A stretch of DNA of 56,743 nt. Source: Chloroflexia bacterium (GTDB lineage: Bacteria > Chloroflexota > Chloroflexia > Thermomicrobiales > CFX8). Shown here one piece after another: positions 1 to 56,743 of this stretch (positions are counted from its first letter, which is position 1; each line of letters opens with the position of its first letter). The position numbers and the translations under genes were made by a program. The stretch spans positions 1-56,743 of the forward strand of contig JAUIIK010000017.1 in the NCBI GenBank assembly GCA_030431755.1, given 5' to 3'. Under the pieces are notes generated by a model that worked only from the letters and a program-made list of their open reading frames with translations, was not told where the DNA came from and searched no databases.

Positions 1-279
1 ACCGCTACACACTTCACGGTAGGTCGGGTACTGGGTAAACCCGCCAGCGTAGCCAACGGCAGTCGTATAGATACCCTCGAGCTGCCAGAAAGTCCGTTCA
101 GGCCCCCAGAAACAACCGAGCGCGAAGACGGCTTGTTCCGTGTGTTCCGGGAACGGCCCCTGCATCGGCGTGCCAAGCACCGCATGCGTCTCTGAGACTG
201 CGAAGGCGGGCGCCTCTCGTCCGGGCAGCGCCTCCGCCTCCGTGACCACTTCTTTCTTCTTGCCGAGTCCAAAGATCAT
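1..279 (-). CDS. msrA: Peptide-methionine (S)-S-oxide reductase, 3' end cut by window edge
   Basis: Only the first 93 codons are present; the gene runs off the left edge. MsrA reduces methionine-S-sulfoxide in oxidised proteins. The translation contains [11 protein letters not shown], the family active-site motif whose cysteine is the nucleophile, followed by [22 protein letters not shown]-type sequence typical of MsrA. About 50 residues precede the catalytic motif, a longer leader than in minimal MsrA proteins, and it does not look like a signal peptide. The start is the ATG at 279-277, preceded by a strong GGAGG Shine-Dalgarno. The gene is divergent from the lipoprotein gene at 511. Catalytic residues beyond the edge cannot be checked. 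Confidence 0.9.
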
Positions 280-510
280 AGCGTTCCTCCATTGCGCGGC
301 TGGTTGAGTAATCAGCTGAGCTGGTAGACGATCCGTCTTCATCCTACCGCTCGTACTATCCAGAACACATTCTCACCGTGAAAAGTTCCCGATCCATTAC
401 GAAGTCCACGACGCCCGCGAAAATGAGATAGCGGACTCTTGGGGGTGTCATCAGACATCGGAAGCGCCTACGATAGAGTCCATCAATATGACGATGAAGG
501 GCGGAGTCCA

Positions 511-1248
511 GTGAAAGCTCTCACGCGACCAGGCGCGCTCGCACTAGCGCTCATGACAATCATTGGCGGCTGCACGGTGTCAAGCGAGTCGTCGGATCCA
601 CCGGCAGAGGAGATGTACCAGATCTCAACGCTCTCCGCACTCGCTGCCGGCGGTTACGACGGGTTGATCGACATGGACGAGCTGCTCGACCAGGGCGACT
701 TCGGTCTCGGCACTTTCGACCACCTCGACGGAGAGATGATCGTCTACGACGGAGTCGTCTACCGCGTCCCGGCGAACGGCGTCCCGGAAGAAGTAGACGG
801 CGATGTCACGACACCCTTTGCCGCCGTCACCCCCTGGGACCCCGAACGGGAGCACGAATTCTCCGACCCTTTGAGCTGCTCCGATCTTGAAGCTGCCATC
901 GACGGTCTGCTCGACAGTGTCGACGAGCCCTACGCGCTCAAAGTCGAGGGGCGCTTCACCTCGTTGACGACTCGCAGCGAGGAGCGCCAGGAACCGCCCT
1001 ACATCCCGCTTGCCGACGTGCTGGAGAACCAGATCGTCTTCGACCTGGGCGAGGTTGACGCGATCCTTGTCGGCTTTCGGCTCCCGGACTACATGGCGAA
1101 CTCCAACGCCGCCGGGTTCCACTTTCACGCGCTAGCTGACGACAACGCCTCCGGAGGGCATGTTCTCGATTGCCAGACTGCTGGGGAGATCAGCGTGGAG
1201 ATCGACGAGATCGACTCCTGGCAGGTGGACTTGCACAGCGATGACTAA
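511..1248 (+). CDS. alsD: Alpha-acetolactate decarboxylase with lipoprotein signal peptide
   Basis: Alpha-acetolactate decarboxylase converts 2-acetolactate to (R)-acetoin. The GTG at 511 gives a 245-aa product and has GGAG five bases upstream; an upstream in-frame start at 439 would put 24 charged residues before the signal sequence. Residues 1-21 form a lipoprotein signal with the lipobox cysteine at 21. The mature part carries family landmarks: FGLGTFDHLDGEM (64-76) with the conserved glutamate at 75, an EGRF segment with Arg148, and HFHALADDNASGGH (204-217), which supplies the three zinc-binding histidines 204, 206 and 217. A surface-anchored form is unusual, although a secreted Brevibacillus enzyme is known. 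No acetolactate synthase gene is adjacent, so the physiological link is unclear. Confidence 0.85.
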   Translation: MKALTRPGALALALMTIIGGCTVSSESSDPPAEEMYQISTLSALAAGGYDGLIDMDELLDQGDFGLGTFDHLDGEMIVYDGVVYRVPANGVPEEVDGDVTTPFAAVTPWDPEREHEFSDPLSCSDLEAAIDGLLDSVDEPYALKVEGRFTSLTTRSEERQEPPYIPLADVLENQIVFDLGEVDAILVGFRLPDYMANSNAAGFHFHALADDNASGGHVLDCQTAGEISVEIDEIDSWQVDLHSDD

Positions 1249-1367
1249 TGACATCAAGCTCTGACCGCAGCTAGACACACGTCCAGTAGCTAGCCGGCGC
1301 ACGTAACCTATCTGAGCATCCCGCAGCGACCCGCTGCAACAAGCTTCCATGTTCAGGACAGGCATCT

Positions 1368-2702
1368 ATGCGCTTGCTCTACCTGGTCGTCGGCACCACA
1401 CTCACAATGATGCTCGTCGCTGCTTGCGGAGCCGCTGAGAACGCTGGCGGCGACGCGCCCAGCCCGACAGCAACAGCACCGACCACTGAAGCCGCTTCGA
1501 CGGATGTCGTTCACACAACCGAAGAGATCCACTTTGTCCAGCTCACGCCGCCTGATGGACCACAGCCCATCATGACCGCGCTCATTGCCGGCAGGCTCGA
1601 GGTGCGTAGCCGCTGCATGGCGGTTGACGGCCACACGCTTGTCTGGCCGCATGATGTGCGCCTTGATCGTGACGAGGAGCCGCCGGTGATCCGCGACTCC
1701 GATGGCGAGATTGTCGCGACAGTTGGCGGGTCGGCAACCTTCGGTGGTGGCGAGATCGGCAGCGATCGCGCGTTCCTCGAGACTCAATTGACCGAACCGT
1801 TGCCCGAAGAATGCGGCGGTCCGTACTGGATCATCGGCGACTTCGTCTATCCTGCGACCCCGACGCCGGTTGCCTCGTCCGCCGGCGACATTGAGCTCCC
1901 ACACCACACAGGACCGATCCTCTCGGAAGAGCCCGTCGAGCTAGTCGCGGGGGTCGTGTCCGCCGATGGCGCGTGTCTGAGGTTCACCCGGAGCGATGGC
2001 GGCGAACCGCTCCTGGCAATCTGGCCGCAGGGGCTCAGCCTCGGTGGCGCAGATAACCAACTGTTTCTGGACGTCACTGGCGCCGTCTACGGAGCACTCG
2101 ACGAGCCGCATGTGATCGCTGGTGTGGCTGCGGAGACACTGGATGCCGTGGAGTTGGTCGACGCGCCAACTTGCCCTGGACCGTACCTGCTCGTGTCCAG
2201 AATCGGCGATGACGACCCGCTGGTGCGAGACGCAGCCTGGTATGCCGTGGACTTCGGCGTGTCCCTGACCGAGGCGCGCTGGCGGCTCGGCGCGACCGAT
2301 GGAGTTGGTCTCCTCGGTCCACTGCTCGAGGAGCAGGAACCGGACACCTTCGCCGGCCTCTACATCCAGCACGAACCGAGCTACCGGGTCGTTGTCTTGT
2401 TCACCGAGAACGGTGAAGAAACGCTGCGCGAGTACACCGAGGGAAAGTCATTCGAGGTGGAGTTCGAGGCCCACCAGGCACGCTACACCCTCGCGGAGCT
2501 GAAAGACGCCCAGTGGGAAGTCATCCAATTCAACCAGCAAGCGAACATCCGGGCGAGCTCAGCGACGATGGTGATGGACAACCGGGTCCAGGTGTATGTC
2601 ACGGACACGGCAGCGTACCGAGCCAAGCTCAACGCCGCAGGGTTCGAGTTGCCACCCCAGGTGCAGGTCGTCGAAGTCAACGAACTCGACTCGGACGACT
2701 AG
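1368..2702 (+). CDS. Lipoprotein with a duplicated domain, function unknown
   Basis: This is a 444-aa protein with a lipoprotein signal peptide (lipobox LVAAC, Cys20) and a Ser/Thr/Pro/Ala-rich linker up to about residue 48. I see an internal duplication. Residues about 70-155 and 190-275 share the order: a short strand ending in AG, a Cys, a WPxxxxL segment, a DxxGxxxAxxG segment, and a closing C-x-GPY. The C-terminal 160 residues are different, with FAGLYIQHEPSYRVVVLFT and VQVYVTDTAAYRAKL. That pattern recalls small alpha/beta pro-domain modules of secreted actinobacterial-type proteases, but no protease domain is present. The start ATG has AGGACAGG upstream. Function cannot be assigned. 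An extracytoplasmic sensor or binding role is possible. Confidence 0.75.
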   Translation: MRLLYLVVGTTLTMMLVAACGAAENAGGDAPSPTATAPTTEAASTDVVHTTEEIHFVQLTPPDGPQPIMTALIAGRLEVRSRCMAVDGHTLVWPHDVRLDRDEEPPVIRDSDGEIVATVGGSATFGGGEIGSDRAFLETQLTEPLPEECGGPYWIIGDFVYPATPTPVASSAGDIELPHHTGPILSEEPVELVAGVVSADGACLRFTRSDGGEPLLAIWPQGLSLGGADNQLFLDVTGAVYGALDEPHVIAGVAAETLDAVELVDAPTCPGPYLLVSRIGDDDPLVRDAAWYAVDFGVSLTEARWRLGATDGVGLLGPLLEEQEPDTFAGLYIQHEPSYRVVVLFTENGEETLREYTEGKSFEVEFEAHQARYTLAELKDAQWEVIQFNQQANIRASSATMVMDNRVQVYVTDTAAYRAKLNAAGFELPPQVQVVEVNELDSDD

Positions 2703-2741
2703 CGCCGAAATCTGCTCTCACGCTCTACGCGCCAGCAAGCA

Positions 2742-2757
2742 GTAGCCACCGGGCTAC
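2742..2757. terminator. Short hairpin between convergent genes (weak terminator candidate)
   Basis: GTAGCC and GGCTAC form a 6-bp stem around a 4-nt loop, between the lipoprotein gene (plus) and the VWA gene (minus). It overlaps the VWA stop codon. Neither side has a clear T-run, so intrinsic termination is only a possibility. Confidence 0.25.
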
Positions 2758-4892
2758 GCGCGCTCGAGCTTCTTCTTGTTCGACACGTAGTCGACGAGCA
2801 GGTACTCGCCCAGCCGATCCGGTTCGGCAAAGAAAGCCCGGCCCTTGTTGATCTTCGCGATCTCCTGGACGAAGCCGGTCATATAGGGGCTGCGGTCCAT
2901 CATGAACGTATTGATCGTGATCTGCTCGCGGGTGCAGCGCACGACCTCCTTGAGCGTCTCCTGCAACGTCCGCCACGTCGGCGGGTAGTTGAAGTGAACG
3001 TCGCCAAACTCGTCGAAGTGGGCCGTCGGCTCGCCGTCGGTAATGACAATGATCTGCTTACTGCCGCCCTTGTGTCGACCGAGCATCTGCCGCGCAAGCA
3101 TCAAGCCATGCTGGAGGTTTGTGCCGTAGTTGTACTCGTCCCAGGTGATCGTCGGCAGATCGGTCGGCTTGAGCTCCGTTGCCACGTAGGAAAAGCCAAC
3201 GATGTAGAGGCTGTCACGCGGATACTGGCCACGAATCAAGCTGTCCAGCGCCAGCGCGACCTTCTTGGCCGCCGAGAAGCAGCCGTTGTAGAGCATTGAG
3301 CGGCTCATGTCGACCATCAGGACCGTTGAAGTCTGTGTCGTCATCTCCGTCCGGTAGACCTCGAAGTCGTCGGGCATCAGCTGGAGCGGCGAGCCGGGTC
3401 CTTCGCGGTAGACCGAGTTCCGCAGCGTCTGCGGCAGGTCCAGCAGGAACGGATCACCGAACTCGTAGCGCTTCGACTCGTCGATGCGCTCAATGCCGAA
3501 GCCGCCGCGGTCCATCTGATGCTGGCCGATACGGTCTTGCTTTAGCTGCTGGAAGATATCGTTGAGCGCCTTCTGGCCGATCTTCCGGATACCGCGTGGC
3601 GTCATCTCAAAGCCGTCGCGGTTGCGGCGGATGTAACCGGCGTCCTCAAGCATCTTGGTCAGCTCGCGCAGCTGGTTGATGTCCTGACGGAACTGATCGC
3701 CCAGCAGCTTCTGCAGCTTGTCGTCATCGAGATTCTCGAGATCGCGCCAGTCGCGAACGCCGCGTAGCTGGTCCTCGACCTCCTCCATCTCCTGCAGCCG
3801 CTCCATCAGCCGCGTAGCCTCGGCCAGGCTGAGCTCCTCACCGCCACGGAACTGGAACTGCTGGGCGTAGGGGTTGTCCGGCATCATCTGCGCCAGATTC
3901 TCCGACAGCCGCTGCATCTGCTCCTGCACGCCCGGGTCGTTCATGACGGACTGCATGGCATTCCAGAGCTCCATGCGCTGCTCCGGCGTCATGGAGTCGA
4001 GCAGCGACTGCATCGCCGCCATCTGTTGGGCCATGTGATCCATCAGGTCTTCGAGCGAGTTGATGTCCTGGCCACCGAAGTAGTGGCCGTGCTTGTGCAT
4101 GAACTGCTCGAAGTTCGGGTCCAAGCCGTTGGCTTTGTCCTCAAGCATCTGGTTCAGATCCTTGAGCATGTTCTGGAGACCTTGCATGTCCTGGGAGTTC
4201 ATGTTCTGAAGAGACTGCTGCATGCCTTCAAAGGCGGAGTTGAGCACCTGTTGCTGTAGCTGTTCGACCAGCTCCTGGAACTTCCGGCGCGCACCCTGAT
4301 CCATAAACTCATAGTCCTGTAGCCCGCGGATCTGGCCCGCCGGGTCCTCCGGCAGATCGTGCAGCTGTTCGAGCTTGCGCTCGGCCATCTTCTCCAGCAT
4401 CTCCTGGAGCGCCTGCTGCTGCTCGAAATCATCGAGCTCGGCATCGGGATTGGCTCCAGCGCCATCATCCGCAGCCTGCTCGCTCCCAGCTTGCTGTTCC
4501 CTGTGCCCTGTGCCCTCTTCCCCGCTCGACTCCCGACCCCGCTCAAGTCGCTCCTGAATCCCGTCCCGCTCCATCTGCTTGATCTCTTCGAGACGTTCTT
4601 TAATGTCCTCGAGCACCGAGCCGATGTCGTAGCGATTGAGCTCCTGTTGGCGCATGCGCTTGAGACGATCCATCAGGTCGCGGATGCCGGGCATCTGGCC
4701 GTCCTTGCCATCCATACCCCAGCGCATCAGGCGTTGCAGCGCCCGTTCGAGGTTGCCATCGGCGAGGACGTCGTCGGAGATCGCCTCCATCAGGTCGTCG
4801 GCAGTGAAGTCGGCGATGTGTTGTGTGCCGTCCCAACGCGAGTAGCGCTGCTGAAACCGGGCGCGAATGGGACTGTGAAATCCGTAGCTCAA
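2754..4892 (-). CDS. VWA-domain protein, partner of MoxR/ChlI-type ATPase
   Basis: This is a 712-aa protein organised like the large (ChlD/BchD-type or CoxE-like) partner of a chelatase-type AAA+ ATPase. The N-terminal 450 residues are helical and very rich in Gln, Met and Glu. The C-terminal part is a von Willebrand A domain with a complete MIDAS: DMSRS, the threonine in YGTNLQHG, and the aspartate in VITDGEP. Such proteins act with a MoxR/ChlI ATPase to remodel or metallate a client protein. The start is a TTG at 4892 with AGGAAGGGA eight bases upstream. The gene follows the ATPase gene by 27 bp. No porphyrin or cobalt biosynthesis gene is adjacent, so the substrate is unknown. A heptamer repeat is embedded in the linker (see 4495-4522). 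Confidence 0.85.
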   Translation of the reverse strand: MSYGFHSPIRARFQQRYSRWDGTQHIADFTADDLMEAISDDVLADGNLERALQRLMRWGMDGKDGQMPGIRDLMDRLKRMRQQELNRYDIGSVLEDIKERLEEIKQMERDGIQERLERGRESSGEEGTGHREQQAGSEQAADDGAGANPDAELDDFEQQQALQEMLEKMAERKLEQLHDLPEDPAGQIRGLQDYEFMDQGARRKFQELVEQLQQQVLNSAFEGMQQSLQNMNSQDMQGLQNMLKDLNQMLEDKANGLDPNFEQFMHKHGHYFGGQDINSLEDLMDHMAQQMAAMQSLLDSMTPEQRMELWNAMQSVMNDPGVQEQMQRLSENLAQMMPDNPYAQQFQFRGGEELSLAEATRLMERLQEMEEVEDQLRGVRDWRDLENLDDDKLQKLLGDQFRQDINQLRELTKMLEDAGYIRRNRDGFEMTPRGIRKIGQKALNDIFQQLKQDRIGQHQMDRGGFGIERIDESKRYEFGDPFLLDLPQTLRNSVYREGPGSPLQLMPDDFEVYRTEMTTQTSTVLMVDMSRSMLYNGCFSAAKKVALALDSLIRGQYPRDSLYIVGFSYVATELKPTDLPTITWDEYNYGTNLQHGLMLARQMLGRHKGGSKQIIVITDGEPTAHFDEFGDVHFNYPPTWRTLQETLKEVVRCTREQITINTFMMDRSPYMTGFVQEIAKINKGRAFFAEPDRLGEYLLVDYVSNKKKLERA
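4495..4522. repeat. Four tandem heptamers TGTKCCC-like inside the VWA gene
   Basis: The plus strand reads TGTTCCC, TGTGCCC, TGTGCCC, TCTTCCC. On the coding (minus) strand this falls in the acidic low-complexity linker around GEEGTGHREQQ. Short heptamer tandem repeats of this style are known in cyanobacteria and some Chloroflexota, usually between genes. Confidence 0.6.
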
Positions 4893-4919
4893 TCTGGCGT
4901 CCCTTCCTGACTCTTCGTC

Positions 4920-6332
4920 CTAGCTCTGGTAGCGCACGGCTCCGGCGGCGTTCCCGAGGTCGTCCTTGTTGAGCTTGCGATTGAGATGCAGCCCCTCGAG
5001 GATGAATTCGACACCGGATGCCACGCCTTGCGGATTGCCGGAAACACCGAGCTTCATCAACGCGTCGCGCATGCCGTCCATGTGCGAGACCTGGTGGACG
5101 TACTCCATGGCATCCATGTCATCGGCGACCTCGACGGTCAGGCCGTTGTCGAAGGCCAGTACGAGATCGTCGAACTCGCGCACCGAGTAGTAGCTATTGA
5201 AGGTGCTGACGATCGCGCCCTGGATGAGCTTCTCGATGACCCGGTCCTCTTGAGCATCGCCCATCGTCTCGAGCTCGATCTTGCCTGTCGTCGAGGCAAA
5301 GACGGCGCGCAGATCGGAAACGCGCGGTACCGCCGTCGGCTCGCCTGCACGGATCGCCCGTTTGAGGGCATTCGAAACGATGTTCTCGTAGTTCGCAATT
5401 GACATGCGCACCGAGACGCCCGAACGCTGGCTGATGTCGTGGCTGCGTCGCGCCAGGTGGGTCACGTCGGCGATTACTTCACGCATGAATTGCGGCACGG
5501 TAATCTCCACGCCGTCTGACACGAATGCGGCGCGCTCCTGCTCCATGATCTCGATCTCGATGTCGATCGACTGTGGGTAGTGGGTGCGAATCTGGCTGCC
5601 GTAGCGGTCCTTCAGCGGCGTGATGATACGGCCACGGTTGGTGTAGTCCTCCGGGTTGGCGCTGGCGACCACGTAGACATCCAACGGCAAACGCACCCGG
5701 TAGCCACGGATCTGGACGTCGCGCTCCTCCATGATATTGAGCAGGCCGACCTGGATACGCTCGGCGAGGTCCGGCAGCTCGTTCATGATGAAGATGCCGC
5801 GATTGGTCCGTGGAATCAGGCCATAGTGGATGGTTAGCTCGTCGGAGAGGTACCGACCTTCAGCAACCTTGATCGGATCAACCTCGCCAATCAGGTCGGC
5901 GATCGTCGTGTCCGGCGTCGCCAGCTTCTCGGCAACTCTGTCGTTGCGATGGATCCACTCGATTGGCGTATCGTCGCCCTTCTCGGCAACCAATTCGCGC
6001 GCCAACAGTGACACCGGATCGAACGGACTGTCGTTGATCTCCGAGCCTTCGACGGTCGGAGTCCACTCATCGAGCAGATTGACCAGACTCCGCGCCATGC
6101 GGGTCTTGGCCTGGCCACGTTCGCCGAGGAAGATGATGTCCTGCCCGGAGAGAATCGCATTCTCGATCTGGGGGATAACCGTCTCTTCGTAGCCCATAAC
6201 GTCGGCAAACAGCGGTTCACTCGAACGCAGCCGGGCGATCAGGTTCTTTCGCATCTCCTCGCGGATTGGCAGGATTTCGTAGTCGCTCTCTCGCAACTCA
6301 CCGAGCGTAGCCGGCAGCTTCTCTTGCGCCAT
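4920..6332 (-). CDS. AAA+ ATPase of the MoxR/magnesium-chelatase ChlI type
   Basis: This is a 470-aa ATPase. The Walker A motif GERGQAKT lies at about residues 70-77. A Walker B-type segment, GIFIMNELPDL, follows, then the chelatase-like VYVVASANPEDYTNRGRI sensor region and an R-rich lid. It is the predicted motor for the VWA protein encoded 27 bp downstream. I chose the ATG at 6332 because GGGAGGA lies about 10 nt upstream. The longer GTG start at 6377 has no ribosome-binding site. Family knowledge suggests metal insertion or maturation of an enzyme complex. It is not a photosynthetic BchI by context, and nothing here names the client. Confidence 0.88.
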   Translation of the reverse strand: MAQEKLPATLGELRESDYEILPIREEMRKNLIARLRSSEPLFADVMGYEETVIPQIENAILSGQDIIFLGERGQAKTRMARSLVNLLDEWTPTVEGSEINDSPFDPVSLLARELVAEKGDDTPIEWIHRNDRVAEKLATPDTTIADLIGEVDPIKVAEGRYLSDELTIHYGLIPRTNRGIFIMNELPDLAERIQVGLLNIMEERDVQIRGYRVRLPLDVYVVASANPEDYTNRGRIITPLKDRYGSQIRTHYPQSIDIEIEIMEQERAAFVSDGVEITVPQFMREVIADVTHLARRSHDISQRSGVSVRMSIANYENIVSNALKRAIRAGEPTAVPRVSDLRAVFASTTGKIELETMGDAQEDRVIEKLIQGAIVSTFNSYYSVREFDDLVLAFDNGLTVEVADDMDAMEYVHQVSHMDGMRDALMKLGVSGNPQGVASGVEFILEGLHLNRKLNKDDLGNAAGAVRYQS

Positions 6333-6541
6333 TCGTATCTGTTCCTCCCTGTAGGACTGCCACGTAGACGCGTTCACGCCGTCACTGAAATCGCGAATTT
6401 GCGGGATGCGGTTCCGTTATCCGGGTCGACGAAACCGGGCGAGTGTCGCGGGGCTGCGACGGCGGCGGGGCAATCTGTCAGACAAGGTTAATCGTACAGG
6501 TTTCCGCCGAAGTGGAGTAGGGCAATTGCTACCGCCGCTGG

Positions 6542-7927
6542 CTAGTGGCGGCTCATACGCTCTGCCAGCGAGGAACCGTCCGGCGCGACGCCGGTCTGCT
6601 CCGCCTGCTCGTCCAGCTTGAAATATTGTTGCTGCACATAGCGCACACCGGCGTACCGGAATGGCTCTGGCTCCCAGTCCGGCGAACGGTGTCCGACCGT
6701 CGGCAGCCAGGCCAGGTCGGACTTTGTGCCGGTAATCAGATCAGCCAGCACACGCCCGGAGAGGTTCGACGGCGCGACGCCTTGGCCGGTGTAACCGCGC
6801 GCGGTCGCGATCCCGGTCGTCCGGTTGTAGGACATCGTCGGCATCCAGTCGCGTGGCACTCCGAGCGGCCCGCCCCAGGCGTGGGAGAACTGGTCCTCCC
6901 GGACCGGCTTGAACCACTCCAACGTAGCTTGCCGCAGCATCTCGTGCGTCGGCTCGTGACGGTCGAACGCATCGTCGATCTGCGAGCCATAGTGGTAGGG
7001 AGCGCCCCGTCCGCCGAAGAGTATGCGACCATCGGCGGTCTTCGAGAGGTAGTCGACCACATACTTGCTCGATCCGATGCACTCGCGGCCCTGCCAACCG
7101 ATCTCTTCCCACTGCGCGTCGTCAAGCGGCTCGGTCAGCACGATCAAGGAGTAGATTGGTAGGACCTGCCGCGACAGCTGTTCGAGCTGCGAGAGATACG
7201 CTTCGCCGCAGAGTACGACGACGTCGGCGCGCAGGTCGCCGGCGTCGGTATGCAGGACCGGCCGTTTACCAGTTGAGAAGCCCGCCGCCGCCGTCTGCTC
7301 GTAGATCCTCCCGCCACGCCGCTCGACGGCCCGGGCCAGCCCGCGGACGAGCTTGCCTGGATGAATCGTGGCGCAGTTCGGGTTGAAGAGTGACGCTATC
7401 GCCCCACGCACGGCCACACGCGCCTGGGTCTCTGCTTGGTCGAGCAATTCGTAGCCCTCAGCTATGCCGCGTTCCTGCAATGCCCGGAAGGCCGACTCGA
7501 TTGAGCCAAGTTGATGCCGACCACGTGCTAGCCGGAGCGAACCGCCCTTCTCATAGTCGCACTCGATACCCTCGCTAGCCGCAACTTGGCCGACGATGTC
7601 GACGGTTGCCGTCATCTCACGCTGCACCTGGCTGGCCGCGCCGGCGCCGTAGCGCCGCTCAAGCTCCCCCATGCTCAAGGGGAAACCACCAGAGCACCAA
7701 CCACCGTTGCGACCGGAAGCGCCAAACCCGGCGATCTCCTTCTCAACGATCGCGACATTCAGCGAGGGATCTCGTTGCAGAAGATAGTAGGCAGTCCAGA
7801 GGCCTGAGAACCCAGCTCCGAGAATTGCGATGTCGACATCAGCGGAACCGTCAAGGGCTGGCCTGGGAGTGAGGTCGTCCCCGCACGACTCCAACCAGTA
7901 GCTGTAGTTGCTGTAGTCCTTCGCCAT
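6542..7927 (-). CDS. FAD-dependent oxidoreductase, DAO family (HcnC / PuuB-like)
   Basis: This is a 461-aa flavoprotein with an FAD-binding GAGFSG at residues 37-42 and the SGRNGGWCSGG segment typical of gamma-glutamylputrescine oxidase-like DAO enzymes. It should oxidise an amine or imino acid at the C-N bond. The ATG at 7927 is preceded by GGAG at 6 nt; the longer start at 8002 would read into the previous gene. Gene order (small ferredoxin-like subunit, NAD/FAD subunit, DAO subunit) matches hcnABC and opine-oxidase operons, and the gap to the middle gene is 31 bp. Whether it acts alone or in a three-subunit complex, and its substrate, cannot be read from sequence. Confidence 0.87.
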   Translation of the reverse strand: MAKDYSNYSYWLESCGDDLTPRPALDGSADVDIAILGAGFSGLWTAYYLLQRDPSLNVAIVEKEIAGFGASGRNGGWCSGGFPLSMGELERRYGAGAASQVQREMTATVDIVGQVAASEGIECDYEKGGSLRLARGRHQLGSIESAFRALQERGIAEGYELLDQAETQARVAVRGAIASLFNPNCATIHPGKLVRGLARAVERRGGRIYEQTAAAGFSTGKRPVLHTDAGDLRADVVVLCGEAYLSQLEQLSRQVLPIYSLIVLTEPLDDAQWEEIGWQGRECIGSSKYVVDYLSKTADGRILFGGRGAPYHYGSQIDDAFDRHEPTHEMLRQATLEWFKPVREDQFSHAWGGPLGVPRDWMPTMSYNRTTGIATARGYTGQGVAPSNLSGRVLADLITGTKSDLAWLPTVGHRSPDWEPEPFRYAGVRYVQQQYFKLDEQAEQTGVAPDGSSLAERMSRH

Positions 7928-7958
7928 CGCGATCTCCGTCGCCTTCGATGCTCTCCGG

Positions 7959-9167
7959 TCAGTCGACTGCGGCGGCCATTTGCGCGAGGTCCGCCAGCGC
8001 AACGAGCCGCGCCGGCGGCCGGGCGGTCATCGGCACCAGCTGGTCGAGCGTGATTCCGGTTTGCACGCGGATCATGCGCGCAATGACGTACTCGGTATCG
8101 CGACCCTGGGACGCGCCCATGCCGGCTCGCGTCTTGCGCTTCACATCGTTGACGCTTACCGCACCGCTCTGGATCGCATCCCGGATGCAGGCGGCTATCA
8201 CTTGCTCCTCGCGGTCGACCTGTACTTCGTCCGGGATCCGCGCCGCGTCGCCAACATCGATGTGCGGACCGCGCGCCTGGACCGCGTCCGCCAGCGCCGA
8301 CATCGCGGTCGCAAGCTCATCACTGTCCGTCGCGGCGAATCCGGCGACGTAGCCTTGCGCCGCGGCTTCGGCCGCCGTGACGCAACCGCCGGCGTCGCCG
8401 ACGACGTAGACGCCTTCGACCGAGGTCTGCATGTGCGCGTTGCGAATCGGGACGTGGCAACCGTTGGCTGCTGAATACTCCAGGTCGGCCATCGCGTGCC
8501 GCGCCAGCTCCGGATCAGGCAACGACCCCAACGCGAGCACGACAGCATCGACCGCTTCCCGTTCGCCTTCGACAGAGATCCACTCGACAGCGCCATCACC
8601 ACCGGCTTCGACTCCGTCGGGAGTCTGGAAGCGGCTAACGACGCTAGCTCCAGCTGCTTCGAGGTCGGCCTGCAGCTGGTCGGCGTCCGCGCCGCGGCCA
8701 ATGACCGCGACACGCCTCCCCGGCAAGACATAGTGGAGGTGCATGAATGCCCGCGCCGCGCGCGCCGTCATCACACCAGGGAGGGTCCACCCGGCAAATG
8801 GCCAGACGATCTCCGTCGACCCGGTTGCCAGGATGATCTTGTCGGGCCGTAGCTGGTAAGCGCCCTCGGGGCCGTGGACGGCAATGGTGCGGTCCTCGAA
8901 GAGCCCCCAGACAACGCTGCGGTTGCGACAATCGATTGAAGACTGTTCGAGCACTCTCCGCCCATAGCTGGTCGAATCGTAGCCCCGATAGCCTTCGAGC
9001 ACATCGGGCGGGTTGTCGATCTTCTGGATCGACGTGCGCTGCCAACCGCCCATCTGCTCCTGTTCGTCGATCAGGATGACCTCCGCGCCGGGCCGTGACG
9101 CGGTGATCGCCGCCATGATCCCGGACAGACCGCCGCCCACGACCACGATCTGCGTCGTGCCGCTCAT
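7959..9167 (-). CDS. HcnB/opine-oxidase-type FAD/NAD subunit lacking BFD cluster cysteines
   Basis: This is a 402-aa pyridine-nucleotide-disulfide-type flavoprotein. It has GGGLSG near the N-terminus, an ATG box (ILATGST), a second dinucleotide fold after about residue 150, and YVVGDAGG near residue 270. The C-terminal 88 residues have the shape of a BFD-like [2Fe-2S] domain (VKRKTRAGMG, then xQGR), but the ligand positions are V317, R319, S353 and T358 instead of four cysteines. The start codon overlaps the stop of the upstream small subunit by 4 nt (ATGA), with GGGGTGAG as ribosome-binding site. It most likely forms a complex with its two neighbours. Electron transfer must differ from cluster-containing relatives. 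Confidence 0.85.
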   Translation of the reverse strand: MSGTTQIVVVGGGLSGIMAAITASRPGAEVILIDEQEQMGGWQRTSIQKIDNPPDVLEGYRGYDSTSYGRRVLEQSSIDCRNRSVVWGLFEDRTIAVHGPEGAYQLRPDKIILATGSTEIVWPFAGWTLPGVMTARAARAFMHLHYVLPGRRVAVIGRGADADQLQADLEAAGASVVSRFQTPDGVEAGGDGAVEWISVEGEREAVDAVVLALGSLPDPELARHAMADLEYSAANGCHVPIRNAHMQTSVEGVYVVGDAGGCVTAAEAAAQGYVAGFAATDSDELATAMSALADAVQARGPHIDVGDAARIPDEVQVDREEQVIAACIRDAIQSGAVSVNDVKRKTRAGMGASQGRDTEYVIARMIRVQTGITLDQLVPMTARPPARLVALADLAQMAAAVD

Positions 9168-9481
9168 GACGACTCACCCCAGTCGCCCAGTCCCTGCTGA
9201 GTGTCGACAACCATGCCGTCCCGGACCGGGGTTCGCATCAGCTGCACATTCGCCTCGCCGTCGACCGTGCCAAGCTCTTCTGTTGATCTGCCAACGCCGG
9301 TGAAGACGCCACGCGGCTCACCAGTCTCGGGCATCGTGCGAACCGCCCGCAGGCCCGCTGCCAGCAGCGCCGCCGCCACCGGCTCGCCCTCGAATGCCGT
9401 GATCGGTTCACCATCGACGGTGATCGACACGGCGCTGCCGGCCGGTCTAACGCCGAGAATTGGATGTTTTGAGATTCGCAT
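9164..9481 (-). CDS. HcnA-like ferredoxin-fold subunit with all four cysteines replaced
   Basis: This is a 105-aa protein aligning end to end with the small [2Fe-2S] subunit of HCN synthase/opine oxidase/SoxA N-terminal type. It has an SITVDGEPITAFEGEPVAAAL start, GEPRGVF, NVQLMRTPVRDGMVVDTQ and the usual length. In relatives the cluster is held by C-x4-C-x2-C-x12-C. Here the same four positions read T61, S66, E69 and M82, and the protein has no cysteine at all. Spacing between the positions is exactly kept. I used the ATG at 9481; the TTG just before it is less likely. It overlaps the next gene by 4 nt. It should be a structural subunit without a redox centre. Confidence 0.82.
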   Translation of the reverse strand: MRISKHPILGVRPAGSAVSITVDGEPITAFEGEPVAAALLAAGLRAVRTMPETGEPRGVFTGVGRSTEELGTVDGEANVQLMRTPVRDGMVVDTQQGLGDWGESS

Positions 9482-9505
9482 CAACGCCGTTCGTCCTCTT
9501 CAACC

Positions 9506-9994
9506 TCATGCGATATCGTCCAGCACTTTTACCATGATCAAGCAGGGATTCCCCGGCCAAAGCCCGTGGATCTCCTCGACGGGGAGGAAGCCCAGCGCGG
9601 CGTAGAAGCGTCGTGTCCCAGCGTAGTTGGGGTCAGGGTGCGATGGGCCCAGGGTCTTGACCTCCAGCAGACGCTTGCCGCGCTCGACCGCGATGACGGC
9701 CGCCGCCTCGATGAGCTTGCGGCCGATGCCGCGGCGGTGGAAACGGCGAGCGACCGCCATAACGTGGATCTCGGTGGTGGACTCGTTGTGCTCGTTCAAC
9801 GCCAGGAATCCGGCAATCTCGTCGCCGGCACGCGCCACCAGCAGCTCCATGGCCTGCATGTCCTCAACGTAGGCGGCGATTGACTCTTCAATCCCGAACC
9901 AGTCCGGTAGTTGGCGGAGGATCGCCTCGCAGGCGTCAACATCGTCACCGGTTGCCAGATGTATGTCGAACGCGGCGTCGGTCCCGTCTACCAT
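9506..9994 (-). CDS. GNAT family N-acetyltransferase
   Basis: This is a 162-aa single-domain GNAT protein. The acetyl-CoA binding signature is RRFHRRGIGRKLIEAA (motif A), followed by RRFYAALGFLPVEE, the usual C-terminal strand. The ATG at 9994 overlaps the stop codon of the phosphoribosyltransferase gene (ATGGTAG), so the two are probably translationally coupled. An AGGA lies 8 nt upstream. The acceptor substrate is unknown. Coupling with nicotinate phosphoribosyltransferase is the only contextual hint and does not name it. Confidence 0.88.
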   Translation of the reverse strand: MVDGTDAAFDIHLATGDDVDACEAILRQLPDWFGIEESIAAYVEDMQAMELLVARAGDEIAGFLALNEHNESTTEIHVMAVARRFHRRGIGRKLIEAAAVIAVERGKRLLEVKTLGPSHPDPNYAGTRRFYAALGFLPVEEIHGLWPGNPCLIMVKVLDDIA

Positions 9995-11208
9995 TCCGAC
10001 GGTCCTGACTGATCGATCTCCGGGCCTGCGATCTCGAGCTGGCGCAACGTGCGCGCCCGTATCTCAACCGGCGTCGGAAGCTCGTCAACAAGACGGCCAT
10101 CGTCGAGCAAGCTCACAAGCTGCGGCACGAGGCCGGGACGGTCGGGGTTCGCTTCCAGAGGTAGAACAGTGTCGCGCAGCGTCGACTCGTCCCGCCAGAC
10201 CTGCTTCGCGCCCGACATCTTGCCGCGCTTCGCAACCGCTTCGCCGTCAAGCTCCACGAGATCCATGCTGAAGTCAATCGTCCCGGCATTGGCGATGCTT
10301 GTGCCGACACCGAAACCGTCGACCAGTGGCCGCAGCTCGCGCACGGTCCGCTCGTTCAAGCCGCCACTGACGAATATCTGGACATGTGAGTGGCCACGCA
10401 TATCCAGTTCCCAGCGGACTTCCCGGATGATCTGGGCGAAGTCACCCCGCCGGCTGCCAGGCGTGTCGAGACGAATACCTGACAGCTTCTCCCCGAACGC
10501 CTCGGCCAGCCGCACCGCCTCAAATTTCTCGTCCTGGAAGGTGTCGATTAACGCGATGCGCGGCACATCTTCTGCAATGGTCGCGTCATACAGGCGCATC
10601 GCTTCGAGCGTGTCGCCGACGACGAGGATCAACGCGTGCGGCATAGTGCCGGTCGGGTCCGCGCCCAGCAGCTCCGCGCTCTTGAGGACGCTGACGCCGT
10701 CGCAACCGCCAATATAGGCGGCTCGCTCGATCACCGGCGCGACGGCCGGGTGCATCCGGCGCGCGCCGAAGCTAATCAGCGGCTTGTCGCCGGCCGCATG
10801 CCGTACCCGTGCCGCCTTCGTCGCGACGCCCGATGACTGGCAGACGAGGCCCAGAATCGCCGTCTCAAGCTGCGCGAAGGCTTGATAGCGCCCTGTGATC
10901 TCGAACACCGGCAGGTGCGGCCGGATCAGCGACCCTTCGGGAAAGCTACGCATCGAGACCGGGAAGCCGTCCAGCAGCGCGAAGACTTCCTCCAGGCCCG
11001 TGAAGACGGCCCAGGGCATATGGTCGGGCAGACCCTTGACCGCGAACTCGGCGCGGACCAGCGGATTGAGGTCATGCTTTTCGAGGATTTCCAGCGTGCG
11101 CTCGAAGTACACGTCCGCCGTGCGTCCCGCCCGAATCTCCGCGGACGTCGCCTGGTGAAATTGCGGCTGCCGCGAGCTCCTGGTGTCTGCGCGACCTTCG
11201 CCTGCCAT
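9988..11208 (-). CDS. pncB: Nicotinate phosphoribosyltransferase
   Basis: This 406-aa enzyme joins nicotinate and PRPP to give nicotinate mononucleotide in NAD salvage. The N-terminal half has the family pattern: a YFERTLEIL helix, the FPEGSLIRPHLPVFEITG strand region, LETAILGLVCQSSGVATKA and SFGARRMHP. The barrel has LIDTFQDE, then SGIRLDTPGSRRGDF, IFVSGGLNE and FGVGTSIANA, which form the PRPP-phosphate site. Start is the ATG at 11208, with CGGAGG five bases upstream. It heads an apparent minus-strand run of pncB, GNAT and the hcnABC-like genes. A near-perfect palindrome lies 27 bp upstream (11235-11255). Confidence 0.92.
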   Translation of the reverse strand: MAGEGRADTRSSRQPQFHQATSAEIRAGRTADVYFERTLEILEKHDLNPLVRAEFAVKGLPDHMPWAVFTGLEEVFALLDGFPVSMRSFPEGSLIRPHLPVFEITGRYQAFAQLETAILGLVCQSSGVATKAARVRHAAGDKPLISFGARRMHPAVAPVIERAAYIGGCDGVSVLKSAELLGADPTGTMPHALILVVGDTLEAMRLYDATIAEDVPRIALIDTFQDEKFEAVRLAEAFGEKLSGIRLDTPGSRRGDFAQIIREVRWELDMRGHSHVQIFVSGGLNERTVRELRPLVDGFGVGTSIANAGTIDFSMDLVELDGEAVAKRGKMSGAKQVWRDESTLRDTVLPLEANPDRPGLVPQLVSLLDDGRLVDELPTPVEIRARTLRQLEIAGPEIDQSGPSEW

Positions 11209-11234
11209 GTCATCCTCCGGTCAGTGACAGCAAC

Positions 11235-11255
11235 TTATACTCATCATGAGTATAA
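11235..11255. promoter_or_regulatory. 21-bp palindrome between divergent pncB and dUTPase genes (operator candidate)
   Basis: Two 10-bp arms (TTATACTCAT and ATGAGTATAA) flank a single central base. Each strand contains TATACT, a good -10 hexamer, so a bound dimer could block transcription in either direction. It sits 27 bp before the pncB start. NAD salvage genes are often controlled by NrtR, NiaR or NadR. No such regulator gene is in the window, so the regulator is unknown. Confidence 0.6.
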
Positions 11256-11305
11256 AGTATTGGTCGATTGCCCCGGCTTGACGCTGCCGGTTCCTGACAG
11301 TAGAT

Positions 11306-11328
11306 TGTACGGACATAGCGACCGTACA
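11306..11328. promoter_or_regulatory. 7-bp inverted repeat upstream of the dUTPase gene
   Basis: TGTACGG and CCGTACA are separated by 9 nt and end 24 bp before the start codon. The 23-bp dyad could be an operator or a leader hairpin. No functional evidence beyond the symmetry. Confidence 0.4.
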
Positions 11329-11352
11329 TTTCGCAAGAAATCAGGTAGAAGC

Positions 11353-11886
11353 ATGCAACCCGGGCAAGGCGTCCTCAGCAATGAAGCGCTCTGGCAGCTA
11401 TTAGAAAATAGTCCGCCACTCCTCGAAAACATGGTCGATCCGGACGCGCAGGTCCAGCCGAATGGCATCGACATCACCGTCGAAACGATCTCCCGCTTCC
11501 GTGGCTCGGGCACGCTTGGCCGGACGAACGCCACGCGCGTCTTACCGGTCACTGACGATCTGCCGTTCGAGCCGGACGGCTCAGTCTATCTGCCGGAAGG
11601 CGCATACCAGGTGCGCTTCAACGAGACGGTCAACCTGCCGAGCTGGCTGATGGCCTATGCCAGACCGCGTTCGAGCCTGCTGCGCTCTGGTGTCGCGATG
11701 CACACCGCCGTTTGGGACGCCGGCTACTCCGGACGCGGCATGTCGCTGATGGTCGTCTACCATCCGGCCGGATTCAAAGTCGAGCGTGACGCGCGCATCT
11801 GCCAGCTCGTCTTCCATCCGCTCGTAGCTGCGACCGAAGCCGGCTATGCCGGAATCTACCAGCACGAAGGCGCTGCAGCTGACTAA
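11353..11886 (+). CDS. dUTPase / dCTP deaminase superfamily protein
   Basis: This is a 177-aa member of the trimeric dUTPase-Dcd fold family, which limits dUTP or makes dUMP precursors. Visible landmarks are VQPNGIDIT, AYARPRSSLLRSG (motif 2), VWDAGYSGRG (motif 3) and ERDARICQLVFHPL. In E. coli-type dCTP deaminase, the catalytic glutamate lies just after motif 3 in a VLEFYN-like strand. Here that strand reads SLMVVYH, so a pure dUTPase role is more likely than deamination. The ATG at 11353 is the natural start; open frame continues upstream but overlaps pncB on the other strand. AGGTAG precedes it. It is followed 72 bp later by hemE's intergenic region. Confidence 0.8.
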   Translation: MQPGQGVLSNEALWQLLENSPPLLENMVDPDAQVQPNGIDITVETISRFRGSGTLGRTNATRVLPVTDDLPFEPDGSVYLPEGAYQVRFNETVNLPSWLMAYARPRSSLLRSGVAMHTAVWDAGYSGRGMSLMVVYHPAGFKVERDARICQLVFHPLVAATEAGYAGIYQHEGAAAD

Positions 11887-11930
11887 CCCGTCGAATGACT
11901 CTCCGCAACCCGCCAGGCAAGACCGCGGAT

Positions 11931-11939
11931 TGTTACAAT
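11931..11939 (+). promoter_or_regulatory. Extended -10 element upstream of hemE
   Basis: TGT followed by TACAAT matches an extended -10 (TGn-TAnnnT) about 38 bp before the hemE start. No good -35 hexamer is seen 17 bp upstream, which fits the extended -10 class. Modest support. Confidence 0.4.
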
Positions 11940-11976
11940 CTGCACAAGCTATCGCCAGGTGTCGAACGGAGTGACA

Positions 11977-13026
11977 GTGCTAGGTTCGGAACGGTTCCTA
12001 CGAGCATGCCGGCTCCAACCCGTCGATTGCACGCCAGTTTGGTTCATGCGTCAGGCAGGCCGCTACCAGGCAGCCTATCGGGAAATCCGCAAGCAACACA
12101 CGATTCTGGACATCATCGCCAGCGCAGAGCTCTCGGCACAGGTGACGATGCTGCCGGCCAACGCGATGGCGGTCGACGCCGCGATCATCTTCGCCGACAT
12201 CATGCCACCGCTGGTGCCGCTCGGTATGCAGCTCGAGTACGCCGCCGGCGAGGGACCGATCTTCCACAATCCGATCCAGACCGCGTCTGACGGCGACGCC
12301 CTTACGCCATACGACCCTGCCAGTGAGCTCAAGCCGACCCTCGATGCGCTACGCACGGTGCGCGCGGAGCTCGACGGACGCGCCGCGCTGATCGGCTTCG
12401 CCGGCAGCCCCTTCACGCTGGCAAGCTACATGATTGAGGGCGGACCTTCCCGCAACTACGCCAAAGTCAAACAGTTCATGTTCAGCCAGGAAGCCGCCTG
12501 GAACCGGCTGATGGACACGCTCGGCCAGATGACCAGCGACTATCTCATTGCCCAGGTCGAGGCCGGCGCTCAATGTGTCCAGCTCTTCGATTCCTGGGCA
12601 GGTTCCCTGGCTCCACTGGACTTCCAACGCTACGTCCTGCCGACGACGACACGTATTGTCGAGCACGTGCATGCAGCTACCGATGTCCCGATCATTCTCT
12701 TTGGCGTGCATACCAGCGGCATGCTCGATCTCATTGCCGAGGCGGGCAGCGATGTCGTCGGCGTTGACTGGCGCATCCCGCTCGGACGCGCCTGGGAGAT
12801 CATTGGCTTTGACCGGGCAATCCAGGGGAACCTCGATCCTATCCGGCTCTTCGACTCCGGCGCTTCGCTACGCGCCAGCGTCAAGGCCGTGCTGGACGAG
12901 GCAGGCGAACGTCCCGGCCACATCTTCAATCTGGGCCACGGGATCATCCCCGGAACGCCCGAACCTACAGCGAGTGAAGTGGTTGACCTCGTGCACGAGC
13001 TGAGCGCGCGGCACGTAGAAGGATAG
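11977..13026 (+). CDS. hemE: Uroporphyrinogen decarboxylase
   Basis: This 349-aa enzyme removes four carboxyl groups from uroporphyrinogen III to give coproporphyrinogen III. Signature 1 (PVWFMRQAGRY) appears near the N-terminus and GFAGSPFTLASYMIEGG corresponds to signature 2. The conserved aspartate of IIFADIMPPL and the C-terminal NLGHGIIPGTP are present. I chose the GTG at 11977 because GGAG lies five bases upstream; GTG codons at 11959 and 11971 are in frame but poorly spaced. It is the first gene of a hemE-hemH-hemY unit, 10 bp before hemH. Confidence 0.95.
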   Translation: MLGSERFLRACRLQPVDCTPVWFMRQAGRYQAAYREIRKQHTILDIIASAELSAQVTMLPANAMAVDAAIIFADIMPPLVPLGMQLEYAAGEGPIFHNPIQTASDGDALTPYDPASELKPTLDALRTVRAELDGRAALIGFAGSPFTLASYMIEGGPSRNYAKVKQFMFSQEAAWNRLMDTLGQMTSDYLIAQVEAGAQCVQLFDSWAGSLAPLDFQRYVLPTTTRIVEHVHAATDVPIILFGVHTSGMLDLIAEAGSDVVGVDWRIPLGRAWEIIGFDRAIQGNLDPIRLFDSGASLRASVKAVLDEAGERPGHIFNLGHGIIPGTPEPTASEVVDLVHELSARHVEG

Positions 13027-13036
13027 GAACCCGACG

Positions 13037-13987
13037 ATGAGTGGAGGACGCAGGCGCGTCGGCGTCATGATCATGGCGTACGGAGGTCCGAACACGCTCG
13101 CGGAAGTACCGGCATTCCTCGCCGACATCCGTGGCGGCCGGCCCACTTCGCAGGAATTGATCGACGAGATCACCGAGCGCTACGAGCAGATCGGCGGCAG
13201 CTCACCGATTCTCGAACTGACAACTGCTCAGGCACAGAGCATTGAGAACGAGCTAAACGCGAACGGTGGCGACACCGAGTACCGCTGCTTTGTCGGCATG
13301 CGCCACTGGCTCCCCTATATCGAGGAGGTCGTGCCGCAGATGCTTGCCGAGGATGTCGATCTCGTCGCCGGCGCAGTGATGGCGCCCCACTTCAGCCGCA
13401 TGAGCGTCGGCGCATACATGGGCAAACTCACGAAGGCGCTCAAGGAACAGGGCGTTGACCTGCCAGTGATTCAGGTCCGAAGCTGGAAGGACGAGCCGGA
13501 ATTTATTGGCTCGATCGCAACCCGCATCGAAGCTGCGATGTCCCGGCACTACCCCGACAAGCAGCTCAACGACGTTGTCGTGCTCTTCACCGCGCATTCG
13601 CTCCCGGCCCGCATCCTGGAGTCAGGAGACCCTTATCGCGAAGAGATCTTGACCTCGGTCGACCTGGTCGCGGAGCAGCTTGGGTTGACGAACTACCGCT
13701 TCGCTTTCCAGAGTCAGGGCGCGTCAGGCGACGCCTGGCTTGGCCCGACGGTTGAGGAAACGCTGGAAGAGTTTGCAGGCAACGGCATCAAGGAACTGCT
13801 CTTCGTGCCGATTGGTTTCGTCTGCGACCACGTCGAGGTGCTCTTCGACGTCGATATCGAGCACAAGCAGCAAGCTGAAGAGCTGGGCATTCGCCTTGAA
13901 CGTACCGAGATGCTCAACGACGATCCCGGACTCGCCAAGGCGGTCGCCAATGCGGTGCGCGCGGCTGTGGCGGAGGCCAGCGACTAG
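13037..13987 (+). CDS. hemH: Ferrochelatase (coproporphyrin type by context)
   Basis: This 316-aa protein inserts Fe2+ into a porphyrin. The catalytic pair is visible: His187 in LFTAHSLP and Glu268 in GFVCDHVEVLFD. There is no C-terminal membrane anchor or added domain. Its place between hemE and hemY copies the hemEHY operon of Bacillus, where the enzyme uses coproporphyrin III (CpfC) and haem is finished by the decarboxylase ChdC. No chdC is in the window, so substrate choice is inferred from order only. Confidence 0.93.
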   Translation: MSGGRRRVGVMIMAYGGPNTLAEVPAFLADIRGGRPTSQELIDEITERYEQIGGSSPILELTTAQAQSIENELNANGGDTEYRCFVGMRHWLPYIEEVVPQMLAEDVDLVAGAVMAPHFSRMSVGAYMGKLTKALKEQGVDLPVIQVRSWKDEPEFIGSIATRIEAAMSRHYPDKQLNDVVVLFTAHSLPARILESGDPYREEILTSVDLVAEQLGLTNYRFAFQSQGASGDAWLGPTVEETLEEFAGNGIKELLFVPIGFVCDHVEVLFDVDIEHKQQAEELGIRLERTEMLNDDPGLAKAVANAVRAAVAEASD

Positions 13988-15403
13988 ATGCCAGCGCGGG
14001 TCGCCGTTGTTGGGGCCGGGATTTCCGGGCTGGCCGCGGCAGTCGAGCTACGAGCACGCGGAATCGACGTTATCGTCTTCGAGGCGAGCGACCGCGCTGG
14101 CGGCCCAATTCACACTGTCCGCTCAGACGACTACATCATCGACGCCGGGCCGGACTCGTTCCTGTCGACGAAACCAGGCGGGATCAGTTTCGCGGAACGG
14201 CTTGGCATTGCCGATCAGCTCATCAACACCAGCCCCGACGGCGGCGGCACCTATATCGTCCACGACGGTGCGATGCAGCCGCTCCCGGAGGGCATCACGA
14301 TGCTGGTGCCGACGCAGTTCCGGCAGATCCTTGAATCACCGCTGCTCGACTTCTCCGGCAAGGCGCGGCTCCTCGGCGACTACCTCATTCCAGCCCGGAG
14401 TGGCGATGACGACGAGTCCGTGGCTGCGTTCATGCGGCGCAGGGTTGGCCGGCAGGCCTTCGAGCATCTTGCCGAACCACTGCTCTCCGGCATCTTCGCG
14501 GGCGACGCCACGCGACTCAGCATCGAGGCGACCTTCCCCCGCCTGCGCGAAGCCGAACGCCGCCACGGTGGTCTGATCCGCGCGGCGCTGGCAGCGCGGA
14601 AAGCAGCTGCAACGGCGCAGAGCCCACCACGCAAATACACACCATTCGTAAGTCTTCGCGGTGGTCTCGGCGCTGTAGTTGATGCGGCCATAGACCGCAT
14701 CAGCGCGGACAGCATCCGCTACAACACACCGGTCACCGCAATCACCAGCCATGGCACTGGGTACAGACTCGACACTGCGAGCGGCGCTGAGTTCTCTGCG
14801 GACGCCGTCATCCTCGCGACTCCAGCCGGCCCGACGGCCAACCTCCTACGCGAGCTTGCGCCGCGAGCCGCGCAGGCGCTCGAGTCGATCCCCTATGTCT
14901 CGTCAGCGACGGTCTCGATGGCGTTCGACGAGGCGGATGTCCGGGTCGCCGGCGGCGGGCGCGGGTTTGTCGTGCCGCGCGTCGAAGGCTTCGATCTCAC
15001 GGCCGTGACCTGGTCGAGCCGGAAATTCGCCGGACGCGCACCAGAGGGCAGTGTGCTCCTGCGGGGGTTTGTCGGACGGGCGGGCAATGAGGAGCCGGCG
15101 TTCCTTCCCGACAACGAGGTCATCGAGACAGTGCGGCGCGACCTCGCCAGCATCACCGGCATTGCTGCCGAACCACGCTCCGCGCGAGTCTTCCGCTGGC
15201 ACAACGCCATGCCGCAATTCCACGTCGGTCATCGTGAATTGGTGCAAGAGATTCAGGCCGAGATCGGCGCGGTTCCTGACCTGGCCGTGGTCGGCGCAGC
15301 CTATCGCGGCGTCGGGATACCCGACTGCGTCACCTTCGCAACAGGGACCGCAACGAGCCTTGCCGAGTCGCTCAACCATGGCTCCACATCAGCAACCGCC
15401 TAG
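13988..15403 (+). CDS. hemY: Coproporphyrinogen/protoporphyrinogen oxidase, FAD type
   Basis: This 471-aa flavoprotein oxidises a porphyrinogen to porphyrin with O2. It has an N-terminal GAGISGLAAA dinucleotide fold, then FEASDRAGGPIHTV and DAGPDSFLSTKP, which are typical of HemY/CgoX. The C-terminal segment AAYRGVGIPDCV closes the FAD domain. The ATG directly abuts the hemH stop codon. A GGAGG inside the end of hemH serves as ribosome-binding site. With hemE and hemH this gives the last steps of the Gram-positive style haem route. Confidence 0.92.
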   Translation: MPARVAVVGAGISGLAAAVELRARGIDVIVFEASDRAGGPIHTVRSDDYIIDAGPDSFLSTKPGGISFAERLGIADQLINTSPDGGGTYIVHDGAMQPLPEGITMLVPTQFRQILESPLLDFSGKARLLGDYLIPARSGDDDESVAAFMRRRVGRQAFEHLAEPLLSGIFAGDATRLSIEATFPRLREAERRHGGLIRAALAARKAAATAQSPPRKYTPFVSLRGGLGAVVDAAIDRISADSIRYNTPVTAITSHGTGYRLDTASGAEFSADAVILATPAGPTANLLRELAPRAAQALESIPYVSSATVSMAFDEADVRVAGGGRGFVVPRVEGFDLTAVTWSSRKFAGRAPEGSVLLRGFVGRAGNEEPAFLPDNEVIETVRRDLASITGIAAEPRSARVFRWHNAMPQFHVGHRELVQEIQAEIGAVPDLAVVGAAYRGVGIPDCVTFATGTATSLAESLNHGSTSATA

Positions 15404-15763
15404 GCACTCTTAAACAACGCGCGCGCCCCGACTACAGGTCATTTGAACACCGCATCGGAGGACTGGAGTTCATCTCACCGAATCCACCCAGTTCACCGCA
15501 CGCACGTGTTTCATCGCGAGTCTATGTCCAATTGGACGTCATCCTGAACGAAGCGGCGCGTAGCCGAAGGTGCGATGCACACCGTCAGATCGGGGGACGC
15601 AAGGTAAAAGTAATAGTTGAGTGCCAAGCCACGGGAGTGTGAGTGAAAATACACCGACCTCCCGTGGTTACGCCAAGGTCGGGTCGATCAGGAGAGATGG
15701 CCGCCACCCGCACGATAACAACCGCCGCCAACTCCAGAGCACTACGTTGCATTCTGACTACGG
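15404..15763. other. 360-bp gene-free convergent region with a dispersed-repeat fragment
   Basis: It lies between the 3' ends of hemY and the SLC13 gene. No convincing ORF is seen. It holds a hairpin at 15629-15667, and near 15470 a GGAGTTCATCTC block also present in the terminal inverted repeat at 56398-56473. A TCATCCTGAACGAAGC stretch near 15540 resembles a degenerate dispersed repeat seen in many genomes. Confidence 0.55.
15629..15667. terminator. Hairpin between hemY and SLC13 genes
   Basis: CCACGGGAG and CTCCCGTGG form a perfect 9-bp stem with a 21-nt loop between convergent genes. No T-run follows on either strand, so it may be a factor-assisted terminator or a transcript-stabilising hairpin. 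Confidence 0.35.
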
Positions 15764-17554
15764 TCAGAGTCCCCAGATCGACCAGATGTAGAGCGGCGTC
15801 ACCGCCAACAGGATCAGGTTGAGCGGTCCACCGACCCTGGGGAAGTCAGTGAAGCGATAGCCGCCTGGGCCGTAGATCATCGTGTTCGTCTGGTAGCCGA
15901 CCGGCGTCGTAAATGCCGTCGAGGCCGCAAACATGATCGCCAGGACGAAGGCTTTCGGATCGAGTCCCAGCGACACCGCCGTGCTGATGCCAATCGGCAC
16001 CATCACGACGACCGAAGCGTTGTTCGAAATTAGCTCGGTCAGGATCATCGTCGTCGCGTAGAAGATGTAGAGTACCGCCAGCGCCGGCAGATACTCGGCC
16101 GAGTCTACGGCGAGATCAGCCAGCAGTTCCGCGCCGCCGGTGTTCTCGAGGGCGATCCCAACTGGAATCATTCCAGCCAGCAGGAAAATGACATCCCAAC
16201 GGATCGACTCGTGGAGCTCCTGCACGGTCAAACAGCCGCTGATGACCATCAGGACCGCGCCGGCAATCGCCGTCACCAGGATTGGCTGGCCGAGCGCTGC
16301 GAAGAGCACGACCCCGGCGACGATCGCCAGGGCCAGCGGAATCTTGTTCGTCCGGAAGGTCTCGATCTCGGGTTCCTCAGTCACGATGAAGCCGCGCTCT
16401 TGCTTGACCTGCTCGATCGCCCCGGGCGGGCCTTGCAGCAGCAGCGTATCGCCGAACTCGAAGCGCACCGAGCCGAGCCGCTGCCGAATCACCCGGCCGT
16501 CGCGCCGCATGGCGATGACCGTCGTGTCGTAGCGGTTGCGGAAGTTCGTCGTAATGAGTGTGCCGCCGATGAGGTCTGAATTCGGGCCAATGACGACCTC
16601 CAGCAACCGGATCTCCTCGGGCAACCTGTCGGTCTCGTCGAGCCGCGCCTGAGCTTCAATCTGGAGTCTGGGATCATCGCGAATGGCTACGAGCTCGTCG
16701 GCGCTGCCGGAGACGACGAGGATGTCGCCGGCCCGGATCGGCGTGTCGCCCTGGAGCGCCACGATGTGGCGCCCACTACGAATGATCTCCAAAATCTGGA
16801 CGCCGAACTCCTGCCGAATCTGGGCGTCAGCCAGGGTCATGCCGTCGTAGCTGGAGTCATCCGGCACGAGGACTTCGCTGAGGAACTCAGTCACCTGGTA
16901 GCCACGCTCCGGTGTCTGACCGGCGGCGCGGTCGGGCAGCAGCTTCGGCGCGATCAACAAGAGGTAGAGTGCGCCGGTCGCGAAGATCAACAGACCGATG
17001 GCCGAGAAGTCGAACATCCCAAAGCCGCCCAGACCCGCTTGACCAGTCAGCTCGCTGGCCAGGATGTTCGTCGAGGTGCCGATGAGCGTGACGACGCCGG
17101 CGAGCTGCGAGACATACGAAAGCGGCATCAGGAGTTTCGATGGCGAGCGTCGCGCTTCGCGCGCCATGCGGATGACGGCGGGGATGAGGATCGCGACCGC
17201 GGCGGTGTTGTTGATGAACATCGAGATTGGGCCGGTCACACCCTGAATCGTCAGAATCTGCCGGCGCTCTTCATCGCCACCCCACTCGACCATACGCCGG
17301 GATATGTAGTTGATCGTCCCAGTGCGTTGGATCCCGGCGCTGAGGATAAACACGGCTAGCACCGTCACGGTTGCGGAGTTGCTGAAGCCGGAGACGGCCT
17401 CCTGGAGCGTCATGTCCAGCGTGTCGTGCAGGACGAGAATGACCGCCATGATCGCAAAGGCGACGAAGTCGATCGGCATGATGTCCAACGCAAAGATGAT
17501 GAACGCCGCGATCAAGATGCCGTATGCGACCGCGATTCCGAGGGTTATGTCCAT
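15764..17554 (-). CDS. SLC13-family permease with central RCK_C (TrkA-C) domains
   Basis: This is a 596-aa membrane transporter for an inorganic or organic anion. Two halves of hydrophobic helices flank a cytoplasmic insert of about 200 residues (215-405) containing two RCK_C-like domains, visible as GVQILEIIRSGRH...GDILVVSGSADEL and VVIGPNSDLIGGTL...FGDTLLLQG. The membrane halves contain FINNTAAVAILIP and LISNNASVVVMVP, the paired SNT-type motifs that bind substrate and Na+ in this family. The start ATG at 17554 has AAGGG 9 nt upstream. Sulfate or dicarboxylate are usual substrates for this architecture; which applies here is not shown. Confidence 0.88.
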   Translation of the reverse strand: MDITLGIAVAYGILIAAFIIFALDIMPIDFVAFAIMAVILVLHDTLDMTLQEAVSGFSNSATVTVLAVFILSAGIQRTGTINYISRRMVEWGGDEERRQILTIQGVTGPISMFINNTAAVAILIPAVIRMAREARRSPSKLLMPLSYVSQLAGVVTLIGTSTNILASELTGQAGLGGFGMFDFSAIGLLIFATGALYLLLIAPKLLPDRAAGQTPERGYQVTEFLSEVLVPDDSSYDGMTLADAQIRQEFGVQILEIIRSGRHIVALQGDTPIRAGDILVVSGSADELVAIRDDPRLQIEAQARLDETDRLPEEIRLLEVVIGPNSDLIGGTLITTNFRNRYDTTVIAMRRDGRVIRQRLGSVRFEFGDTLLLQGPPGAIEQVKQERGFIVTEEPEIETFRTNKIPLALAIVAGVVLFAALGQPILVTAIAGAVLMVISGCLTVQELHESIRWDVIFLLAGMIPVGIALENTGGAELLADLAVDSAEYLPALAVLYIFYATTMILTELISNNASVVVMVPIGISTAVSLGLDPKAFVLAIMFAASTAFTTPVGYQTNTMIYGPGGYRFTDFPRVGGPLNLILLAVTPLYIWSIWGL

Positions 17555-17585
17555 CTCGGGCTACCCTTATCTCTACGTTGCCCGG

Positions 17586-18449
17586 TCAGGTTGCGACGAC
17601 ATCGCGGTATCTGCGAATGATGTCGATGTGGCCGTCCGGCCCAAGGCCACCGCCCATCGTCACCACCGAGATGTGGGATGCGCCCGCTTCGCGCCATGCC
17701 TCGGTGGCCGCGCCCCACTCGTCTTGCGGCGTCTGAACCAGATTGACCCGGCCCTCGATGCCGATCTCGTCTGGATCACGTCCAGCGTCCCGTGCTGCTT
17801 CAGCGATCGTCTCAAGGTCCTGCCGGAGCTGGTCGCCCGGCTGGTCGCGCGGGAACCAGCCATCACCGATCCGGCCGACGCGCCGGAGGGTCGCCTCGAC
17901 GTAGCCGCCGATCCAGACGGGAATCGGCTGCTGCACCGGTAGCGGCTTGATGCCGGCGTCCGGGATGTTGTGCCAGCGCCCCTCGAAATCGACGACCTCG
18001 TTCGTCCAGAGCCGCCGCATGACGGCGATCTGCTCCTCCGAGCGACGCCCGCGATTGCCGAAATCCTCGTTCAACCCAACGTACTCGACATCGTTCCAGC
18101 CGACGCCAATGCCGAGCCGTAACCGGCCATTGCTGAGCCGGTCGATTGAGGCCGCCTGCTTGGCGACAAGCGCAGTCTGGCGCTGCGGCAGGATGACGAC
18201 GCCGGTCACCAGCTCGATGCGCTCGGTGAGCGCCGCGAGGTAAGCAAAGAGCACGAAGATCTCGTGGAAGTTGGACTCTGACGTGTACGGACCGCGCCAG
18301 TCAGCGCGGCTAGCAGTATTTGCCCCGAGGACGTGGTCGTACGCCAGGAGGTGATCGTAGCCGAGCTCCTCAGTCGCCTGCGCGTAGGCGCGCACGCCTC
18401 CGGCGTCCTCGCCGATCTCGGTCTGTGGAAAGACAACCCCGATCTTCAT
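17586..18449 (-). CDS. LLM-class F420-dependent oxidoreductase
   Basis: This 287-aa protein is a luciferase-like TIM barrel of the F420-dependent group. Landmarks are MKIGVVFPQTEIGED at the start, LVTGVVILPQRQTALVAKQAASID, GRLRLGIGVGWNDVEY and IPVWIGGYVEATLRRVGRIGDGWFP. The ATG at 18449 has AAGGGA about 6 nt upstream; a longer in-frame start at 18494 has no site. It lies 31 bp before the SLC13 gene on the same strand and is divergent from a second luciferase-like gene. The substrate is unknown. Confidence 0.88.
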   Translation of the reverse strand: MKIGVVFPQTEIGEDAGGVRAYAQATEELGYDHLLAYDHVLGANTASRADWRGPYTSESNFHEIFVLFAYLAALTERIELVTGVVILPQRQTALVAKQAASIDRLSNGRLRLGIGVGWNDVEYVGLNEDFGNRGRRSEEQIAVMRRLWTNEVVDFEGRWHNIPDAGIKPLPVQQPIPVWIGGYVEATLRRVGRIGDGWFPRDQPGDQLRQDLETIAEAARDAGRDPDEIGIEGRVNLVQTPQDEWGAATEAWREAGASHISVVTMGGGLGPDGHIDIIRRYRDVVAT

Positions 18450-18578
18450 CCCGATCCCTTTCGTCCTGAGCACTGTTGATAGATCGCGCGGCATCGCCAG
18501 GCGCGCCGCACGCGAAGTGGCTTTGGTGTCAAACTAGTGTAGCCTGACTCGGATAGACAACTATGTAAGGATCGCCAA

Positions 18579-19433
18579 TTGACACACGCGCTACGCTTCG
18601 GAATCTGGACGTCACAATCCAAACCGTGGACCGACACGCTGGCTGAATGGCAGGAGATAGAGCGGCTTGGCTATGACTGCGCCGGGATCTGCGATCATCT
18701 CATGCCGACCGCCGGCGATGAGGACGGCTGGTTCCATGAAGGCTGGACGCTGCTCGCCGCCCTCGCTGCGATCATCCCGCGTCTGCGCCTGAGTATCCTG
18801 GTGAGCAGCAATACCTTCCGCAACCCGGTCCTGCTGGCCAAGGAGGCCGTGACAATCGACCAGATCAGCGGCGGGCGGTTGGATCTCGGCATCGGCGCGG
18901 GCTGGTACGCGCGCGAGCACGACGCCTATGGCCTCCAACTCAGCCCACCGGGAGAGCGAGTGGACCGCTTCGCCGAGGCGCTGGAGCTCATCGAGAAGCT
19001 ATTGGCCAACCGGCGCACAACCTACGACGGCACGCACTATCAACTCGACAACGCGCCATTCCAGCCAAAGCCGGTCCAGGCTCGCCTGCCGATCATGATC
19101 GGCGGCCAACGGCCACGGATGCTCGGTCTGGTCGCCAAGCATGCCGACATCTGGAACCTCAATCACGGGCCGGATGCAATGCGTGAACTCGGCGCGACCC
19201 TGAACGTTGCCTGCGAGCGGATCGGCCGAGATCCGGCTGAGATTCGCTGGTCGGCCTTCGCCTTCAGCCGCGTTCTGGATTGTGAACCGTTCGACTCGCT
19301 CGACAACTTCCGCAAGCTCACCGAGGACTACATCGCCGCCGGGGCCACTGAGATCTACTACCGCCAGCCGGAAACCGCAGCGGGCCGCGATGTGCTGCGG
19401 CAATCGGCGGAAATCCTCAGCGACTATCGCTAG
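18579..19433 (+). CDS. LLM-class F420-dependent oxidoreductase
   Basis: This 284-aa luciferase-fold protein has LRFGIWTSQ at the start, a barrel core with NPVLLAKEAVTIDQISGGRL, LGIGAGWYAREHDAYG and LPIMIGGQRPRMLGLVAKHADIWN. The start is a TTG at 18579 with AAGGA seven bases upstream; no ATG or GTG nearby fits. It is divergent from the paralogue at 17586-18449 (129 bp between starts) but differs enough in sequence that recent duplication is unlikely. It converges on the LVIVD gene with a 7-bp gap. F420 dependence is inferred from family resemblance. Confidence 0.88.
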   Translation: MTHALRFGIWTSQSKPWTDTLAEWQEIERLGYDCAGICDHLMPTAGDEDGWFHEGWTLLAALAAIIPRLRLSILVSSNTFRNPVLLAKEAVTIDQISGGRLDLGIGAGWYAREHDAYGLQLSPPGERVDRFAEALELIEKLLANRRTTYDGTHYQLDNAPFQPKPVQARLPIMIGGQRPRMLGLVAKHADIWNLNHGPDAMRELGATLNVACERIGRDPAEIRWSAFAFSRVLDCEPFDSLDNFRKLTEDYIAAGATEIYYRQPETAAGRDVLRQSAEILSDYR

Positions 19434-19440
19434 ACGCTCG

Positions 19441-20637
19441 CTAGCCGGTGAACTCGACGATGTGCAAGCCCAGGCCGGCCCGGTCAGAGATGTAGATCAG
19501 CCCCGTTTCCCGATCGACGTAGACATCGTTCGACTGGGGCACCGGGCACTCCGGCGTTCCGGCAGGCATGTAGAAGCCGACTTCACGCGGCTGGTACGGG
19601 TTCGACCAGTCCACGACCCGCAGCCCGGCGGCGAACCAGACAACGTAGAGCAGGTCATCCGCCGCCATGTCGAGCCAGAGATTGTGGGCCCCGTAGCGCG
19701 TGCCGGTCGTACACCAACGCGGATCAACCGGCTTCATCGTCTCCGGGTCAATGGCGTGCGGCATAAATGTCGAGATTGGCAGTGGTTCACGCGGGTTCCG
19801 GACGTCGTAGAAGGAGACGAAGGCGGGCGGGTGGGCACAGTCGCTTGAGATCGTCTCGGTCGCCGCGATGCCGTAGGACGATCCCGGAGGCACAAGGAAT
19901 GTGTGATACGCGCCCGGCCAGCCGTGCGTCTCATGCGGATTGTGCCGCCAGATGAACTCCGGGCTTGTGGGATCCGCGAGATCGAAGAGGGCAACGCCGC
20001 CGTTCCAGAAGCCGCAGGTAAGCACGTCGCCCCAGGGGTTGGCCTCATGCAGCCAGCAGCCCATCCCGATCTTCGCTGCGTCCCACGACGGCTGCTCGCC
20101 ACCAGCTACATGTTGACCTGGTACCCAGCCCTCGCCGACCAGCTCCGGGTTCCACGGATCGGCCATGTCGTAGACCAGGATGATCTTGCCCTCGAAGCCA
20201 TCGCGAAAGCCCGAACAGTAGAGCAGCTTGCGGCGCTCGTCGTAGATTGGCCGGTGGATGCCCTTGCTCTCGGTATCCACGTAGCGCACGAAGCGCGGCT
20301 CAGTCGGGTTGCTGATGTCGAAGATCCGCAGCCCACCGACAACGCCGTTGATCGGCGCGTCGCCGCGCAGCTCGCTATTCGTAATCAGCACGTTGTCGTC
20401 GATCAGTAGCACCTTGTGGGTGCGCGCTTCCGGACCGTCTGCCATCTGGTGAATAACGCGCGGATTGCTCGGATCCTTGACATCGAGAATCGTGAGGCCG
20501 TCGTGTCCGGCCTCGCCTGATCCGGCGACGTAGCAGAGGCCGTCACGCACCTGGATCTGAAACGCGTCGCCCCAGCCGTTGAGGTCCGAGTGACCGACGA
20601 GACGGACGTTGTGACTCTGTTCGGGCCAAGGCTCCAT
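19441..20637 (-). CDS. LVIVD-repeat beta-propeller protein
   Basis: This is a 398-aa protein without signal peptide or membrane segment. It is built from repeated blades of the LVIVD type, each ending in a pattern like LTILDVKDPSNPRVI, LRIFDISNPTEPRFV, ILVYDMADPWNPELV, VALFDLADPTSPEFI, VSFYDVRNPREPLPI and LRVVDWSNPYQPREV. Six or seven blades fit the length. Such propellers are mostly of unknown role. The ATG at 20637 has GAGGAG six bases upstream. It is the third gene of an apparent operon with the peptidase and acyl-CoA ligase genes (gaps of 30 and 35 bp). Confidence 0.8.
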   Translation of the reverse strand: MEPWPEQSHNVRLVGHSDLNGWGDAFQIQVRDGLCYVAGSGEAGHDGLTILDVKDPSNPRVIHQMADGPEARTHKVLLIDDNVLITNSELRGDAPINGVVGGLRIFDISNPTEPRFVRYVDTESKGIHRPIYDERRKLLYCSGFRDGFEGKIILVYDMADPWNPELVGEGWVPGQHVAGGEQPSWDAAKIGMGCWLHEANPWGDVLTCGFWNGGVALFDLADPTSPEFIWRHNPHETHGWPGAYHTFLVPPGSSYGIAATETISSDCAHPPAFVSFYDVRNPREPLPISTFMPHAIDPETMKPVDPRWCTTGTRYGAHNLWLDMAADDLLYVVWFAAGLRVVDWSNPYQPREVGFYMPAGTPECPVPQSNDVYVDRETGLIYISDRAGLGLHIVEFTG

Positions 20638-20672
20638 TGTCTACTCCTCACAAGGCACGGACTGCCGCAGGT

Positions 20673-22250
20673 CTACAGGTCGCCGGCTACCAGGGCCCGC
20701 TCGCGTTCGATCAGTTCACGTCGCAGGATCTTGCCGCTGGCCGACTTCGGAATCGCGTCGGTGAACTCAACAAGCCGTACCCGCTTCTGTGGCGCAACAC
20801 GGCTTGCCAGCCAGTCCATCAGCTCGTCGGGCTCAACATCAGCGCTCTTGACGATGTAAGCCTTCGGGATCTGGCCTGTTTCTGGATCCGGCACCGGAAT
20901 CACGGCGACGTCGGCCACGGCCGGATGCCCAAGCAACAGACCCTCCAGCTCCGCCGGGGCAACCTGGTTGGCGTTGTACTTGATCAGCTCCTTGACCCGG
21001 TCGACGATATAGAAACGATGCTCGTCATCGAAGTAGGCAAGATCGCCGGTCCGCAACCAGCCGTCGTCAGTAACCGTCTCCGCGGTTGCTTCCGCGTTGT
21101 TGAGATAGCCGCGCATGACCTGGGGACCACGAATGTGCAGCTCGCCGGTCTCGCCCGCGCCAAGCACGGCACCGCTGTCGACATCGACGATGCGCGTCTC
21201 GGTGTTTGAGATTGGCGCGCCAATTGACGACAGCACCTTCGGCCGGCTGGGCGAGCAATGCGTGACCGGACTGGTCTCGGTCAGCCCGTAGCCCTGCAGC
21301 ACGTCGCAGTCGAGCCGCTGCTTGACTTCTCGCGCCAGATCGTCGCCGAGCGGCGCTGCGCCGGAGAAGACCGAGAGCAGGGAGCTGAGATCATAGTCAT
21401 CGACAAGCGGATGCTTGCCAAGCGCGACGACGATCGGCGGCACAACATTGACGCGCGTTACCCGGTGTTCCTGGATCAATGAGAGGAACTTGACAAGGTC
21501 GAAGCGCGACATCGTCACGACCGTTGCGCCGGCCATCAGACCGTAGTTCATGATCACGGTCATGCCGTAGATGTGATAGAAGGGCAGCACTCCGAGAATG
21601 ACATCCTGCTCCTCGATCAGCTCGACATCGGTCACGCCGTGAATCTGCGCCAGGTTGGCATTGAGATTGCGATGTGTCAGCATCACGCCCTTGGGCAGGC
21701 CGGTGGTGCCGCTTGAGTATGGCAGCGCCAGGAGGTCATCGGCGGTGTCGATCTCTACCGGCCGCGCGTCCGCCGGATCGCCGATGACATCATCGACTGA
21801 CGCGAAACCGTCCGCATCGCCAATGACGAAAATCTCCTCGATTGACGTGTTCTCACTGGCCTCGCGGGCCGTATCGAGAAAGGCGCTGTGACAGAAGATC
21901 CAGCGCGCGCCGGAATCCGTCAGCTGGTTATGCAGCTCGCGCGCGGTGTAGAGCGGGTTCGCCGTCGTCAGCGTCCCGCCCGCCAGCGCGACGCCGTGGA
22001 AGACAACGGCATAGTCTGGATAATTAGGGCTGAAGATCGCAACGACATCACCTTTTTGCAGCCCACGCGCCTGCGCCCCGGCTGCAAACCCGCGGATGCG
22101 CGCTTCGAGCTCGGCGTAGGTCGTCTCAGCCCCGGTGTCGCCGTCGATCATCGCGACCTTGTCGGGGCGCAGGTGAAAGGTCGAGAGCACGACCTCCGGC
22201 ACCGCCTCGGCGGGTATCTCAACATCCGGGTAAGGGCTACGAACAATCAT
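20673..22250 (-). CDS. AMP-forming acyl-/coumarate-CoA ligase family protein
   Basis: This 525-aa ANL-superfamily enzyme activates a carboxylic acid as acyl-AMP and transfers it to CoA. It has the phosphate-binding loop LPYSSGTTGLPKGVML (about 176-191), the YGLTETSPVTH motif, TGDLAYFDDE with the ribose-binding aspartate, and PKSASGKILRREL with the catalytic C-terminal lysine. The overall sequence is closest in style to 4-coumarate-CoA ligase and medium-chain acyl-CoA ligases. A good GAGGAG precedes the ATG. Substrate cannot be set from sequence alone, and the peptidase and propeller neighbours give no obvious pathway. Confidence 0.9.
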   Translation of the reverse strand: MIVRSPYPDVEIPAEAVPEVVLSTFHLRPDKVAMIDGDTGAETTYAELEARIRGFAAGAQARGLQKGDVVAIFSPNYPDYAVVFHGVALAGGTLTTANPLYTARELHNQLTDSGARWIFCHSAFLDTAREASENTSIEEIFVIGDADGFASVDDVIGDPADARPVEIDTADDLLALPYSSGTTGLPKGVMLTHRNLNANLAQIHGVTDVELIEEQDVILGVLPFYHIYGMTVIMNYGLMAGATVVTMSRFDLVKFLSLIQEHRVTRVNVVPPIVVALGKHPLVDDYDLSSLLSVFSGAAPLGDDLAREVKQRLDCDVLQGYGLTETSPVTHCSPSRPKVLSSIGAPISNTETRIVDVDSGAVLGAGETGELHIRGPQVMRGYLNNAEATAETVTDDGWLRTGDLAYFDDEHRFYIVDRVKELIKYNANQVAPAELEGLLLGHPAVADVAVIPVPDPETGQIPKAYIVKSADVEPDELMDWLASRVAPQKRVRLVEFTDAIPKSASGKILRRELIERERALVAGDL

Positions 22251-22280
22251 GGCAAACTCCTCACGTTGATTCCGCGCTGG

Positions 22281-23672
22281 CTAGCGCGCGAGCGCGCCCA
22301 TCGGATCCCAGGCCGGCAGGACGACGGGCTCGAGGTCGAGCGCCGCTTGCAGCTCGCCCGGGAGCTGATCCTTGCGCGCCGCGATCTCGAAGACGTACTC
22401 CTCAAACCAGTTGTCATTCATCGTGTAGTAGCCCTTGACGCCGGACTTCTCACCCCAGGAGTTCTCAACACGCCAGCGCCGGATCTCCGGGCCGTCGGTG
22501 TCGATGCCGGTGAAGAGCATCGCGTGCGTCATCAGCGTGTCGTGGTAGAGCAGGCGCTCCGGCTTGTCGAGGTCGAAGTCGAAGCCATAGAGGTCGTCGA
22601 GCTCGTAGAGGTCAGCATCCCAGAGGCCGAGGTTGCGGTGCATCATCTTGCCGACGTCGCAGCCGAACCACACCGGCTCGCCTTGCTCCATAGCTTGTCG
22701 CGCCAGGTCCTTCATCAGGTCCACCTCAACGTTGAGATAGGTCACCGGCTGCGCGCCAACGACGTTGCCGAGGTACTGCACTGTGTAGGTCTTGTTGAGC
22801 TCGTGGCCCGGGCGTGGGTCGTGCACAAGGCAGACATAGTCTTCGAGCGGCAATGTGATGTATTTGGCGGCGAACTCCTGCGGCGTCATCGGCTCGTCGC
22901 GGTGGAACTCGCCGTTGCGGTCCTTCCACTGCCATTGCACCGTCTCCGGCGGCGTGCCGAGGTGGACGCAGAGGACGCGGTGGATCGCAGTGAGAATCTG
23001 CTCCTTCCGACTCCGCAACGCCTCCAACGAGCCGCCGGCTGCGCGTGCCGCGCGTAGGTCACGCGCGCCCTGGCGCAAGAGCGTGTAGAGGATCTGATTC
23101 ATGCGGCGCGTCGAGCCGGATGATTGAGTCTCCGGCATCGCCGCTTGCGGCACGAGCCCGTGCTTCTGGACAAGCGCGACAAACATGTTCCATTGCCCGC
23201 CGTCCTCCAACGGCCGGTCGAGCAAGAAGCCGACCGTGCGGTCATCAAGCGGCTGGTCGGCAGTCTCGATGATGGCTTCGAGGAAGTAGTTCGACCGTTC
23301 GAGCTTGTCCCAGAAGAGCACGAAGGTCTGGCTGAACTCGAAATCGCGCAGCCCCATCTTCTCCTTCGCGCCGACGCGCAGCAGATTCATACCCGCGAAC
23401 GCCCAGCAGCGCCCCGAGCGGCCCTGCGATGTGACCTTCCAGGCGTCGAGAACCGTCGAAAACGTGTGATCGGTCGAATTGACAACCTCGCGGTTGAGCG
23501 TGACGTGGTCCACCGATGTCCGGGTCACCGCATTTTGGGCCACCCGGTTTGCCGGGCGCGCGGTGAAGTCGGCGGCGAATTCGTCGAGAAGCGCCCCGGT
23601 GAGACTTCCAGTCGCAGTGATATCAGGAGCGGTGGTGGTCGCGGATTCGCGGCGGTCGCGCGTTGCAGTCAT
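22281..23672 (-). CDS. pepC: C1B cysteine peptidase, bleomycin hydrolase / aminopeptidase C
   Basis: This 463-aa papain-fold peptidase belongs to the bleomycin hydrolase family, which form hexamers with internal active sites and act as aminopeptidases. The catalytic set is complete: Gln83 (oxyanion hole), Cys89 in GRCWAFAG, His383 in MTHAML and Asn404 in VENSWGE. There is no signal peptide, so the enzyme is cytoplasmic. The ATG at 23672 follows GAGAGGT by 7 nt. It leads an apparent three-gene operon with an acyl-CoA ligase and a beta-propeller protein. Confidence 0.92.
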   Translation of the reverse strand: MTATRDRRESATTTAPDITATGSLTGALLDEFAADFTARPANRVAQNAVTRTSVDHVTLNREVVNSTDHTFSTVLDAWKVTSQGRSGRCWAFAGMNLLRVGAKEKMGLRDFEFSQTFVLFWDKLERSNYFLEAIIETADQPLDDRTVGFLLDRPLEDGGQWNMFVALVQKHGLVPQAAMPETQSSGSTRRMNQILYTLLRQGARDLRAARAAGGSLEALRSRKEQILTAIHRVLCVHLGTPPETVQWQWKDRNGEFHRDEPMTPQEFAAKYITLPLEDYVCLVHDPRPGHELNKTYTVQYLGNVVGAQPVTYLNVEVDLMKDLARQAMEQGEPVWFGCDVGKMMHRNLGLWDADLYELDDLYGFDFDLDKPERLLYHDTLMTHAMLFTGIDTDGPEIRRWRVENSWGEKSGVKGYYTMNDNWFEEYVFEIAARKDQLPGELQAALDLEPVVLPAWDPMGALAR

Positions 23673-23888
23673 GCACAGAACCTCTCATCAGATTGTCGAC
23701 TGTCGAGTGATCCCATCCTAGTCGATTGTGGCCTTGGCTGGAAGTGGCGCGACGCTCGTGAGGCAATGCCCATCATGGTCATTGCCCTGCTAACATCAAC
23801 ACCGCTTGGCGGCCTGTCGATGCGCCGCCGGGTTCGAAGCTCGCAAGGGTCGGCATGGCCCAGGATTGACTGGAACGAGGGCTTGATC

Positions 23889-25988
23889 TTGGCAGCAGGA
23901 GTGAACGGCGCGCGCCTCGCTATCTCTTTCGATGTCGGCGGCACCTTCACCGACTTCGTGGTCGTCGACCTCAACGCCGGCGACGTCGTTGGACGTCACA
24001 AAGTGCTGACCAACGCAGCCTTTCCCGCCCGTGGCGTCCTGCGCGGCTGGCGAGAACTCATCGAGCAGGGCTTCGCGCCCGGGCAGGTCGAGTTGGCCGT
24101 TCACTCGACCACGCTCGTGACCAACAGCGTCATCGAGCGCAAAGGCGCGGTCACCGCCCTTGTAACGACACGGGGCTTTCGGGACATCCTGGAGCTTGGC
24201 CGCGAGCAGATGTACGACATATACGATCTCTTCGCGCCGCCACCCGAGCCGCTCGTGCCGCGTTCGCACCGCCTGGAAATCAACGAACGCACGACCCGCG
24301 ATGGGAGCGCGCTGACCACTCCGGCGCAAGCGGACCTGGACACGTTGATCGCAGAGCTGCGCGAACTGGGCGTCGATGCAGTCGCTATCGCGTTCCTTCA
24401 CAGCTATCGCAACACCGCGCACGAGGCGCTCGTCGCCGAAGCCGTGCGCGAGCACCTGCCCGATGTCCAGGTCTCCTTGAGCGCCGATGTCGCCCCGGTT
24501 GCCGGCGAGTACGAGCGCTTCTCGACCGTTGCGGCCGACGCCTTCGCCAAACCCGCCGTGGCCGCCTATGTCGCGGAGCTCGGCAAGGCGCTGGAGGAGC
24601 TCGGGGTTTCATCGGATTTGCATCTCATGATGTCGTCCGGCGAGATCGCTTCGGCGGCGACAGCCGTCGAGCGGCCGATCCGATTGCTCGAATCAGGGCC
24701 GGCCTCGGGCGCGATTGCAGCGGCCTTCTACGGTCAACTAGCCGGGCACCCGGATGTGCTCTCGCTCGACATGGGCGGAACCACGGCCAAGGCCTGTGTC
24801 ATCGAGCGTGGCGCGCCGGAGATGGCGCAGCTCCTGGAAGCGGCGCGCGTTCGCCGCTTCATGAAAGGTTCCGGCCTGCCCATCGTCGCGCCGGTCGTCG
24901 ATCTGATCGAGATTGGCGCGGGCGGCGGCTCGATCGCCCATCGCGACGAGCTTGGATTGCTCAAGGTCGGTCCCGAGTCCGCCGGCGCGGACCCAGGCCC
25001 CGCCTGCTACGGCCTTGGCGGAACCACGCCGACAGTCTCTGACGCGAACCTTGCGCTTGGCTACCTCAACCCGGACTACTTCCTCGGCGGCGAGATCACG
25101 CTTGATGCCAGTGCCGCCAATGCGGCGGTCGCCCTGCTCGGGACTGAACTGGACCTCGATCCAACGGCGACCGCCTGGGGCATCCACCGGGTCGTCAACG
25201 AGAACATGGCCGCGGCGGCTCGGGTTCATATCATCGAGCGCAATCGTGATCCGCGCTCGCTCGCCGTCATCGCCTTCGGCGGCGCTGGCCCGGCCCATGC
25301 CGTCGCTGTTGCCCGTTTGCTCGGCAGCCCGACGGTGATCTTCCCGCCCGGCGCGGGCGTCGCGTCGGCGCTCGGCGGACTCGTCGCACCCATCGCGTTC
25401 TCTGCCGGGCGGACCTTCCTCACGCGCCTCGACAGCGCGGATTGGCAGCACATCGGCACGCTCTTCGACGAGCTAGAAACCGAAGCAGCGCGCGAGGTCG
25501 CGTCAGCCGGCGTCGATCCAGGCGACATCACCTACCGACGCTGGGCCGAGATGCGCCTCGAAGGCCAGTATCACGAGATCGAAGTGGCGCTCCCCACCCA
25601 CAACCCGAGCGCCGCTGATCTACTGGAGATCCGCGCCGCGTTCGAGCGCGCCTACACGGCACGCTACGGCCGGATGCTCGCGGGGCTGCCAATTGAAGCG
25701 CTCCAGTGGCGCTTGACCGCCACCGGGCCCGAACGGGCCGTCGAGTTGCGACGACAAGCGCTAGGAGCTGGTGACGTGACAACGGCCGCTAAAGGCACCC
25801 GGCCGGTCTACTTCGGCGGCGACGATAGCTGGATCGAGACAACCGTCTATGACCGCGACAAGCTCGCAGCAGGTATGGCCTTTGCCGGTCCGGCGATTGT
25901 CGAGGAACGTGAGTCGACGGCCGTGATCCACCCCGGCAACAACGCGCGAATTGACGAGTATGGCTCGCTGATCGTCGACCTTGCCTGA
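23889..25988 (+). CDS. hyuA: Hydantoinase/oxoprolinase subunit A
   Basis: This 699-aa protein is the ATP-binding subunit of a hydantoinase/5-oxoprolinase/acetone-carboxylase-type enzyme. The N-terminus has the ASKHA phosphate-1 loop FDVGGTFTDFVVVD, followed by HSTTLVTNSVIERKGA. Later come LSLDMGGTTAKACVIERG, IGAGGGSIAHRD, GPESAGADPGPACYG and FGGAGPAHA. The open frame reaches far upstream across the antisense pepC gene. I placed the start at the TTG 23889, where GAGGG lies seven bases upstream and the family N-terminus begins. The B subunit gene follows at once. The ring substrate is unknown. Confidence 0.92.
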   Translation: MAAGVNGARLAISFDVGGTFTDFVVVDLNAGDVVGRHKVLTNAAFPARGVLRGWRELIEQGFAPGQVELAVHSTTLVTNSVIERKGAVTALVTTRGFRDILELGREQMYDIYDLFAPPPEPLVPRSHRLEINERTTRDGSALTTPAQADLDTLIAELRELGVDAVAIAFLHSYRNTAHEALVAEAVREHLPDVQVSLSADVAPVAGEYERFSTVAADAFAKPAVAAYVAELGKALEELGVSSDLHLMMSSGEIASAATAVERPIRLLESGPASGAIAAAFYGQLAGHPDVLSLDMGGTTAKACVIERGAPEMAQLLEAARVRRFMKGSGLPIVAPVVDLIEIGAGGGSIAHRDELGLLKVGPESAGADPGPACYGLGGTTPTVSDANLALGYLNPDYFLGGEITLDASAANAAVALLGTELDLDPTATAWGIHRVVNENMAAAARVHIIERNRDPRSLAVIAFGGAGPAHAVAVARLLGSPTVIFPPGAGVASALGGLVAPIAFSAGRTFLTRLDSADWQHIGTLFDELETEAAREVASAGVDPGDITYRRWAEMRLEGQYHEIEVALPTHNPSAADLLEIRAAFERAYTARYGRMLAGLPIEALQWRLTATGPERAVELRRQALGAGDVTTAAKGTRPVYFGGDDSWIETTVYDRDKLAAGMAFAGPAIVEERESTAVIHPGNNARIDEYGSLIVDLA

Positions 25989-26016
25989 CAGCGCGGATCG
26001 AGAGGAAACTGGAATC

Positions 26017-27609
26017 ATGACCAATCCACACGGGTCGGCCACTGAATTTGACCCGGTCTCGCTGGAGATCATGTGGAGCCGCTTGATCAACATCGCCGAC
26101 GAGATGTGGACGACCGTCCTCCGCACAGCCGTTTCGACGATTATCGGCGCGGCCCAGGATTTCGGCTGTGAGCTCCACGACCGCAACGGCGACTCGCTGG
26201 CCCACTCCTATCGCTCGATGCCGGTCTTCAACCTGATCATGCCCGAGGTGGTCCGGGCGATTATTGCGAAGTACCCGCGGGCCGAGATGCAACCGGGCGA
26301 TGTCTTCACCACCAATGATCCATGGATCTGCGCCGGTCACCTCGACGATATCGCGGTCGTCACGCCGATCTTCGTCGATGGCGAGGTCGTCGCCTTCGCG
26401 AACACCGTCGCGCACACATCGTCAATTGGCGGGGCGCTTGACGGCATCAGGGTCAAGGACCTCCACGAAGAGGGGCTCTTCTTCCCGGTGCTGAAGCTCT
26501 ACGACCGTGGCGAACCGAACGAGACGCTCTTCGAGATCATCAAGCACAACGTACGCCAGCCAGAAATGGTCATCACCGACATCGAGGCTCAGGTCGCCGC
26601 CAACGTCGTCGCCGAACGCCGCCTGACCGAGTTCATGCGCGAGTATGGCCTGACGTCGCTCGAAGCGCTCGGCGAGGCGGTCCAGGCTCGCACCGAGCGG
26701 GCCATGCGCGATGAGATCGCCGCGATTGAGGATGGTGTCTATGAGGCGGAGGAGATGATCGAGGGCAACGGCACTCCGCTCACGCTCAAAGTCGCGATCA
26801 CCGTCGCTGGCGACTCAATGATCGTCGACTATGCGGGTACTGCCGACCAGACACTCGGTGGCGGGATCAACTGCACCTTCAACTACACCCGCGCCCACAC
26901 CGTCTACCCGTTGAAGTGCCTCCTTTCTCCAGGCGTGCCGAACAACGAGGGCAGCTTCAAGCCAATCGAGGTGCGGGCAGATGAGCGCTCGTTGCTCAAC
27001 GCGCTCCCGCCAGCCTCGGTCAATAGCCGCACCAAGACCGGCTGGCACCTGCACACGCTGATCTTCCGGGCTCTGGCCGACGCGCTGCCGGAGCGCATCC
27101 AGGCCGGCAACGGCCTGATGTACGCGTTCCGAGCCTACGCGCGGGACGCCGACGGCAACCCCCAGAACGCGCACTTCATCTGCGGCGGCGGCCGGGGCGC
27201 AGGCTACGGGAACGAGGGTCGCACGCGCAACTGCTTCCCCTCCAGCGCCGGCAATGTCCCGGTTGAGATATTCGAGAACCGTGTTCCGCTCCTTATCGAC
27301 GAGGACACGTTGGTCGACAATCACGGTCGTGGGCGCTGGAATGGCGCGCAGGGTCAACGGGTGACCGTCCGCAAGCTGCCGGGCTACGACGTCCCGGTAC
27401 AGATCTACATCCACCCGGATCGCCTGCGTTTCCCCGCGCCCGGCGTCTTCGGGGGCGAGTCGAGCGCGACAAATCAGTTCCTGAAGAATGGCGAGAATCT
27501 GGCCACTGACGGCGCAATGCAGAGCGGTGAGATCTCGCTGGATGATCCAGATGACCGCTTCACCTCGATCATCGCCGGTGGCGCGGGCTACATGCCTCCA
27601 GAGGATTGA
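26017..27609 (+). CDS. hyuB: Hydantoinase/oxoprolinase subunit B
   Basis: This 530-aa protein is the partner of HyuA. Family landmarks are FDPVSLEIMWSRL at the N-terminus, TVLRTAVSTII with ELHDRNGDSLAHS, PGDVFTTNDPWICAGHLDDI, FANTVAHTSSIGG and the C-terminal GAGYMPPED end. I chose the ATG at 26017. A TTG at 25981 overlapping hyuA is in frame but adds a non-conserved 12 residues. Separate A and B genes indicate the bacterial heteromeric form; eukaryotic oxoprolinase is a fusion of both. Confidence 0.92.
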   Translation: MTNPHGSATEFDPVSLEIMWSRLINIADEMWTTVLRTAVSTIIGAAQDFGCELHDRNGDSLAHSYRSMPVFNLIMPEVVRAIIAKYPRAEMQPGDVFTTNDPWICAGHLDDIAVVTPIFVDGEVVAFANTVAHTSSIGGALDGIRVKDLHEEGLFFPVLKLYDRGEPNETLFEIIKHNVRQPEMVITDIEAQVAANVVAERRLTEFMREYGLTSLEALGEAVQARTERAMRDEIAAIEDGVYEAEEMIEGNGTPLTLKVAITVAGDSMIVDYAGTADQTLGGGINCTFNYTRAHTVYPLKCLLSPGVPNNEGSFKPIEVRADERSLLNALPPASVNSRTKTGWHLHTLIFRALADALPERIQAGNGLMYAFRAYARDADGNPQNAHFICGGGRGAGYGNEGRTRNCFPSSAGNVPVEIFENRVPLLIDEDTLVDNHGRGRWNGAQGQRVTVRKLPGYDVPVQIYIHPDRLRFPAPGVFGGESSATNQFLKNGENLATDGAMQSGEISLDDPDDRFTSIIAGGAGYMPPED

Positions 27610-27617
27610 GGCTTCGC

Positions 27618-28181
27618 TCACTCCGTCGCGGCGTCGATGCCTGTGAGATAGCTTTCGACCGCCCTACGGTAGCTCTCGTCTAGATCGAGTGGCAGCGCGA
27701 AGCCGCCATTCATCTCCAGGTCGACGAAGCCGTGGATGAGGCTGCGGAACCCGCGAATTGCGTGGATGGCTTCCTCCGGCTCAAGCCCCATGAGCTCGAA
27801 AATCGCCGCCAGAACTCCAACCGCATCTTCTCCGGCGGCCACATGTTCCGCATCACCCGGGCTTGGCGCGCGCAATGTGTAGGCGTAAACACCTGGATGT
27901 TGCCGGGCGAACGCGCGGTACGCATTTGCGACGGCAATCAGCGCCTCCGGCCCGGACACGCCGACGGCCGCCCTTGTGATGCGGTCCAGCAGCTCACGCG
28001 AACCGTAGAGAGTGAGCTCGCGGTGCAGACCGTCCTGACCATCGATGTGGTTATAGAGCGACGGCGTGCGCACACCAAGCCGGTCGGCCAGCGCCGCCAG
28101 CGTGAGGGGCTCGCCGGCATCGCACATCTTCGCTGCAGTGCGCACGACAATCTCTTGCGTTAGTCCGGCTCTAGGCGACAT
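27618..28181 (-). CDS. TetR family transcriptional regulator with WHG-type C-terminal domain
   Basis: This 187-aa repressor-like protein has an N-terminal TetR helix-turn-helix (LTLAALADRLGVRTPSLYNHIDG, about residues 26-48). The C-terminal part contains ARQHPGVYAYTLRAPSPGD and a hydrophobic dimer region typical of the WHG subgroup. The ATG at 28181 overlaps the end of the MBL-fold gene by 11 nt, so the two genes are one transcript. A symmetric site in the promoter of that transcript (28965-28979) suggests that the regulator controls its own operon. Confidence 0.88.
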   Translation of the reverse strand: MSPRAGLTQEIVVRTAAKMCDAGEPLTLAALADRLGVRTPSLYNHIDGQDGLHRELTLYGSRELLDRITRAAVGVSGPEALIAVANAYRAFARQHPGVYAYTLRAPSPGDAEHVAAGEDAVGVLAAIFELMGLEPEEAIHAIRGFRSLIHGFVDLEMNGGFALPLDLDESYRRAVESYLTGIDAATE

Positions 28182-28899
28182 GGGCCAGATCCGCGCCCCA
28201 CGCCGCTTCCGCGTCGGCAATCGCCCGCGCCATCGCTGGGCGTGGATCGGCAATGGATTCCCCGTGACCGACGGCGATGCGGGCAGGGGCGAGATTGTAC
28301 AGGGCCTTCGCCGACGTGAGTGCTGTCGGTTTGTGCCAGGTCGCGAACGCCGGAAACGGAAACAAGAGCTTGACCTTGCCGGAAACGGCTACCCCGCCGC
28401 GCGTCTGGAAAGCATCGCCAGCGATGAGTGTTCCGTCACGGGTATCGAAGAATGCCAGGTGACCAGGCGTATGTCCCGGCGAGCCGACGACCTCCAACGA
28501 CCCGACACGCTGACCAGATTCCAGTGTTCCGCTGGGCTCAATACTGCTCTCGGCATAGCCACCTCGGAGCTTGTCGTTCGGCTCGTTAGGGTCAAGCGAG
28601 CGGTCGCCGGCAAGGAGTCGCGCCTCGCGCGCCCCGAGCAGGATCTCAGCCCCCGGTAGCGCCGCGTGTAGCGCATCGAGCGAGCCGGCATGATCGCCGT
28701 GGGAATGGGTCAACATGATCCTGGCAATCGGTTGTCCAAGCGCCTCGGCGACCGCAACGATATCTTCGGCTGCGCCGGACATCGTCGTGTCGATCAGCGT
28801 CAAGCCATCGTCCTCACGTACCAGGTAGCAGTTCATCGGAAAGGTCCTGGGATAGCGCGTGAGCTGAACCATGTGGTCGCCAAGCTGTGTCGTCCGCAT
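28171..28899 (-). CDS. MBL-fold metallo-hydrolase
   Basis: This 242-aa metallo-beta-lactamase-fold hydrolase has the metal motif THSHGDHAG (HxHxDH), then GSPGHTPGHLAFF with the next His ligand, LIAGDAF with the bridging Asp, and VGHGES with the last His. The set of ligands for two metals is complete. The substrate may be a thioester, lactone or phosphodiester; sequence does not decide. The ATG at 28899 has TTAGGAG nine bases upstream; the open frame extends 13 codons further without a site. It is co-transcribed with the TetR gene that overlaps its 3' end. Confidence 0.88.
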   Translation of the reverse strand: MRTTQLGDHMVQLTRYPRTFPMNCYLVREDDGLTLIDTTMSGAAEDIVAVAEALGQPIARIMLTHSHGDHAGSLDALHAALPGAEILLGAREARLLAGDRSLDPNEPNDKLRGGYAESSIEPSGTLESGQRVGSLEVVGSPGHTPGHLAFFDTRDGTLIAGDAFQTRGGVAVSGKVKLLFPFPAFATWHKPTALTSAKALYNLAPARIAVGHGESIADPRPAMARAIADAEAAWGADLAHVA

Positions 28900-28957
28900 T
28901 GCTATGACACTCCTAACAGTCCAGCGAAGCGAGAACAATCGAGGTTAATCAGATTAG

Positions 28958-28986
28958 ATATTATACTAATGTTATTAGTTTTGCAA
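28958..28986 (-). promoter_or_regulatory. Promoter of the MBL-TetR transcript
   Basis: On the minus strand TTGCAA (-35, 28986-28981) is followed by TAATAT 17 bp later or TATAAT 15 bp later, overlapping -10 choices. The spacing to the ATG at 28899 allows a leader of about 50 nt. The stretch is clearly AT-rich compared with its surroundings. Confidence 0.55.
28965..28979. promoter_or_regulatory. 15-bp palindrome within the promoter (TetR operator candidate)
   Basis: ACTAAT-GTT-ATTAGT is a perfect inverted repeat filling the spacer between the -35 and -10 elements. This is the standard place for a TetR-type repressor to block its own operon, whose second gene encodes a TetR protein. Confidence 0.5.
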
Positions 28987-29139
28987 GCGCGACCCACAAA
29001 GCGGTTCCGCACATAGCCTGCGAGGCATAACAGACTCCGGTGTCGTAGCATGCGAATTCACCGGCTCCCGCCACACTGGCAGCCAGAAGCCACGCCAGGC
29101 CCTACCCAGGCACGGCGCATGACTGGTGTTGCGCGCGAG

Positions 29140-29838
29140 CTATTGAATTGGCAACCCAGCTACCTGAAACGCTCCCAGGCCCAGCATCGCGATCGCCATC
29201 AGGACAAGCGCCCCCTGTACGCGAAGCCGCTCGAATTTCCCCGAAATTCCAGCAAAGAAGAGGACCGACGCAAAAAGCACGGTTGCCAGGACGTAGTCGT
29301 CGCTCGTCTGATTCGCCTCGGTCGCCTCTTCGAACTTCTCGGCTGACTGCACCTGCAGGTCAATCGTCGGCGCGAGCAAGTCGTTGATGTAGGCGTCACT
29401 CTCCAGGGGCGTCGGCAATTCCTCATAGTCGGAGGCTTTGACCCACTGATCTAGATAAGGTTGAAAGTCCTCGCGTACGAGACTTTCATTCACATACTTA
29501 AACAATTCCGCGTCACTGGTTTGACGTGCATTGAGCCACTCAATGAAGGTCATCGTGTCGTAATTGATAGCGGCTAGCGCGAGATTGAAACTCGAATTCG
29601 ATTCGATGCGTGCCCCCGATGCCTGGGCGAATGCCGTTGCCTGGACTCCACTCCAGCGGGAAGACTGATAGGCACACCAGGCGGTCGCCACGGTCGCGAT
29701 CGCAAGCAGAATGGCCGCCGTTATGTCGATAAAACGCAGGTACGTGTCTATCGATGCCTGAAAGTTCTGGTAGCGACTGAGATCCGGCGCCTCCTCCTGC
29801 GGATCACCTTGCAGCACCTCAACCGGATCGTTGCTCAC
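29140..29838 (-). CDS. Membrane protein of the DUF4337-like type
   Basis: This is a 232-aa protein with one hydrophobic helix near residues 38-58 (FIDITAAILLAIATVATAW), a polar helical middle part, and two helices near the C-terminus (VLATVLFASVLFFAGI and ALVLMAIAMLGLGAF). This layout, with the CAYQSSRWSGVQA segment after the first helix, resembles DUF4337 proteins, whose role is unknown. The start is a GTG at 29838 with a near-perfect GGGAGGTGA. It stands alone; the next upstream 550 bp hold no intact gene. Confidence 0.75.
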   Translation of the reverse strand: MSNDPVEVLQGDPQEEAPDLSRYQNFQASIDTYLRFIDITAAILLAIATVATAWCAYQSSRWSGVQATAFAQASGARIESNSSFNLALAAINYDTMTFIEWLNARQTSDAELFKYVNESLVREDFQPYLDQWVKASDYEELPTPLESDAYINDLLAPTIDLQVQSAEKFEEATEANQTSDDYVLATVLFASVLFFAGISGKFERLRVQGALVLMAIAMLGLGAFQVAGLPIQ

Positions 29839-30384
29839 GTCTTCACCTCCCTGAGCGGATCTGCGTCAATACCGAGGGCAGTGGGGCACACGCTAGTTCA
29901 GACCACGCTCTGTGTGTGAAACGATCGATCGCGCGCCGATAGCCACTCTCAGGCTCAACTATCCACAATCTGCCAACTATGCACGGTTTCCCGCGTCTAC
30001 CAATGCTCGCACCATGGCCGGCAAAACCACAGCCTCGGCGGTCAATGGCGAAGATCATGGCCCAGCCGATGATCAGGCCAAGCAACTCACCGATATCCGT
30101 CCCGAGGGCCGAAGCAACGTGAGGTCCGTCCGCGAAAGGCGCGATATGTTGGTATCGCCCGTGAATCCACGATGTGTATGTAACTTATCATCTTAGAATA
30201 CCATCGCGATCTTGAAGGTGGGCGGCGAGTGGGAGGTGCCGGCGTTTGCGGTCCGCGGCCGCCCGCTCACGGAGTACCAAACGGGAGCAGTTAGGGACAT
30301 ATGGTCACGACGGCCTGTACTGAGCACCCGGAACGGTAGCAGTTAGTAGTTGTAAGGACATAGAGCCCCCGGACGGAGGTATCA
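29839..30384. other. 545-bp region without an intact gene; possible gene remnant on minus strand
   Basis: I see no complete gene. On the minus strand, from about 30160 to 30020, a reading frame gives IAPFADGPHVASALG followed by TDIGELLGLIIGWAMIF, which looks like part of a real membrane protein but lacks a plausible start and loses its character downstream. Two copies of an AGCAGTTAG...GGACATA pattern lie at about 30288-30361. Confidence 0.4.
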
Positions 30385-31192
30385 ATGGACGAGACAGGTC
30401 CACGCCAAACCACCGCTCAACCAGGCCCACGACGCGCCTGATGAGCGTCGGCGAGAGCCTGGCCAAGGCGTCACATCGAGGCGCCTGCTCGAACCCCTCG
30501 ACGGCTTCCGCCGCGAGGTCAGCGCTCGCCGTGAAACGTGGTACGGACAGCTCTCCAGAAACTACCGGCACGACGATGCAGACGGTATGGCCACGTTCAT
30601 CGCATCTAACGCGATGCTTGCGTTCATGCCCGCTGTCCTTTCGATGGCAATTGGTTTTGCACTGCTCCTGAACTGGGTCTCGTCAGCTGAAGAGGTTGCG
30701 AACGGTCAACTCATCGTCGACCTACCTACTCCAATCGCTGAGCCTGTCGAGAAGATCATGTTCCAGAGCACCCAAGGGCTGGTGAGTGCAGTCGTCGTCA
30801 CGCTTGGCGTGCTCTTCTGAGGTGGGTCGCGTCTCTACCAATCTCTGGACCGAGCGTTCGCCAGGATTTACCAGACGCCGGGCCGTCCCTGGGTTGCGCG
30901 CGCGGTGGCGGCGCTATTGTTCGTGCTACTCATGTTCATCTTCCCGGTGTATCGGCGGCTTCTTGGTGGGCACAGCGTCTACGGCGCAGTCTTCGGTCTG
31001 ATACTGACGATGATGTTCTGGTTCTATCTCGCGGCAAAGTTCATCATCAGGGCAGAAATCAACGCCTATCGCGAAGGCAGACACAGGCATCGCAGTCTGC
31101 AACAACGCGCCTCAAACGTTGTCCTCGCCGTCGAAGCGAACCATCTGGGAAGCAGGATATGTGGAGAGTCTCAACTTCTTGAACAGAAGTAG
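30385..31192 (+). pseudogene. YihY/BrkB-family membrane protein pseudogene
   Basis: The ATG at 30385 has an ideal GGAGG five bases upstream but its frame (MDETGPRQTTAQPGPRRA) stops at 30439. The BrkB-like sequence continues in another frame: WYGQLSRNYRHDDADGMATF, first and second membrane helices, then an in-frame TGA at 30818-30820 after VVTLGVLF. The same frame resumes with GGSRLYQSLDRAFARIY and ends with VYGAVFGLILTMMFWFYLAA and a TAG at 31190. Compared with family architecture, about 100 residues between the third helix and the final YG...WFYL block are missing. A frameshift, a nonsense codon and an internal deletion together indicate a dead gene. BrkB proteins are six-helix inner-membrane proteins of poorly known function. 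Confidence 0.75.
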
Positions 31193-31195
31193 AGG

Positions 31196-31269
31196 TACCC
31201 CCAGCGGGATTCGAACCCGCGATCTCCACCTTGAAAGGGTGGCGTCCTAGGCCGCTAGACCATGGGGGC
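31196..31269 (-). tRNA. tRNA-Glu (anticodon TTC)
   Basis: The minus strand folds as a cloverleaf. The acceptor GCCCCCA pairs with TGGGGGT. The anticodon stem CCACC/GGTGG holds loop CTTTCAA with anticodon TTC, reading GAA/GAG. The T arm is CGGGTTCGAATCCCG. The 3' CCA is not encoded (discriminator A is followed by CCT), so CCA must be added by tRNA nucleotidyltransferase. It lies 43 bp downstream of comEC on the same strand. Confidence 0.95.
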
Positions 31270-31312
31270 GCATACGTGCCAGCGGAAAGCCTACGGTAGC
31301 CCTCGATAGTTG

Positions 31313-32770
31313 TCAATCGAGCAGCCAGAAAGACGCAATCAGCACAATGGACACCAGCCCCGCGACGAGCGCTGCGCGTCCAGGGCTCTCACTTGTCCAG
31401 CGTCGCACAGTACGCAACGTAGCCCGTACCTCCGGCACGAGCGGCGCGAACGCTCCCAGCAGCAACAGGTAGATGCCGACGGTCTGGGCGCTGGTCAGTG
31501 GCGCAAACGTGATCACCGCATAGCGCGACCCACCGACGAAGCTAGAGACACTCAGGACAATCCCGGTCAAGCCCCACACCAGGACGCCGACAGCCTCGCC
31601 GCTGATGAACCCGTCCGGCACGAGCGCGATAATGCCCGCGCCCATCGTCGCCGGGGCGATCAACGGCGCGACGATGACGTTTGCAGGGACCGTGCCGAGA
31701 CTGAATGTCCCGAATCTCGCGGCCAGCAGCGGCGCGGTCAGCAGGGCCGCGCCTACCGGCGAGAGCAACGCTACGGCCACCTTCCGTCCGACACCTTCCG
31801 TGCGAGCGATGAGATCGCCGGCCAGCGCCAGGCCGATCATCGAGAGAAAGCTGAGCTGGAAACCGAGCGAATTCAGTGTCTCCGGCACGTGCATACACAT
31901 TGCCGCCCCGGCCAGCGCCAGGAGTGTGAAGAGGTGACTCGGACGGCCCAGCACATGGGCCAGGAGGATGAGCGATCCCATGATCGCCGCCCGCACGATG
32001 GGAGGGTCGGCCCCAACGATCCAGACGTAGCCGATGATGCCGACCACCTGCACGCAAAACCAACCCCAACCGACTCGGTTCAGGGCGCGCAACAAGAAGG
32101 CAACCGCGACAATCACCAATGCGACATTCGACCCGCTAACGGCAGTGATGTGCGTCAGTCCGCTCGCCCGAAGACGGTCTCGCTCTTCTCCGGTCAGGCC
32201 ACTGTCGTCGCCAATGATCAGACCTAGCGCGAGGCTCCCGTTCGAGCCCGGTACCCGACTGAGCACTCGCCTCCGAGTCGCTTCGCGCACTGCGCGGCGA
32301 CGTTGTTCGAACTCGCCGGCTGGATCGATCACCCGCAGCTCGTCGGCGATCAGGATGCTCGCCTGTTCGTCGACTGGACGGCCGTCGATTTCGACGGCAT
32401 CGCTGCGTCCAACTGCCTCGGATGAAGAATAGAAGACGAGCGTTTCGACGCGTTGCGCCGCCAGATCCCGCCACTCGACGACTGCGCTCGATCCCCTTGC
32501 GCCGAGCCGCGGATCGCTCACAACCGTGCCGGTGATCGTCTCCGGGACCACAACCTCGGCGGAGCCGACCATCTCTGTGGCCCGGATTGTCGCAACGCCG
32601 TAGCCGAGTGCCAGGCCAAGGACTGCGGCAGCCGCCAACCGGCGATGTGATGTGGGGAGCGCTGCGAATAGAACGACTAGCGCCACCGCGAGAATCAATG
32701 CCTCGCCGCGGCCATTGAGCAGGACGGCCGCAACGCCAACCATCACCGCAATTCCAAATGAAGCGCCCAA
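31313..32770 (-). CDS. comEC: ComEC/Rec2-type DNA uptake channel, membrane part only
   Basis: This 485-aa protein should form the inner-membrane channel for incoming single-stranded DNA. It has N-terminal helices, a soluble OB-like region (about 75-160), then GLIIGDDSGLTGEERDRLRASGLTHITAVSGSN, the ComEC hallmark, followed by about eight hydrophobic helices. The usual C-terminal metallo-beta-lactamase nuclease domain is absent; the protein ends soon after the last helix, so that function, if present, would be encoded elsewhere. The TTG start at 32770 lies just after the comEA stop codon; an ATG nine codons inside is an alternative. The two genes form a competence operon. Confidence 0.9.
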   Translation of the reverse strand: MGASFGIAVMVGVAAVLLNGRGEALILAVALVVLFAALPTSHRRLAAAAVLGLALGYGVATIRATEMVGSAEVVVPETITGTVVSDPRLGARGSSAVVEWRDLAAQRVETLVFYSSSEAVGRSDAVEIDGRPVDEQASILIADELRVIDPAGEFEQRRRAVREATRRRVLSRVPGSNGSLALGLIIGDDSGLTGEERDRLRASGLTHITAVSGSNVALVIVAVAFLLRALNRVGWGWFCVQVVGIIGYVWIVGADPPIVRAAIMGSLILLAHVLGRPSHLFTLLALAGAAMCMHVPETLNSLGFQLSFLSMIGLALAGDLIARTEGVGRKVAVALLSPVGAALLTAPLLAARFGTFSLGTVPANVIVAPLIAPATMGAGIIALVPDGFISGEAVGVLVWGLTGIVLSVSSFVGGSRYAVITFAPLTSAQTVGIYLLLLGAFAPLVPEVRATLRTVRRWTSESPGRAALVAGLVSIVLIASFWLLD

Positions 32771-32771
32771 G

Positions 32772-33374
32772 CTAAGGAGCTTCGAGCGTCACGTATGGCA
32801 ACAACTCCTCGACCATACGCGCTGATATCCCGGAGACGGCGACCAACTGCTCCAGTTCCTGGATGCGTCCCTGCGTTGTCCGGTACTCAATGATGCGCGC
32901 CGCGAGTACCGGCCCGATGCCGGGTAGCGTCTCAAGCTCCTCGGCCGACGCGGTGTTGATATTGACGAGCTGCGGCACGAGCGGAACGCCGGCGTCCCCT
33001 GGCTCTCTGACGTAGATGTACTGTCCGTCAACCAGCGCATCATCGAGCCGAAAATCGACGGTGGCGGGATCAACGAGTGGACTGCCGGCTGCCTGGAGCG
33101 CGTCTGCTACCGTGCTGCCCTCCGGCAAGCTGTGGACCCCAGGGCGTTCAACCGCCCCGGCAACCTGCACTTGGATCGCTGCTATCTCGGCCACGGGAAC
33201 GACCTCGATGATGACTGCATCGTCGTCGGCGATCAGCAGTCGCACGATAGCCCAGCCGGCGATGATGACGGCAAGTACCGTAAGGAAGGCCAGAAGCACA
33301 CGTAGCGCCGGTCGTCCGAAGTGTTGAGCGCGAGCGCGCAGGTCACTCAACACGGCTACCACCGGCCGGAACAA
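32772..33374 (-). CDS. comEA: ComEA-type DNA receptor (SLBB plus helix-hairpin-helix)
   Basis: This 200-aa protein has a single membrane anchor (about residues 25-48), a SLBB-like segment (IQVQVAGAVERPGVHSLPEGSTVADAL) and a C-terminal double helix-hairpin-helix (LVNINTASAEELETLPGIGPVLAARIIEYR...). It binds double-stranded DNA outside the membrane and hands it to ComEC, which is encoded immediately downstream. The start is uncertain: the longest frame uses a TTG at 33374, and a GTG seven codons further in is also possible. It is divergent from mfd. Confidence 0.9.
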   Translation of the reverse strand: MFRPVVAVLSDLRARAQHFGRPALRVLLAFLTVLAVIIAGWAIVRLLIADDDAVIIEVVPVAEIAAIQVQVAGAVERPGVHSLPEGSTVADALQAAGSPLVDPATVDFRLDDALVDGQYIYVREPGDAGVPLVPQLVNINTASAEELETLPGIGPVLAARIIEYRTTQGRIQELEQLVAVSGISARMVEELLPYVTLEAP

Positions 33375-33447
33375 CCAAGTCCGATATACTCAGTGGTCGC
33401 GCTGCCGGCGACGCGCCACGCGCCGGCGAATATTGAAGGATCTGCGC

Positions 33448-36400
33448 TTGACACTCGCCTACCTGACTCCCCTCTACGACGCCCTCCACCTGCCGGAGTT
33501 CACTGAACGAGCGCAGGTCTCGCCCGGCCTTTCGCCGGCAGCGCGTGCCGTTTCAATTGCCGCCATGGTCATGCGGACTGGCACACCGCTCCTCATCATC
33601 ACTGCGCGGCAGGATACCGCGGATGCACTCGGCGCGGCGCTCTCCGAACTGCTCCCAGACGAAATTCAGCCACAGCATTGGATTTCACCAGACCCGCTCC
33701 CTTACGAACAGCTACCGCACGACCCGGATCTTTCGAGCACCCGCATCGCCGTCCTTGATGACTTGCTCGCCGCCAATGAGGCCGAGCAGCCGTTCGTCGT
33801 CATCAGCTCCACTCGGGCGCTGATGTCCTACATCCGCTCCGCCGAGTCATTCAAGGCCGACGCGCTCGAGCTCGCGGTGGGCGGGCGTGTCGACGACCGC
33901 GCGCTGCTGCGCAAGCTCGTCACGTCTGGCTATCAGCGCGAACCGCTCGCCGACCTGGCCGGCACTGTCAGCCAGCGCGGCGGGATCATCGACATCGTTC
34001 CGCCCGGGCGCAGCGACGGCATCCGTATCGAGCTCTTTGGCGACGAAATCGAGAGCATCCGCAGCTACGACCCGTCCACGCAACGCTCCTCGGAGCGCCT
34101 CGAGCGGGTCAAGATCCTCCCGCCAATCGAGTTCGACATTCCCACGGACCGCGCTGAGCGAAGGCTCGACGACCGCCTGGGCTTTGCCTCACTACGTCCC
34201 GAAGTGCACGACGAGTGGATCGAGATCCTCGAGCGGCTCGATCATGGCGATGTGCCGGACGCCGTCGACCTGCTCGCGCCCTCGTTCGCCAGCAACCGTT
34301 CGACATTGCTCGACTACATGCCTGACGCGGCGGTCGTTGTCGAGATCGAGCCCGATGCAATCGCCATCGAATCTGAGCAGATTGAGATCCGCGCCGCGGA
34401 AGTGCTCGACGGCCTCCTGGCCGCCGGCGAGATACCGGAAGGCTTGGAGCAACCATTCGCCCGCCCCGCCGAAGTACAGACGGCGATTGCGCGCCATCCG
34501 CGCTGGGTCATCGGCAGCTCGGACCCTGATCGTCACGGCCGGGTCGTCCGCACCCGTGAGTCCTTTGTCGAACCACCACTTTATGCCAGCGACATAGACG
34601 CGATTGCCGAGGATATCCGGCTACGGTTGGAGCATCACTGGCGCATTGTCGTTGCAACCGATCAATCGGAGCGCGTGCGCGACATTCTCGAAGAACGCGA
34701 CCTCTACCCACGCGTTGCCCGGGCACGAAACGGCCGCGTGCTCGCGCCTCCAGCGCCCGGAACCTACGACATCGTACATGCGCGTCTCGATGCCGGCTTT
34801 GCCATTCCCGACGCAAGCCTGCTGGTGCTCACCGACCGCGAGCTCTTCGGCGTCCGCAAGGCAATCCGCCAGGCTGCGCGACAGCGGCGGCAGAAGTACC
34901 GGCCGATCCGGGATTTCACCGGCGGCGAGTACGTCGTCCACGTCCAGCACGGCGTCGGCGTCTACAAGGGCCTTGTGACACTCGATCTCAGCGGCATCGA
35001 GCGCGAGTACTTGCAGATTGACTATGCCGACGCCGACCGGCTCTATGTCCCGGTCGACCAGACGGACCGGCTCGCGCCCTATGAGTCGCCCGCCGGCACG
35101 CCGCGCATCACCAAGCTGGCGTCGGCCGAGTGGACCCGCACCAAGTCGCGCGTCCGGCGCGCCGTGCAGGAGATGGCCGCCGAGCTGCTGGAGATCTACG
35201 CCGCCCGCGAGATGGCGGGTGGCCACGAGTTTCCACCTGACACCACCTGGGACGTCGAGCTGGCCGAGTCCTTCCCGTTCCGCGAGACACACGACCAGCT
35301 CCAGGCCATCGACGATGTGCGTGACGACCTCGAATCCACCAAGTCGATGGACCGGCTCGTCTGCGGCGACGTCGGCTATGGCAAGACCGAGGTCGCGCTC
35401 CGGGCCGCGTTCAAGGTCATCAACGCCGGGCAACAGGTGGCAGTGCTCGTGCCGACGACCGTGCTCGCGCTCCAGCACTTCGAGACCTTCCGCGAGCGGC
35501 TCGCCGCCTTCCCGGTGCGAGTGGAAATGCTGTCGCGGCTCCGTACGCGCAGCGAACAGCGCAAGATTCTCGAAGACCTGGAAGAAGGCCAGGTCGATAT
35601 CGTCATCGGCACCCACCGGTTGGTCCAGAAGGATGTGCGCTTCAAGCAGCTCGGGATGTTGGTCGTTGACGAAGAGCAACGCTTCGGAGTGCGCCACAAA
35701 GAGTTCATCAAGCGGCAACGGGCAGAAATCGATGTGCTCACCATGACGGCAACACCGATACCGCGCACTCTCTACATGGCGCTCACCGGGATTCGCGATC
35801 TCTCGCTCATCAGCACACCCCCGCAGGAGCGGGTGCCGATTCGCACCTTCGTCTCGGCCCGCAACGACAACCTCGTGCGCGAGGCCATTTTGCGCGAGAT
35901 GGCGCGTGGCGGCCAGATCTTCTTCCTCCACAACCGCGTCCAGAGCATCTACCGCATCCGCGAGTGGCTCGAGGAGCTGGTGCCGGAAGCCTCGATCGGC
36001 ATCGGTCACGGCCAGATGAACGAGAGTGAGCTCGAGCATGTCGTCCTGGCCTTCATGCAACACGAGTACGACGTGTTGCTCTGCACGACGATCATCGAAT
36101 CCGGCGTCGACATCCCCAACGCCAACACGATCATCATCGACAACGCCCACGCGCTCGGCCTGACCCAGCTCTATCAGCTACGTGGCCGTGTTGGGCGCGG
36201 CAACGTGCGCGCCTACGCTTACTTGCTCTACCCGCCCCGGACGCCGCTCTCCGGCGAGGCGCGACAACGCCTGGCGGCCATCCAGGAGGCGACTGAGCTG
36301 GGGGCCGGCTTCCAGATCGCGATGCGCGACCTGGAGATCCGAGGCGCGGGAAACATCCTCGGCGCGGAGCAATCCGGCCATATCGCCGCCGTCGGGCTCG

Positions 36401-36918
36401 ACCTCTACACCCGCATGCTGGCGCACGCCGTCGAGGAGCTGCGCGAGGGCCGCTCGATCACCCAACCAGACGACGTCAATATCGACATCGCCGTCGATGG
36501 GCGCATTCCCGAGGAATACATCGAGGACGAGTCGATGCGGCTTTCGTTCTACTACCGCATCTCGTCAGCGCCAACCGCCGCCGAACTCGGCGCATTGCGC
36601 GCGGAGCTTATCGACCGCTTCGGTCAACTTCCATCGGAGGCCGAGCGCATCTTCGATCTCGTGCGGTTGCGACAGACGGCAGCCCAGCTTGGGATCACCG
36701 GCATCATTGAGCGCGATGGCGTCATCTACATCCGGCCCGTCGTCGGGAGCCGCATAGACGAACGGCGCTTGAAAGCGGAGCTTGGGGCAGGCGTCCGGGT
36801 GACGCCGAACCAGGTGCGCCTAACCCTCGACGAGCTGAGCGTCGACCGCTGGTCTGCCATTCAGGAGATCCTCAGGAGTGTTGAGACTGTGCGCGCTGAG
36901 GTGCTGGCGGCTAGTTAG
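33448..36918 (+). CDS. mfd: Transcription-repair coupling factor
   Basis: This 1156-aa SF2 translocase removes stalled RNA polymerase and recruits UvrA to transcribed-strand damage. In order I see a UvrB-like N-terminal region with VSQRGGIIDIVPPG, the RNA-polymerase interaction domain (GGEYVVHVQHGVGVYKGLV), the helicase core with CGDVGYGKTEVALRAAF (Walker A), VVDEEQRFGVRHKE (DEEQ box) and MTATPIPRTL, then TIIESGVDIPNANT and QLRGRVGRG, and the C-terminal TRCF domain. I prefer the TTG at 33448, with GAAGGA seven bases upstream, over the TTG at 33433. A TATACT lies at 33385-33390. Its 3' end overlaps the convergent DUF2007 gene by 8 bp. Confidence 0.96.
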   Translation: MTLAYLTPLYDALHLPEFTERAQVSPGLSPAARAVSIAAMVMRTGTPLLIITARQDTADALGAALSELLPDEIQPQHWISPDPLPYEQLPHDPDLSSTRIAVLDDLLAANEAEQPFVVISSTRALMSYIRSAESFKADALELAVGGRVDDRALLRKLVTSGYQREPLADLAGTVSQRGGIIDIVPPGRSDGIRIELFGDEIESIRSYDPSTQRSSERLERVKILPPIEFDIPTDRAERRLDDRLGFASLRPEVHDEWIEILERLDHGDVPDAVDLLAPSFASNRSTLLDYMPDAAVVVEIEPDAIAIESEQIEIRAAEVLDGLLAAGEIPEGLEQPFARPAEVQTAIARHPRWVIGSSDPDRHGRVVRTRESFVEPPLYASDIDAIAEDIRLRLEHHWRIVVATDQSERVRDILEERDLYPRVARARNGRVLAPPAPGTYDIVHARLDAGFAIPDASLLVLTDRELFGVRKAIRQAARQRRQKYRPIRDFTGGEYVVHVQHGVGVYKGLVTLDLSGIEREYLQIDYADADRLYVPVDQTDRLAPYESPAGTPRITKLASAEWTRTKSRVRRAVQEMAAELLEIYAAREMAGGHEFPPDTTWDVELAESFPFRETHDQLQAIDDVRDDLESTKSMDRLVCGDVGYGKTEVALRAAFKVINAGQQVAVLVPTTVLALQHFETFRERLAAFPVRVEMLSRLRTRSEQRKILEDLEEGQVDIVIGTHRLVQKDVRFKQLGMLVVDEEQRFGVRHKEFIKRQRAEIDVLTMTATPIPRTLYMALTGIRDLSLISTPPQERVPIRTFVSARNDNLVREAILREMARGGQIFFLHNRVQSIYRIREWLEELVPEASIGIGHGQMNESELEHVVLAFMQHEYDVLLCTTIIESGVDIPNANTIIIDNAHALGLTQLYQLRGRVGRGNVRAYAYLLYPPRTPLSGEARQRLAAIQEATELGAGFQIAMRDLEIRGAGNILGAEQSGHIAAVGLDLYTRMLAHAVEELREGRSITQPDDVNIDIAVDGRIPEEYIEDESMRLSFYYRISSAPTAAELGALRAELIDRFGQLPSEAERIFDLVRLRQTAAQLGITGIIERDGVIYIRPVVGSRIDERRLKAELGAGVRVTPNQVRLTLDELSVDRWSAIQEILRSVETVRAEVLAAS

Positions 36919-37165
36919 CGTCCCAGAGGATGAGGCCCTCGTCATCCTCGAATTCATCGAGAATGCGCCGGGCTGTGTCGGACTGGTCTTCGCGCACCAT
37001 AATGTACTGCTCGTTGAGAAGATTGTGGCCGAGGCCGTAGCCGGCCGCGCCGCCTTTGACCATAGCAATGATGCCCTCATCGCGCAGCACATCCCGCCAC
37101 ATCATCGCGATCGTCTCGTTTGGCGCTGTCGCAACGTGGACTACCCGGACATCATCTTGGCGCAC
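36911..37165 (-). CDS. DUF2007-like small protein
   Basis: This 84-aa cytoplasmic protein resembles the DUF2007 group (putative signal-transducing proteins): VVHVATAPNETIAMMWRDVLRDEGI, then a glycine-rich turn and YIMVREDQSDTARRILDEF, which is an ACT/GlnB-like beta-alpha-beta pattern. Start is a GTG at 37165, two bases after the mutS2 stop codon. An AAGGAG within the end of mutS2 serves as its ribosome-binding site, so the two are translationally linked. Its 3' end overlaps mfd on the other strand. Role unknown. Confidence 0.75.
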   Translation of the reverse strand: MRQDDVRVVHVATAPNETIAMMWRDVLRDEGIIAMVKGGAAGYGLGHNLLNEQYIMVREDQSDTARRILDEFEDDEGLILWDAN

Positions 37166-37167
37166 GC

Positions 37168-39519
37168 TCAGGACTCCTTGAGGTAGGCGATGGTCACGCC
37201 GTCCCCGCCCTCGTTGTGCGGCGGCGTCTCAAAACGCTGGACGAGCGGATGCCGTCGCAGCACCTCGCGCACAGCATCACGCAACGCCCCGGTGCCCTTG
37301 CCGTGGACAATCCGCACAAATGGCATGTGCGACAGGTAGGCGTCGTCAAGGTAGCTATCGAGCACCACCTCGATAGAGCCGGCCCGCTGACCGCGCAGGT
37401 GAATCTCGTGGTCGACATGGCGGCTCGGCGCGGGCGTGACGGAGGACCGCTGACGCCGGGTCTCCTGCGCTGCCTTCGTCTTCTTGAGGTCGCGGAGCGG
37501 CTGCCAGATCTTGAACGCGCCCATCTGCACCTCGGCATCGAAGCCATCTTCGGATAGCGACACGATTTCACCCTCGCCGCCAAGCGCCAGCAGCTCCACC
37601 GTGTCGCCGACCTTCGGCCGCGCGGCCGGCGGTTGTTGCGGGGCGCGCTCGCGGGTTGCTCGGCGCACCTCGCGGGTCGCCTTGTTGAGCTGCGCCTGCG
37701 CCTCGGAGCGCGTGGACGACACCTGCTCGGCAGCGACCTGCTCCGGAGCGCGCCGAATGTTGCGGATATGTTCACGCGCGCCGGCAAGCTCCTGCTCGAT
37801 CTCCGCCAACGCCTCCAGCTCGGCGCGCGCGCGACGTTCTTCGGCCTCCTGGAGCCGCTCTTCGGCCTCGATCCGCCGCCGCTCGGCCTCCTCAAGAGCT
37901 TCCTCGGCCTCACGGCGACGCGCGCGAATCTCGGCGATCAGCAGATCCGCATGCTCCGCGTCAGGATCGGTAAAGGCGCGTGCCCGTTCGAGGATCCCCT
38001 CAGGCATCCCGAGCCGGGCGGCGATCGCCAGGGCATTCGAGCGTCCCGGCACGCCAATTTCCAACCGATAGGTTGGCGAGAGCGTGTCAACGTTGAATTC
38101 GACGCTGGCGTTCTCGACGAGATCGGTCGTGTACGCGTAGGTCTTCAACTCCGAGTAATGTGTCGTGCCAATCGCCAGGCAACCGGAGTCGACGAGCGTG
38201 CTGATGATCGCGCGGGCCAGCGCGGACCCCTCCTCGGGGTCGGTGCCAGCGCCAAGCTCATCGAAGAGTACGAGACTCTGATCGGTAACGCCGGCGAGGG
38301 CCGCGATGACTCGCACCAGATGCGACGAAAACGTCGAGAGCGATTGCTCGATAGACTGCTCGTCGCCAATGTCGGCGTAGACGGCGTCAAAGACCGGCAG
38401 CTCGCTGCCCTCGTCCGCCGGTATGAACATCCCGGACTGCGCCATCAGCGCGAGCAACCCGACAGTCTTGAGGGCCACGGTCTTGCCGCCGGTGTTCGGC
38501 CCGGTGATAACGAGCACCCGGAACTCACGACCGAGCACGAGGTCAAGCGGCACGACCTCGTCACGCGGCAGCAGCGGGTGCCGCGCCTTGTTGAGCGCCA
38601 GCCTTCGCCGCTTTGGATCGCGTTCGGTCACCATCGTTGGGCGTGTCGCTGACATTGCTCCCGCCAGGCGCGCCTTGGCCAGCGCGAGATCGATGGCCGC
38701 CGCGCCGTCGAGCGTCGTCAGCAAACTGTCCTCCTGGGCGGCGACCTGGGCCGTCAGCCAGCGCAGGATACGCTCGATCTCATGCTGCTCGGCGGACTCG
38801 AGCTCGCGCACCTGGTTGTTCAGCTCGACCATTTCGGTGGGTTCGACGAACAGCGTCTGACCACTGGCCGAGGTGTCATGGACCATGCCCGGCAACTGCG
38901 CCCGGCGGTCGGCGCGGACGGGCACGACGAAACGTCCGCCACGCGAGGTCACAATGGGGTCCTGCAAGGCGTCGGTGTAGTCGGCGTTTTGGGTGTATCT
39001 CCGAATGCGCTCAGCCGCGCGCGACTGCGCCGCCCGCAACCTGCGACGGATCGAGGCAAGTTCGTCGCTGGCCGAGTCGAGGACGCTGCCGTGATCGCTG
39101 ATCGAGCGTTGGAGATCGGCTTCGAGTCCGGGCAGGTCGGCTACGAAGCCGATGAATTCGCTGAAATGTGGAAAGCGTGTGTCGCGGTCTTCGAGCCGAA
39201 AGAACGAACGCCGCAGCTCACGCGCGGCGGATACCGAATCCAGTATGTCGAGGAGATCTGTCGGCTGTAGCGTTGACCCGATGACCGCTCGCTCGACACG
39301 CTCGCGAATGTCCTTGATCCCGCCGACGGAGAATCCAGGCCGTGACTCGAGCAGCTCCACGGCTTCGGATGTGACGTCGAGCAGATAAGCGACGATATCG
39401 GGCTTGCTGGTTGGGCCGAGTTCCTGGGCGCGTTCGATGGCGAGCGAGAATTGGCAGCGCTCGGCCAGCATCCGCTGCACCTGCGTGTATTCGAGGGTAT
39501 CGAGGATTGTAGCTGCCAT
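37168..39519 (-). CDS. mutS2: MutS2 (MutS homologue with C-terminal Smr domain)
   Basis: This 783-aa protein has the MutS core without the mismatch-binding domain. It has VITGPNTGGKTVALK (Walker A), LVLFDELGAGTDPEEG (Walker B) and GTTHYSELKTYAY. After a long charged coiled coil (about 510-600) it ends in a Smr domain with HEIHLRGQRA and IVHGKGTGALR. MutS2 proteins restrain recombination and, in Bacillus, help rescue collided ribosomes. The ATG at 39519 begins MAATILDTLEYTQVQRML, the usual N-terminus; an upstream TTG at 39546 adds 9 residues. cvpA lies upstream and the DUF2007 gene is coupled downstream. Confidence 0.95.
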   Translation of the reverse strand: MAATILDTLEYTQVQRMLAERCQFSLAIERAQELGPTSKPDIVAYLLDVTSEAVELLESRPGFSVGGIKDIRERVERAVIGSTLQPTDLLDILDSVSAARELRRSFFRLEDRDTRFPHFSEFIGFVADLPGLEADLQRSISDHGSVLDSASDELASIRRRLRAAQSRAAERIRRYTQNADYTDALQDPIVTSRGGRFVVPVRADRRAQLPGMVHDTSASGQTLFVEPTEMVELNNQVRELESAEQHEIERILRWLTAQVAAQEDSLLTTLDGAAAIDLALAKARLAGAMSATRPTMVTERDPKRRRLALNKARHPLLPRDEVVPLDLVLGREFRVLVITGPNTGGKTVALKTVGLLALMAQSGMFIPADEGSELPVFDAVYADIGDEQSIEQSLSTFSSHLVRVIAALAGVTDQSLVLFDELGAGTDPEEGSALARAIISTLVDSGCLAIGTTHYSELKTYAYTTDLVENASVEFNVDTLSPTYRLEIGVPGRSNALAIAARLGMPEGILERARAFTDPDAEHADLLIAEIRARRREAEEALEEAERRRIEAEERLQEAEERRARAELEALAEIEQELAGAREHIRNIRRAPEQVAAEQVSSTRSEAQAQLNKATREVRRATRERAPQQPPAARPKVGDTVELLALGGEGEIVSLSEDGFDAEVQMGAFKIWQPLRDLKKTKAAQETRRQRSSVTPAPSRHVDHEIHLRGQRAGSIEVVLDSYLDDAYLSHMPFVRIVHGKGTGALRDAVREVLRRHPLVQRFETPPHNEGGDGVTIAYLKES

Positions 39520-39560
39520 GGAAGCCGGGAAGCCTTCTGAGTCCAACGGCGCGCTGCCGT

Positions 39561-40127
39561 CTAGACGTTGCCGGCCTCCGTCAGGATGGGCGGGAGCCCG
39601 CCCGGGAACCAGGGCTGCACGGCCGATGTCAGGATTGGGAGCAGCCGCAGAAAGAGCGGCGCGAGCGAGGATGTGTCCATCTGCTCGTCAAGAAATCCCA
39701 TCCCGCCGCCGGAAGCGCCACCCGAAGCGACGACCGCCGCCTGGATCATCACAACCGTGATAGCCAGCGACATTGCGATTGCGACGAAGGCGATCACGAC
39801 CGAAACCGATGCGCCGCCCAAGTTATCCAGTATAGCAAACCGGCGGCTCTGCGAGGTCGGTTTGAGCGTGGTGATGATGACAATTGAAAAGAGCGCGGTG
39901 CTGCCGAGAAACAGCATCACGAAGGAGACAAAGTATGCGGCGCCGATGCTGATTGAACCCATCACCGACTGGATGTTCTCGCCGAGTCGCTCGTAGAAGG
40001 TTGCCGAGATGATCGTCGCAAGGTACATCGATATCATCGCGCTCGCCGTTCGAGCGACTCCGAAAAAGAAGCCCGCGCCAGCGATGCACAGGAACATGGC
40101 GACGATGAAGAAGTCCATCAGATTCAT
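39561..40127 (-). CDS. cvpA: CvpA family membrane protein
   Basis: This 188-aa protein has four hydrophobic helices in the CvpA/colicin V production arrangement: MDFFIVAMFLCIAGAGFFFGVARTAS, SMYLATIISATFY, AAYFVSFVMLFLGSTALFSIVII and SVVIAFVAIAMSLAITVVM, with RRFAILDNLGGASVS between the last two, a typical CvpA segment. CvpA homologues often sit directly upstream of mutS2, as here (41 bp). I used the ATG at 40127, with GGAG about 12 nt upstream; the ATG at 40148 has no site. Function in envelope maintenance is inferred from family reports. Confidence 0.85.
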   Translation of the reverse strand: MNLMDFFIVAMFLCIAGAGFFFGVARTASAMISMYLATIISATFYERLGENIQSVMGSISIGAAYFVSFVMLFLGSTALFSIVIITTLKPTSQSRRFAILDNLGGASVSVVIAFVAIAMSLAITVVMIQAAVVASGGASGGGMGFLDEQMDTSSLAPLFLRLLPILTSAVQPWFPGGLPPILTEAGNV

Positions 40128-40293
40128 AGCCAGGACGTCTCCGAACATTCAGGACGTGGGGCGCAGAACAGTCTCGCGCACTCCCTGCCTGGAGTGTACG
40201 GTCCCGATTCTGGCCCGGATATAGCCAAATTGGACCGACATCGAGCGCGCCGGGATAGATGGCCGCCCGGCTTCCGGGGAGCTTGGTACCGAG

Positions 40294-40323
40294 TTGACAC
40301 GAACAGATGTTCGAGACTATACT
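40294..40323 (+). promoter_or_regulatory. lexA promoter
   Basis: TTGACA (40294-40299) and TATACT (40318-40323) are separated by 18 bp, a near-consensus vegetative promoter. Predicted transcription begins about 70 nt before the lexA start codon. The spacer contains the LexA box. Confidence 0.85.
40300..40313. promoter_or_regulatory. LexA box in the lexA promoter spacer
   Basis: CGAACAGATGTTCG fits the Bacillus-type SOS consensus CGAACRNRYGTTYG at every position. Sitting between the -35 and -10 of lexA, it indicates autoregulation and shows the operator that this LexA recognises. Confidence 0.9.
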
Positions 40324-40400
40324 CTCCATAATGACAGAGCCGCACCTATGTGAGCTGGCCGACTGAGCCGCACATACGCCGCGTTTGAGAGGACACACGG

Positions 40401-41042
40401 ATGAAGCCGCTTACTCGCCGCCAGCAGGCTATCCTGAGCTTTATCGAGGACTTCAGCGTCACGCACTCATACCCGCCCACGATTCGTGAGATCCAGGAAG
40501 GGCTCGGGATCTCCTCCACCAGCGTCGTCGACTACAACCTCAAGGTGCTCGAGCAGCGTGATGAGATCCACCGCAATCGCAATATCTCGCGCGGCATCGA
40601 GCTGGTGAACCGCCCGACCGGCGGCAACAACCTTGTCCAGATCCCCATCGTCGGCCAGATCGCGGCCGGCCAACCGATTCATGTGCCCGGCGACATCGGC
40701 CCGCACGGCTACGACGAAGCCGTCGAGATTGGCCCGGAAATGCTCGGCTCCCACAAGAGTGATGGGCTCTTCGCGCTACGCGTCAAGGGTCACTCGATGG
40801 TCGATGCCCTGATCAACGACGGCGACGTCGTCATCCTCAAGGAGCAGCGCGTCTGCGAGAACGGCGAGACCGTCGCCGTTTGGCTGATCGACGAGAGCGA
40901 GACCACCCTGAAGCGCTTCTATCTCGAAGGCGAGCAGGTGCGCTTGCAGCCCGAGAACGTCACCATGGAGCCGATCTACACGCGCACCGAGAACGTCGAG
41001 ATCAAGGGCAAGCTCGTCACGGTGATTCGTCCACCCCGCTAG
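40401..41042 (+). CDS. lexA: LexA SOS repressor
   Basis: This 213-aa repressor has an N-terminal winged helix (MKPLTRRQQAILSFIEDF to about residue 70) and a C-terminal self-cleaving S24 protease domain. The Ala89-Gly90 cleavage site lies in VGQIAAGQP. The catalytic Ser132 is in KGHSMVDALI and Lys171 in TTLKRF. RecA-stimulated autocleavage should therefore work. GAGAGGA lies 7 nt before the ATG. Its own promoter carries a perfect LexA box. cvpA and mutS2 are divergent from it. Confidence 0.96.
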   Translation: MKPLTRRQQAILSFIEDFSVTHSYPPTIREIQEGLGISSTSVVDYNLKVLEQRDEIHRNRNISRGIELVNRPTGGNNLVQIPIVGQIAAGQPIHVPGDIGPHGYDEAVEIGPEMLGSHKSDGLFALRVKGHSMVDALINDGDVVILKEQRVCENGETVAVWLIDESETTLKRFYLEGEQVRLQPENVTMEPIYTRTENVEIKGKLVTVIRPPR

Positions 41043-41102
41043 GGCGATTCCGCGCAAGTCGATGACCTGAACCAGCGCCGCTCGATGGGTTAGGCTTTGC
41101 CG

Positions 41103-42275
41103 ATGAATGCTTCGGCGAATGCCAGTCCCGTTGATATCGTGATGCTCGGCTCATTCAGCCTCTGGACGCGCGGCACCCTGCAATCGCGCGCGCTACCGCT
41201 CGCCCGCGAGCTGGCGTCGTCGGCCGGCCTGCGCTTCGCGTTCGTAACGACGCCGTGGGACGCGCCCGAGCAGGCGGGCAATTCCGAGATAGTTGATGGC
41301 ATCCCGATCTACAACACCTCAGCGATTCTCCAGAGCCAGGTCGCTTCGGTCGCCAGGCAGCAGCTCGCCTTGCTAAAGCAGTTACGGCCCGCGCTCGTCC
41401 ACATCTTCAAACCGAAGGCAGCCGCCGGTCTGACCGCCGACCTCCTCTTTCGTCTGGGTAGTGGAGCGCCGATCATCGTCGACCACGACGATTGGGAGGG
41501 CGACGGCGGCTGGAACGACCGCGCCGGGTATTCGGCCCTCGCCCGACGGATGTTCGCCTATCAGGAGCGGCGGATTGTGCGCGTCAGCGCTGCCGTGACC
41601 GCCGCCAGCACCTTGCTGGAGACCTGGGCCCGACGGCTCCGAAGCGCTGATGAATTGGCGAATGTCACATTTCTTCCGAACGGCCTGAGCCCAGACTGGC
41701 TCACGGCACTGCGACGCGGCCATGCGACGCCGACTGAAAGGAGACTCGTGCTCTACTCGCGCTTCGCCGAGTTCTCCAGTGAGTGGCTTGTCTCGACGCT
41801 ACAACAGATTGACTATCGCCTTGGTTCGCACGTGCAGCTCGACATCGTCGGCGACGCGCCGGCTGACCTCCTCGGCACCGCCAATCTCACCTGGCTCCGT
41901 CCCACCTGCCACGGCTACGTCGACCGGGCTCAGCTTCCGCGCCTTCTCGGTTCGGCATCGGTGGCGTTGTACCCGTACGACGACAACCTCATCAACCGCT
42001 CCAAGCAGTCGGTGAAACTTCTGGAGCTCATGGCCTCGGGCTGTGCAATCGTCGCTTCCGATGTCGGCGACATCCGCCGCATCGCTGGCGACACGGTGGT
42101 CACCCCGACCACGGGCAAGGCAGGGGATTTCGCCGCCCAGACCATCGAACTTCTGGAGAACCCCGAACGCGCAGCCGCCCTTGGCCAAGCCGCCGGCAAG
42201 CGCGTCGAACACTTCTCGACTACAGCGCTTGCGCGCCGGCTGCTGCCGGTCTATGAGCGCGCGGGGTTGCGCTAG
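41103..42275 (+). CDS. GT4-like glycosyltransferase
   Basis: This 390-aa GT-B fold protein has an N-terminal domain with MLGSFSLWTRGTLQSRALPLARELA and HIFKPKAAAGLTADLL, and a C-terminal domain with LVLYSRF and CHGYVDRAQLPRLLGSASVALYPYDD followed by KLLELMASGCAIVASDVGD, the donor-binding region of GT4 enzymes. It probably transfers a sugar to an envelope glycolipid or polymer. The ATG at 41103 has TTAGG about 8 nt upstream; a TTG six bases earlier is in frame. The VanZ gene follows with a 1-bp gap. Confidence 0.88.
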   Translation: MNASANASPVDIVMLGSFSLWTRGTLQSRALPLARELASSAGLRFAFVTTPWDAPEQAGNSEIVDGIPIYNTSAILQSQVASVARQQLALLKQLRPALVHIFKPKAAAGLTADLLFRLGSGAPIIVDHDDWEGDGGWNDRAGYSALARRMFAYQERRIVRVSAAVTAASTLLETWARRLRSADELANVTFLPNGLSPDWLTALRRGHATPTERRLVLYSRFAEFSSEWLVSTLQQIDYRLGSHVQLDIVGDAPADLLGTANLTWLRPTCHGYVDRAQLPRLLGSASVALYPYDDNLINRSKQSVKLLELMASGCAIVASDVGDIRRIAGDTVVTPTTGKAGDFAAQTIELLENPERAAALGQAAGKRVEHFSTTALARRLLPVYERAGLR

Positions 42276-42276
42276 G

Positions 42277-42666
42277 ATGCTGGCGCGCAATCGCTTCATA
42301 CCGCTGGCGCGCTGGATGCCGGCGCTGCTCTGGATGGGCTGGATCTTCTGGCTGTCCTCGCAACAGGCGCTGCCCCCGCCACCGGGTATCTCCTACACCA
42401 TTGCCGCGATTGCCGGGCACTTCGTGCTCTACGCCGTCCTCATGCTGCTCCTGTTGGTGGCAATCGACATGCCGCAGCAGCCACGGGCCGCGCGGGTCAA
42501 AGTGGCGCTGGCAATTGCCCTGATCTACGCCGTGAGCGACGAGTTCCATCAGTCCTTCGTGCCGGGCCGCGAGGCGTCGGTGTTTGACATCGTCGTCGAC
42601 ACGTGCGGCGCGTCATGTACGGCTATCGCTTGGATGGTGGGATGGCGAAGAATCGCAACGTACTAA
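42277..42666 (+). CDS. VanZ-like membrane protein
   Basis: This 129-aa protein has four predicted helices. It has the VanZ pattern LLWMGWIFWLSSQ in the first helix, HFVLYAVLMLLLLVA, and IYAVSDEFHQSFVPGREASVFDIVVDTCGA, whose DE-Q-x-FxPGR-D motif is the family hallmark. VanZ of Enterococcus gives low teicoplanin resistance, but most homologues have unknown roles. Start ATG is 1 bp after the glycosyltransferase stop codon. Its end overlaps the next gene by 25 nt. Confidence 0.9.
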   Translation: MLARNRFIPLARWMPALLWMGWIFWLSSQQALPPPPGISYTIAAIAGHFVLYAVLMLLLLVAIDMPQQPRAARVKVALAIALIYAVSDEFHQSFVPGREASVFDIVVDTCGASCTAIAWMVGWRRIATY

Positions 42667-44159
42667 GCCAGGCTGCTGGTTTGCCCCGCTGGAGCCACCC
42701 GGTGCTCGTCGGCGCAATCGTCTTCGCCTTCCTGCTCGCCCTCTGGCCGCGCTTCGCCGAGCGCCTCGACCCACTGACCGGCGATGAGCCGTTCTATGTC
42801 ATGACCTCGATCTCACTGCTGCATGATCGCGACCTCGACGAATCCAACAACTATGAGGCGGTCATCGTCCAGGGCGACGCTGGACCTTATACGCTCTACG
42901 CCTTCGACGCCAGCCTCAACCCGGACGATCCGCTGCCGGCGAATTGGCAGGGCTGGCCTAGCCCGCCGCGGCTCGTCGGTGCCCACGCGGCAACAACGAC
43001 AAAGCCCGGGCTCTACACGAAGCACGCCATTGGTCTGTCGGCACTGATTGCCGTCCCCTGGGAGTTAGCCGGGCGTTTCGGGGCCAACCTGGTCGTGATG
43101 CTCGCTGCCGCACTGCTCGCCGGGCAGATGTTCCTGCTCGGGCGCGAGAGCGGTGCCGGGCCGTCGCTGGCCGGCTTGATCGCGATTGGGCTCGCGGTTG
43201 CAATTCCGCTCGGGCCCTACTCGCTACTGCTCTTCCCGGAAATCCCGGCGGCGCTGTTGTTGATCTATGCCGTGCGGCGGGCCAACGCTCCAAACGCCGC
43301 CTGGCAGTGGCTCCTCTGCGGCTGTGCCGTCGGCTTCCTGCCCTGGCTGCACCAGCGTTTCGCGCCGACCGCCGTCGTAGTCTCGATCATCATCTTCATC
43401 CGGATCTTGCAATCGCGAGATGTCCTCTACAACGCGGCGCTCGCATTGATCCCAATCGGGATCGGCGGCGTCGGGCTGCTCTTCTACAACCAGTGGCTCT
43501 ACGGCGTTCCGCTCCAACGCTCGGAGGACCACGCCGGCTTCAACCGCTTCATCGGCACGCTCAATGGCGGCTTCGGCTTGCTGCTCGACGCCCAATGGGG
43601 GCTGCTCATCACGGCCCCGGTCTTCCTGCTGGCGCTCGCCGCCGTGCCCCGCTGGCTGCGTGACTATAGCTACGTCGCGAACGTGGCAGTCGCAGCTGTC
43701 GCGCCATACCTCATCGTTGTCGCGGCCTACAAGGTCTGGTGGGGCGAATGGGGACCGCCGGCACGCTACCTCGTGCCGGTCGTCCCGCTGGCGGCCGGCC
43801 CGCTAGCGGCCTGGCTACGCACGGCGTCGACTAGCTGGCGCATCGCCACCTACGGGCTCTGGAGCGTCGGTCTGCTGGCGACGATCGTCGGCTATCAGGA
43901 TCCCCAGCGCTTTTACCACCACCCTGACGGCGTCAACAACCTGATCGTGACGCTCGGCGACCAACTCCACCTCAATGCCCAACGTGTGCTCGTCGCCTTC
44001 CAGCCCTACTCGATCGCGCCGGCGTCGGCGCGCGTCTGGATCTCGGTGGCGCTGCTGGTGACATTGGCGGTCGTGGCGCGGGAGGTCAGCGGCTTGGTCT
44101 TGCGCGGCTCGGGCACGGCTGCCTGGAAGAGTTTCCAAAAGAACCTGCGGATTGGCTGA
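42642..44159 (+). CDS. Polytopic membrane glycosyltransferase-like protein (GT39/GT83-like)
   Basis: This 505-aa protein has about 11 hydrophobic helices. The first periplasmic loop carries LTGDEPFYVMTSISLLHDRDLD, matching the D-E catalytic loop of lipid-linked-sugar-using GT-C enzymes (PMT/ArnT type). It probably moves a sugar from a polyprenyl phosphate donor onto an envelope acceptor outside the membrane. The ATG at 42642 overlaps vanZ by 25 nt; an upstream in-frame ATG at 42603 gives 13 extra residues. No soluble C-terminal domain is visible. Confidence 0.75.
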   Translation: MAKNRNVLSQAAGLPRWSHPVLVGAIVFAFLLALWPRFAERLDPLTGDEPFYVMTSISLLHDRDLDESNNYEAVIVQGDAGPYTLYAFDASLNPDDPLPANWQGWPSPPRLVGAHAATTTKPGLYTKHAIGLSALIAVPWELAGRFGANLVVMLAAALLAGQMFLLGRESGAGPSLAGLIAIGLAVAIPLGPYSLLLFPEIPAALLLIYAVRRANAPNAAWQWLLCGCAVGFLPWLHQRFAPTAVVVSIIIFIRILQSRDVLYNAALALIPIGIGGVGLLFYNQWLYGVPLQRSEDHAGFNRFIGTLNGGFGLLLDAQWGLLITAPVFLLALAAVPRWLRDYSYVANVAVAAVAPYLIVVAAYKVWWGEWGPPARYLVPVVPLAAGPLAAWLRTASTSWRIATYGLWSVGLLATIVGYQDPQRFYHHPDGVNNLIVTLGDQLHLNAQRVLVAFQPYSIAPASARVWISVALLVTLAVVAREVSGLVLRGSGTAAWKSFQKNLRIG

Positions 44160-44185
44160 CTGCGAGTACGTTGACCCTGACGGAA

Positions 44186-44215
44186 TTGGCGTGCTAGTTT
44201 GACAGAACGTACAAT
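44186..44215 (+). promoter_or_regulatory. Candidate promoter for the DUF4013 gene
   Basis: TTGGCG (44186-44191) and TACAAT (44210-44215) are 18 bp apart, 70 bp before the GTG at 44285. A separate TTGACC lies at 44171-44176. Confidence 0.45.
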
Positions 44216-44284
44216 GCCGCAGGGCCGCGCACAATCGGGGTTGGGCGGTTCATGGGGGTCCGCAGGAATGGGGAAGGATATCGC

Positions 44285-44974
44285 GTGGACATTGGGCTTG
44301 CGTTAACGTATGTCACGAGAGACCCGGATTGGCTCAAGAAGGTACTCATTGGCGGCGTGATACTCCTCGTCTCAATCCCGCTCTCGGTCATTCTTGTCGG
44401 GCTGCTGGGGTTGTTCGTCTTCTACGGATACACAATTGCGATTACCCGCAATGTCATCAACGGCGTCGAGAATCCGTTGCCCGAGTGGACCGACTTTGGC
44501 GCGTATCTTTCTGACGGCCTCAAGGCGTGGGTAGGCGCACTGGTCTGGTCGCTGCCTCTTATCGTTCTCTCCATCTGCAATCAGATTCTTGGCGCAATCA
44601 GCGACAGCACGCTCATCGTGTCGTACTTTGTTGGTTTCTGTCTCGTCTTGCCACTGAATCTGCTTCTCGGCATCTTCATCACGCCGACAGTCGTCGGGCG
44701 CTATGCCGACACGAAGGAGATTGGCGCGATGCTCCAGTTCTCGGAGGTCATCGCTCAAATCCGCTCGATTGGGGTTGTGCCGTATTTGCTGCTCTTCGTG
44801 ATGGCCCTGATTGCCGGCTTCGTCGCGCTCTTCGGCGTAATCGCGTGTGTTATCGGTATCTTCTTCACGATGACCTGGGCCTTGTTCGCGCAAGCTCACG
44901 GCATCGGGCAGGTCTATCGCCTGCGTGATGGCGGCGCGACCTACTCCGCTCCAGCCGATCACCCAGCCTTCTAG
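44285..44974 (+). CDS. DUF4013 membrane protein
   Basis: This 229-aa protein starts MDIGLALTYVTRDPDWLKKVLIGG, the opening typical of DUF4013 proteins, followed by about six helices and NVINGVENPLPEWTDFGAYLSDG between helices 1-2 and 3. Its function is unknown. The GTG at 44285 is chosen because GGAAGGA lies 6 nt upstream and the family start coincides; the ATG at 44252 is in frame but has no site. A hairpin follows at 45009-45039. Confidence 0.85.
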   Translation: MDIGLALTYVTRDPDWLKKVLIGGVILLVSIPLSVILVGLLGLFVFYGYTIAITRNVINGVENPLPEWTDFGAYLSDGLKAWVGALVWSLPLIVLSICNQILGAISDSTLIVSYFVGFCLVLPLNLLLGIFITPTVVGRYADTKEIGAMLQFSEVIAQIRSIGVVPYLLLFVMALIAGFVALFGVIACVIGIFFTMTWALFAQAHGIGQVYRLRDGGATYSAPADHPAF

Positions 44975-45008
44975 CTCGCGACGACAATTCGAATTGAGCA
45001 TCATGATG

Positions 45009-45039
45009 ACCCGCGGCATCTGTCGCGGGTTATCATTTT
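45009..45039 (+). terminator. Terminator after the DUF4013 gene
   Basis: ACCCGCG and CGCGGGT form a 7-bp GC-rich stem around an 8-nt loop and are followed by TATCATTTT. This fits an intrinsic terminator with a mixed T-tract, 35 bp after the stop codon. Confidence 0.6.
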
Positions 45040-45075
45040 GGCAACGGTTCCGAGTCATCGAGTCGACAGGCCCAG

Positions 45076-45648
45076 ATGTTCGAATTGCTTACCGGGCTCG
45101 GCCTCGCTATGCCGGCCGGCCTCAATGCCTACATTCCGCTCTTGGCGGTCGCGCTTGCCGACCGCTACTTCGGCTTGCTGCACCTCGCGGCACCCTATGA
45201 CGTTATCTCCTCGCCCGCCGGCATCGCCGTCATTACGCTCCTGCTCGTCGTCGAATTGCTGGCAGACAAGGTGCCGCTCGTCGACCATGTCAACGACCTG
45301 ATCAACTCCGTCGTCAGACCCTCCGCTGGAGCTGTCCTGGTGATGGCGAGCACCGGCGCAGTCGACTCGATCAACCCGATCCTGGCCATGGTCCTCGGGT
45401 TGACCGTCGCCGGCAGTGTCCATACCGTCAAAGCCTCGATCCGGCCCACTGTGACGGCCACAACGGGCGGCGTCGGCAACCCAATCGTCAGCGCCGTCGA
45501 GGATGGCGTCGCAATCGGTCTGTCGGTCGTCGCCTTGCTTGCGCCCATCCTGATCGTCGGGGTGCTCATCGCGTTGACCATCATGCTCATATCCCTCTGG
45601 CGCAGACGCAGGCGGCGGCAGCGCCGGGCGATGCTCGACAGCGCCTGA
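45076..45648 (+). CDS. DUF4126 membrane protein
   Basis: This 190-aa protein has about five helices. The pattern LTGLGLAMPAGLNAYIPLL at the start, VVELLADKVPLVDHVND and VRPSAGAVLVMAS, then HTVKASIRPTVTATTGGVGNPIVS, matches DUF4126 throughout. It ends with a strongly basic tail (RRRRRRQRR). Function unknown; family members occur in many phyla as single genes. ATG has AGG 5 nt upstream. The gene is flanked by an upstream terminator and a downstream promoter, so it is probably monocistronic. Confidence 0.88.
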   Translation: MFELLTGLGLAMPAGLNAYIPLLAVALADRYFGLLHLAAPYDVISSPAGIAVITLLLVVELLADKVPLVDHVNDLINSVVRPSAGAVLVMASTGAVDSINPILAMVLGLTVAGSVHTVKASIRPTVTATTGGVGNPIVSAVEDGVAIGLSVVALLAPILIVGVLIALTIMLISLWRRRRRRQRRAMLDSA

Positions 45649-45653
45649 CAGAG

Positions 45654-45682
45654 TTGCGTCAATACGACTAAAGGTTTATACT
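45654..45682 (+). promoter_or_regulatory. Promoter of the dnaJ-like gene
   Basis: TTGCGT (45654-45659) and TATACT (45677-45682) are separated by 17 bp and lie 43 bp before the GTG start. No CIRCE-type inverted repeat is visible, so heat-shock control by HrcA is not indicated here. Confidence 0.7.
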
Positions 45683-45724
45683 ATGATCAGATTCGATAGC
45701 TGACGTAGGACGCAAGGTATAGAC

Positions 45725-46717
45725 GTGGAATTCAAAGACTATTATCAAGTGCTCGGAGTGACCCGAGACGCGGATGCGGCGGAGATAAAGAAGGCCTATC
45801 GCAAGCGTGCCCGCAAGTACCATCCAGACGTATACACGGGCGCAGACGCCGAGAATAAGTTCAAAGAAGTCAACGAGGCCTACCAGGTGCTCTCCGACGC
45901 CGACAAGCGGGCGCGCTACGACCGCTTCGGCAAGGACTGGGAACGCTATCAGACCGCGCCGAATACGAGCACGGGTGGCGCTGACTTCAATGAGTGGTTC
46001 ACCGGCGATAGCGGCGCGCACTTCGACTTCGAGACGAGCCAGGGCGGCAGCGGTTTCTCGGATTTCTTCGACCTCCTCTTCGGTGGCGGGCAGGGCTTCG
46101 GCGATGCCCGACGCGGACCGCAGATGGGCGGCTTGCGCACACAACCGATGCGCGGTGAGGACCATGAGTACCCAGTCCAACTATCGGTCGCAGAAGCGTT
46201 CAACGGCACGACCCGGACATTTGAGATTTCTGCCACGCCGCGCGGCCACGAGCCGGTGCGACAGAAGATAGAAGTTACGATTCCTGCGGGCGTCAAAGAT
46301 GGCGCGCGCGTGCGCGTCGCCGGCAAAGGCGGGCCGGGCCGCAATGGCGGACCGCCCGGCGATGTCTATCTCCGGGTGAAGCTACAACCCGACGCCCGCT
46401 TCACGATCGACGGATCAACGGTACGCACCGAAGTCGATGTGCCGCTCTACAGCGCGATGCTCGGCGGCGAGGTCGTCGTGCCGACACCGGCTGGCAAGAA
46501 GCTCGCCTTGACGATCCCGGCCGGGACGCAGAACGGCCAATCGATTCGCCTCAAGGGGCAAGGTTGGCCGACGTCGGCTGGTGGATCCACGCGTGGCGAC
46601 CTGCTCGTGAAGGCCAACGTGCAACTGCCGGAGAACCTGAGCGATGACGAGCGGCGGCTCTTCGAGGAGCTGGCGGAACTGCGCTCAGGCGTCAAGCGTG
46701 AACCGGCCGCAGCCTGA
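45725..46717 (+). CDS. DnaJ-like co-chaperone without zinc finger (CbpA type)
   Basis: This 330-aa protein has an N-terminal J domain (residues 4-70) with HPD at the loop (KYHPDVYTG), a Gly/Phe-rich linker with [19 protein letters not shown], and DnaJ C-terminal domains with [22 protein letters not shown]. The CxxCxGxG zinc repeats of full DnaJ are missing, which puts it in class II (CbpA/DnaJ2). It stimulates DnaK ATPase. Start is a GTG with AAGG 7 nt upstream. dnaK and grpE are not nearby. Confidence 0.92.
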
Positions 46718-46816
46718 ACCCGATTGTCTGCGCCGCGTGCTAGAATCCCCGGCTGGTTGAAGTACGTCAACAACGTCGAAGAACAGCCAGTAGCACGGTA
46801 GATTGAGGTCAACGTC

Positions 46817-48103
46817 ATGCCAGTGACGATCATTATCGGCGGCCAGTGGGGCGACGAGGGCAAGGGTAAGCTTGTCGACATCTTCGCTGGGCAGGCCGAC
46901 GTCGTCATCAGGGCGAACGGCGGCGCAAATGCCGGCCACACCGTCGTAACCGATCAGGGCACCTTCAAGTTCCATCTCATCCCATCCGGGATTCTCCGGC
47001 CGGAGTGCCGCTGCATCGTCGGCGCGGGGGTGGTACTCGACCCACGTCTGCTGCTCCAGGAAATCGACGAGCTGCACGAGCGCGGCATCGATACTTCGAA
47101 CCTGCGCGTGTCATCACGCAGCCATATTGTCATGCCGTACCACCCGATTCTCGACCGCCTGGAAGAGGACGAACGGGGTGACAACAAGATTGGCACCACC
47201 CAGCGCGGCATGGGGCCAGCATTTGCCGATAAAGCTGCCCGAGTCGGGCTTCGCATAGCCGATATAGCTGACCCGGAACACCTGCGCGACCGGCTCGATG
47301 CCGTGCTGGCCGAGAAGAATCAGCTACTGACGACCCGTTATGGTCAACCTGCGTTGGATCTGGCCGAGATGTCCGAGCAGTATGCTGCCTACGGGGAAGG
47401 CCTCGCACCATACATAGCCGATACCGAGTTGATGGTTCAAGATGCCATCGATGCCGGCGTTGATGTGGTTATTGAAGGCGCTCAGGCCGTCATGCTCGAC
47501 ATTGACTATGGCAGCTACCCGTTCGTCACATCGTCGTCTCCGACGGCAGCTGGCGTATGCCAGGGCGCGGGCGTTGCACCGACGCAGGTCGACCGGATCA
47601 TTGGGGTGTATAAAGCCTACGCAACGCGGGTCGGCGAGGGCGCTTTCCCGACCGAGCTGCACGACGCGACAGGCGCCCACATTCGAGAGCGCGGCAAGGA
47701 ATACGGCACAACGACCGGACGGCCGCGACGCACTGGCTGGTTCGACGCCGTACAGGCACGCTACACGGCCCGGCTCAACGGAGTCGATGAGGTGGCATTG
47801 GCAAAATTCGACGTTCTCGATGGGCTCGACTCGGTCCGCATCTGCACCGGCTACCGGCTTGACGGCAAGGAGATTCTCAGCCCGCCCGCGCGCATCTCGG
47901 ACTATGGCCGCGTGGAGCCGGTCTTTGAAGAGTGGCCGGGCTGGAACGTCGACACGACCGGAGCGGAGTCAGTCGACGACCTGCCGATTCGCGCCCGCCA
48001 GTATGTCAACCGCATTGAAGAGCTGCTCAACGTCCCAGTGACCTACGTCGGCGTCGGTCCGCATCGGCGCCAGATGGTGACGCGAGTTGCGCCGGCCGCC
48101 TGA
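46817..48103 (+). CDS. purA: Adenylosuccinate synthase
   Basis: This 428-aa enzyme makes adenylosuccinate from IMP, aspartate and GTP, the first committed step to AMP. The N-terminal IIGGQWGDEGKGKLVD and NGGANAGHTVV motifs carry the catalytic Asp and His. TQRGMGPAFADKAARVG, EGAQAVMLDIDYGSYPFVTSS and TTTGRPRRTGWFD are also in place. Full length for the family. GAGGT precedes the ATG. fabZ follows 33 bp later. Confidence 0.96.
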   Translation: MPVTIIIGGQWGDEGKGKLVDIFAGQADVVIRANGGANAGHTVVTDQGTFKFHLIPSGILRPECRCIVGAGVVLDPRLLLQEIDELHERGIDTSNLRVSSRSHIVMPYHPILDRLEEDERGDNKIGTTQRGMGPAFADKAARVGLRIADIADPEHLRDRLDAVLAEKNQLLTTRYGQPALDLAEMSEQYAAYGEGLAPYIADTELMVQDAIDAGVDVVIEGAQAVMLDIDYGSYPFVTSSSPTAAGVCQGAGVAPTQVDRIIGVYKAYATRVGEGAFPTELHDATGAHIRERGKEYGTTTGRPRRTGWFDAVQARYTARLNGVDEVALAKFDVLDGLDSVRICTGYRLDGKEILSPPARISDYGRVEPVFEEWPGWNVDTTGAESVDDLPIRARQYVNRIEELLNVPVTYVGVGPHRRQMVTRVAPAA

Positions 48104-48136
48104 GCCGCAGGCATCAGACAGGACACAGGAGACCCC

Positions 48137-48595
48137 ATGGATTCGGTCAACCTCGACGCCCTCGCGATTCAGGCCATACTGCCGCACCGCTACCCCTTTC
48201 TCCTGGTCGACCGCATCATCGAGATCGAGTATGGCGTCGGCGCGGTCGGGATCAAGCAGGTCTCGATGGGCGAGCCCTATTTCCAGGGGCATTTCCCCGA
48301 CTACCCGGTCATGCCAGGCGTCTTGATCATCGAGGCGCTGGCCCAGGTCGGCGCGGTCGCCTTGCTCGGCAGCGAGGAACACGCCGGCAAGATCGCACTC
48401 TTCGCCGGCATCGACGGCGTACGCTTCCGCCGCCAGGTGAAGCCGGGCGACACGCTGCGGCTGGAGACTCAGATCAACCGCATGCGCCGGGGCATCGGCA
48501 AGGGCCAGGGTGCGGCGACTGTCGATGGCGAGATGGCCGCCGAAGGCGAGATAACCTTCGCGCTTGTTGACCGCGACGCGCTCCTAGCGGGGTGA
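48137..48595 (+). CDS. fabZ: 3-hydroxyacyl-ACP dehydratase FabZ
   Basis: This 152-aa hot-dog-fold enzyme dehydrates beta-hydroxyacyl-ACP in fatty-acid synthesis. Key parts are [34 protein letters not shown] with the catalytic His and Glu, and [22 protein letters not shown] lies 5 nt before the ATG. The stop codon overlaps the start of the next gene (GTGA), so it leads into the glycosyltransferase series. This is an uncommon neighbour for lpxA-free fabZ and may simply reflect a compact operon. Confidence 0.95.
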
Positions 48596-49587
48596 GCGCA
48601 CAGCCCACCCGCTACGGCATCATCAAGCCGTGCTGCATCGGCGACGCGGTCATGTCGCTGCCAGTCATCGACAACCTCCTCCAGAACGTTCCCGACGTTG
48701 AGATCGAAGTCTGGTGCGGCGCGCACGCCCGGCCCGTGTATGAGATCTGTCACGGCGTCGACAGGATCGTCGAGATCCCCAGCGTGCCCGGACTGCGCGA
48801 TCTGCCGGCGCTCGCCTGGGGGCTACGCGCCTCAGATTGCGACAGCTTCATCGTCCTTGACCGCTCCCGGCTCATCGACGCTGCCTGTAAGCTCGCGCGG
48901 GTAGACGTCGCCGGGACGGTGCGTGGCGGCCCAGCGGACGGCGTGCATGAGACGGACAGCTACCTCGGGGCGCTAACCCGCGCCGGGCTGCGCCTGTCGA
49001 CGATGGCGCCGTCCATCACCTTCGACCAGGATGCGGTGGCGCGCGCACAGGCAGAAATTCACCTCGCCAACGATTGCTACGTCGTTCTGCATCCCGGTGG
49101 CGCTGAGAATCCCGGCGCGAACATGCACTCGAAACGTTGGCCCGCCGAACATTGGACGGCCGTAGTCCAGTGGCTCTCCGAGCGCGACATTCAGCCGGTC
49201 TTGACCGGCTCGCCCGCCGAAGTCGAACTCTGCCAATCGGTCGCGTCAGGCACAGGCGCAGTCGTCGCCGCGGGCAAGCTGTCATTGATCGAGAGCGCCG
49301 CGCTCGCCTCATCAGCGGCGGCATACGCCGGCCCGGACACTGGTTTGTCCCACCTGGCCGCTGCCGCGGGCGCTTCCGTCGTCGTCATCTTCGGGCCAAC
49401 CAACCCGCGCCAGTACGCCCCACGGGGTCCCCGAGTGACCGTCCTCGCAGCGAGCGGCGCTGAGAATCTCGCCAGAACCGACCTCCGGCATCAGCAGTCA
49501 TCTGATCTGCCAGCTACGTCGAGCGTTGGCATCGACGTGATGATTGCGGCGCTCGAATCGGCGCTTGCAGCCGGCGGGCAGCCGTAG
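48592..49587 (+). CDS. Glycosyltransferase family 9 protein (heptosyltransferase-like), first copy
   Basis: This 331-aa GT-B protein has the N-terminal GT9 opening [21 protein letters not shown] and the C-terminal donor region: [36 protein letters not shown] and [18 protein letters not shown]9 enzymes typically add heptose to lipopolysaccharide core, but related sugars occur in other envelopes. The GTG start overlaps the fabZ stop codon by 4 nt. The lack of typical LPS genes nearby argues against standard core synthesis. Confidence 0.88.
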
Positions 49588-50702
49588 TGGTCGCAACGCG
49601 CTTCCGCAACGCCATACTGCCGGCGCTGGCCCGCTCGACGCGACGGCCCGCGAAGGTCGCCGAGGACCGGGTGCTGATCTTCCAGCCCGACCATCTGGGC
49701 GACATCCTGCTCTCTGAACCTGCGGTCCGCTATCTGCGCCAGGCCCTTCCCGATGCGGAGCTCGTGGGTGTCGTCGGGCCGTGGTCAGCGGAGATCGCCC
49801 GCATGGCCTGGCCAGTCGACCGCATCGAGCGGGTGACATTTCCAGCGTTCAGCCGCGCTCCGAAAGACACGAGCCCGATAGCGCCATACAGACAGCTTCA
49901 GGACGACGCCCGGAGACTTTGCGCAATCAGCGGCACAGACGCGGTCGTCCTGCGTGACGATGCCTGGTGGGCCGCCTGGCTGGCGCGAGCGTCCGTTGCC
50001 GGAAGTGTCGCTACCGGTAGCGACCAACGCGCAGCCGCGTTTGCCACGACCACACCCGTAGGACCGCCGCCCGTACACCGCACGGCCATCGCCGCACAGG
50101 TCGTCGTTACCTACCTTGCCGCGCGCGGAATTGAGCTAGTGCCGGACATCTGGGATATGTCGCCGCGACTGGCCGTGCAACCACACCTGCAAGCAGACCC
50201 ATATCAGCGCACAGACCCTTACGTCGTCATTCATCCAGGTTCGGGCGCGCCGGTCAAAAGCTGGCCCGTGCGCTCCTGGCGCGCGGTTGTCAATGCGCTG
50301 AATATTGACGTGGTCCTGACCGGCTCCGGCGGTGAACGCGCGACGTGTGAGGCTATCGCCGACGGCTTCGAGCATGTCTCGGTCGCCGCCGGAACTACAT
50401 CGCTATCGGAGCTGTCGCAGCTACTTGCGGGCGCGGTCGCCGCCATCGGGACCGACAATGGGCCGATGCATCTGGCCGGGGCGCTCAAAACCCCGACCGT
50501 GCGACTATTTGGCCCGAGCAATCCCGAGCGCTACGGTCCCTGGCCCGGAACACCGGGACAGACTGTCGTCTCCGCTGGTTGGAGCTGCCCGCGCTGCGAA
50601 GACCTGTCGGTTGCCCGCCCGCCCGTTTGCGGCTGCATGGCGGCGATTTCGGTGGACAGCGTATTGCGGACCATACGACAGGTCTTCGGCGATGCCGCTT
50701 GA
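49587..50702 (+). CDS. Glycosyltransferase family 9 protein, second copy
   Basis: This 371-aa protein has the GT9 opening VLIFQPDHLGDILLSEPAVRYL after a basic leader of about 27 residues. The C-terminal half has YVVIHPGSGAPVKSWPVRSW, GTDNGPMHLAGALKTPTVRLFGPSNPERYGPW, and a C-terminal cysteine set (CPRCED...CGCM) that many GT9 enzymes share. Its GTG start shares one base with the previous stop codon. It ends 11 nt inside the next gene. Confidence 0.88.
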   Translation: MVATRFRNAILPALARSTRRPAKVAEDRVLIFQPDHLGDILLSEPAVRYLRQALPDAELVGVVGPWSAEIARMAWPVDRIERVTFPAFSRAPKDTSPIAPYRQLQDDARRLCAISGTDAVVLRDDAWWAAWLARASVAGSVATGSDQRAAAFATTTPVGPPPVHRTAIAAQVVVTYLAARGIELVPDIWDMSPRLAVQPHLQADPYQRTDPYVVIHPGSGAPVKSWPVRSWRAVVNALNIDVVLTGSGGERATCEAIADGFEHVSVAAGTTSLSELSQLLAGAVAAIGTDNGPMHLAGALKTPTVRLFGPSNPERYGPWPGTPGQTVVSAGWSCPRCEDLSVARPPVCGCMAAISVDSVLRTIRQVFGDAA

Positions 50703-51801
50703 CACCCTGGGCATCGACGCCAGCCGGGCCGCGGCCGGACAACGCACCGGCACCGAGTGGTACTCCGACCAGATCATCCGAGCGCTACTCCATATTCAGG
50801 ACCGGCCCCGCATCCGGCTGTACCATCGGTCTCCGAACGCATCATCGACCTACGAGGCTGATGAGAATATCGTGCTGGTCAGTAAGAGATTCTGGACACA
50901 CCGGGCGCTCAATCGAGAGCAACGGCGCAACCCCGCAGACGCGCTCTTCGTCCCAGCGCACGTCCTGCCACGCAACCATCCGCCGGCGGCGGTCGTGACG
51001 ATCCATGATCTGGGGTACCGCCACGAACCCGACGCTCACACAATCCGCCGCCGCGTCATGCTCGACCTAACGACCCGCTGGAACGCCTGGCGCGCCAACC
51101 GCATCATCGTGCCCTCGGCCGCCACGCGGGATGATCTCCAGCGTGAGTATGGCGTGGCTCCAGAGCGCGTCGACATCGTGCCGCACGGTGTCGACACGAC
51201 TCGCTTCCACCAACTGCCGCCGGACACGATTCAGGCGTCGCTTTCACGGCTTGGCGTCAAGCAGCCATATCTGCTCTTTGTCAGCACGATCCAACCCCGC
51301 AAGAATCTGACACGGCTGATCGAAGCATTCGAGAGTCTCGGTCGTTCCGACATACAGCTCGTCATCGCCGGTGGCGCGGGCTGGAAGTCAGGGCCGATAG
51401 TCGAGCGTATCCGGACAAGCAGCAGAGGCAGCGCGATTCACTGGCTCGGCTACGTCGCGGACGAGCACCTCCCGGCGCTCTACAATGGCGCGTCGGCATT
51501 CGCATTTCCGTCGCTCTATGAGGGGTTTGGCATGGGCGTGCTCGAAGCGATGGCCTGTGGCTGTCCAGTGGTCACGAGCAACACATCAAGTTTGCCGGAG
51601 GTGGCTGGCGACGCTGCCCTGCTTGTCGATCCTCACTCAGTCACATCAATCCAGTTGGGGCTCGAGCGGGCGCTTGATCTTGGCACAGCGAAAGTGCTCG
51701 CCAAGCGTGGTGAGAAACACGTCGCGCAGTTCACCTGGGACCGCGCCGCCTGGCTCACGCTCGCGTCGATCCGCCGCGCCTACGCCGAGGCAGGCGGCTA
51801 G
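50692..51801 (+). CDS. GT4 family glycosyltransferase (mannosyltransferase-like)
   Basis: This 369-aa protein has LGIDASRAAAGQRTGTEWYS at the start, which is common to WbaZ/mannosyl-type GT4 enzymes, then VVTIHDLGYRHEPDAH, IIVPSAATRDDLQREYGV, IVPHGVDTTRF, LLFVSTIQPRKNLTRLIEAF and FAFPSLYEGFGMGVLEAMACG with the EX7E donor motif. The open frame reaches back to 50332 but the ATG at 50692, 11 nt before the previous stop, is the natural start. Confidence 0.9.
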   Translation: MPLDTLGIDASRAAAGQRTGTEWYSDQIIRALLHIQDRPRIRLYHRSPNASSTYEADENIVLVSKRFWTHRALNREQRRNPADALFVPAHVLPRNHPPAAVVTIHDLGYRHEPDAHTIRRRVMLDLTTRWNAWRANRIIVPSAATRDDLQREYGVAPERVDIVPHGVDTTRFHQLPPDTIQASLSRLGVKQPYLLFVSTIQPRKNLTRLIEAFESLGRSDIQLVIAGGAGWKSGPIVERIRTSSRGSAIHWLGYVADEHLPALYNGASAFAFPSLYEGFGMGVLEAMACGCPVVTSNTSSLPEVAGDAALLVDPHSVTSIQLGLERALDLGTAKVLAKRGEKHVAQFTWDRAAWLTLASIRRAYAEAGG

Positions 51802-51804
51802 GCC

Positions 51805-52848
51805 GTGCGGATTCTCGTCGTCAAACTCGCTGATCTCGGCGACCTGCTGCTGAGCGAACCGGCTATCCGTTCACTCAGAACTGCCTTTCCTACGGCGACC
51901 ATCGATGTGTTGACGACCCCGCACGCGGCCGGCTTGCTGCCGCTTCTGGGACATGACACCCGAGCGATCTCCTTTGAGAAAGCATCGTTTGACAGTCCCG
52001 GAATGGCTGCGCTCGGCTCGGCCCAGTCAGCGGCCCGGCTGGCTGCACACTTGCGCCTGGCCCACTATGACCGCGTCGTGCTCCTGCATCACCTCACAAC
52101 CGCCTGGGGCGCGGCGAAGTACCGGGCGTTTGCTCGTGCGACTGGCGCGCCCATCATCGCTGGGCTCGACAATGGTCGTGGCGGATTTCTGTCACACGCC
52201 GCTGTGGATCGTGGCTTCGGGCACAAACACGAGAGCGCCTACATGCTCGATGTTGCAATTGCGGCCGGCGGCATGGTGACTTCGCCCCAACCACGAGTAG
52301 CACTCATCCCGGAGACCCTTCCGTTTGATCTTCCCGACCGTTATGTCGCGTTGGCGCCATCTGCCGGGAGATACTCGGCGGCGCGCATCTGGCCGGCGAA
52401 GCGCTTCGCGCGGCTCGCGAGCCGCCTGGCGCGAGAGCGCTTGCCGCTCGTCATCGCCGGCGGGACGGATGCAGCAGAGGCCGCGCGCCGAATCGTTGAT
52501 GCCGTCGAACCGAAACTCACGCTCGACCTCACCAGCCAGACGACGCACAATCAACTCGGTCACATCCTGGCTCGCGCTGCGCTCGTGGTCAGCAATGACA
52601 GCTTCCCAGCCCACCTGGCCGCGGCCGTCGGAGCGCCTGTCCTGACGATATTCGGACCAAGCAATGTTGCTGCGTGGGCGCCGGTCTCCGATCGTGCCAT
52701 CGCGCTGTCGGCACACCTACCTTGCGCGCCGTGCCTGTACACTGGATACCGGCTGGGCCGCCGGGCCGGTTGCCCGGCCCGCACATGTCTCACGATGGTG
52801 ACAGCAGAGATGGCCTTCGAGAAGTCAATGGAGTTGCTCGGTGCGTAG
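51805..52848 (+). CDS. Glycosyltransferase family 9 protein, third copy
   Basis: This 347-aa GT9 protein has MRILVVKLADLGDLLLSEPAIRSLR, LLHHLTTAWGAAKYR, RYVALAPSAGRYSAARIWPAKRF, ARAALVVSNDSFPAHLAAAVG and TIFGPSNVAAWAPV, with the C-terminal CAPCLYTGY...CPARTC cysteines. Start is a GTG 3 bp after the preceding stop. It is the third GT9 gene in 4.3 kb, so the product is likely a heterogeneous oligosaccharide built by successive related transferases. The next gene overlaps its last 8 bases. Confidence 0.9.
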   Translation: MRILVVKLADLGDLLLSEPAIRSLRTAFPTATIDVLTTPHAAGLLPLLGHDTRAISFEKASFDSPGMAALGSAQSAARLAAHLRLAHYDRVVLLHHLTTAWGAAKYRAFARATGAPIIAGLDNGRGGFLSHAAVDRGFGHKHESAYMLDVAIAAGGMVTSPQPRVALIPETLPFDLPDRYVALAPSAGRYSAARIWPAKRFARLASRLARERLPLVIAGGTDAAEAARRIVDAVEPKLTLDLTSQTTHNQLGHILARAALVVSNDSFPAHLAAAVGAPVLTIFGPSNVAAWAPVSDRAIALSAHLPCAPCLYTGYRLGRRAGCPARTCLTMVTAEMAFEKSMELLGA

Positions 52849-53365
52849 TACGGGTCAGTACATTGGCGCGGGGTTGGTCGCGGTTGGGCTCCTAATCGGC
52901 CTCGGTCTGGCTGGTTGGCTCATCGCCGGCCTCGTGAGTTCCGACCTCGAAGCTGGCGGCGCGATACTCGGCGCGATCATCGGCTTTATCGTCCTGGTTG
53001 CGCCGCTCGTCATCGTCGGCGGGTTCGTCTTCATCCGGGCGCGGTCCGAGTCACAGCAGCTCGGCGCAGTGGCCGTTCAGCGCAAGCTGCTGGCCCGCAT
53101 CGACCTGGCCGGCGAGATCGGGATCCCCGATCTCGCGCTCGAGAGCGGGCTCTCTAGAGACGAAGTCCGGGAAAACCTCGTTGATCTTGTTTCGAAAGGT
53201 CTATTTTCGGGTTATGTTGACTGGGACCGTGGCCGGCTCTTTGCCCGGCAAGCTAGCGAGTTGCGCAACATGCGCCACTGCCAGAGCTGCGGCAGTGAGC
53301 TGGAGCTAGCCGGCAAGGGGCTGGTCCGCTGTCCATTCTGCGGCACTGAGTATTTCCTGCCCTGA
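52841..53365 (+). CDS. Two-helix membrane protein with winged-helix-like part and C-terminal zinc ribbon
   Basis: This 174-aa protein has two helices (about 8-30 and 43-65), a soluble helical part (LARIDLAGEIGIPDLALESGLSRDEVRENLVDLVSKGLFSGYV) with winged-helix-like spacing, and a C-terminal zinc ribbon (CQSCGSELELAGKGLVRCPFCG). GTG start has GGAG seven bases upstream and overlaps the GT9 gene by 8 nt. It begins a four-gene set with DUF4178, PspA and SPFH genes. Its build, membrane anchor plus zinc ribbon, recalls YdjG/YdjH-type partners of B. subtilis PspA, but no close identity is claimed. Confidence 0.7.
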   Translation: MRSTGQYIGAGLVAVGLLIGLGLAGWLIAGLVSSDLEAGGAILGAIIGFIVLVAPLVIVGGFVFIRARSESQQLGAVAVQRKLLARIDLAGEIGIPDLALESGLSRDEVRENLVDLVSKGLFSGYVDWDRGRLFARQASELRNMRHCQSCGSELELAGKGLVRCPFCGTEYFLP

Positions 53366-53401
53366 TGCGCCGGCGCAGGCGCTGGTTGAGAGGTAACAAC
53401 G

Positions 53402-54412
53402 ATGGCTGACGGCGGCAAACGAAGCTTCCTCGACTCGATCCCCGGCTGGGGCGGCTACCGCGACCGCGAGCGCCGGCGCGAGTCCGACCGGCTGCTACGC
53501 GAGCGGCTGGCGCGTGACTATGGCGAGATCGCCGACGAGCTGGGCAGGTTCGCGGCCCGGCTGGCCGAGGATCGCAAGCTGCGGGCAATCCGGTTTGTCG
53601 ATGGTCCGCACGGCCGCTTGACTCATTTCACCGACCGCCTGAAGTCAGCGACCTACGGCTACGCCGGGCTGTTCAGCGACCGGCCGGTCGATGCCGCCGC
53701 GCTCGACCAGATCGCGGCCTTCGACGAGAGTCTGGGCGAGGGACTCCTGGAGATGCGCGCGGCGGCCGACACACTCCGCGATACCGACCCGGATAGCCCA
53801 GACTTCCGCGAGCGCTCGGACGAGCTTGGCGAGTTGATCGAGCAGCTGCTCGACCGGCTGGACCGCCGTGGCGAGCTGATCGAGTCCGGCGCGGCGCGGC
53901 CGGAGGAGGAGATCACGGCGCTGCTCGCGACGACGGCCCCGACGGCTGCCCCGACGGCCTACGAGCTCCACGACGGCGACGGCATCAGCTACAACAATGT
54001 CAACTTCACAGTCATCGGGCGGATCACGATCGAGACAGCGACGACGGCCTGGCGCGATTTTCAGCTCCGCGGCGGCAATGACCAATCCTGGCTGCGCGTT
54101 CCGGCGGACGCCGATCAGCGGTTCTACTGGCTGCGGCATGTCGCCCCGGGCAACACGGATGGCTTGGAGACGGTCGACATCGAGGGAGACACCTACAATC
54201 TCCAATCGTCCGTCGACGGCACCGCCGAGGTCATCGGCTCCGGCGGCGCGAGCGGCGACCGCGCTGTCACGGTACACACATACGGCAATGCGTCTGGAAA
54301 CAGTCTGTTGAGCGTTTATCATTGGAGAGCCGACGAAATTGCGCTCCTGGGAGAGCCAGTCGACGCGGCCGAGCTTGAGTTGTGGTCCCGCGAAGGCGGC
54401 CAGGCGATCTAG
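53402..54412 (+). CDS. DUF4178-domain protein
   Basis: This 336-aa protein has an N-terminal helical part rich in Arg, Asp and Glu (20-170, coiled-coil-like). From about residue 185 it has a DUF4178-like beta domain: YELHDGDGISYNNVNFTVIGRI, WRDFQLRGGNDQSWLRV and RFYWLRHV. DUF4178 proteins are known neighbours of PspA-type stress genes, with unclear biochemical role. GAGAGGT precedes the ATG by 7 nt. No membrane segment. The helical addition may bind PspA. Confidence 0.7.
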   Translation: MADGGKRSFLDSIPGWGGYRDRERRRESDRLLRERLARDYGEIADELGRFAARLAEDRKLRAIRFVDGPHGRLTHFTDRLKSATYGYAGLFSDRPVDAAALDQIAAFDESLGEGLLEMRAAADTLRDTDPDSPDFRERSDELGELIEQLLDRLDRRGELIESGAARPEEEITALLATTAPTAAPTAYELHDGDGISYNNVNFTVIGRITIETATTAWRDFQLRGGNDQSWLRVPADADQRFYWLRHVAPGNTDGLETVDIEGDTYNLQSSVDGTAEVIGSGGASGDRAVTVHTYGNASGNSLLSVYHWRADEIALLGEPVDAAELELWSREGGQAI

Positions 54413-54454
54413 CCACACGCCCCGTAGACGGGACACGCATGTAAAGGGAGAGTT

Positions 54455-55159
54455 ATGGGAATTCTCGACAGGATGTCGCGCCTGGTTCGCGCCAACATCA
54501 ATGACTTCATCGACAACGCCGAAGATCCGGAAAAGATGCTCAATGAGCTGCTCCGGGAAATGCAGGCCAGCATTCGCGAAGCGCGGCAGCAGGTCGCGAA
54601 CATGATCGCGCAGGAGAAGCAGCTCGAAGCCGAGCTCCAGGAAGCGCAGATGGACTCCCGCGAATGGGAGCGCAAGGCCGAAACGGCGCTGAAGCGCGAC
54701 CGCGAGGACCTCGCGCGGGAAGCGCTGCGGCGCAAGCGCGACGCCGACGAGATCGGCATGGTCTACGCTGGCCAACTTGCCAGCCAGTCGGAGCTGATCG
54801 AGAAGCTCCGCAACCAGCTCAAGATGCTCGAGCGCAAATACGACGAAGCCGAGTCGAAGCGCAATTTGCTCATCGCGCGTCACCGACGGGCCCAGGCCCA
54901 GCAGCGCATCAGCGAGTCCTTCTCATCCCTCCCCGACATGAGCGCGATGGGTGAGCTGGAGCGTATGGAGAAGAAGATCATCGCCGACGAAGCGCAGGTC
55001 ATGGCGATGCAAGAGCTCGAGCAGGACGACATCGAGTGGCAGTTTGCCGAGCTCGAAGCCGAGTCTGACGTCGAAGACGAACTGCTCGCCCTCAAAGCCC
55101 GAGTCGCGGGCGATGAACCGGCGCTGACTGACGGTGGCGGGTCCACCGGTAGCGAATAG
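54455..55159 (+). CDS. pspA: PspA/IM30 family membrane-stress protein
   Basis: This 234-aa protein is almost wholly alpha-helical. It starts MGILDRMSRLVRANINDFIDNAEDPEKML, the N-terminal amphipathic helix and linker of PspA/Vipp1, then the long coiled-coil hairpin from about 30 to 155, and a shorter acidic C-terminal helix. These proteins polymerise on damaged membranes (ESCRT-III superfamily). AAGGGAGAG lies directly before the ATG. Between DUF4178 and SPFH genes, it is the core of the module. Confidence 0.9.
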   Translation: MGILDRMSRLVRANINDFIDNAEDPEKMLNELLREMQASIREARQQVANMIAQEKQLEAELQEAQMDSREWERKAETALKRDREDLAREALRRKRDADEIGMVYAGQLASQSELIEKLRNQLKMLERKYDEAESKRNLLIARHRRAQAQQRISESFSSLPDMSAMGELERMEKKIIADEAQVMAMQELEQDDIEWQFAELEAESDVEDELLALKARVAGDEPALTDGGGSTGSE

Positions 55160-55210
55160 GCCTAGCGTCCGGGCGCGGTCGAGCGCCGGCAACCGTCGAG
55201 GAGTGATCCC

Positions 55211-56302
55211 ATGGCGATCCTTGATCTGATCGAATATCCGGATTCACGGGCGAATGAGATCGTCCACCGCATCCCCGAGTACGGGTCAGGCGAGTTTCGC
55301 CTGGGGTCACAGTGCGTCGTGCGCGAGTCGCAGCGCGCTGTCTTCTCCCGTGACGGTAAGGCGCTCGATGTGCTCGGGCCTGGCCGTCACACGCTTTCAA
55401 CCGCCAACATCCCGATTCTCTCGGAGCTCTTTGGCATTCCGTTCGGCGGCAAGAGCCCCTTCCGGGCCGAGGTCTTCTACGTCAACATCCGCGAGTTCAC
55501 CGACCTCAAGTGGGGCACCGTCCAACCGATCGTCTACCGGGACACAGATTTCGGGATGGTCCGACTACGCGCCTTCGGCACCTACTCGATGCGTGTCAGC
55601 GACGTGCAGCTCTTCGTCAACCAGGTGGTCGGCACCCGCGCGACTTATCTGGTCGAGGACATTGAGGAGTTCCTGCGCTCGATCATCCTCACCGAGTTCA
55701 ACGACATGGTCGGCGAGACGATGACGAGCATCCTCGATCTCCCGCTCATGACCCAGGAGATCGCATCGGCTGCCCGCCACGCCTTGACTGACGACTTCGA
55801 GCGGCTTGGCATCGAGCTCCAGTCCTTCCAGATCATGTCGGTCACGCCGCCGGAAGAGGTCCAGCAGCGCATCGACGAGCGCTCCGGCATGGCGGCGCTG
55901 GGCGACATGAACCAGTACCTTCAGTACCAGACCGCCCAGGCTATCGGCCAGATGCCCAACGCGGCCTCCCAGGGCGGCGGTGGCGGCAACCTGAGCGAAG
56001 GCGCGGGACTCGGCGTCGGCCTCGGGATGGGCGCGGCCATGGGTCAGGTCATGTCCCAGGCCATCGGCGGCGCTGCAGGCCAGCAGGGCCAGACTGCGCC
56101 AGCGGCCCAGGCCGGCGGTGGCGCAGCGCCCGCAGCGAAGTACTGCACCAACTGTGGTCACGGGATGGCGGCTGGAGCGAAGTTCTGTCCGAACTGTGGC
56201 ACCGCCGCGGCACAGGCCAGCGGCACCTGTCCGAACTGTGGCACCAACAATCCGGCCGGATCGAAGTTCTGCACCGAGTGCGGGACAAATCTGACCGGCT
56301 AA
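55211..56302 (+). CDS. SPFH-domain protein with two C-terminal double zinc ribbons (YdjI-like)
   Basis: This 363-aa protein has an N-terminal SPFH/virion-core-like domain (about 20-235: VVRESQRAVFSRDGKALDVLGPG, VFYVNIREFTDLKWGT, FGTYSMRVSDVQLFVNQVVG, FERLGIELQSFQIMSVTPPEEVQ). A Gly/Ala/Gln-rich linker follows (about 250-305), then four CxxC pairs (YCTNCG, FCPNCG, TCPNCG, FCTECG) forming two zinc-ribbon modules. B. subtilis YdjI has the same plan and works with PspA homologue YdjF. Good GAGGAG before the ATG. It should recruit PspA to special membrane zones. Confidence 0.9.
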   Translation: MAILDLIEYPDSRANEIVHRIPEYGSGEFRLGSQCVVRESQRAVFSRDGKALDVLGPGRHTLSTANIPILSELFGIPFGGKSPFRAEVFYVNIREFTDLKWGTVQPIVYRDTDFGMVRLRAFGTYSMRVSDVQLFVNQVVGTRATYLVEDIEEFLRSIILTEFNDMVGETMTSILDLPLMTQEIASAARHALTDDFERLGIELQSFQIMSVTPPEEVQQRIDERSGMAALGDMNQYLQYQTAQAIGQMPNAASQGGGGGNLSEGAGLGVGLGMGAAMGQVMSQAIGGAAGQQGQTAPAAQAGGGAAPAAKYCTNCGHGMAAGAKFCPNCGTAAAQASGTCPNCGTNNPAGSKFCTECGTNLTG

Positions 56303-56743
56303 CGATGTCACCAATTGACGTGGTCACGCACCAGCGACTGGCGAGACGCAATTGCAAAGCGCTGAGCCGACAATTGCGCAGAGCTTGCGGGCAACAGCGT
56401 AGGGGTGGAGTTCATCTCCACCCGGCTGCGGGATCGAGGCCAAAATCGGGTGGAGATGAACTCCACCCCTACGGGCTGCCAGGCGCGACCTACCTCAACA
56501 CAACAGGGGCTCGTTCGAAGCTGGCAGCCAATTGGCGCGCCGAGCGGGCGTTGGATATCGGGTACGCTGGCGGCGACCGCACTCCCACTCCCGTCGTCCG
56601 CGACAGAGCACAAGGGATCTTCGTACTGACAGCGTCCGCGAATGTTGGCTGTCAGCCGGCCGACGTTCGTGCAGGCAAGCGCTGAATGAACGCCATGCCG
56701 CTGCAGAAAGCTCGCAACACCATGCGTCGGCATTCACCACGTT
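56303..56743. other. 441-bp end region without a gene; holds a large inverted repeat
   Basis: I see no convincing coding sequence between the SPFH gene and the window edge. Frames on both strands read through the repeat and lack ribosome-binding sites. The only clear structure is the inverted repeat at 56398-56473. A gene may begin past the edge. Confidence 0.6.
56398..56473. repeat. Perfect 26-bp inverted repeat, each arm itself palindromic
   Basis: Arms at 56398-56423 and 56448-56473 are exact reverse complements around 24 nt. Each arm contains GGGTGGAG-TTCAT-CTCCACCC (or its complement), an 8-bp hairpin. The outer ends read CGTAGGGG and CCCCTACG, as in palindromic repeats common in Chloroflexota and cyanobacteria. 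Part of the arm recurs at about 15470. It follows the SPFH gene by 95 bp and could stop transcription. Confidence 0.8.

Follow-up and report, generated by a model that had tools for sequence, protein, structure and literature searches.

An HcnA/HcnB-like gene pair of a Chloroflexia bacterium lacks the cysteine ligands of both [2Fe-2S] sites and retains the FAD motifs

Introduction

Can an enzyme module whose relatives carry two [2Fe-2S] motifs lose the cysteine ligands of both and still work? The question is raised by a pair of overlapping genes on a contig of 56,743 nucleotides from a Chloroflexia bacterium of the Thermomicrobiales (JAUIIK010000017.1, assembly GCA_030431755.1); the whole of this stretch is referred to here as the window. 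The pair is related to the gamma and alpha subunits of HCN synthase and of the dehydrogenases that act on opines, hydroxyproline, or proline. In opine dehydrogenase, an alpha (HcnB-like), a beta (DAO), and a gamma (HcnA-like) subunit together hold Fe-S and three flavins, two FAD and one FMN, the FMN lying at the alpha/beta interface, and the R-x-W motif of beta subunits has been tied to FMN (PMC4575208). The OdhABC and HcnABC systems (opine and D-hydroxyproline dehydrogenases and HCN synthase) resemble the window pair in that gamma (HcnA) and alpha (HcnB) are encoded as distinct subunits, with FAD and with the domains in the same order. They differ in that both [2Fe-2S] motifs are present, opine dehydrogenase having iron, FAD, FMN, and an R-x-W beta subunit, whereas the window has neither Fe-S motif and no convincing beta subunit. 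A preliminary description of the window had claimed that the two cluster domains lost their ligands together and had taken this to suggest selection for a non-Fe-S electron path.

Results

The HcnB/OdhA/PDH1-alpha-like subunit is encoded on the minus strand at 7959..9167, with an ATG at 9167 and a stop codon at 7959-7961, and the resulting open reading frame of 402 aa bears out the gene boundaries and strand first given for it. Residues 1-300 form an FAD-type two-Rossmann part (Pyr_redox_2, E 7e-21), and a Cys-less BFD-like C-terminal domain occupies residues from about 315 to 400. The sarcosine oxidase A3 domain profile SO_alpha_A3 (E 2e-9) fits this C-terminus better than Fer2_BFD, whose match (0.001) is under the curated cut-off. 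Examination of the alignment revealed that the GxGxxG, ATG, and GD motifs of the HcnB/OdhA-type two-Rossmann FAD fold are all kept, as GGGLSG with E35, ATG at residues 114-116, and GVYVVGDAGG.

None of the four BFD-type [2Fe-2S] ligands, C-x-C plus C-x4-C, is a Cys in this protein. In an ungapped alignment to relatives, CRCEQV stood opposite DREEQV and CQGxxC opposite SQGRDT, which places the former C-x-C pair (8208..8216, minus strand) at D318 (GAC, 8214-8216) and E320 (GAG, 8208-8210) and the former C-x4-C pair (8094..8111, minus strand) at S353 (TCC, 8109-8111) and T358 (ACC, 8094-8096). The preliminary description had the absence of BFD-type Cys right, along with the persistence of KRKTRAGMG and QGR and the residues S353 and T358; V317 and R319, which it gave for the other pair, are each one position off.

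The HcnA/OdhC-like subunit, of the [2Fe-2S]-ferredoxin fold, is encoded at 9164..9484 on the minus strand (105-106 aa), and the end of its gene overlaps the start of the HcnB-like gene by ATGA. The 2Fe-2S ferredoxin-like fold is recognized by Fer2_4 (E 7e-21), and the AlphaFold2 model is strand-rich and of moderate confidence (pLDDT 74, with about 54-63 in blocks near the former ligand loop). The C-x4-C-x2-C-x11-12-C ligand pattern of HcnA/OdhC gamma subunits is absent; by alignment, the ligand sites are now T62, S67, E70, and M83 (0/4 Cys). All four ligands have been replaced, as had been claimed for this partner of the HcnB-like subunit, and a Fer2_4 match in the HcnA family is not proof of an iron-sulfur cluster. 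The replaced positions (D318, E320, S353, and T358; T62, S67, E70, and M83) might conceivably make up new, non-Fe-S metal sites, with carboxylates at two of the BFD Cys positions and D/E also in sequences of the sarcosine oxidase alpha (TSOX alpha) type. However, D/E substitutions are common and conservation can be read from one sequence only, and we consider such sites extremely improbable.

The loss of Cys from HcnA and HcnB is real and specific, not decay. To turn the eight ligand codons back into Cys codons would take at least 18 base changes, and of the non-Cys positions conserved in at least 80% of relatives' sequences, the window retains 50 of 53 (13/13 in HcnA, 14/15 in the BFD-like domain, and 23/25 in the FAD domain), compared to 0 of 8 Cys. 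Taken together, these two observations point to specific loss rather than decay, and the early observation that both cluster sites are missing from one otherwise constrained gene pair thus holds. A hypergeometric P of about 6e-8 for Cys-specific loss is illustrative, with positions taken as independent. Both reading frames are intact across the ATGA overlap and codon-position GC is normal. That number of base changes over eight codons with intact frames excludes a sequencing or assembly error, and the retained conserved positions, together with a branch that is not accelerated (see below), exclude a pseudogene. An organism lacking Fe-S biogenesis was also rejected as an explanation, as SufB/SufD-type genes (SUF machinery) are present in the genome. 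We looked for a second, Cys-intact HcnAB copy in the source genome and found none.

To place the loss among relatives, we surveyed 61 genomes of the order Thermomicrobiales and sequences from many phyla, together with a phylum-level search. A contig scan with the window protein alone yielded no relatives; an alignment query recovered them. One scan pattern, [KR]RRTR[AC]GMG, sits between the BFD ligands and excludes them, so Cys was not directly selected, and it would miss very divergent BFD domains. Two loci (L203 and L214) were excluded because of too little upstream sequence; at L147, an intact HcnA is present downstream. HcnA-like genes occurred in 31 of the 61 Thermomicrobiales genomes, and HcnAB orthologues of this order had 4+4 Cys in all cases where both genes were fully readable. 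About 114 distinct HcnA/BFD pairs in the whole survey retain all 4+4 Cys. Apart from the window, only three long ORFs, of the TSOX-alpha type, showed complete double loss (L213, L215, and L210, the last with gaps in the HcnA ligand columns). Among the Thermomicrobiales examined, double [2Fe-2S] loss is limited to the window lineage, represented by one genome. A search of the open-access literature yielded no report of HcnAB having naturally lost both clusters. The survey also turned up four genomes (G002, G020, G024, and G038) in which the FAD subunit is immediately followed by an ORF of about 100 aa that encodes the BFD-type [2Fe-2S] domain on its own (L033, L039, L092, and L108).

The HcnA and HcnB cysteines had been expected always to be lost together, and this proved not to be the case. 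In the alpha subunit of the L-proline dehydrogenase PDH1 of Pyrococcus horikoshii (1y56), the HcnA-type domain has no ligand Cys, a loss noted in 2007 by Burroughs and colleagues (PMC1949818), yet the BFD motif (CGCD...CQGRYC) is intact; likewise, no HcnA was detected in three genomes whose BFD Cys are intact (G026, which is 96% complete in four contigs, G033, and G050). Two genomes of genus g23 with no detectable HcnA have partly eroded BFD ligands, CERA in G035 (L034:8061-9113) and CDCC in G043 (L105:1968-3137). A fully intact HcnA beside an eroded BFD was not seen anywhere in the survey. A Fisher test of BFD erosion against missing HcnA gave 5e-8, a value that is illustrative, since the sequences share ancestry and a gene missing from an incomplete MAG may not be truly absent. 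The loss order in this sample suggests nesting: erosion of BFD ligands is confined to cases in which the HcnA cluster has already gone, which fits loss of the outer cluster first.

Several of these loci have features of their own. A DAO gene with R-x-W overlaps the HcnB-like gene of G035 by 4 bases, and in a Rhodospirillales MAG (L149:426-1175) an HcnA-type YCCC, with the first Cys only replaced, adjoins an intact BFD motif. The HcnB-like gene of G026 (L037:9400-14963) lies near genes that we named by eye, from N-termini only, as PTS EI/HPr/DhaM, glycerol kinase, DhaL, and DhaK, and glycerol kinase and PTS-like genes, named in the same way, are also near that of G036 (L049). These neighbors suggest a possible link of HcnB-like to glycerol or dihydroxyacetone metabolism in the two genomes.

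For a tree of the FAD and BFD parts, we masked the ligand columns. The window sequence fell within a well-supported clade made up of 16 Thermomicrobiales rows, grouping with the G002 and G001 copies, both of which have four BFD Cys, and its end branch (0.64, compared to 0.50 and 0.59 for the G001/G002 neighbors) was not accelerated. Identity to the Thermomicrobiales HcnAB of G002, G018, and G022, which belong to one clade with it, is 46-50%. The TSOX alpha losses formed a separate 100% clade beside Cys-containing long-chain relatives, which excludes direct descent from sarcosine oxidase alpha. Since the window and TSOX-type losses fall in separate clades, they are independent, and on the evidence of this tree the window pair is an independent case of a double cluster loss already known in the enzyme family.

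The AlphaFold model of the HcnB-like protein has a mean pLDDT of 86.5, reaching 93-97 across residues 311-350 of the BFD-like domain even without ligands. The top structural matches extending over the BFD-like domain were 1y56_A, 2gag_A, and 1vrq_A. PDH1 alpha was the best of these (1y56_A; Z 35.7, rmsd 2.0, 368 residues) and differs from the window pair in keeping four BFD Cys and in having the HcnA-type domain fused; 2gag_A followed with Z 28.6 over 378 residues.

TSOX alpha (2gag/1vrq) has HcnA-like, HcnB-like, and BFD-like (A3) domains without cluster Cys, and Cys-less HcnA-like and A3 domains are a trait that the window pair shares. The ligand residues of TSOX-type survey rows read AEAT/DEDS and SEA-/DEDA (HcnA/BFD), compared to DEST at the BFD sites of the window, with D/E at the C-x-C sites in both. 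TSOX alpha differs in being a single chain of ~950-1050 aa with a GCV_T part, as opposed to two genes of 106 and 402 aa, and the window scored 112 bits with the soxA model TIGR01372, whose cut-off is 1164. Its Rossmann domain has been assigned NADH, not flavin (PMC9045290), and this, along with the equal double loss, favors the view that electron transfer has been lost from the window pair as well, leaving HcnA and HcnB as a non-redox scaffold, a structural or regulatory partner like sarcosine oxidase alpha. However, the FAD signature of the window HcnB is complete and includes VVGDAGG, the GD motif, which has no counterpart in the TSOX alpha alignment; we therefore regard a scaffold as unlikely, though it is the strongest of the alternatives.

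The genes around the pair bear on what it might work with. A DAO-superfamily FAD oxidase gene lies downstream (6542..7927, minus strand; 461 aa from an ATG at 7927; TIGR03329 250 bits, cut-off 633), with 31 bp between the HcnB stop codon and its ATG. A three-subunit complex with this oxidase had been implied, and neither motif nor synteny supports it. The oxidase has H-A-W (HAWGG) where heteromeric beta subunits carry R-x-W, and HAWGG is common to many stand-alone orthologues; its sole R-x-W, RDW at 359, does not correspond to the site that this motif occupies in the R-x-W DAO genes adjoining HcnAB elsewhere. No DAO-type beta subunit with R-x-W is thus encoded with HcnAB at the window locus. 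Orthologues of the oxidase occur beside MoxR in G002-G004 (with VWA too in G003), away from HcnAB, or in genomes without HcnAB. The window carries VWA, a MoxR-type ATPase, and the FAD oxidase at 2754-7927, a module conserved in the family (all three in G003; MoxR and oxidase in G002 and G004). Because relatives hold HcnAB apart from oxidase/MoxR, the window joins two modules. The oxidase as an ancestral HcnAB subunit is excluded on synteny and motif, and it is probably a stand-alone enzyme and not a beta subunit, and is unlikely to be working with HcnAB now. That this oxidase has recruited HcnA and HcnB to form a novel flavin-only enzyme of three subunits would accord with the shared strand, the short gap, and a juxtaposition seen only in the ligand-less genome, but given the HAWGG motif, the lack of R-x-W at that site, and the location of the orthologues, we think it very unlikely.

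Upstream of the HcnA-like gene and in the same direction is a GNAT acetyltransferase gene (9506..9994, minus strand; profile match), followed by a gene for nicotinate phosphoribosyltransferase (NAPRT; 9988..11208, minus strand; NF006415 506 bits). NAPRT is near HcnAB in several relatives, as in the window; NAPRT and/or dcd are found there in G002, G018, G028, and G034. In family f2, the closest-related Thermomicrobiales, HcnAB is usually followed by mannose-6-phosphate isomerase, often with NAPRT, dcd, or NadE near, and BFD is sometimes a separate ORF. The window differs, as the isomerase is missing and the FAD-oxidase/MoxR module is found in its place. Farther along, at 11959-15403 on the plus strand, HemE, HemH, and HemG-like genes stand in a row (named by eye from ORF translations). 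The missing isomerase and the juxtaposed module would suit relaxed constraint or early decay, in which the electron-transfer partner was lost on rearrangement of the locus and Cys went first, and the BFD erosion in the two g23 genomes points the same way. Against this, the conserved positions other than Cys have almost all stayed, as have the frames and the overlap, and the branch shows no acceleration, making decay a decidedly improbable account.

Discussion

We conclude that the HcnA/HcnB pair probably, if by no means certainly, represents a working, cluster-free flavin module in which the folds and the HcnB FAD site have been kept and both [2Fe-2S] sites lost, as judged from sequence and predicted structure. 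As in sarcosine oxidase alpha, HcnA would cap the structure and the BFD-like domain would have a structural or interface role; electrons on the HcnB FAD would go straight to an acceptor (O2, NAD(P)+, or some other diffusible carrier) rather than by way of clusters. From the retained motifs, we infer that the HcnB-like protein binds FAD and is redox-active; since no beta subunit is assignable, the redox role of HcnAB rests on motifs. Similarly, we infer the electron acceptor and any adaptive reason for the Cys loss.

For the non-Fe-S electron path of the preliminary description, the flavin-only precedent of heterotetrameric sarcosine oxidase speaks in favor: it has FMN at the alpha/beta interface and provides a cluster-free alpha subunit within the fold family. 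The argument that the two sites were lost together and so were selected does not stand. One-sided losses exist, and as the double loss is confined to one genome, selection is not separable from relaxed constraint on Cys.

A more far-reaching proposal, which we offer tentatively and consider rather unlikely, is that cluster-free HcnA/HcnB with an FAD site constitutes a distinct functional class, independent of sarcosine oxidase, that arose by stepwise rewiring in which loss of the outer HcnA cluster preceded that of the BFD cluster. The nested order would agree with a linear wire whose outer end is HcnA and would provide a testable rule for the change from multi-cofactor dehydrogenase to oxidase. 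The window pair adds to this enzyme family an independent double-cluster loss, here with the FAD site and separate subunits kept; if the proposal is true, such dehydrogenases can be rewired stepwise to flavin-only electron transfer.
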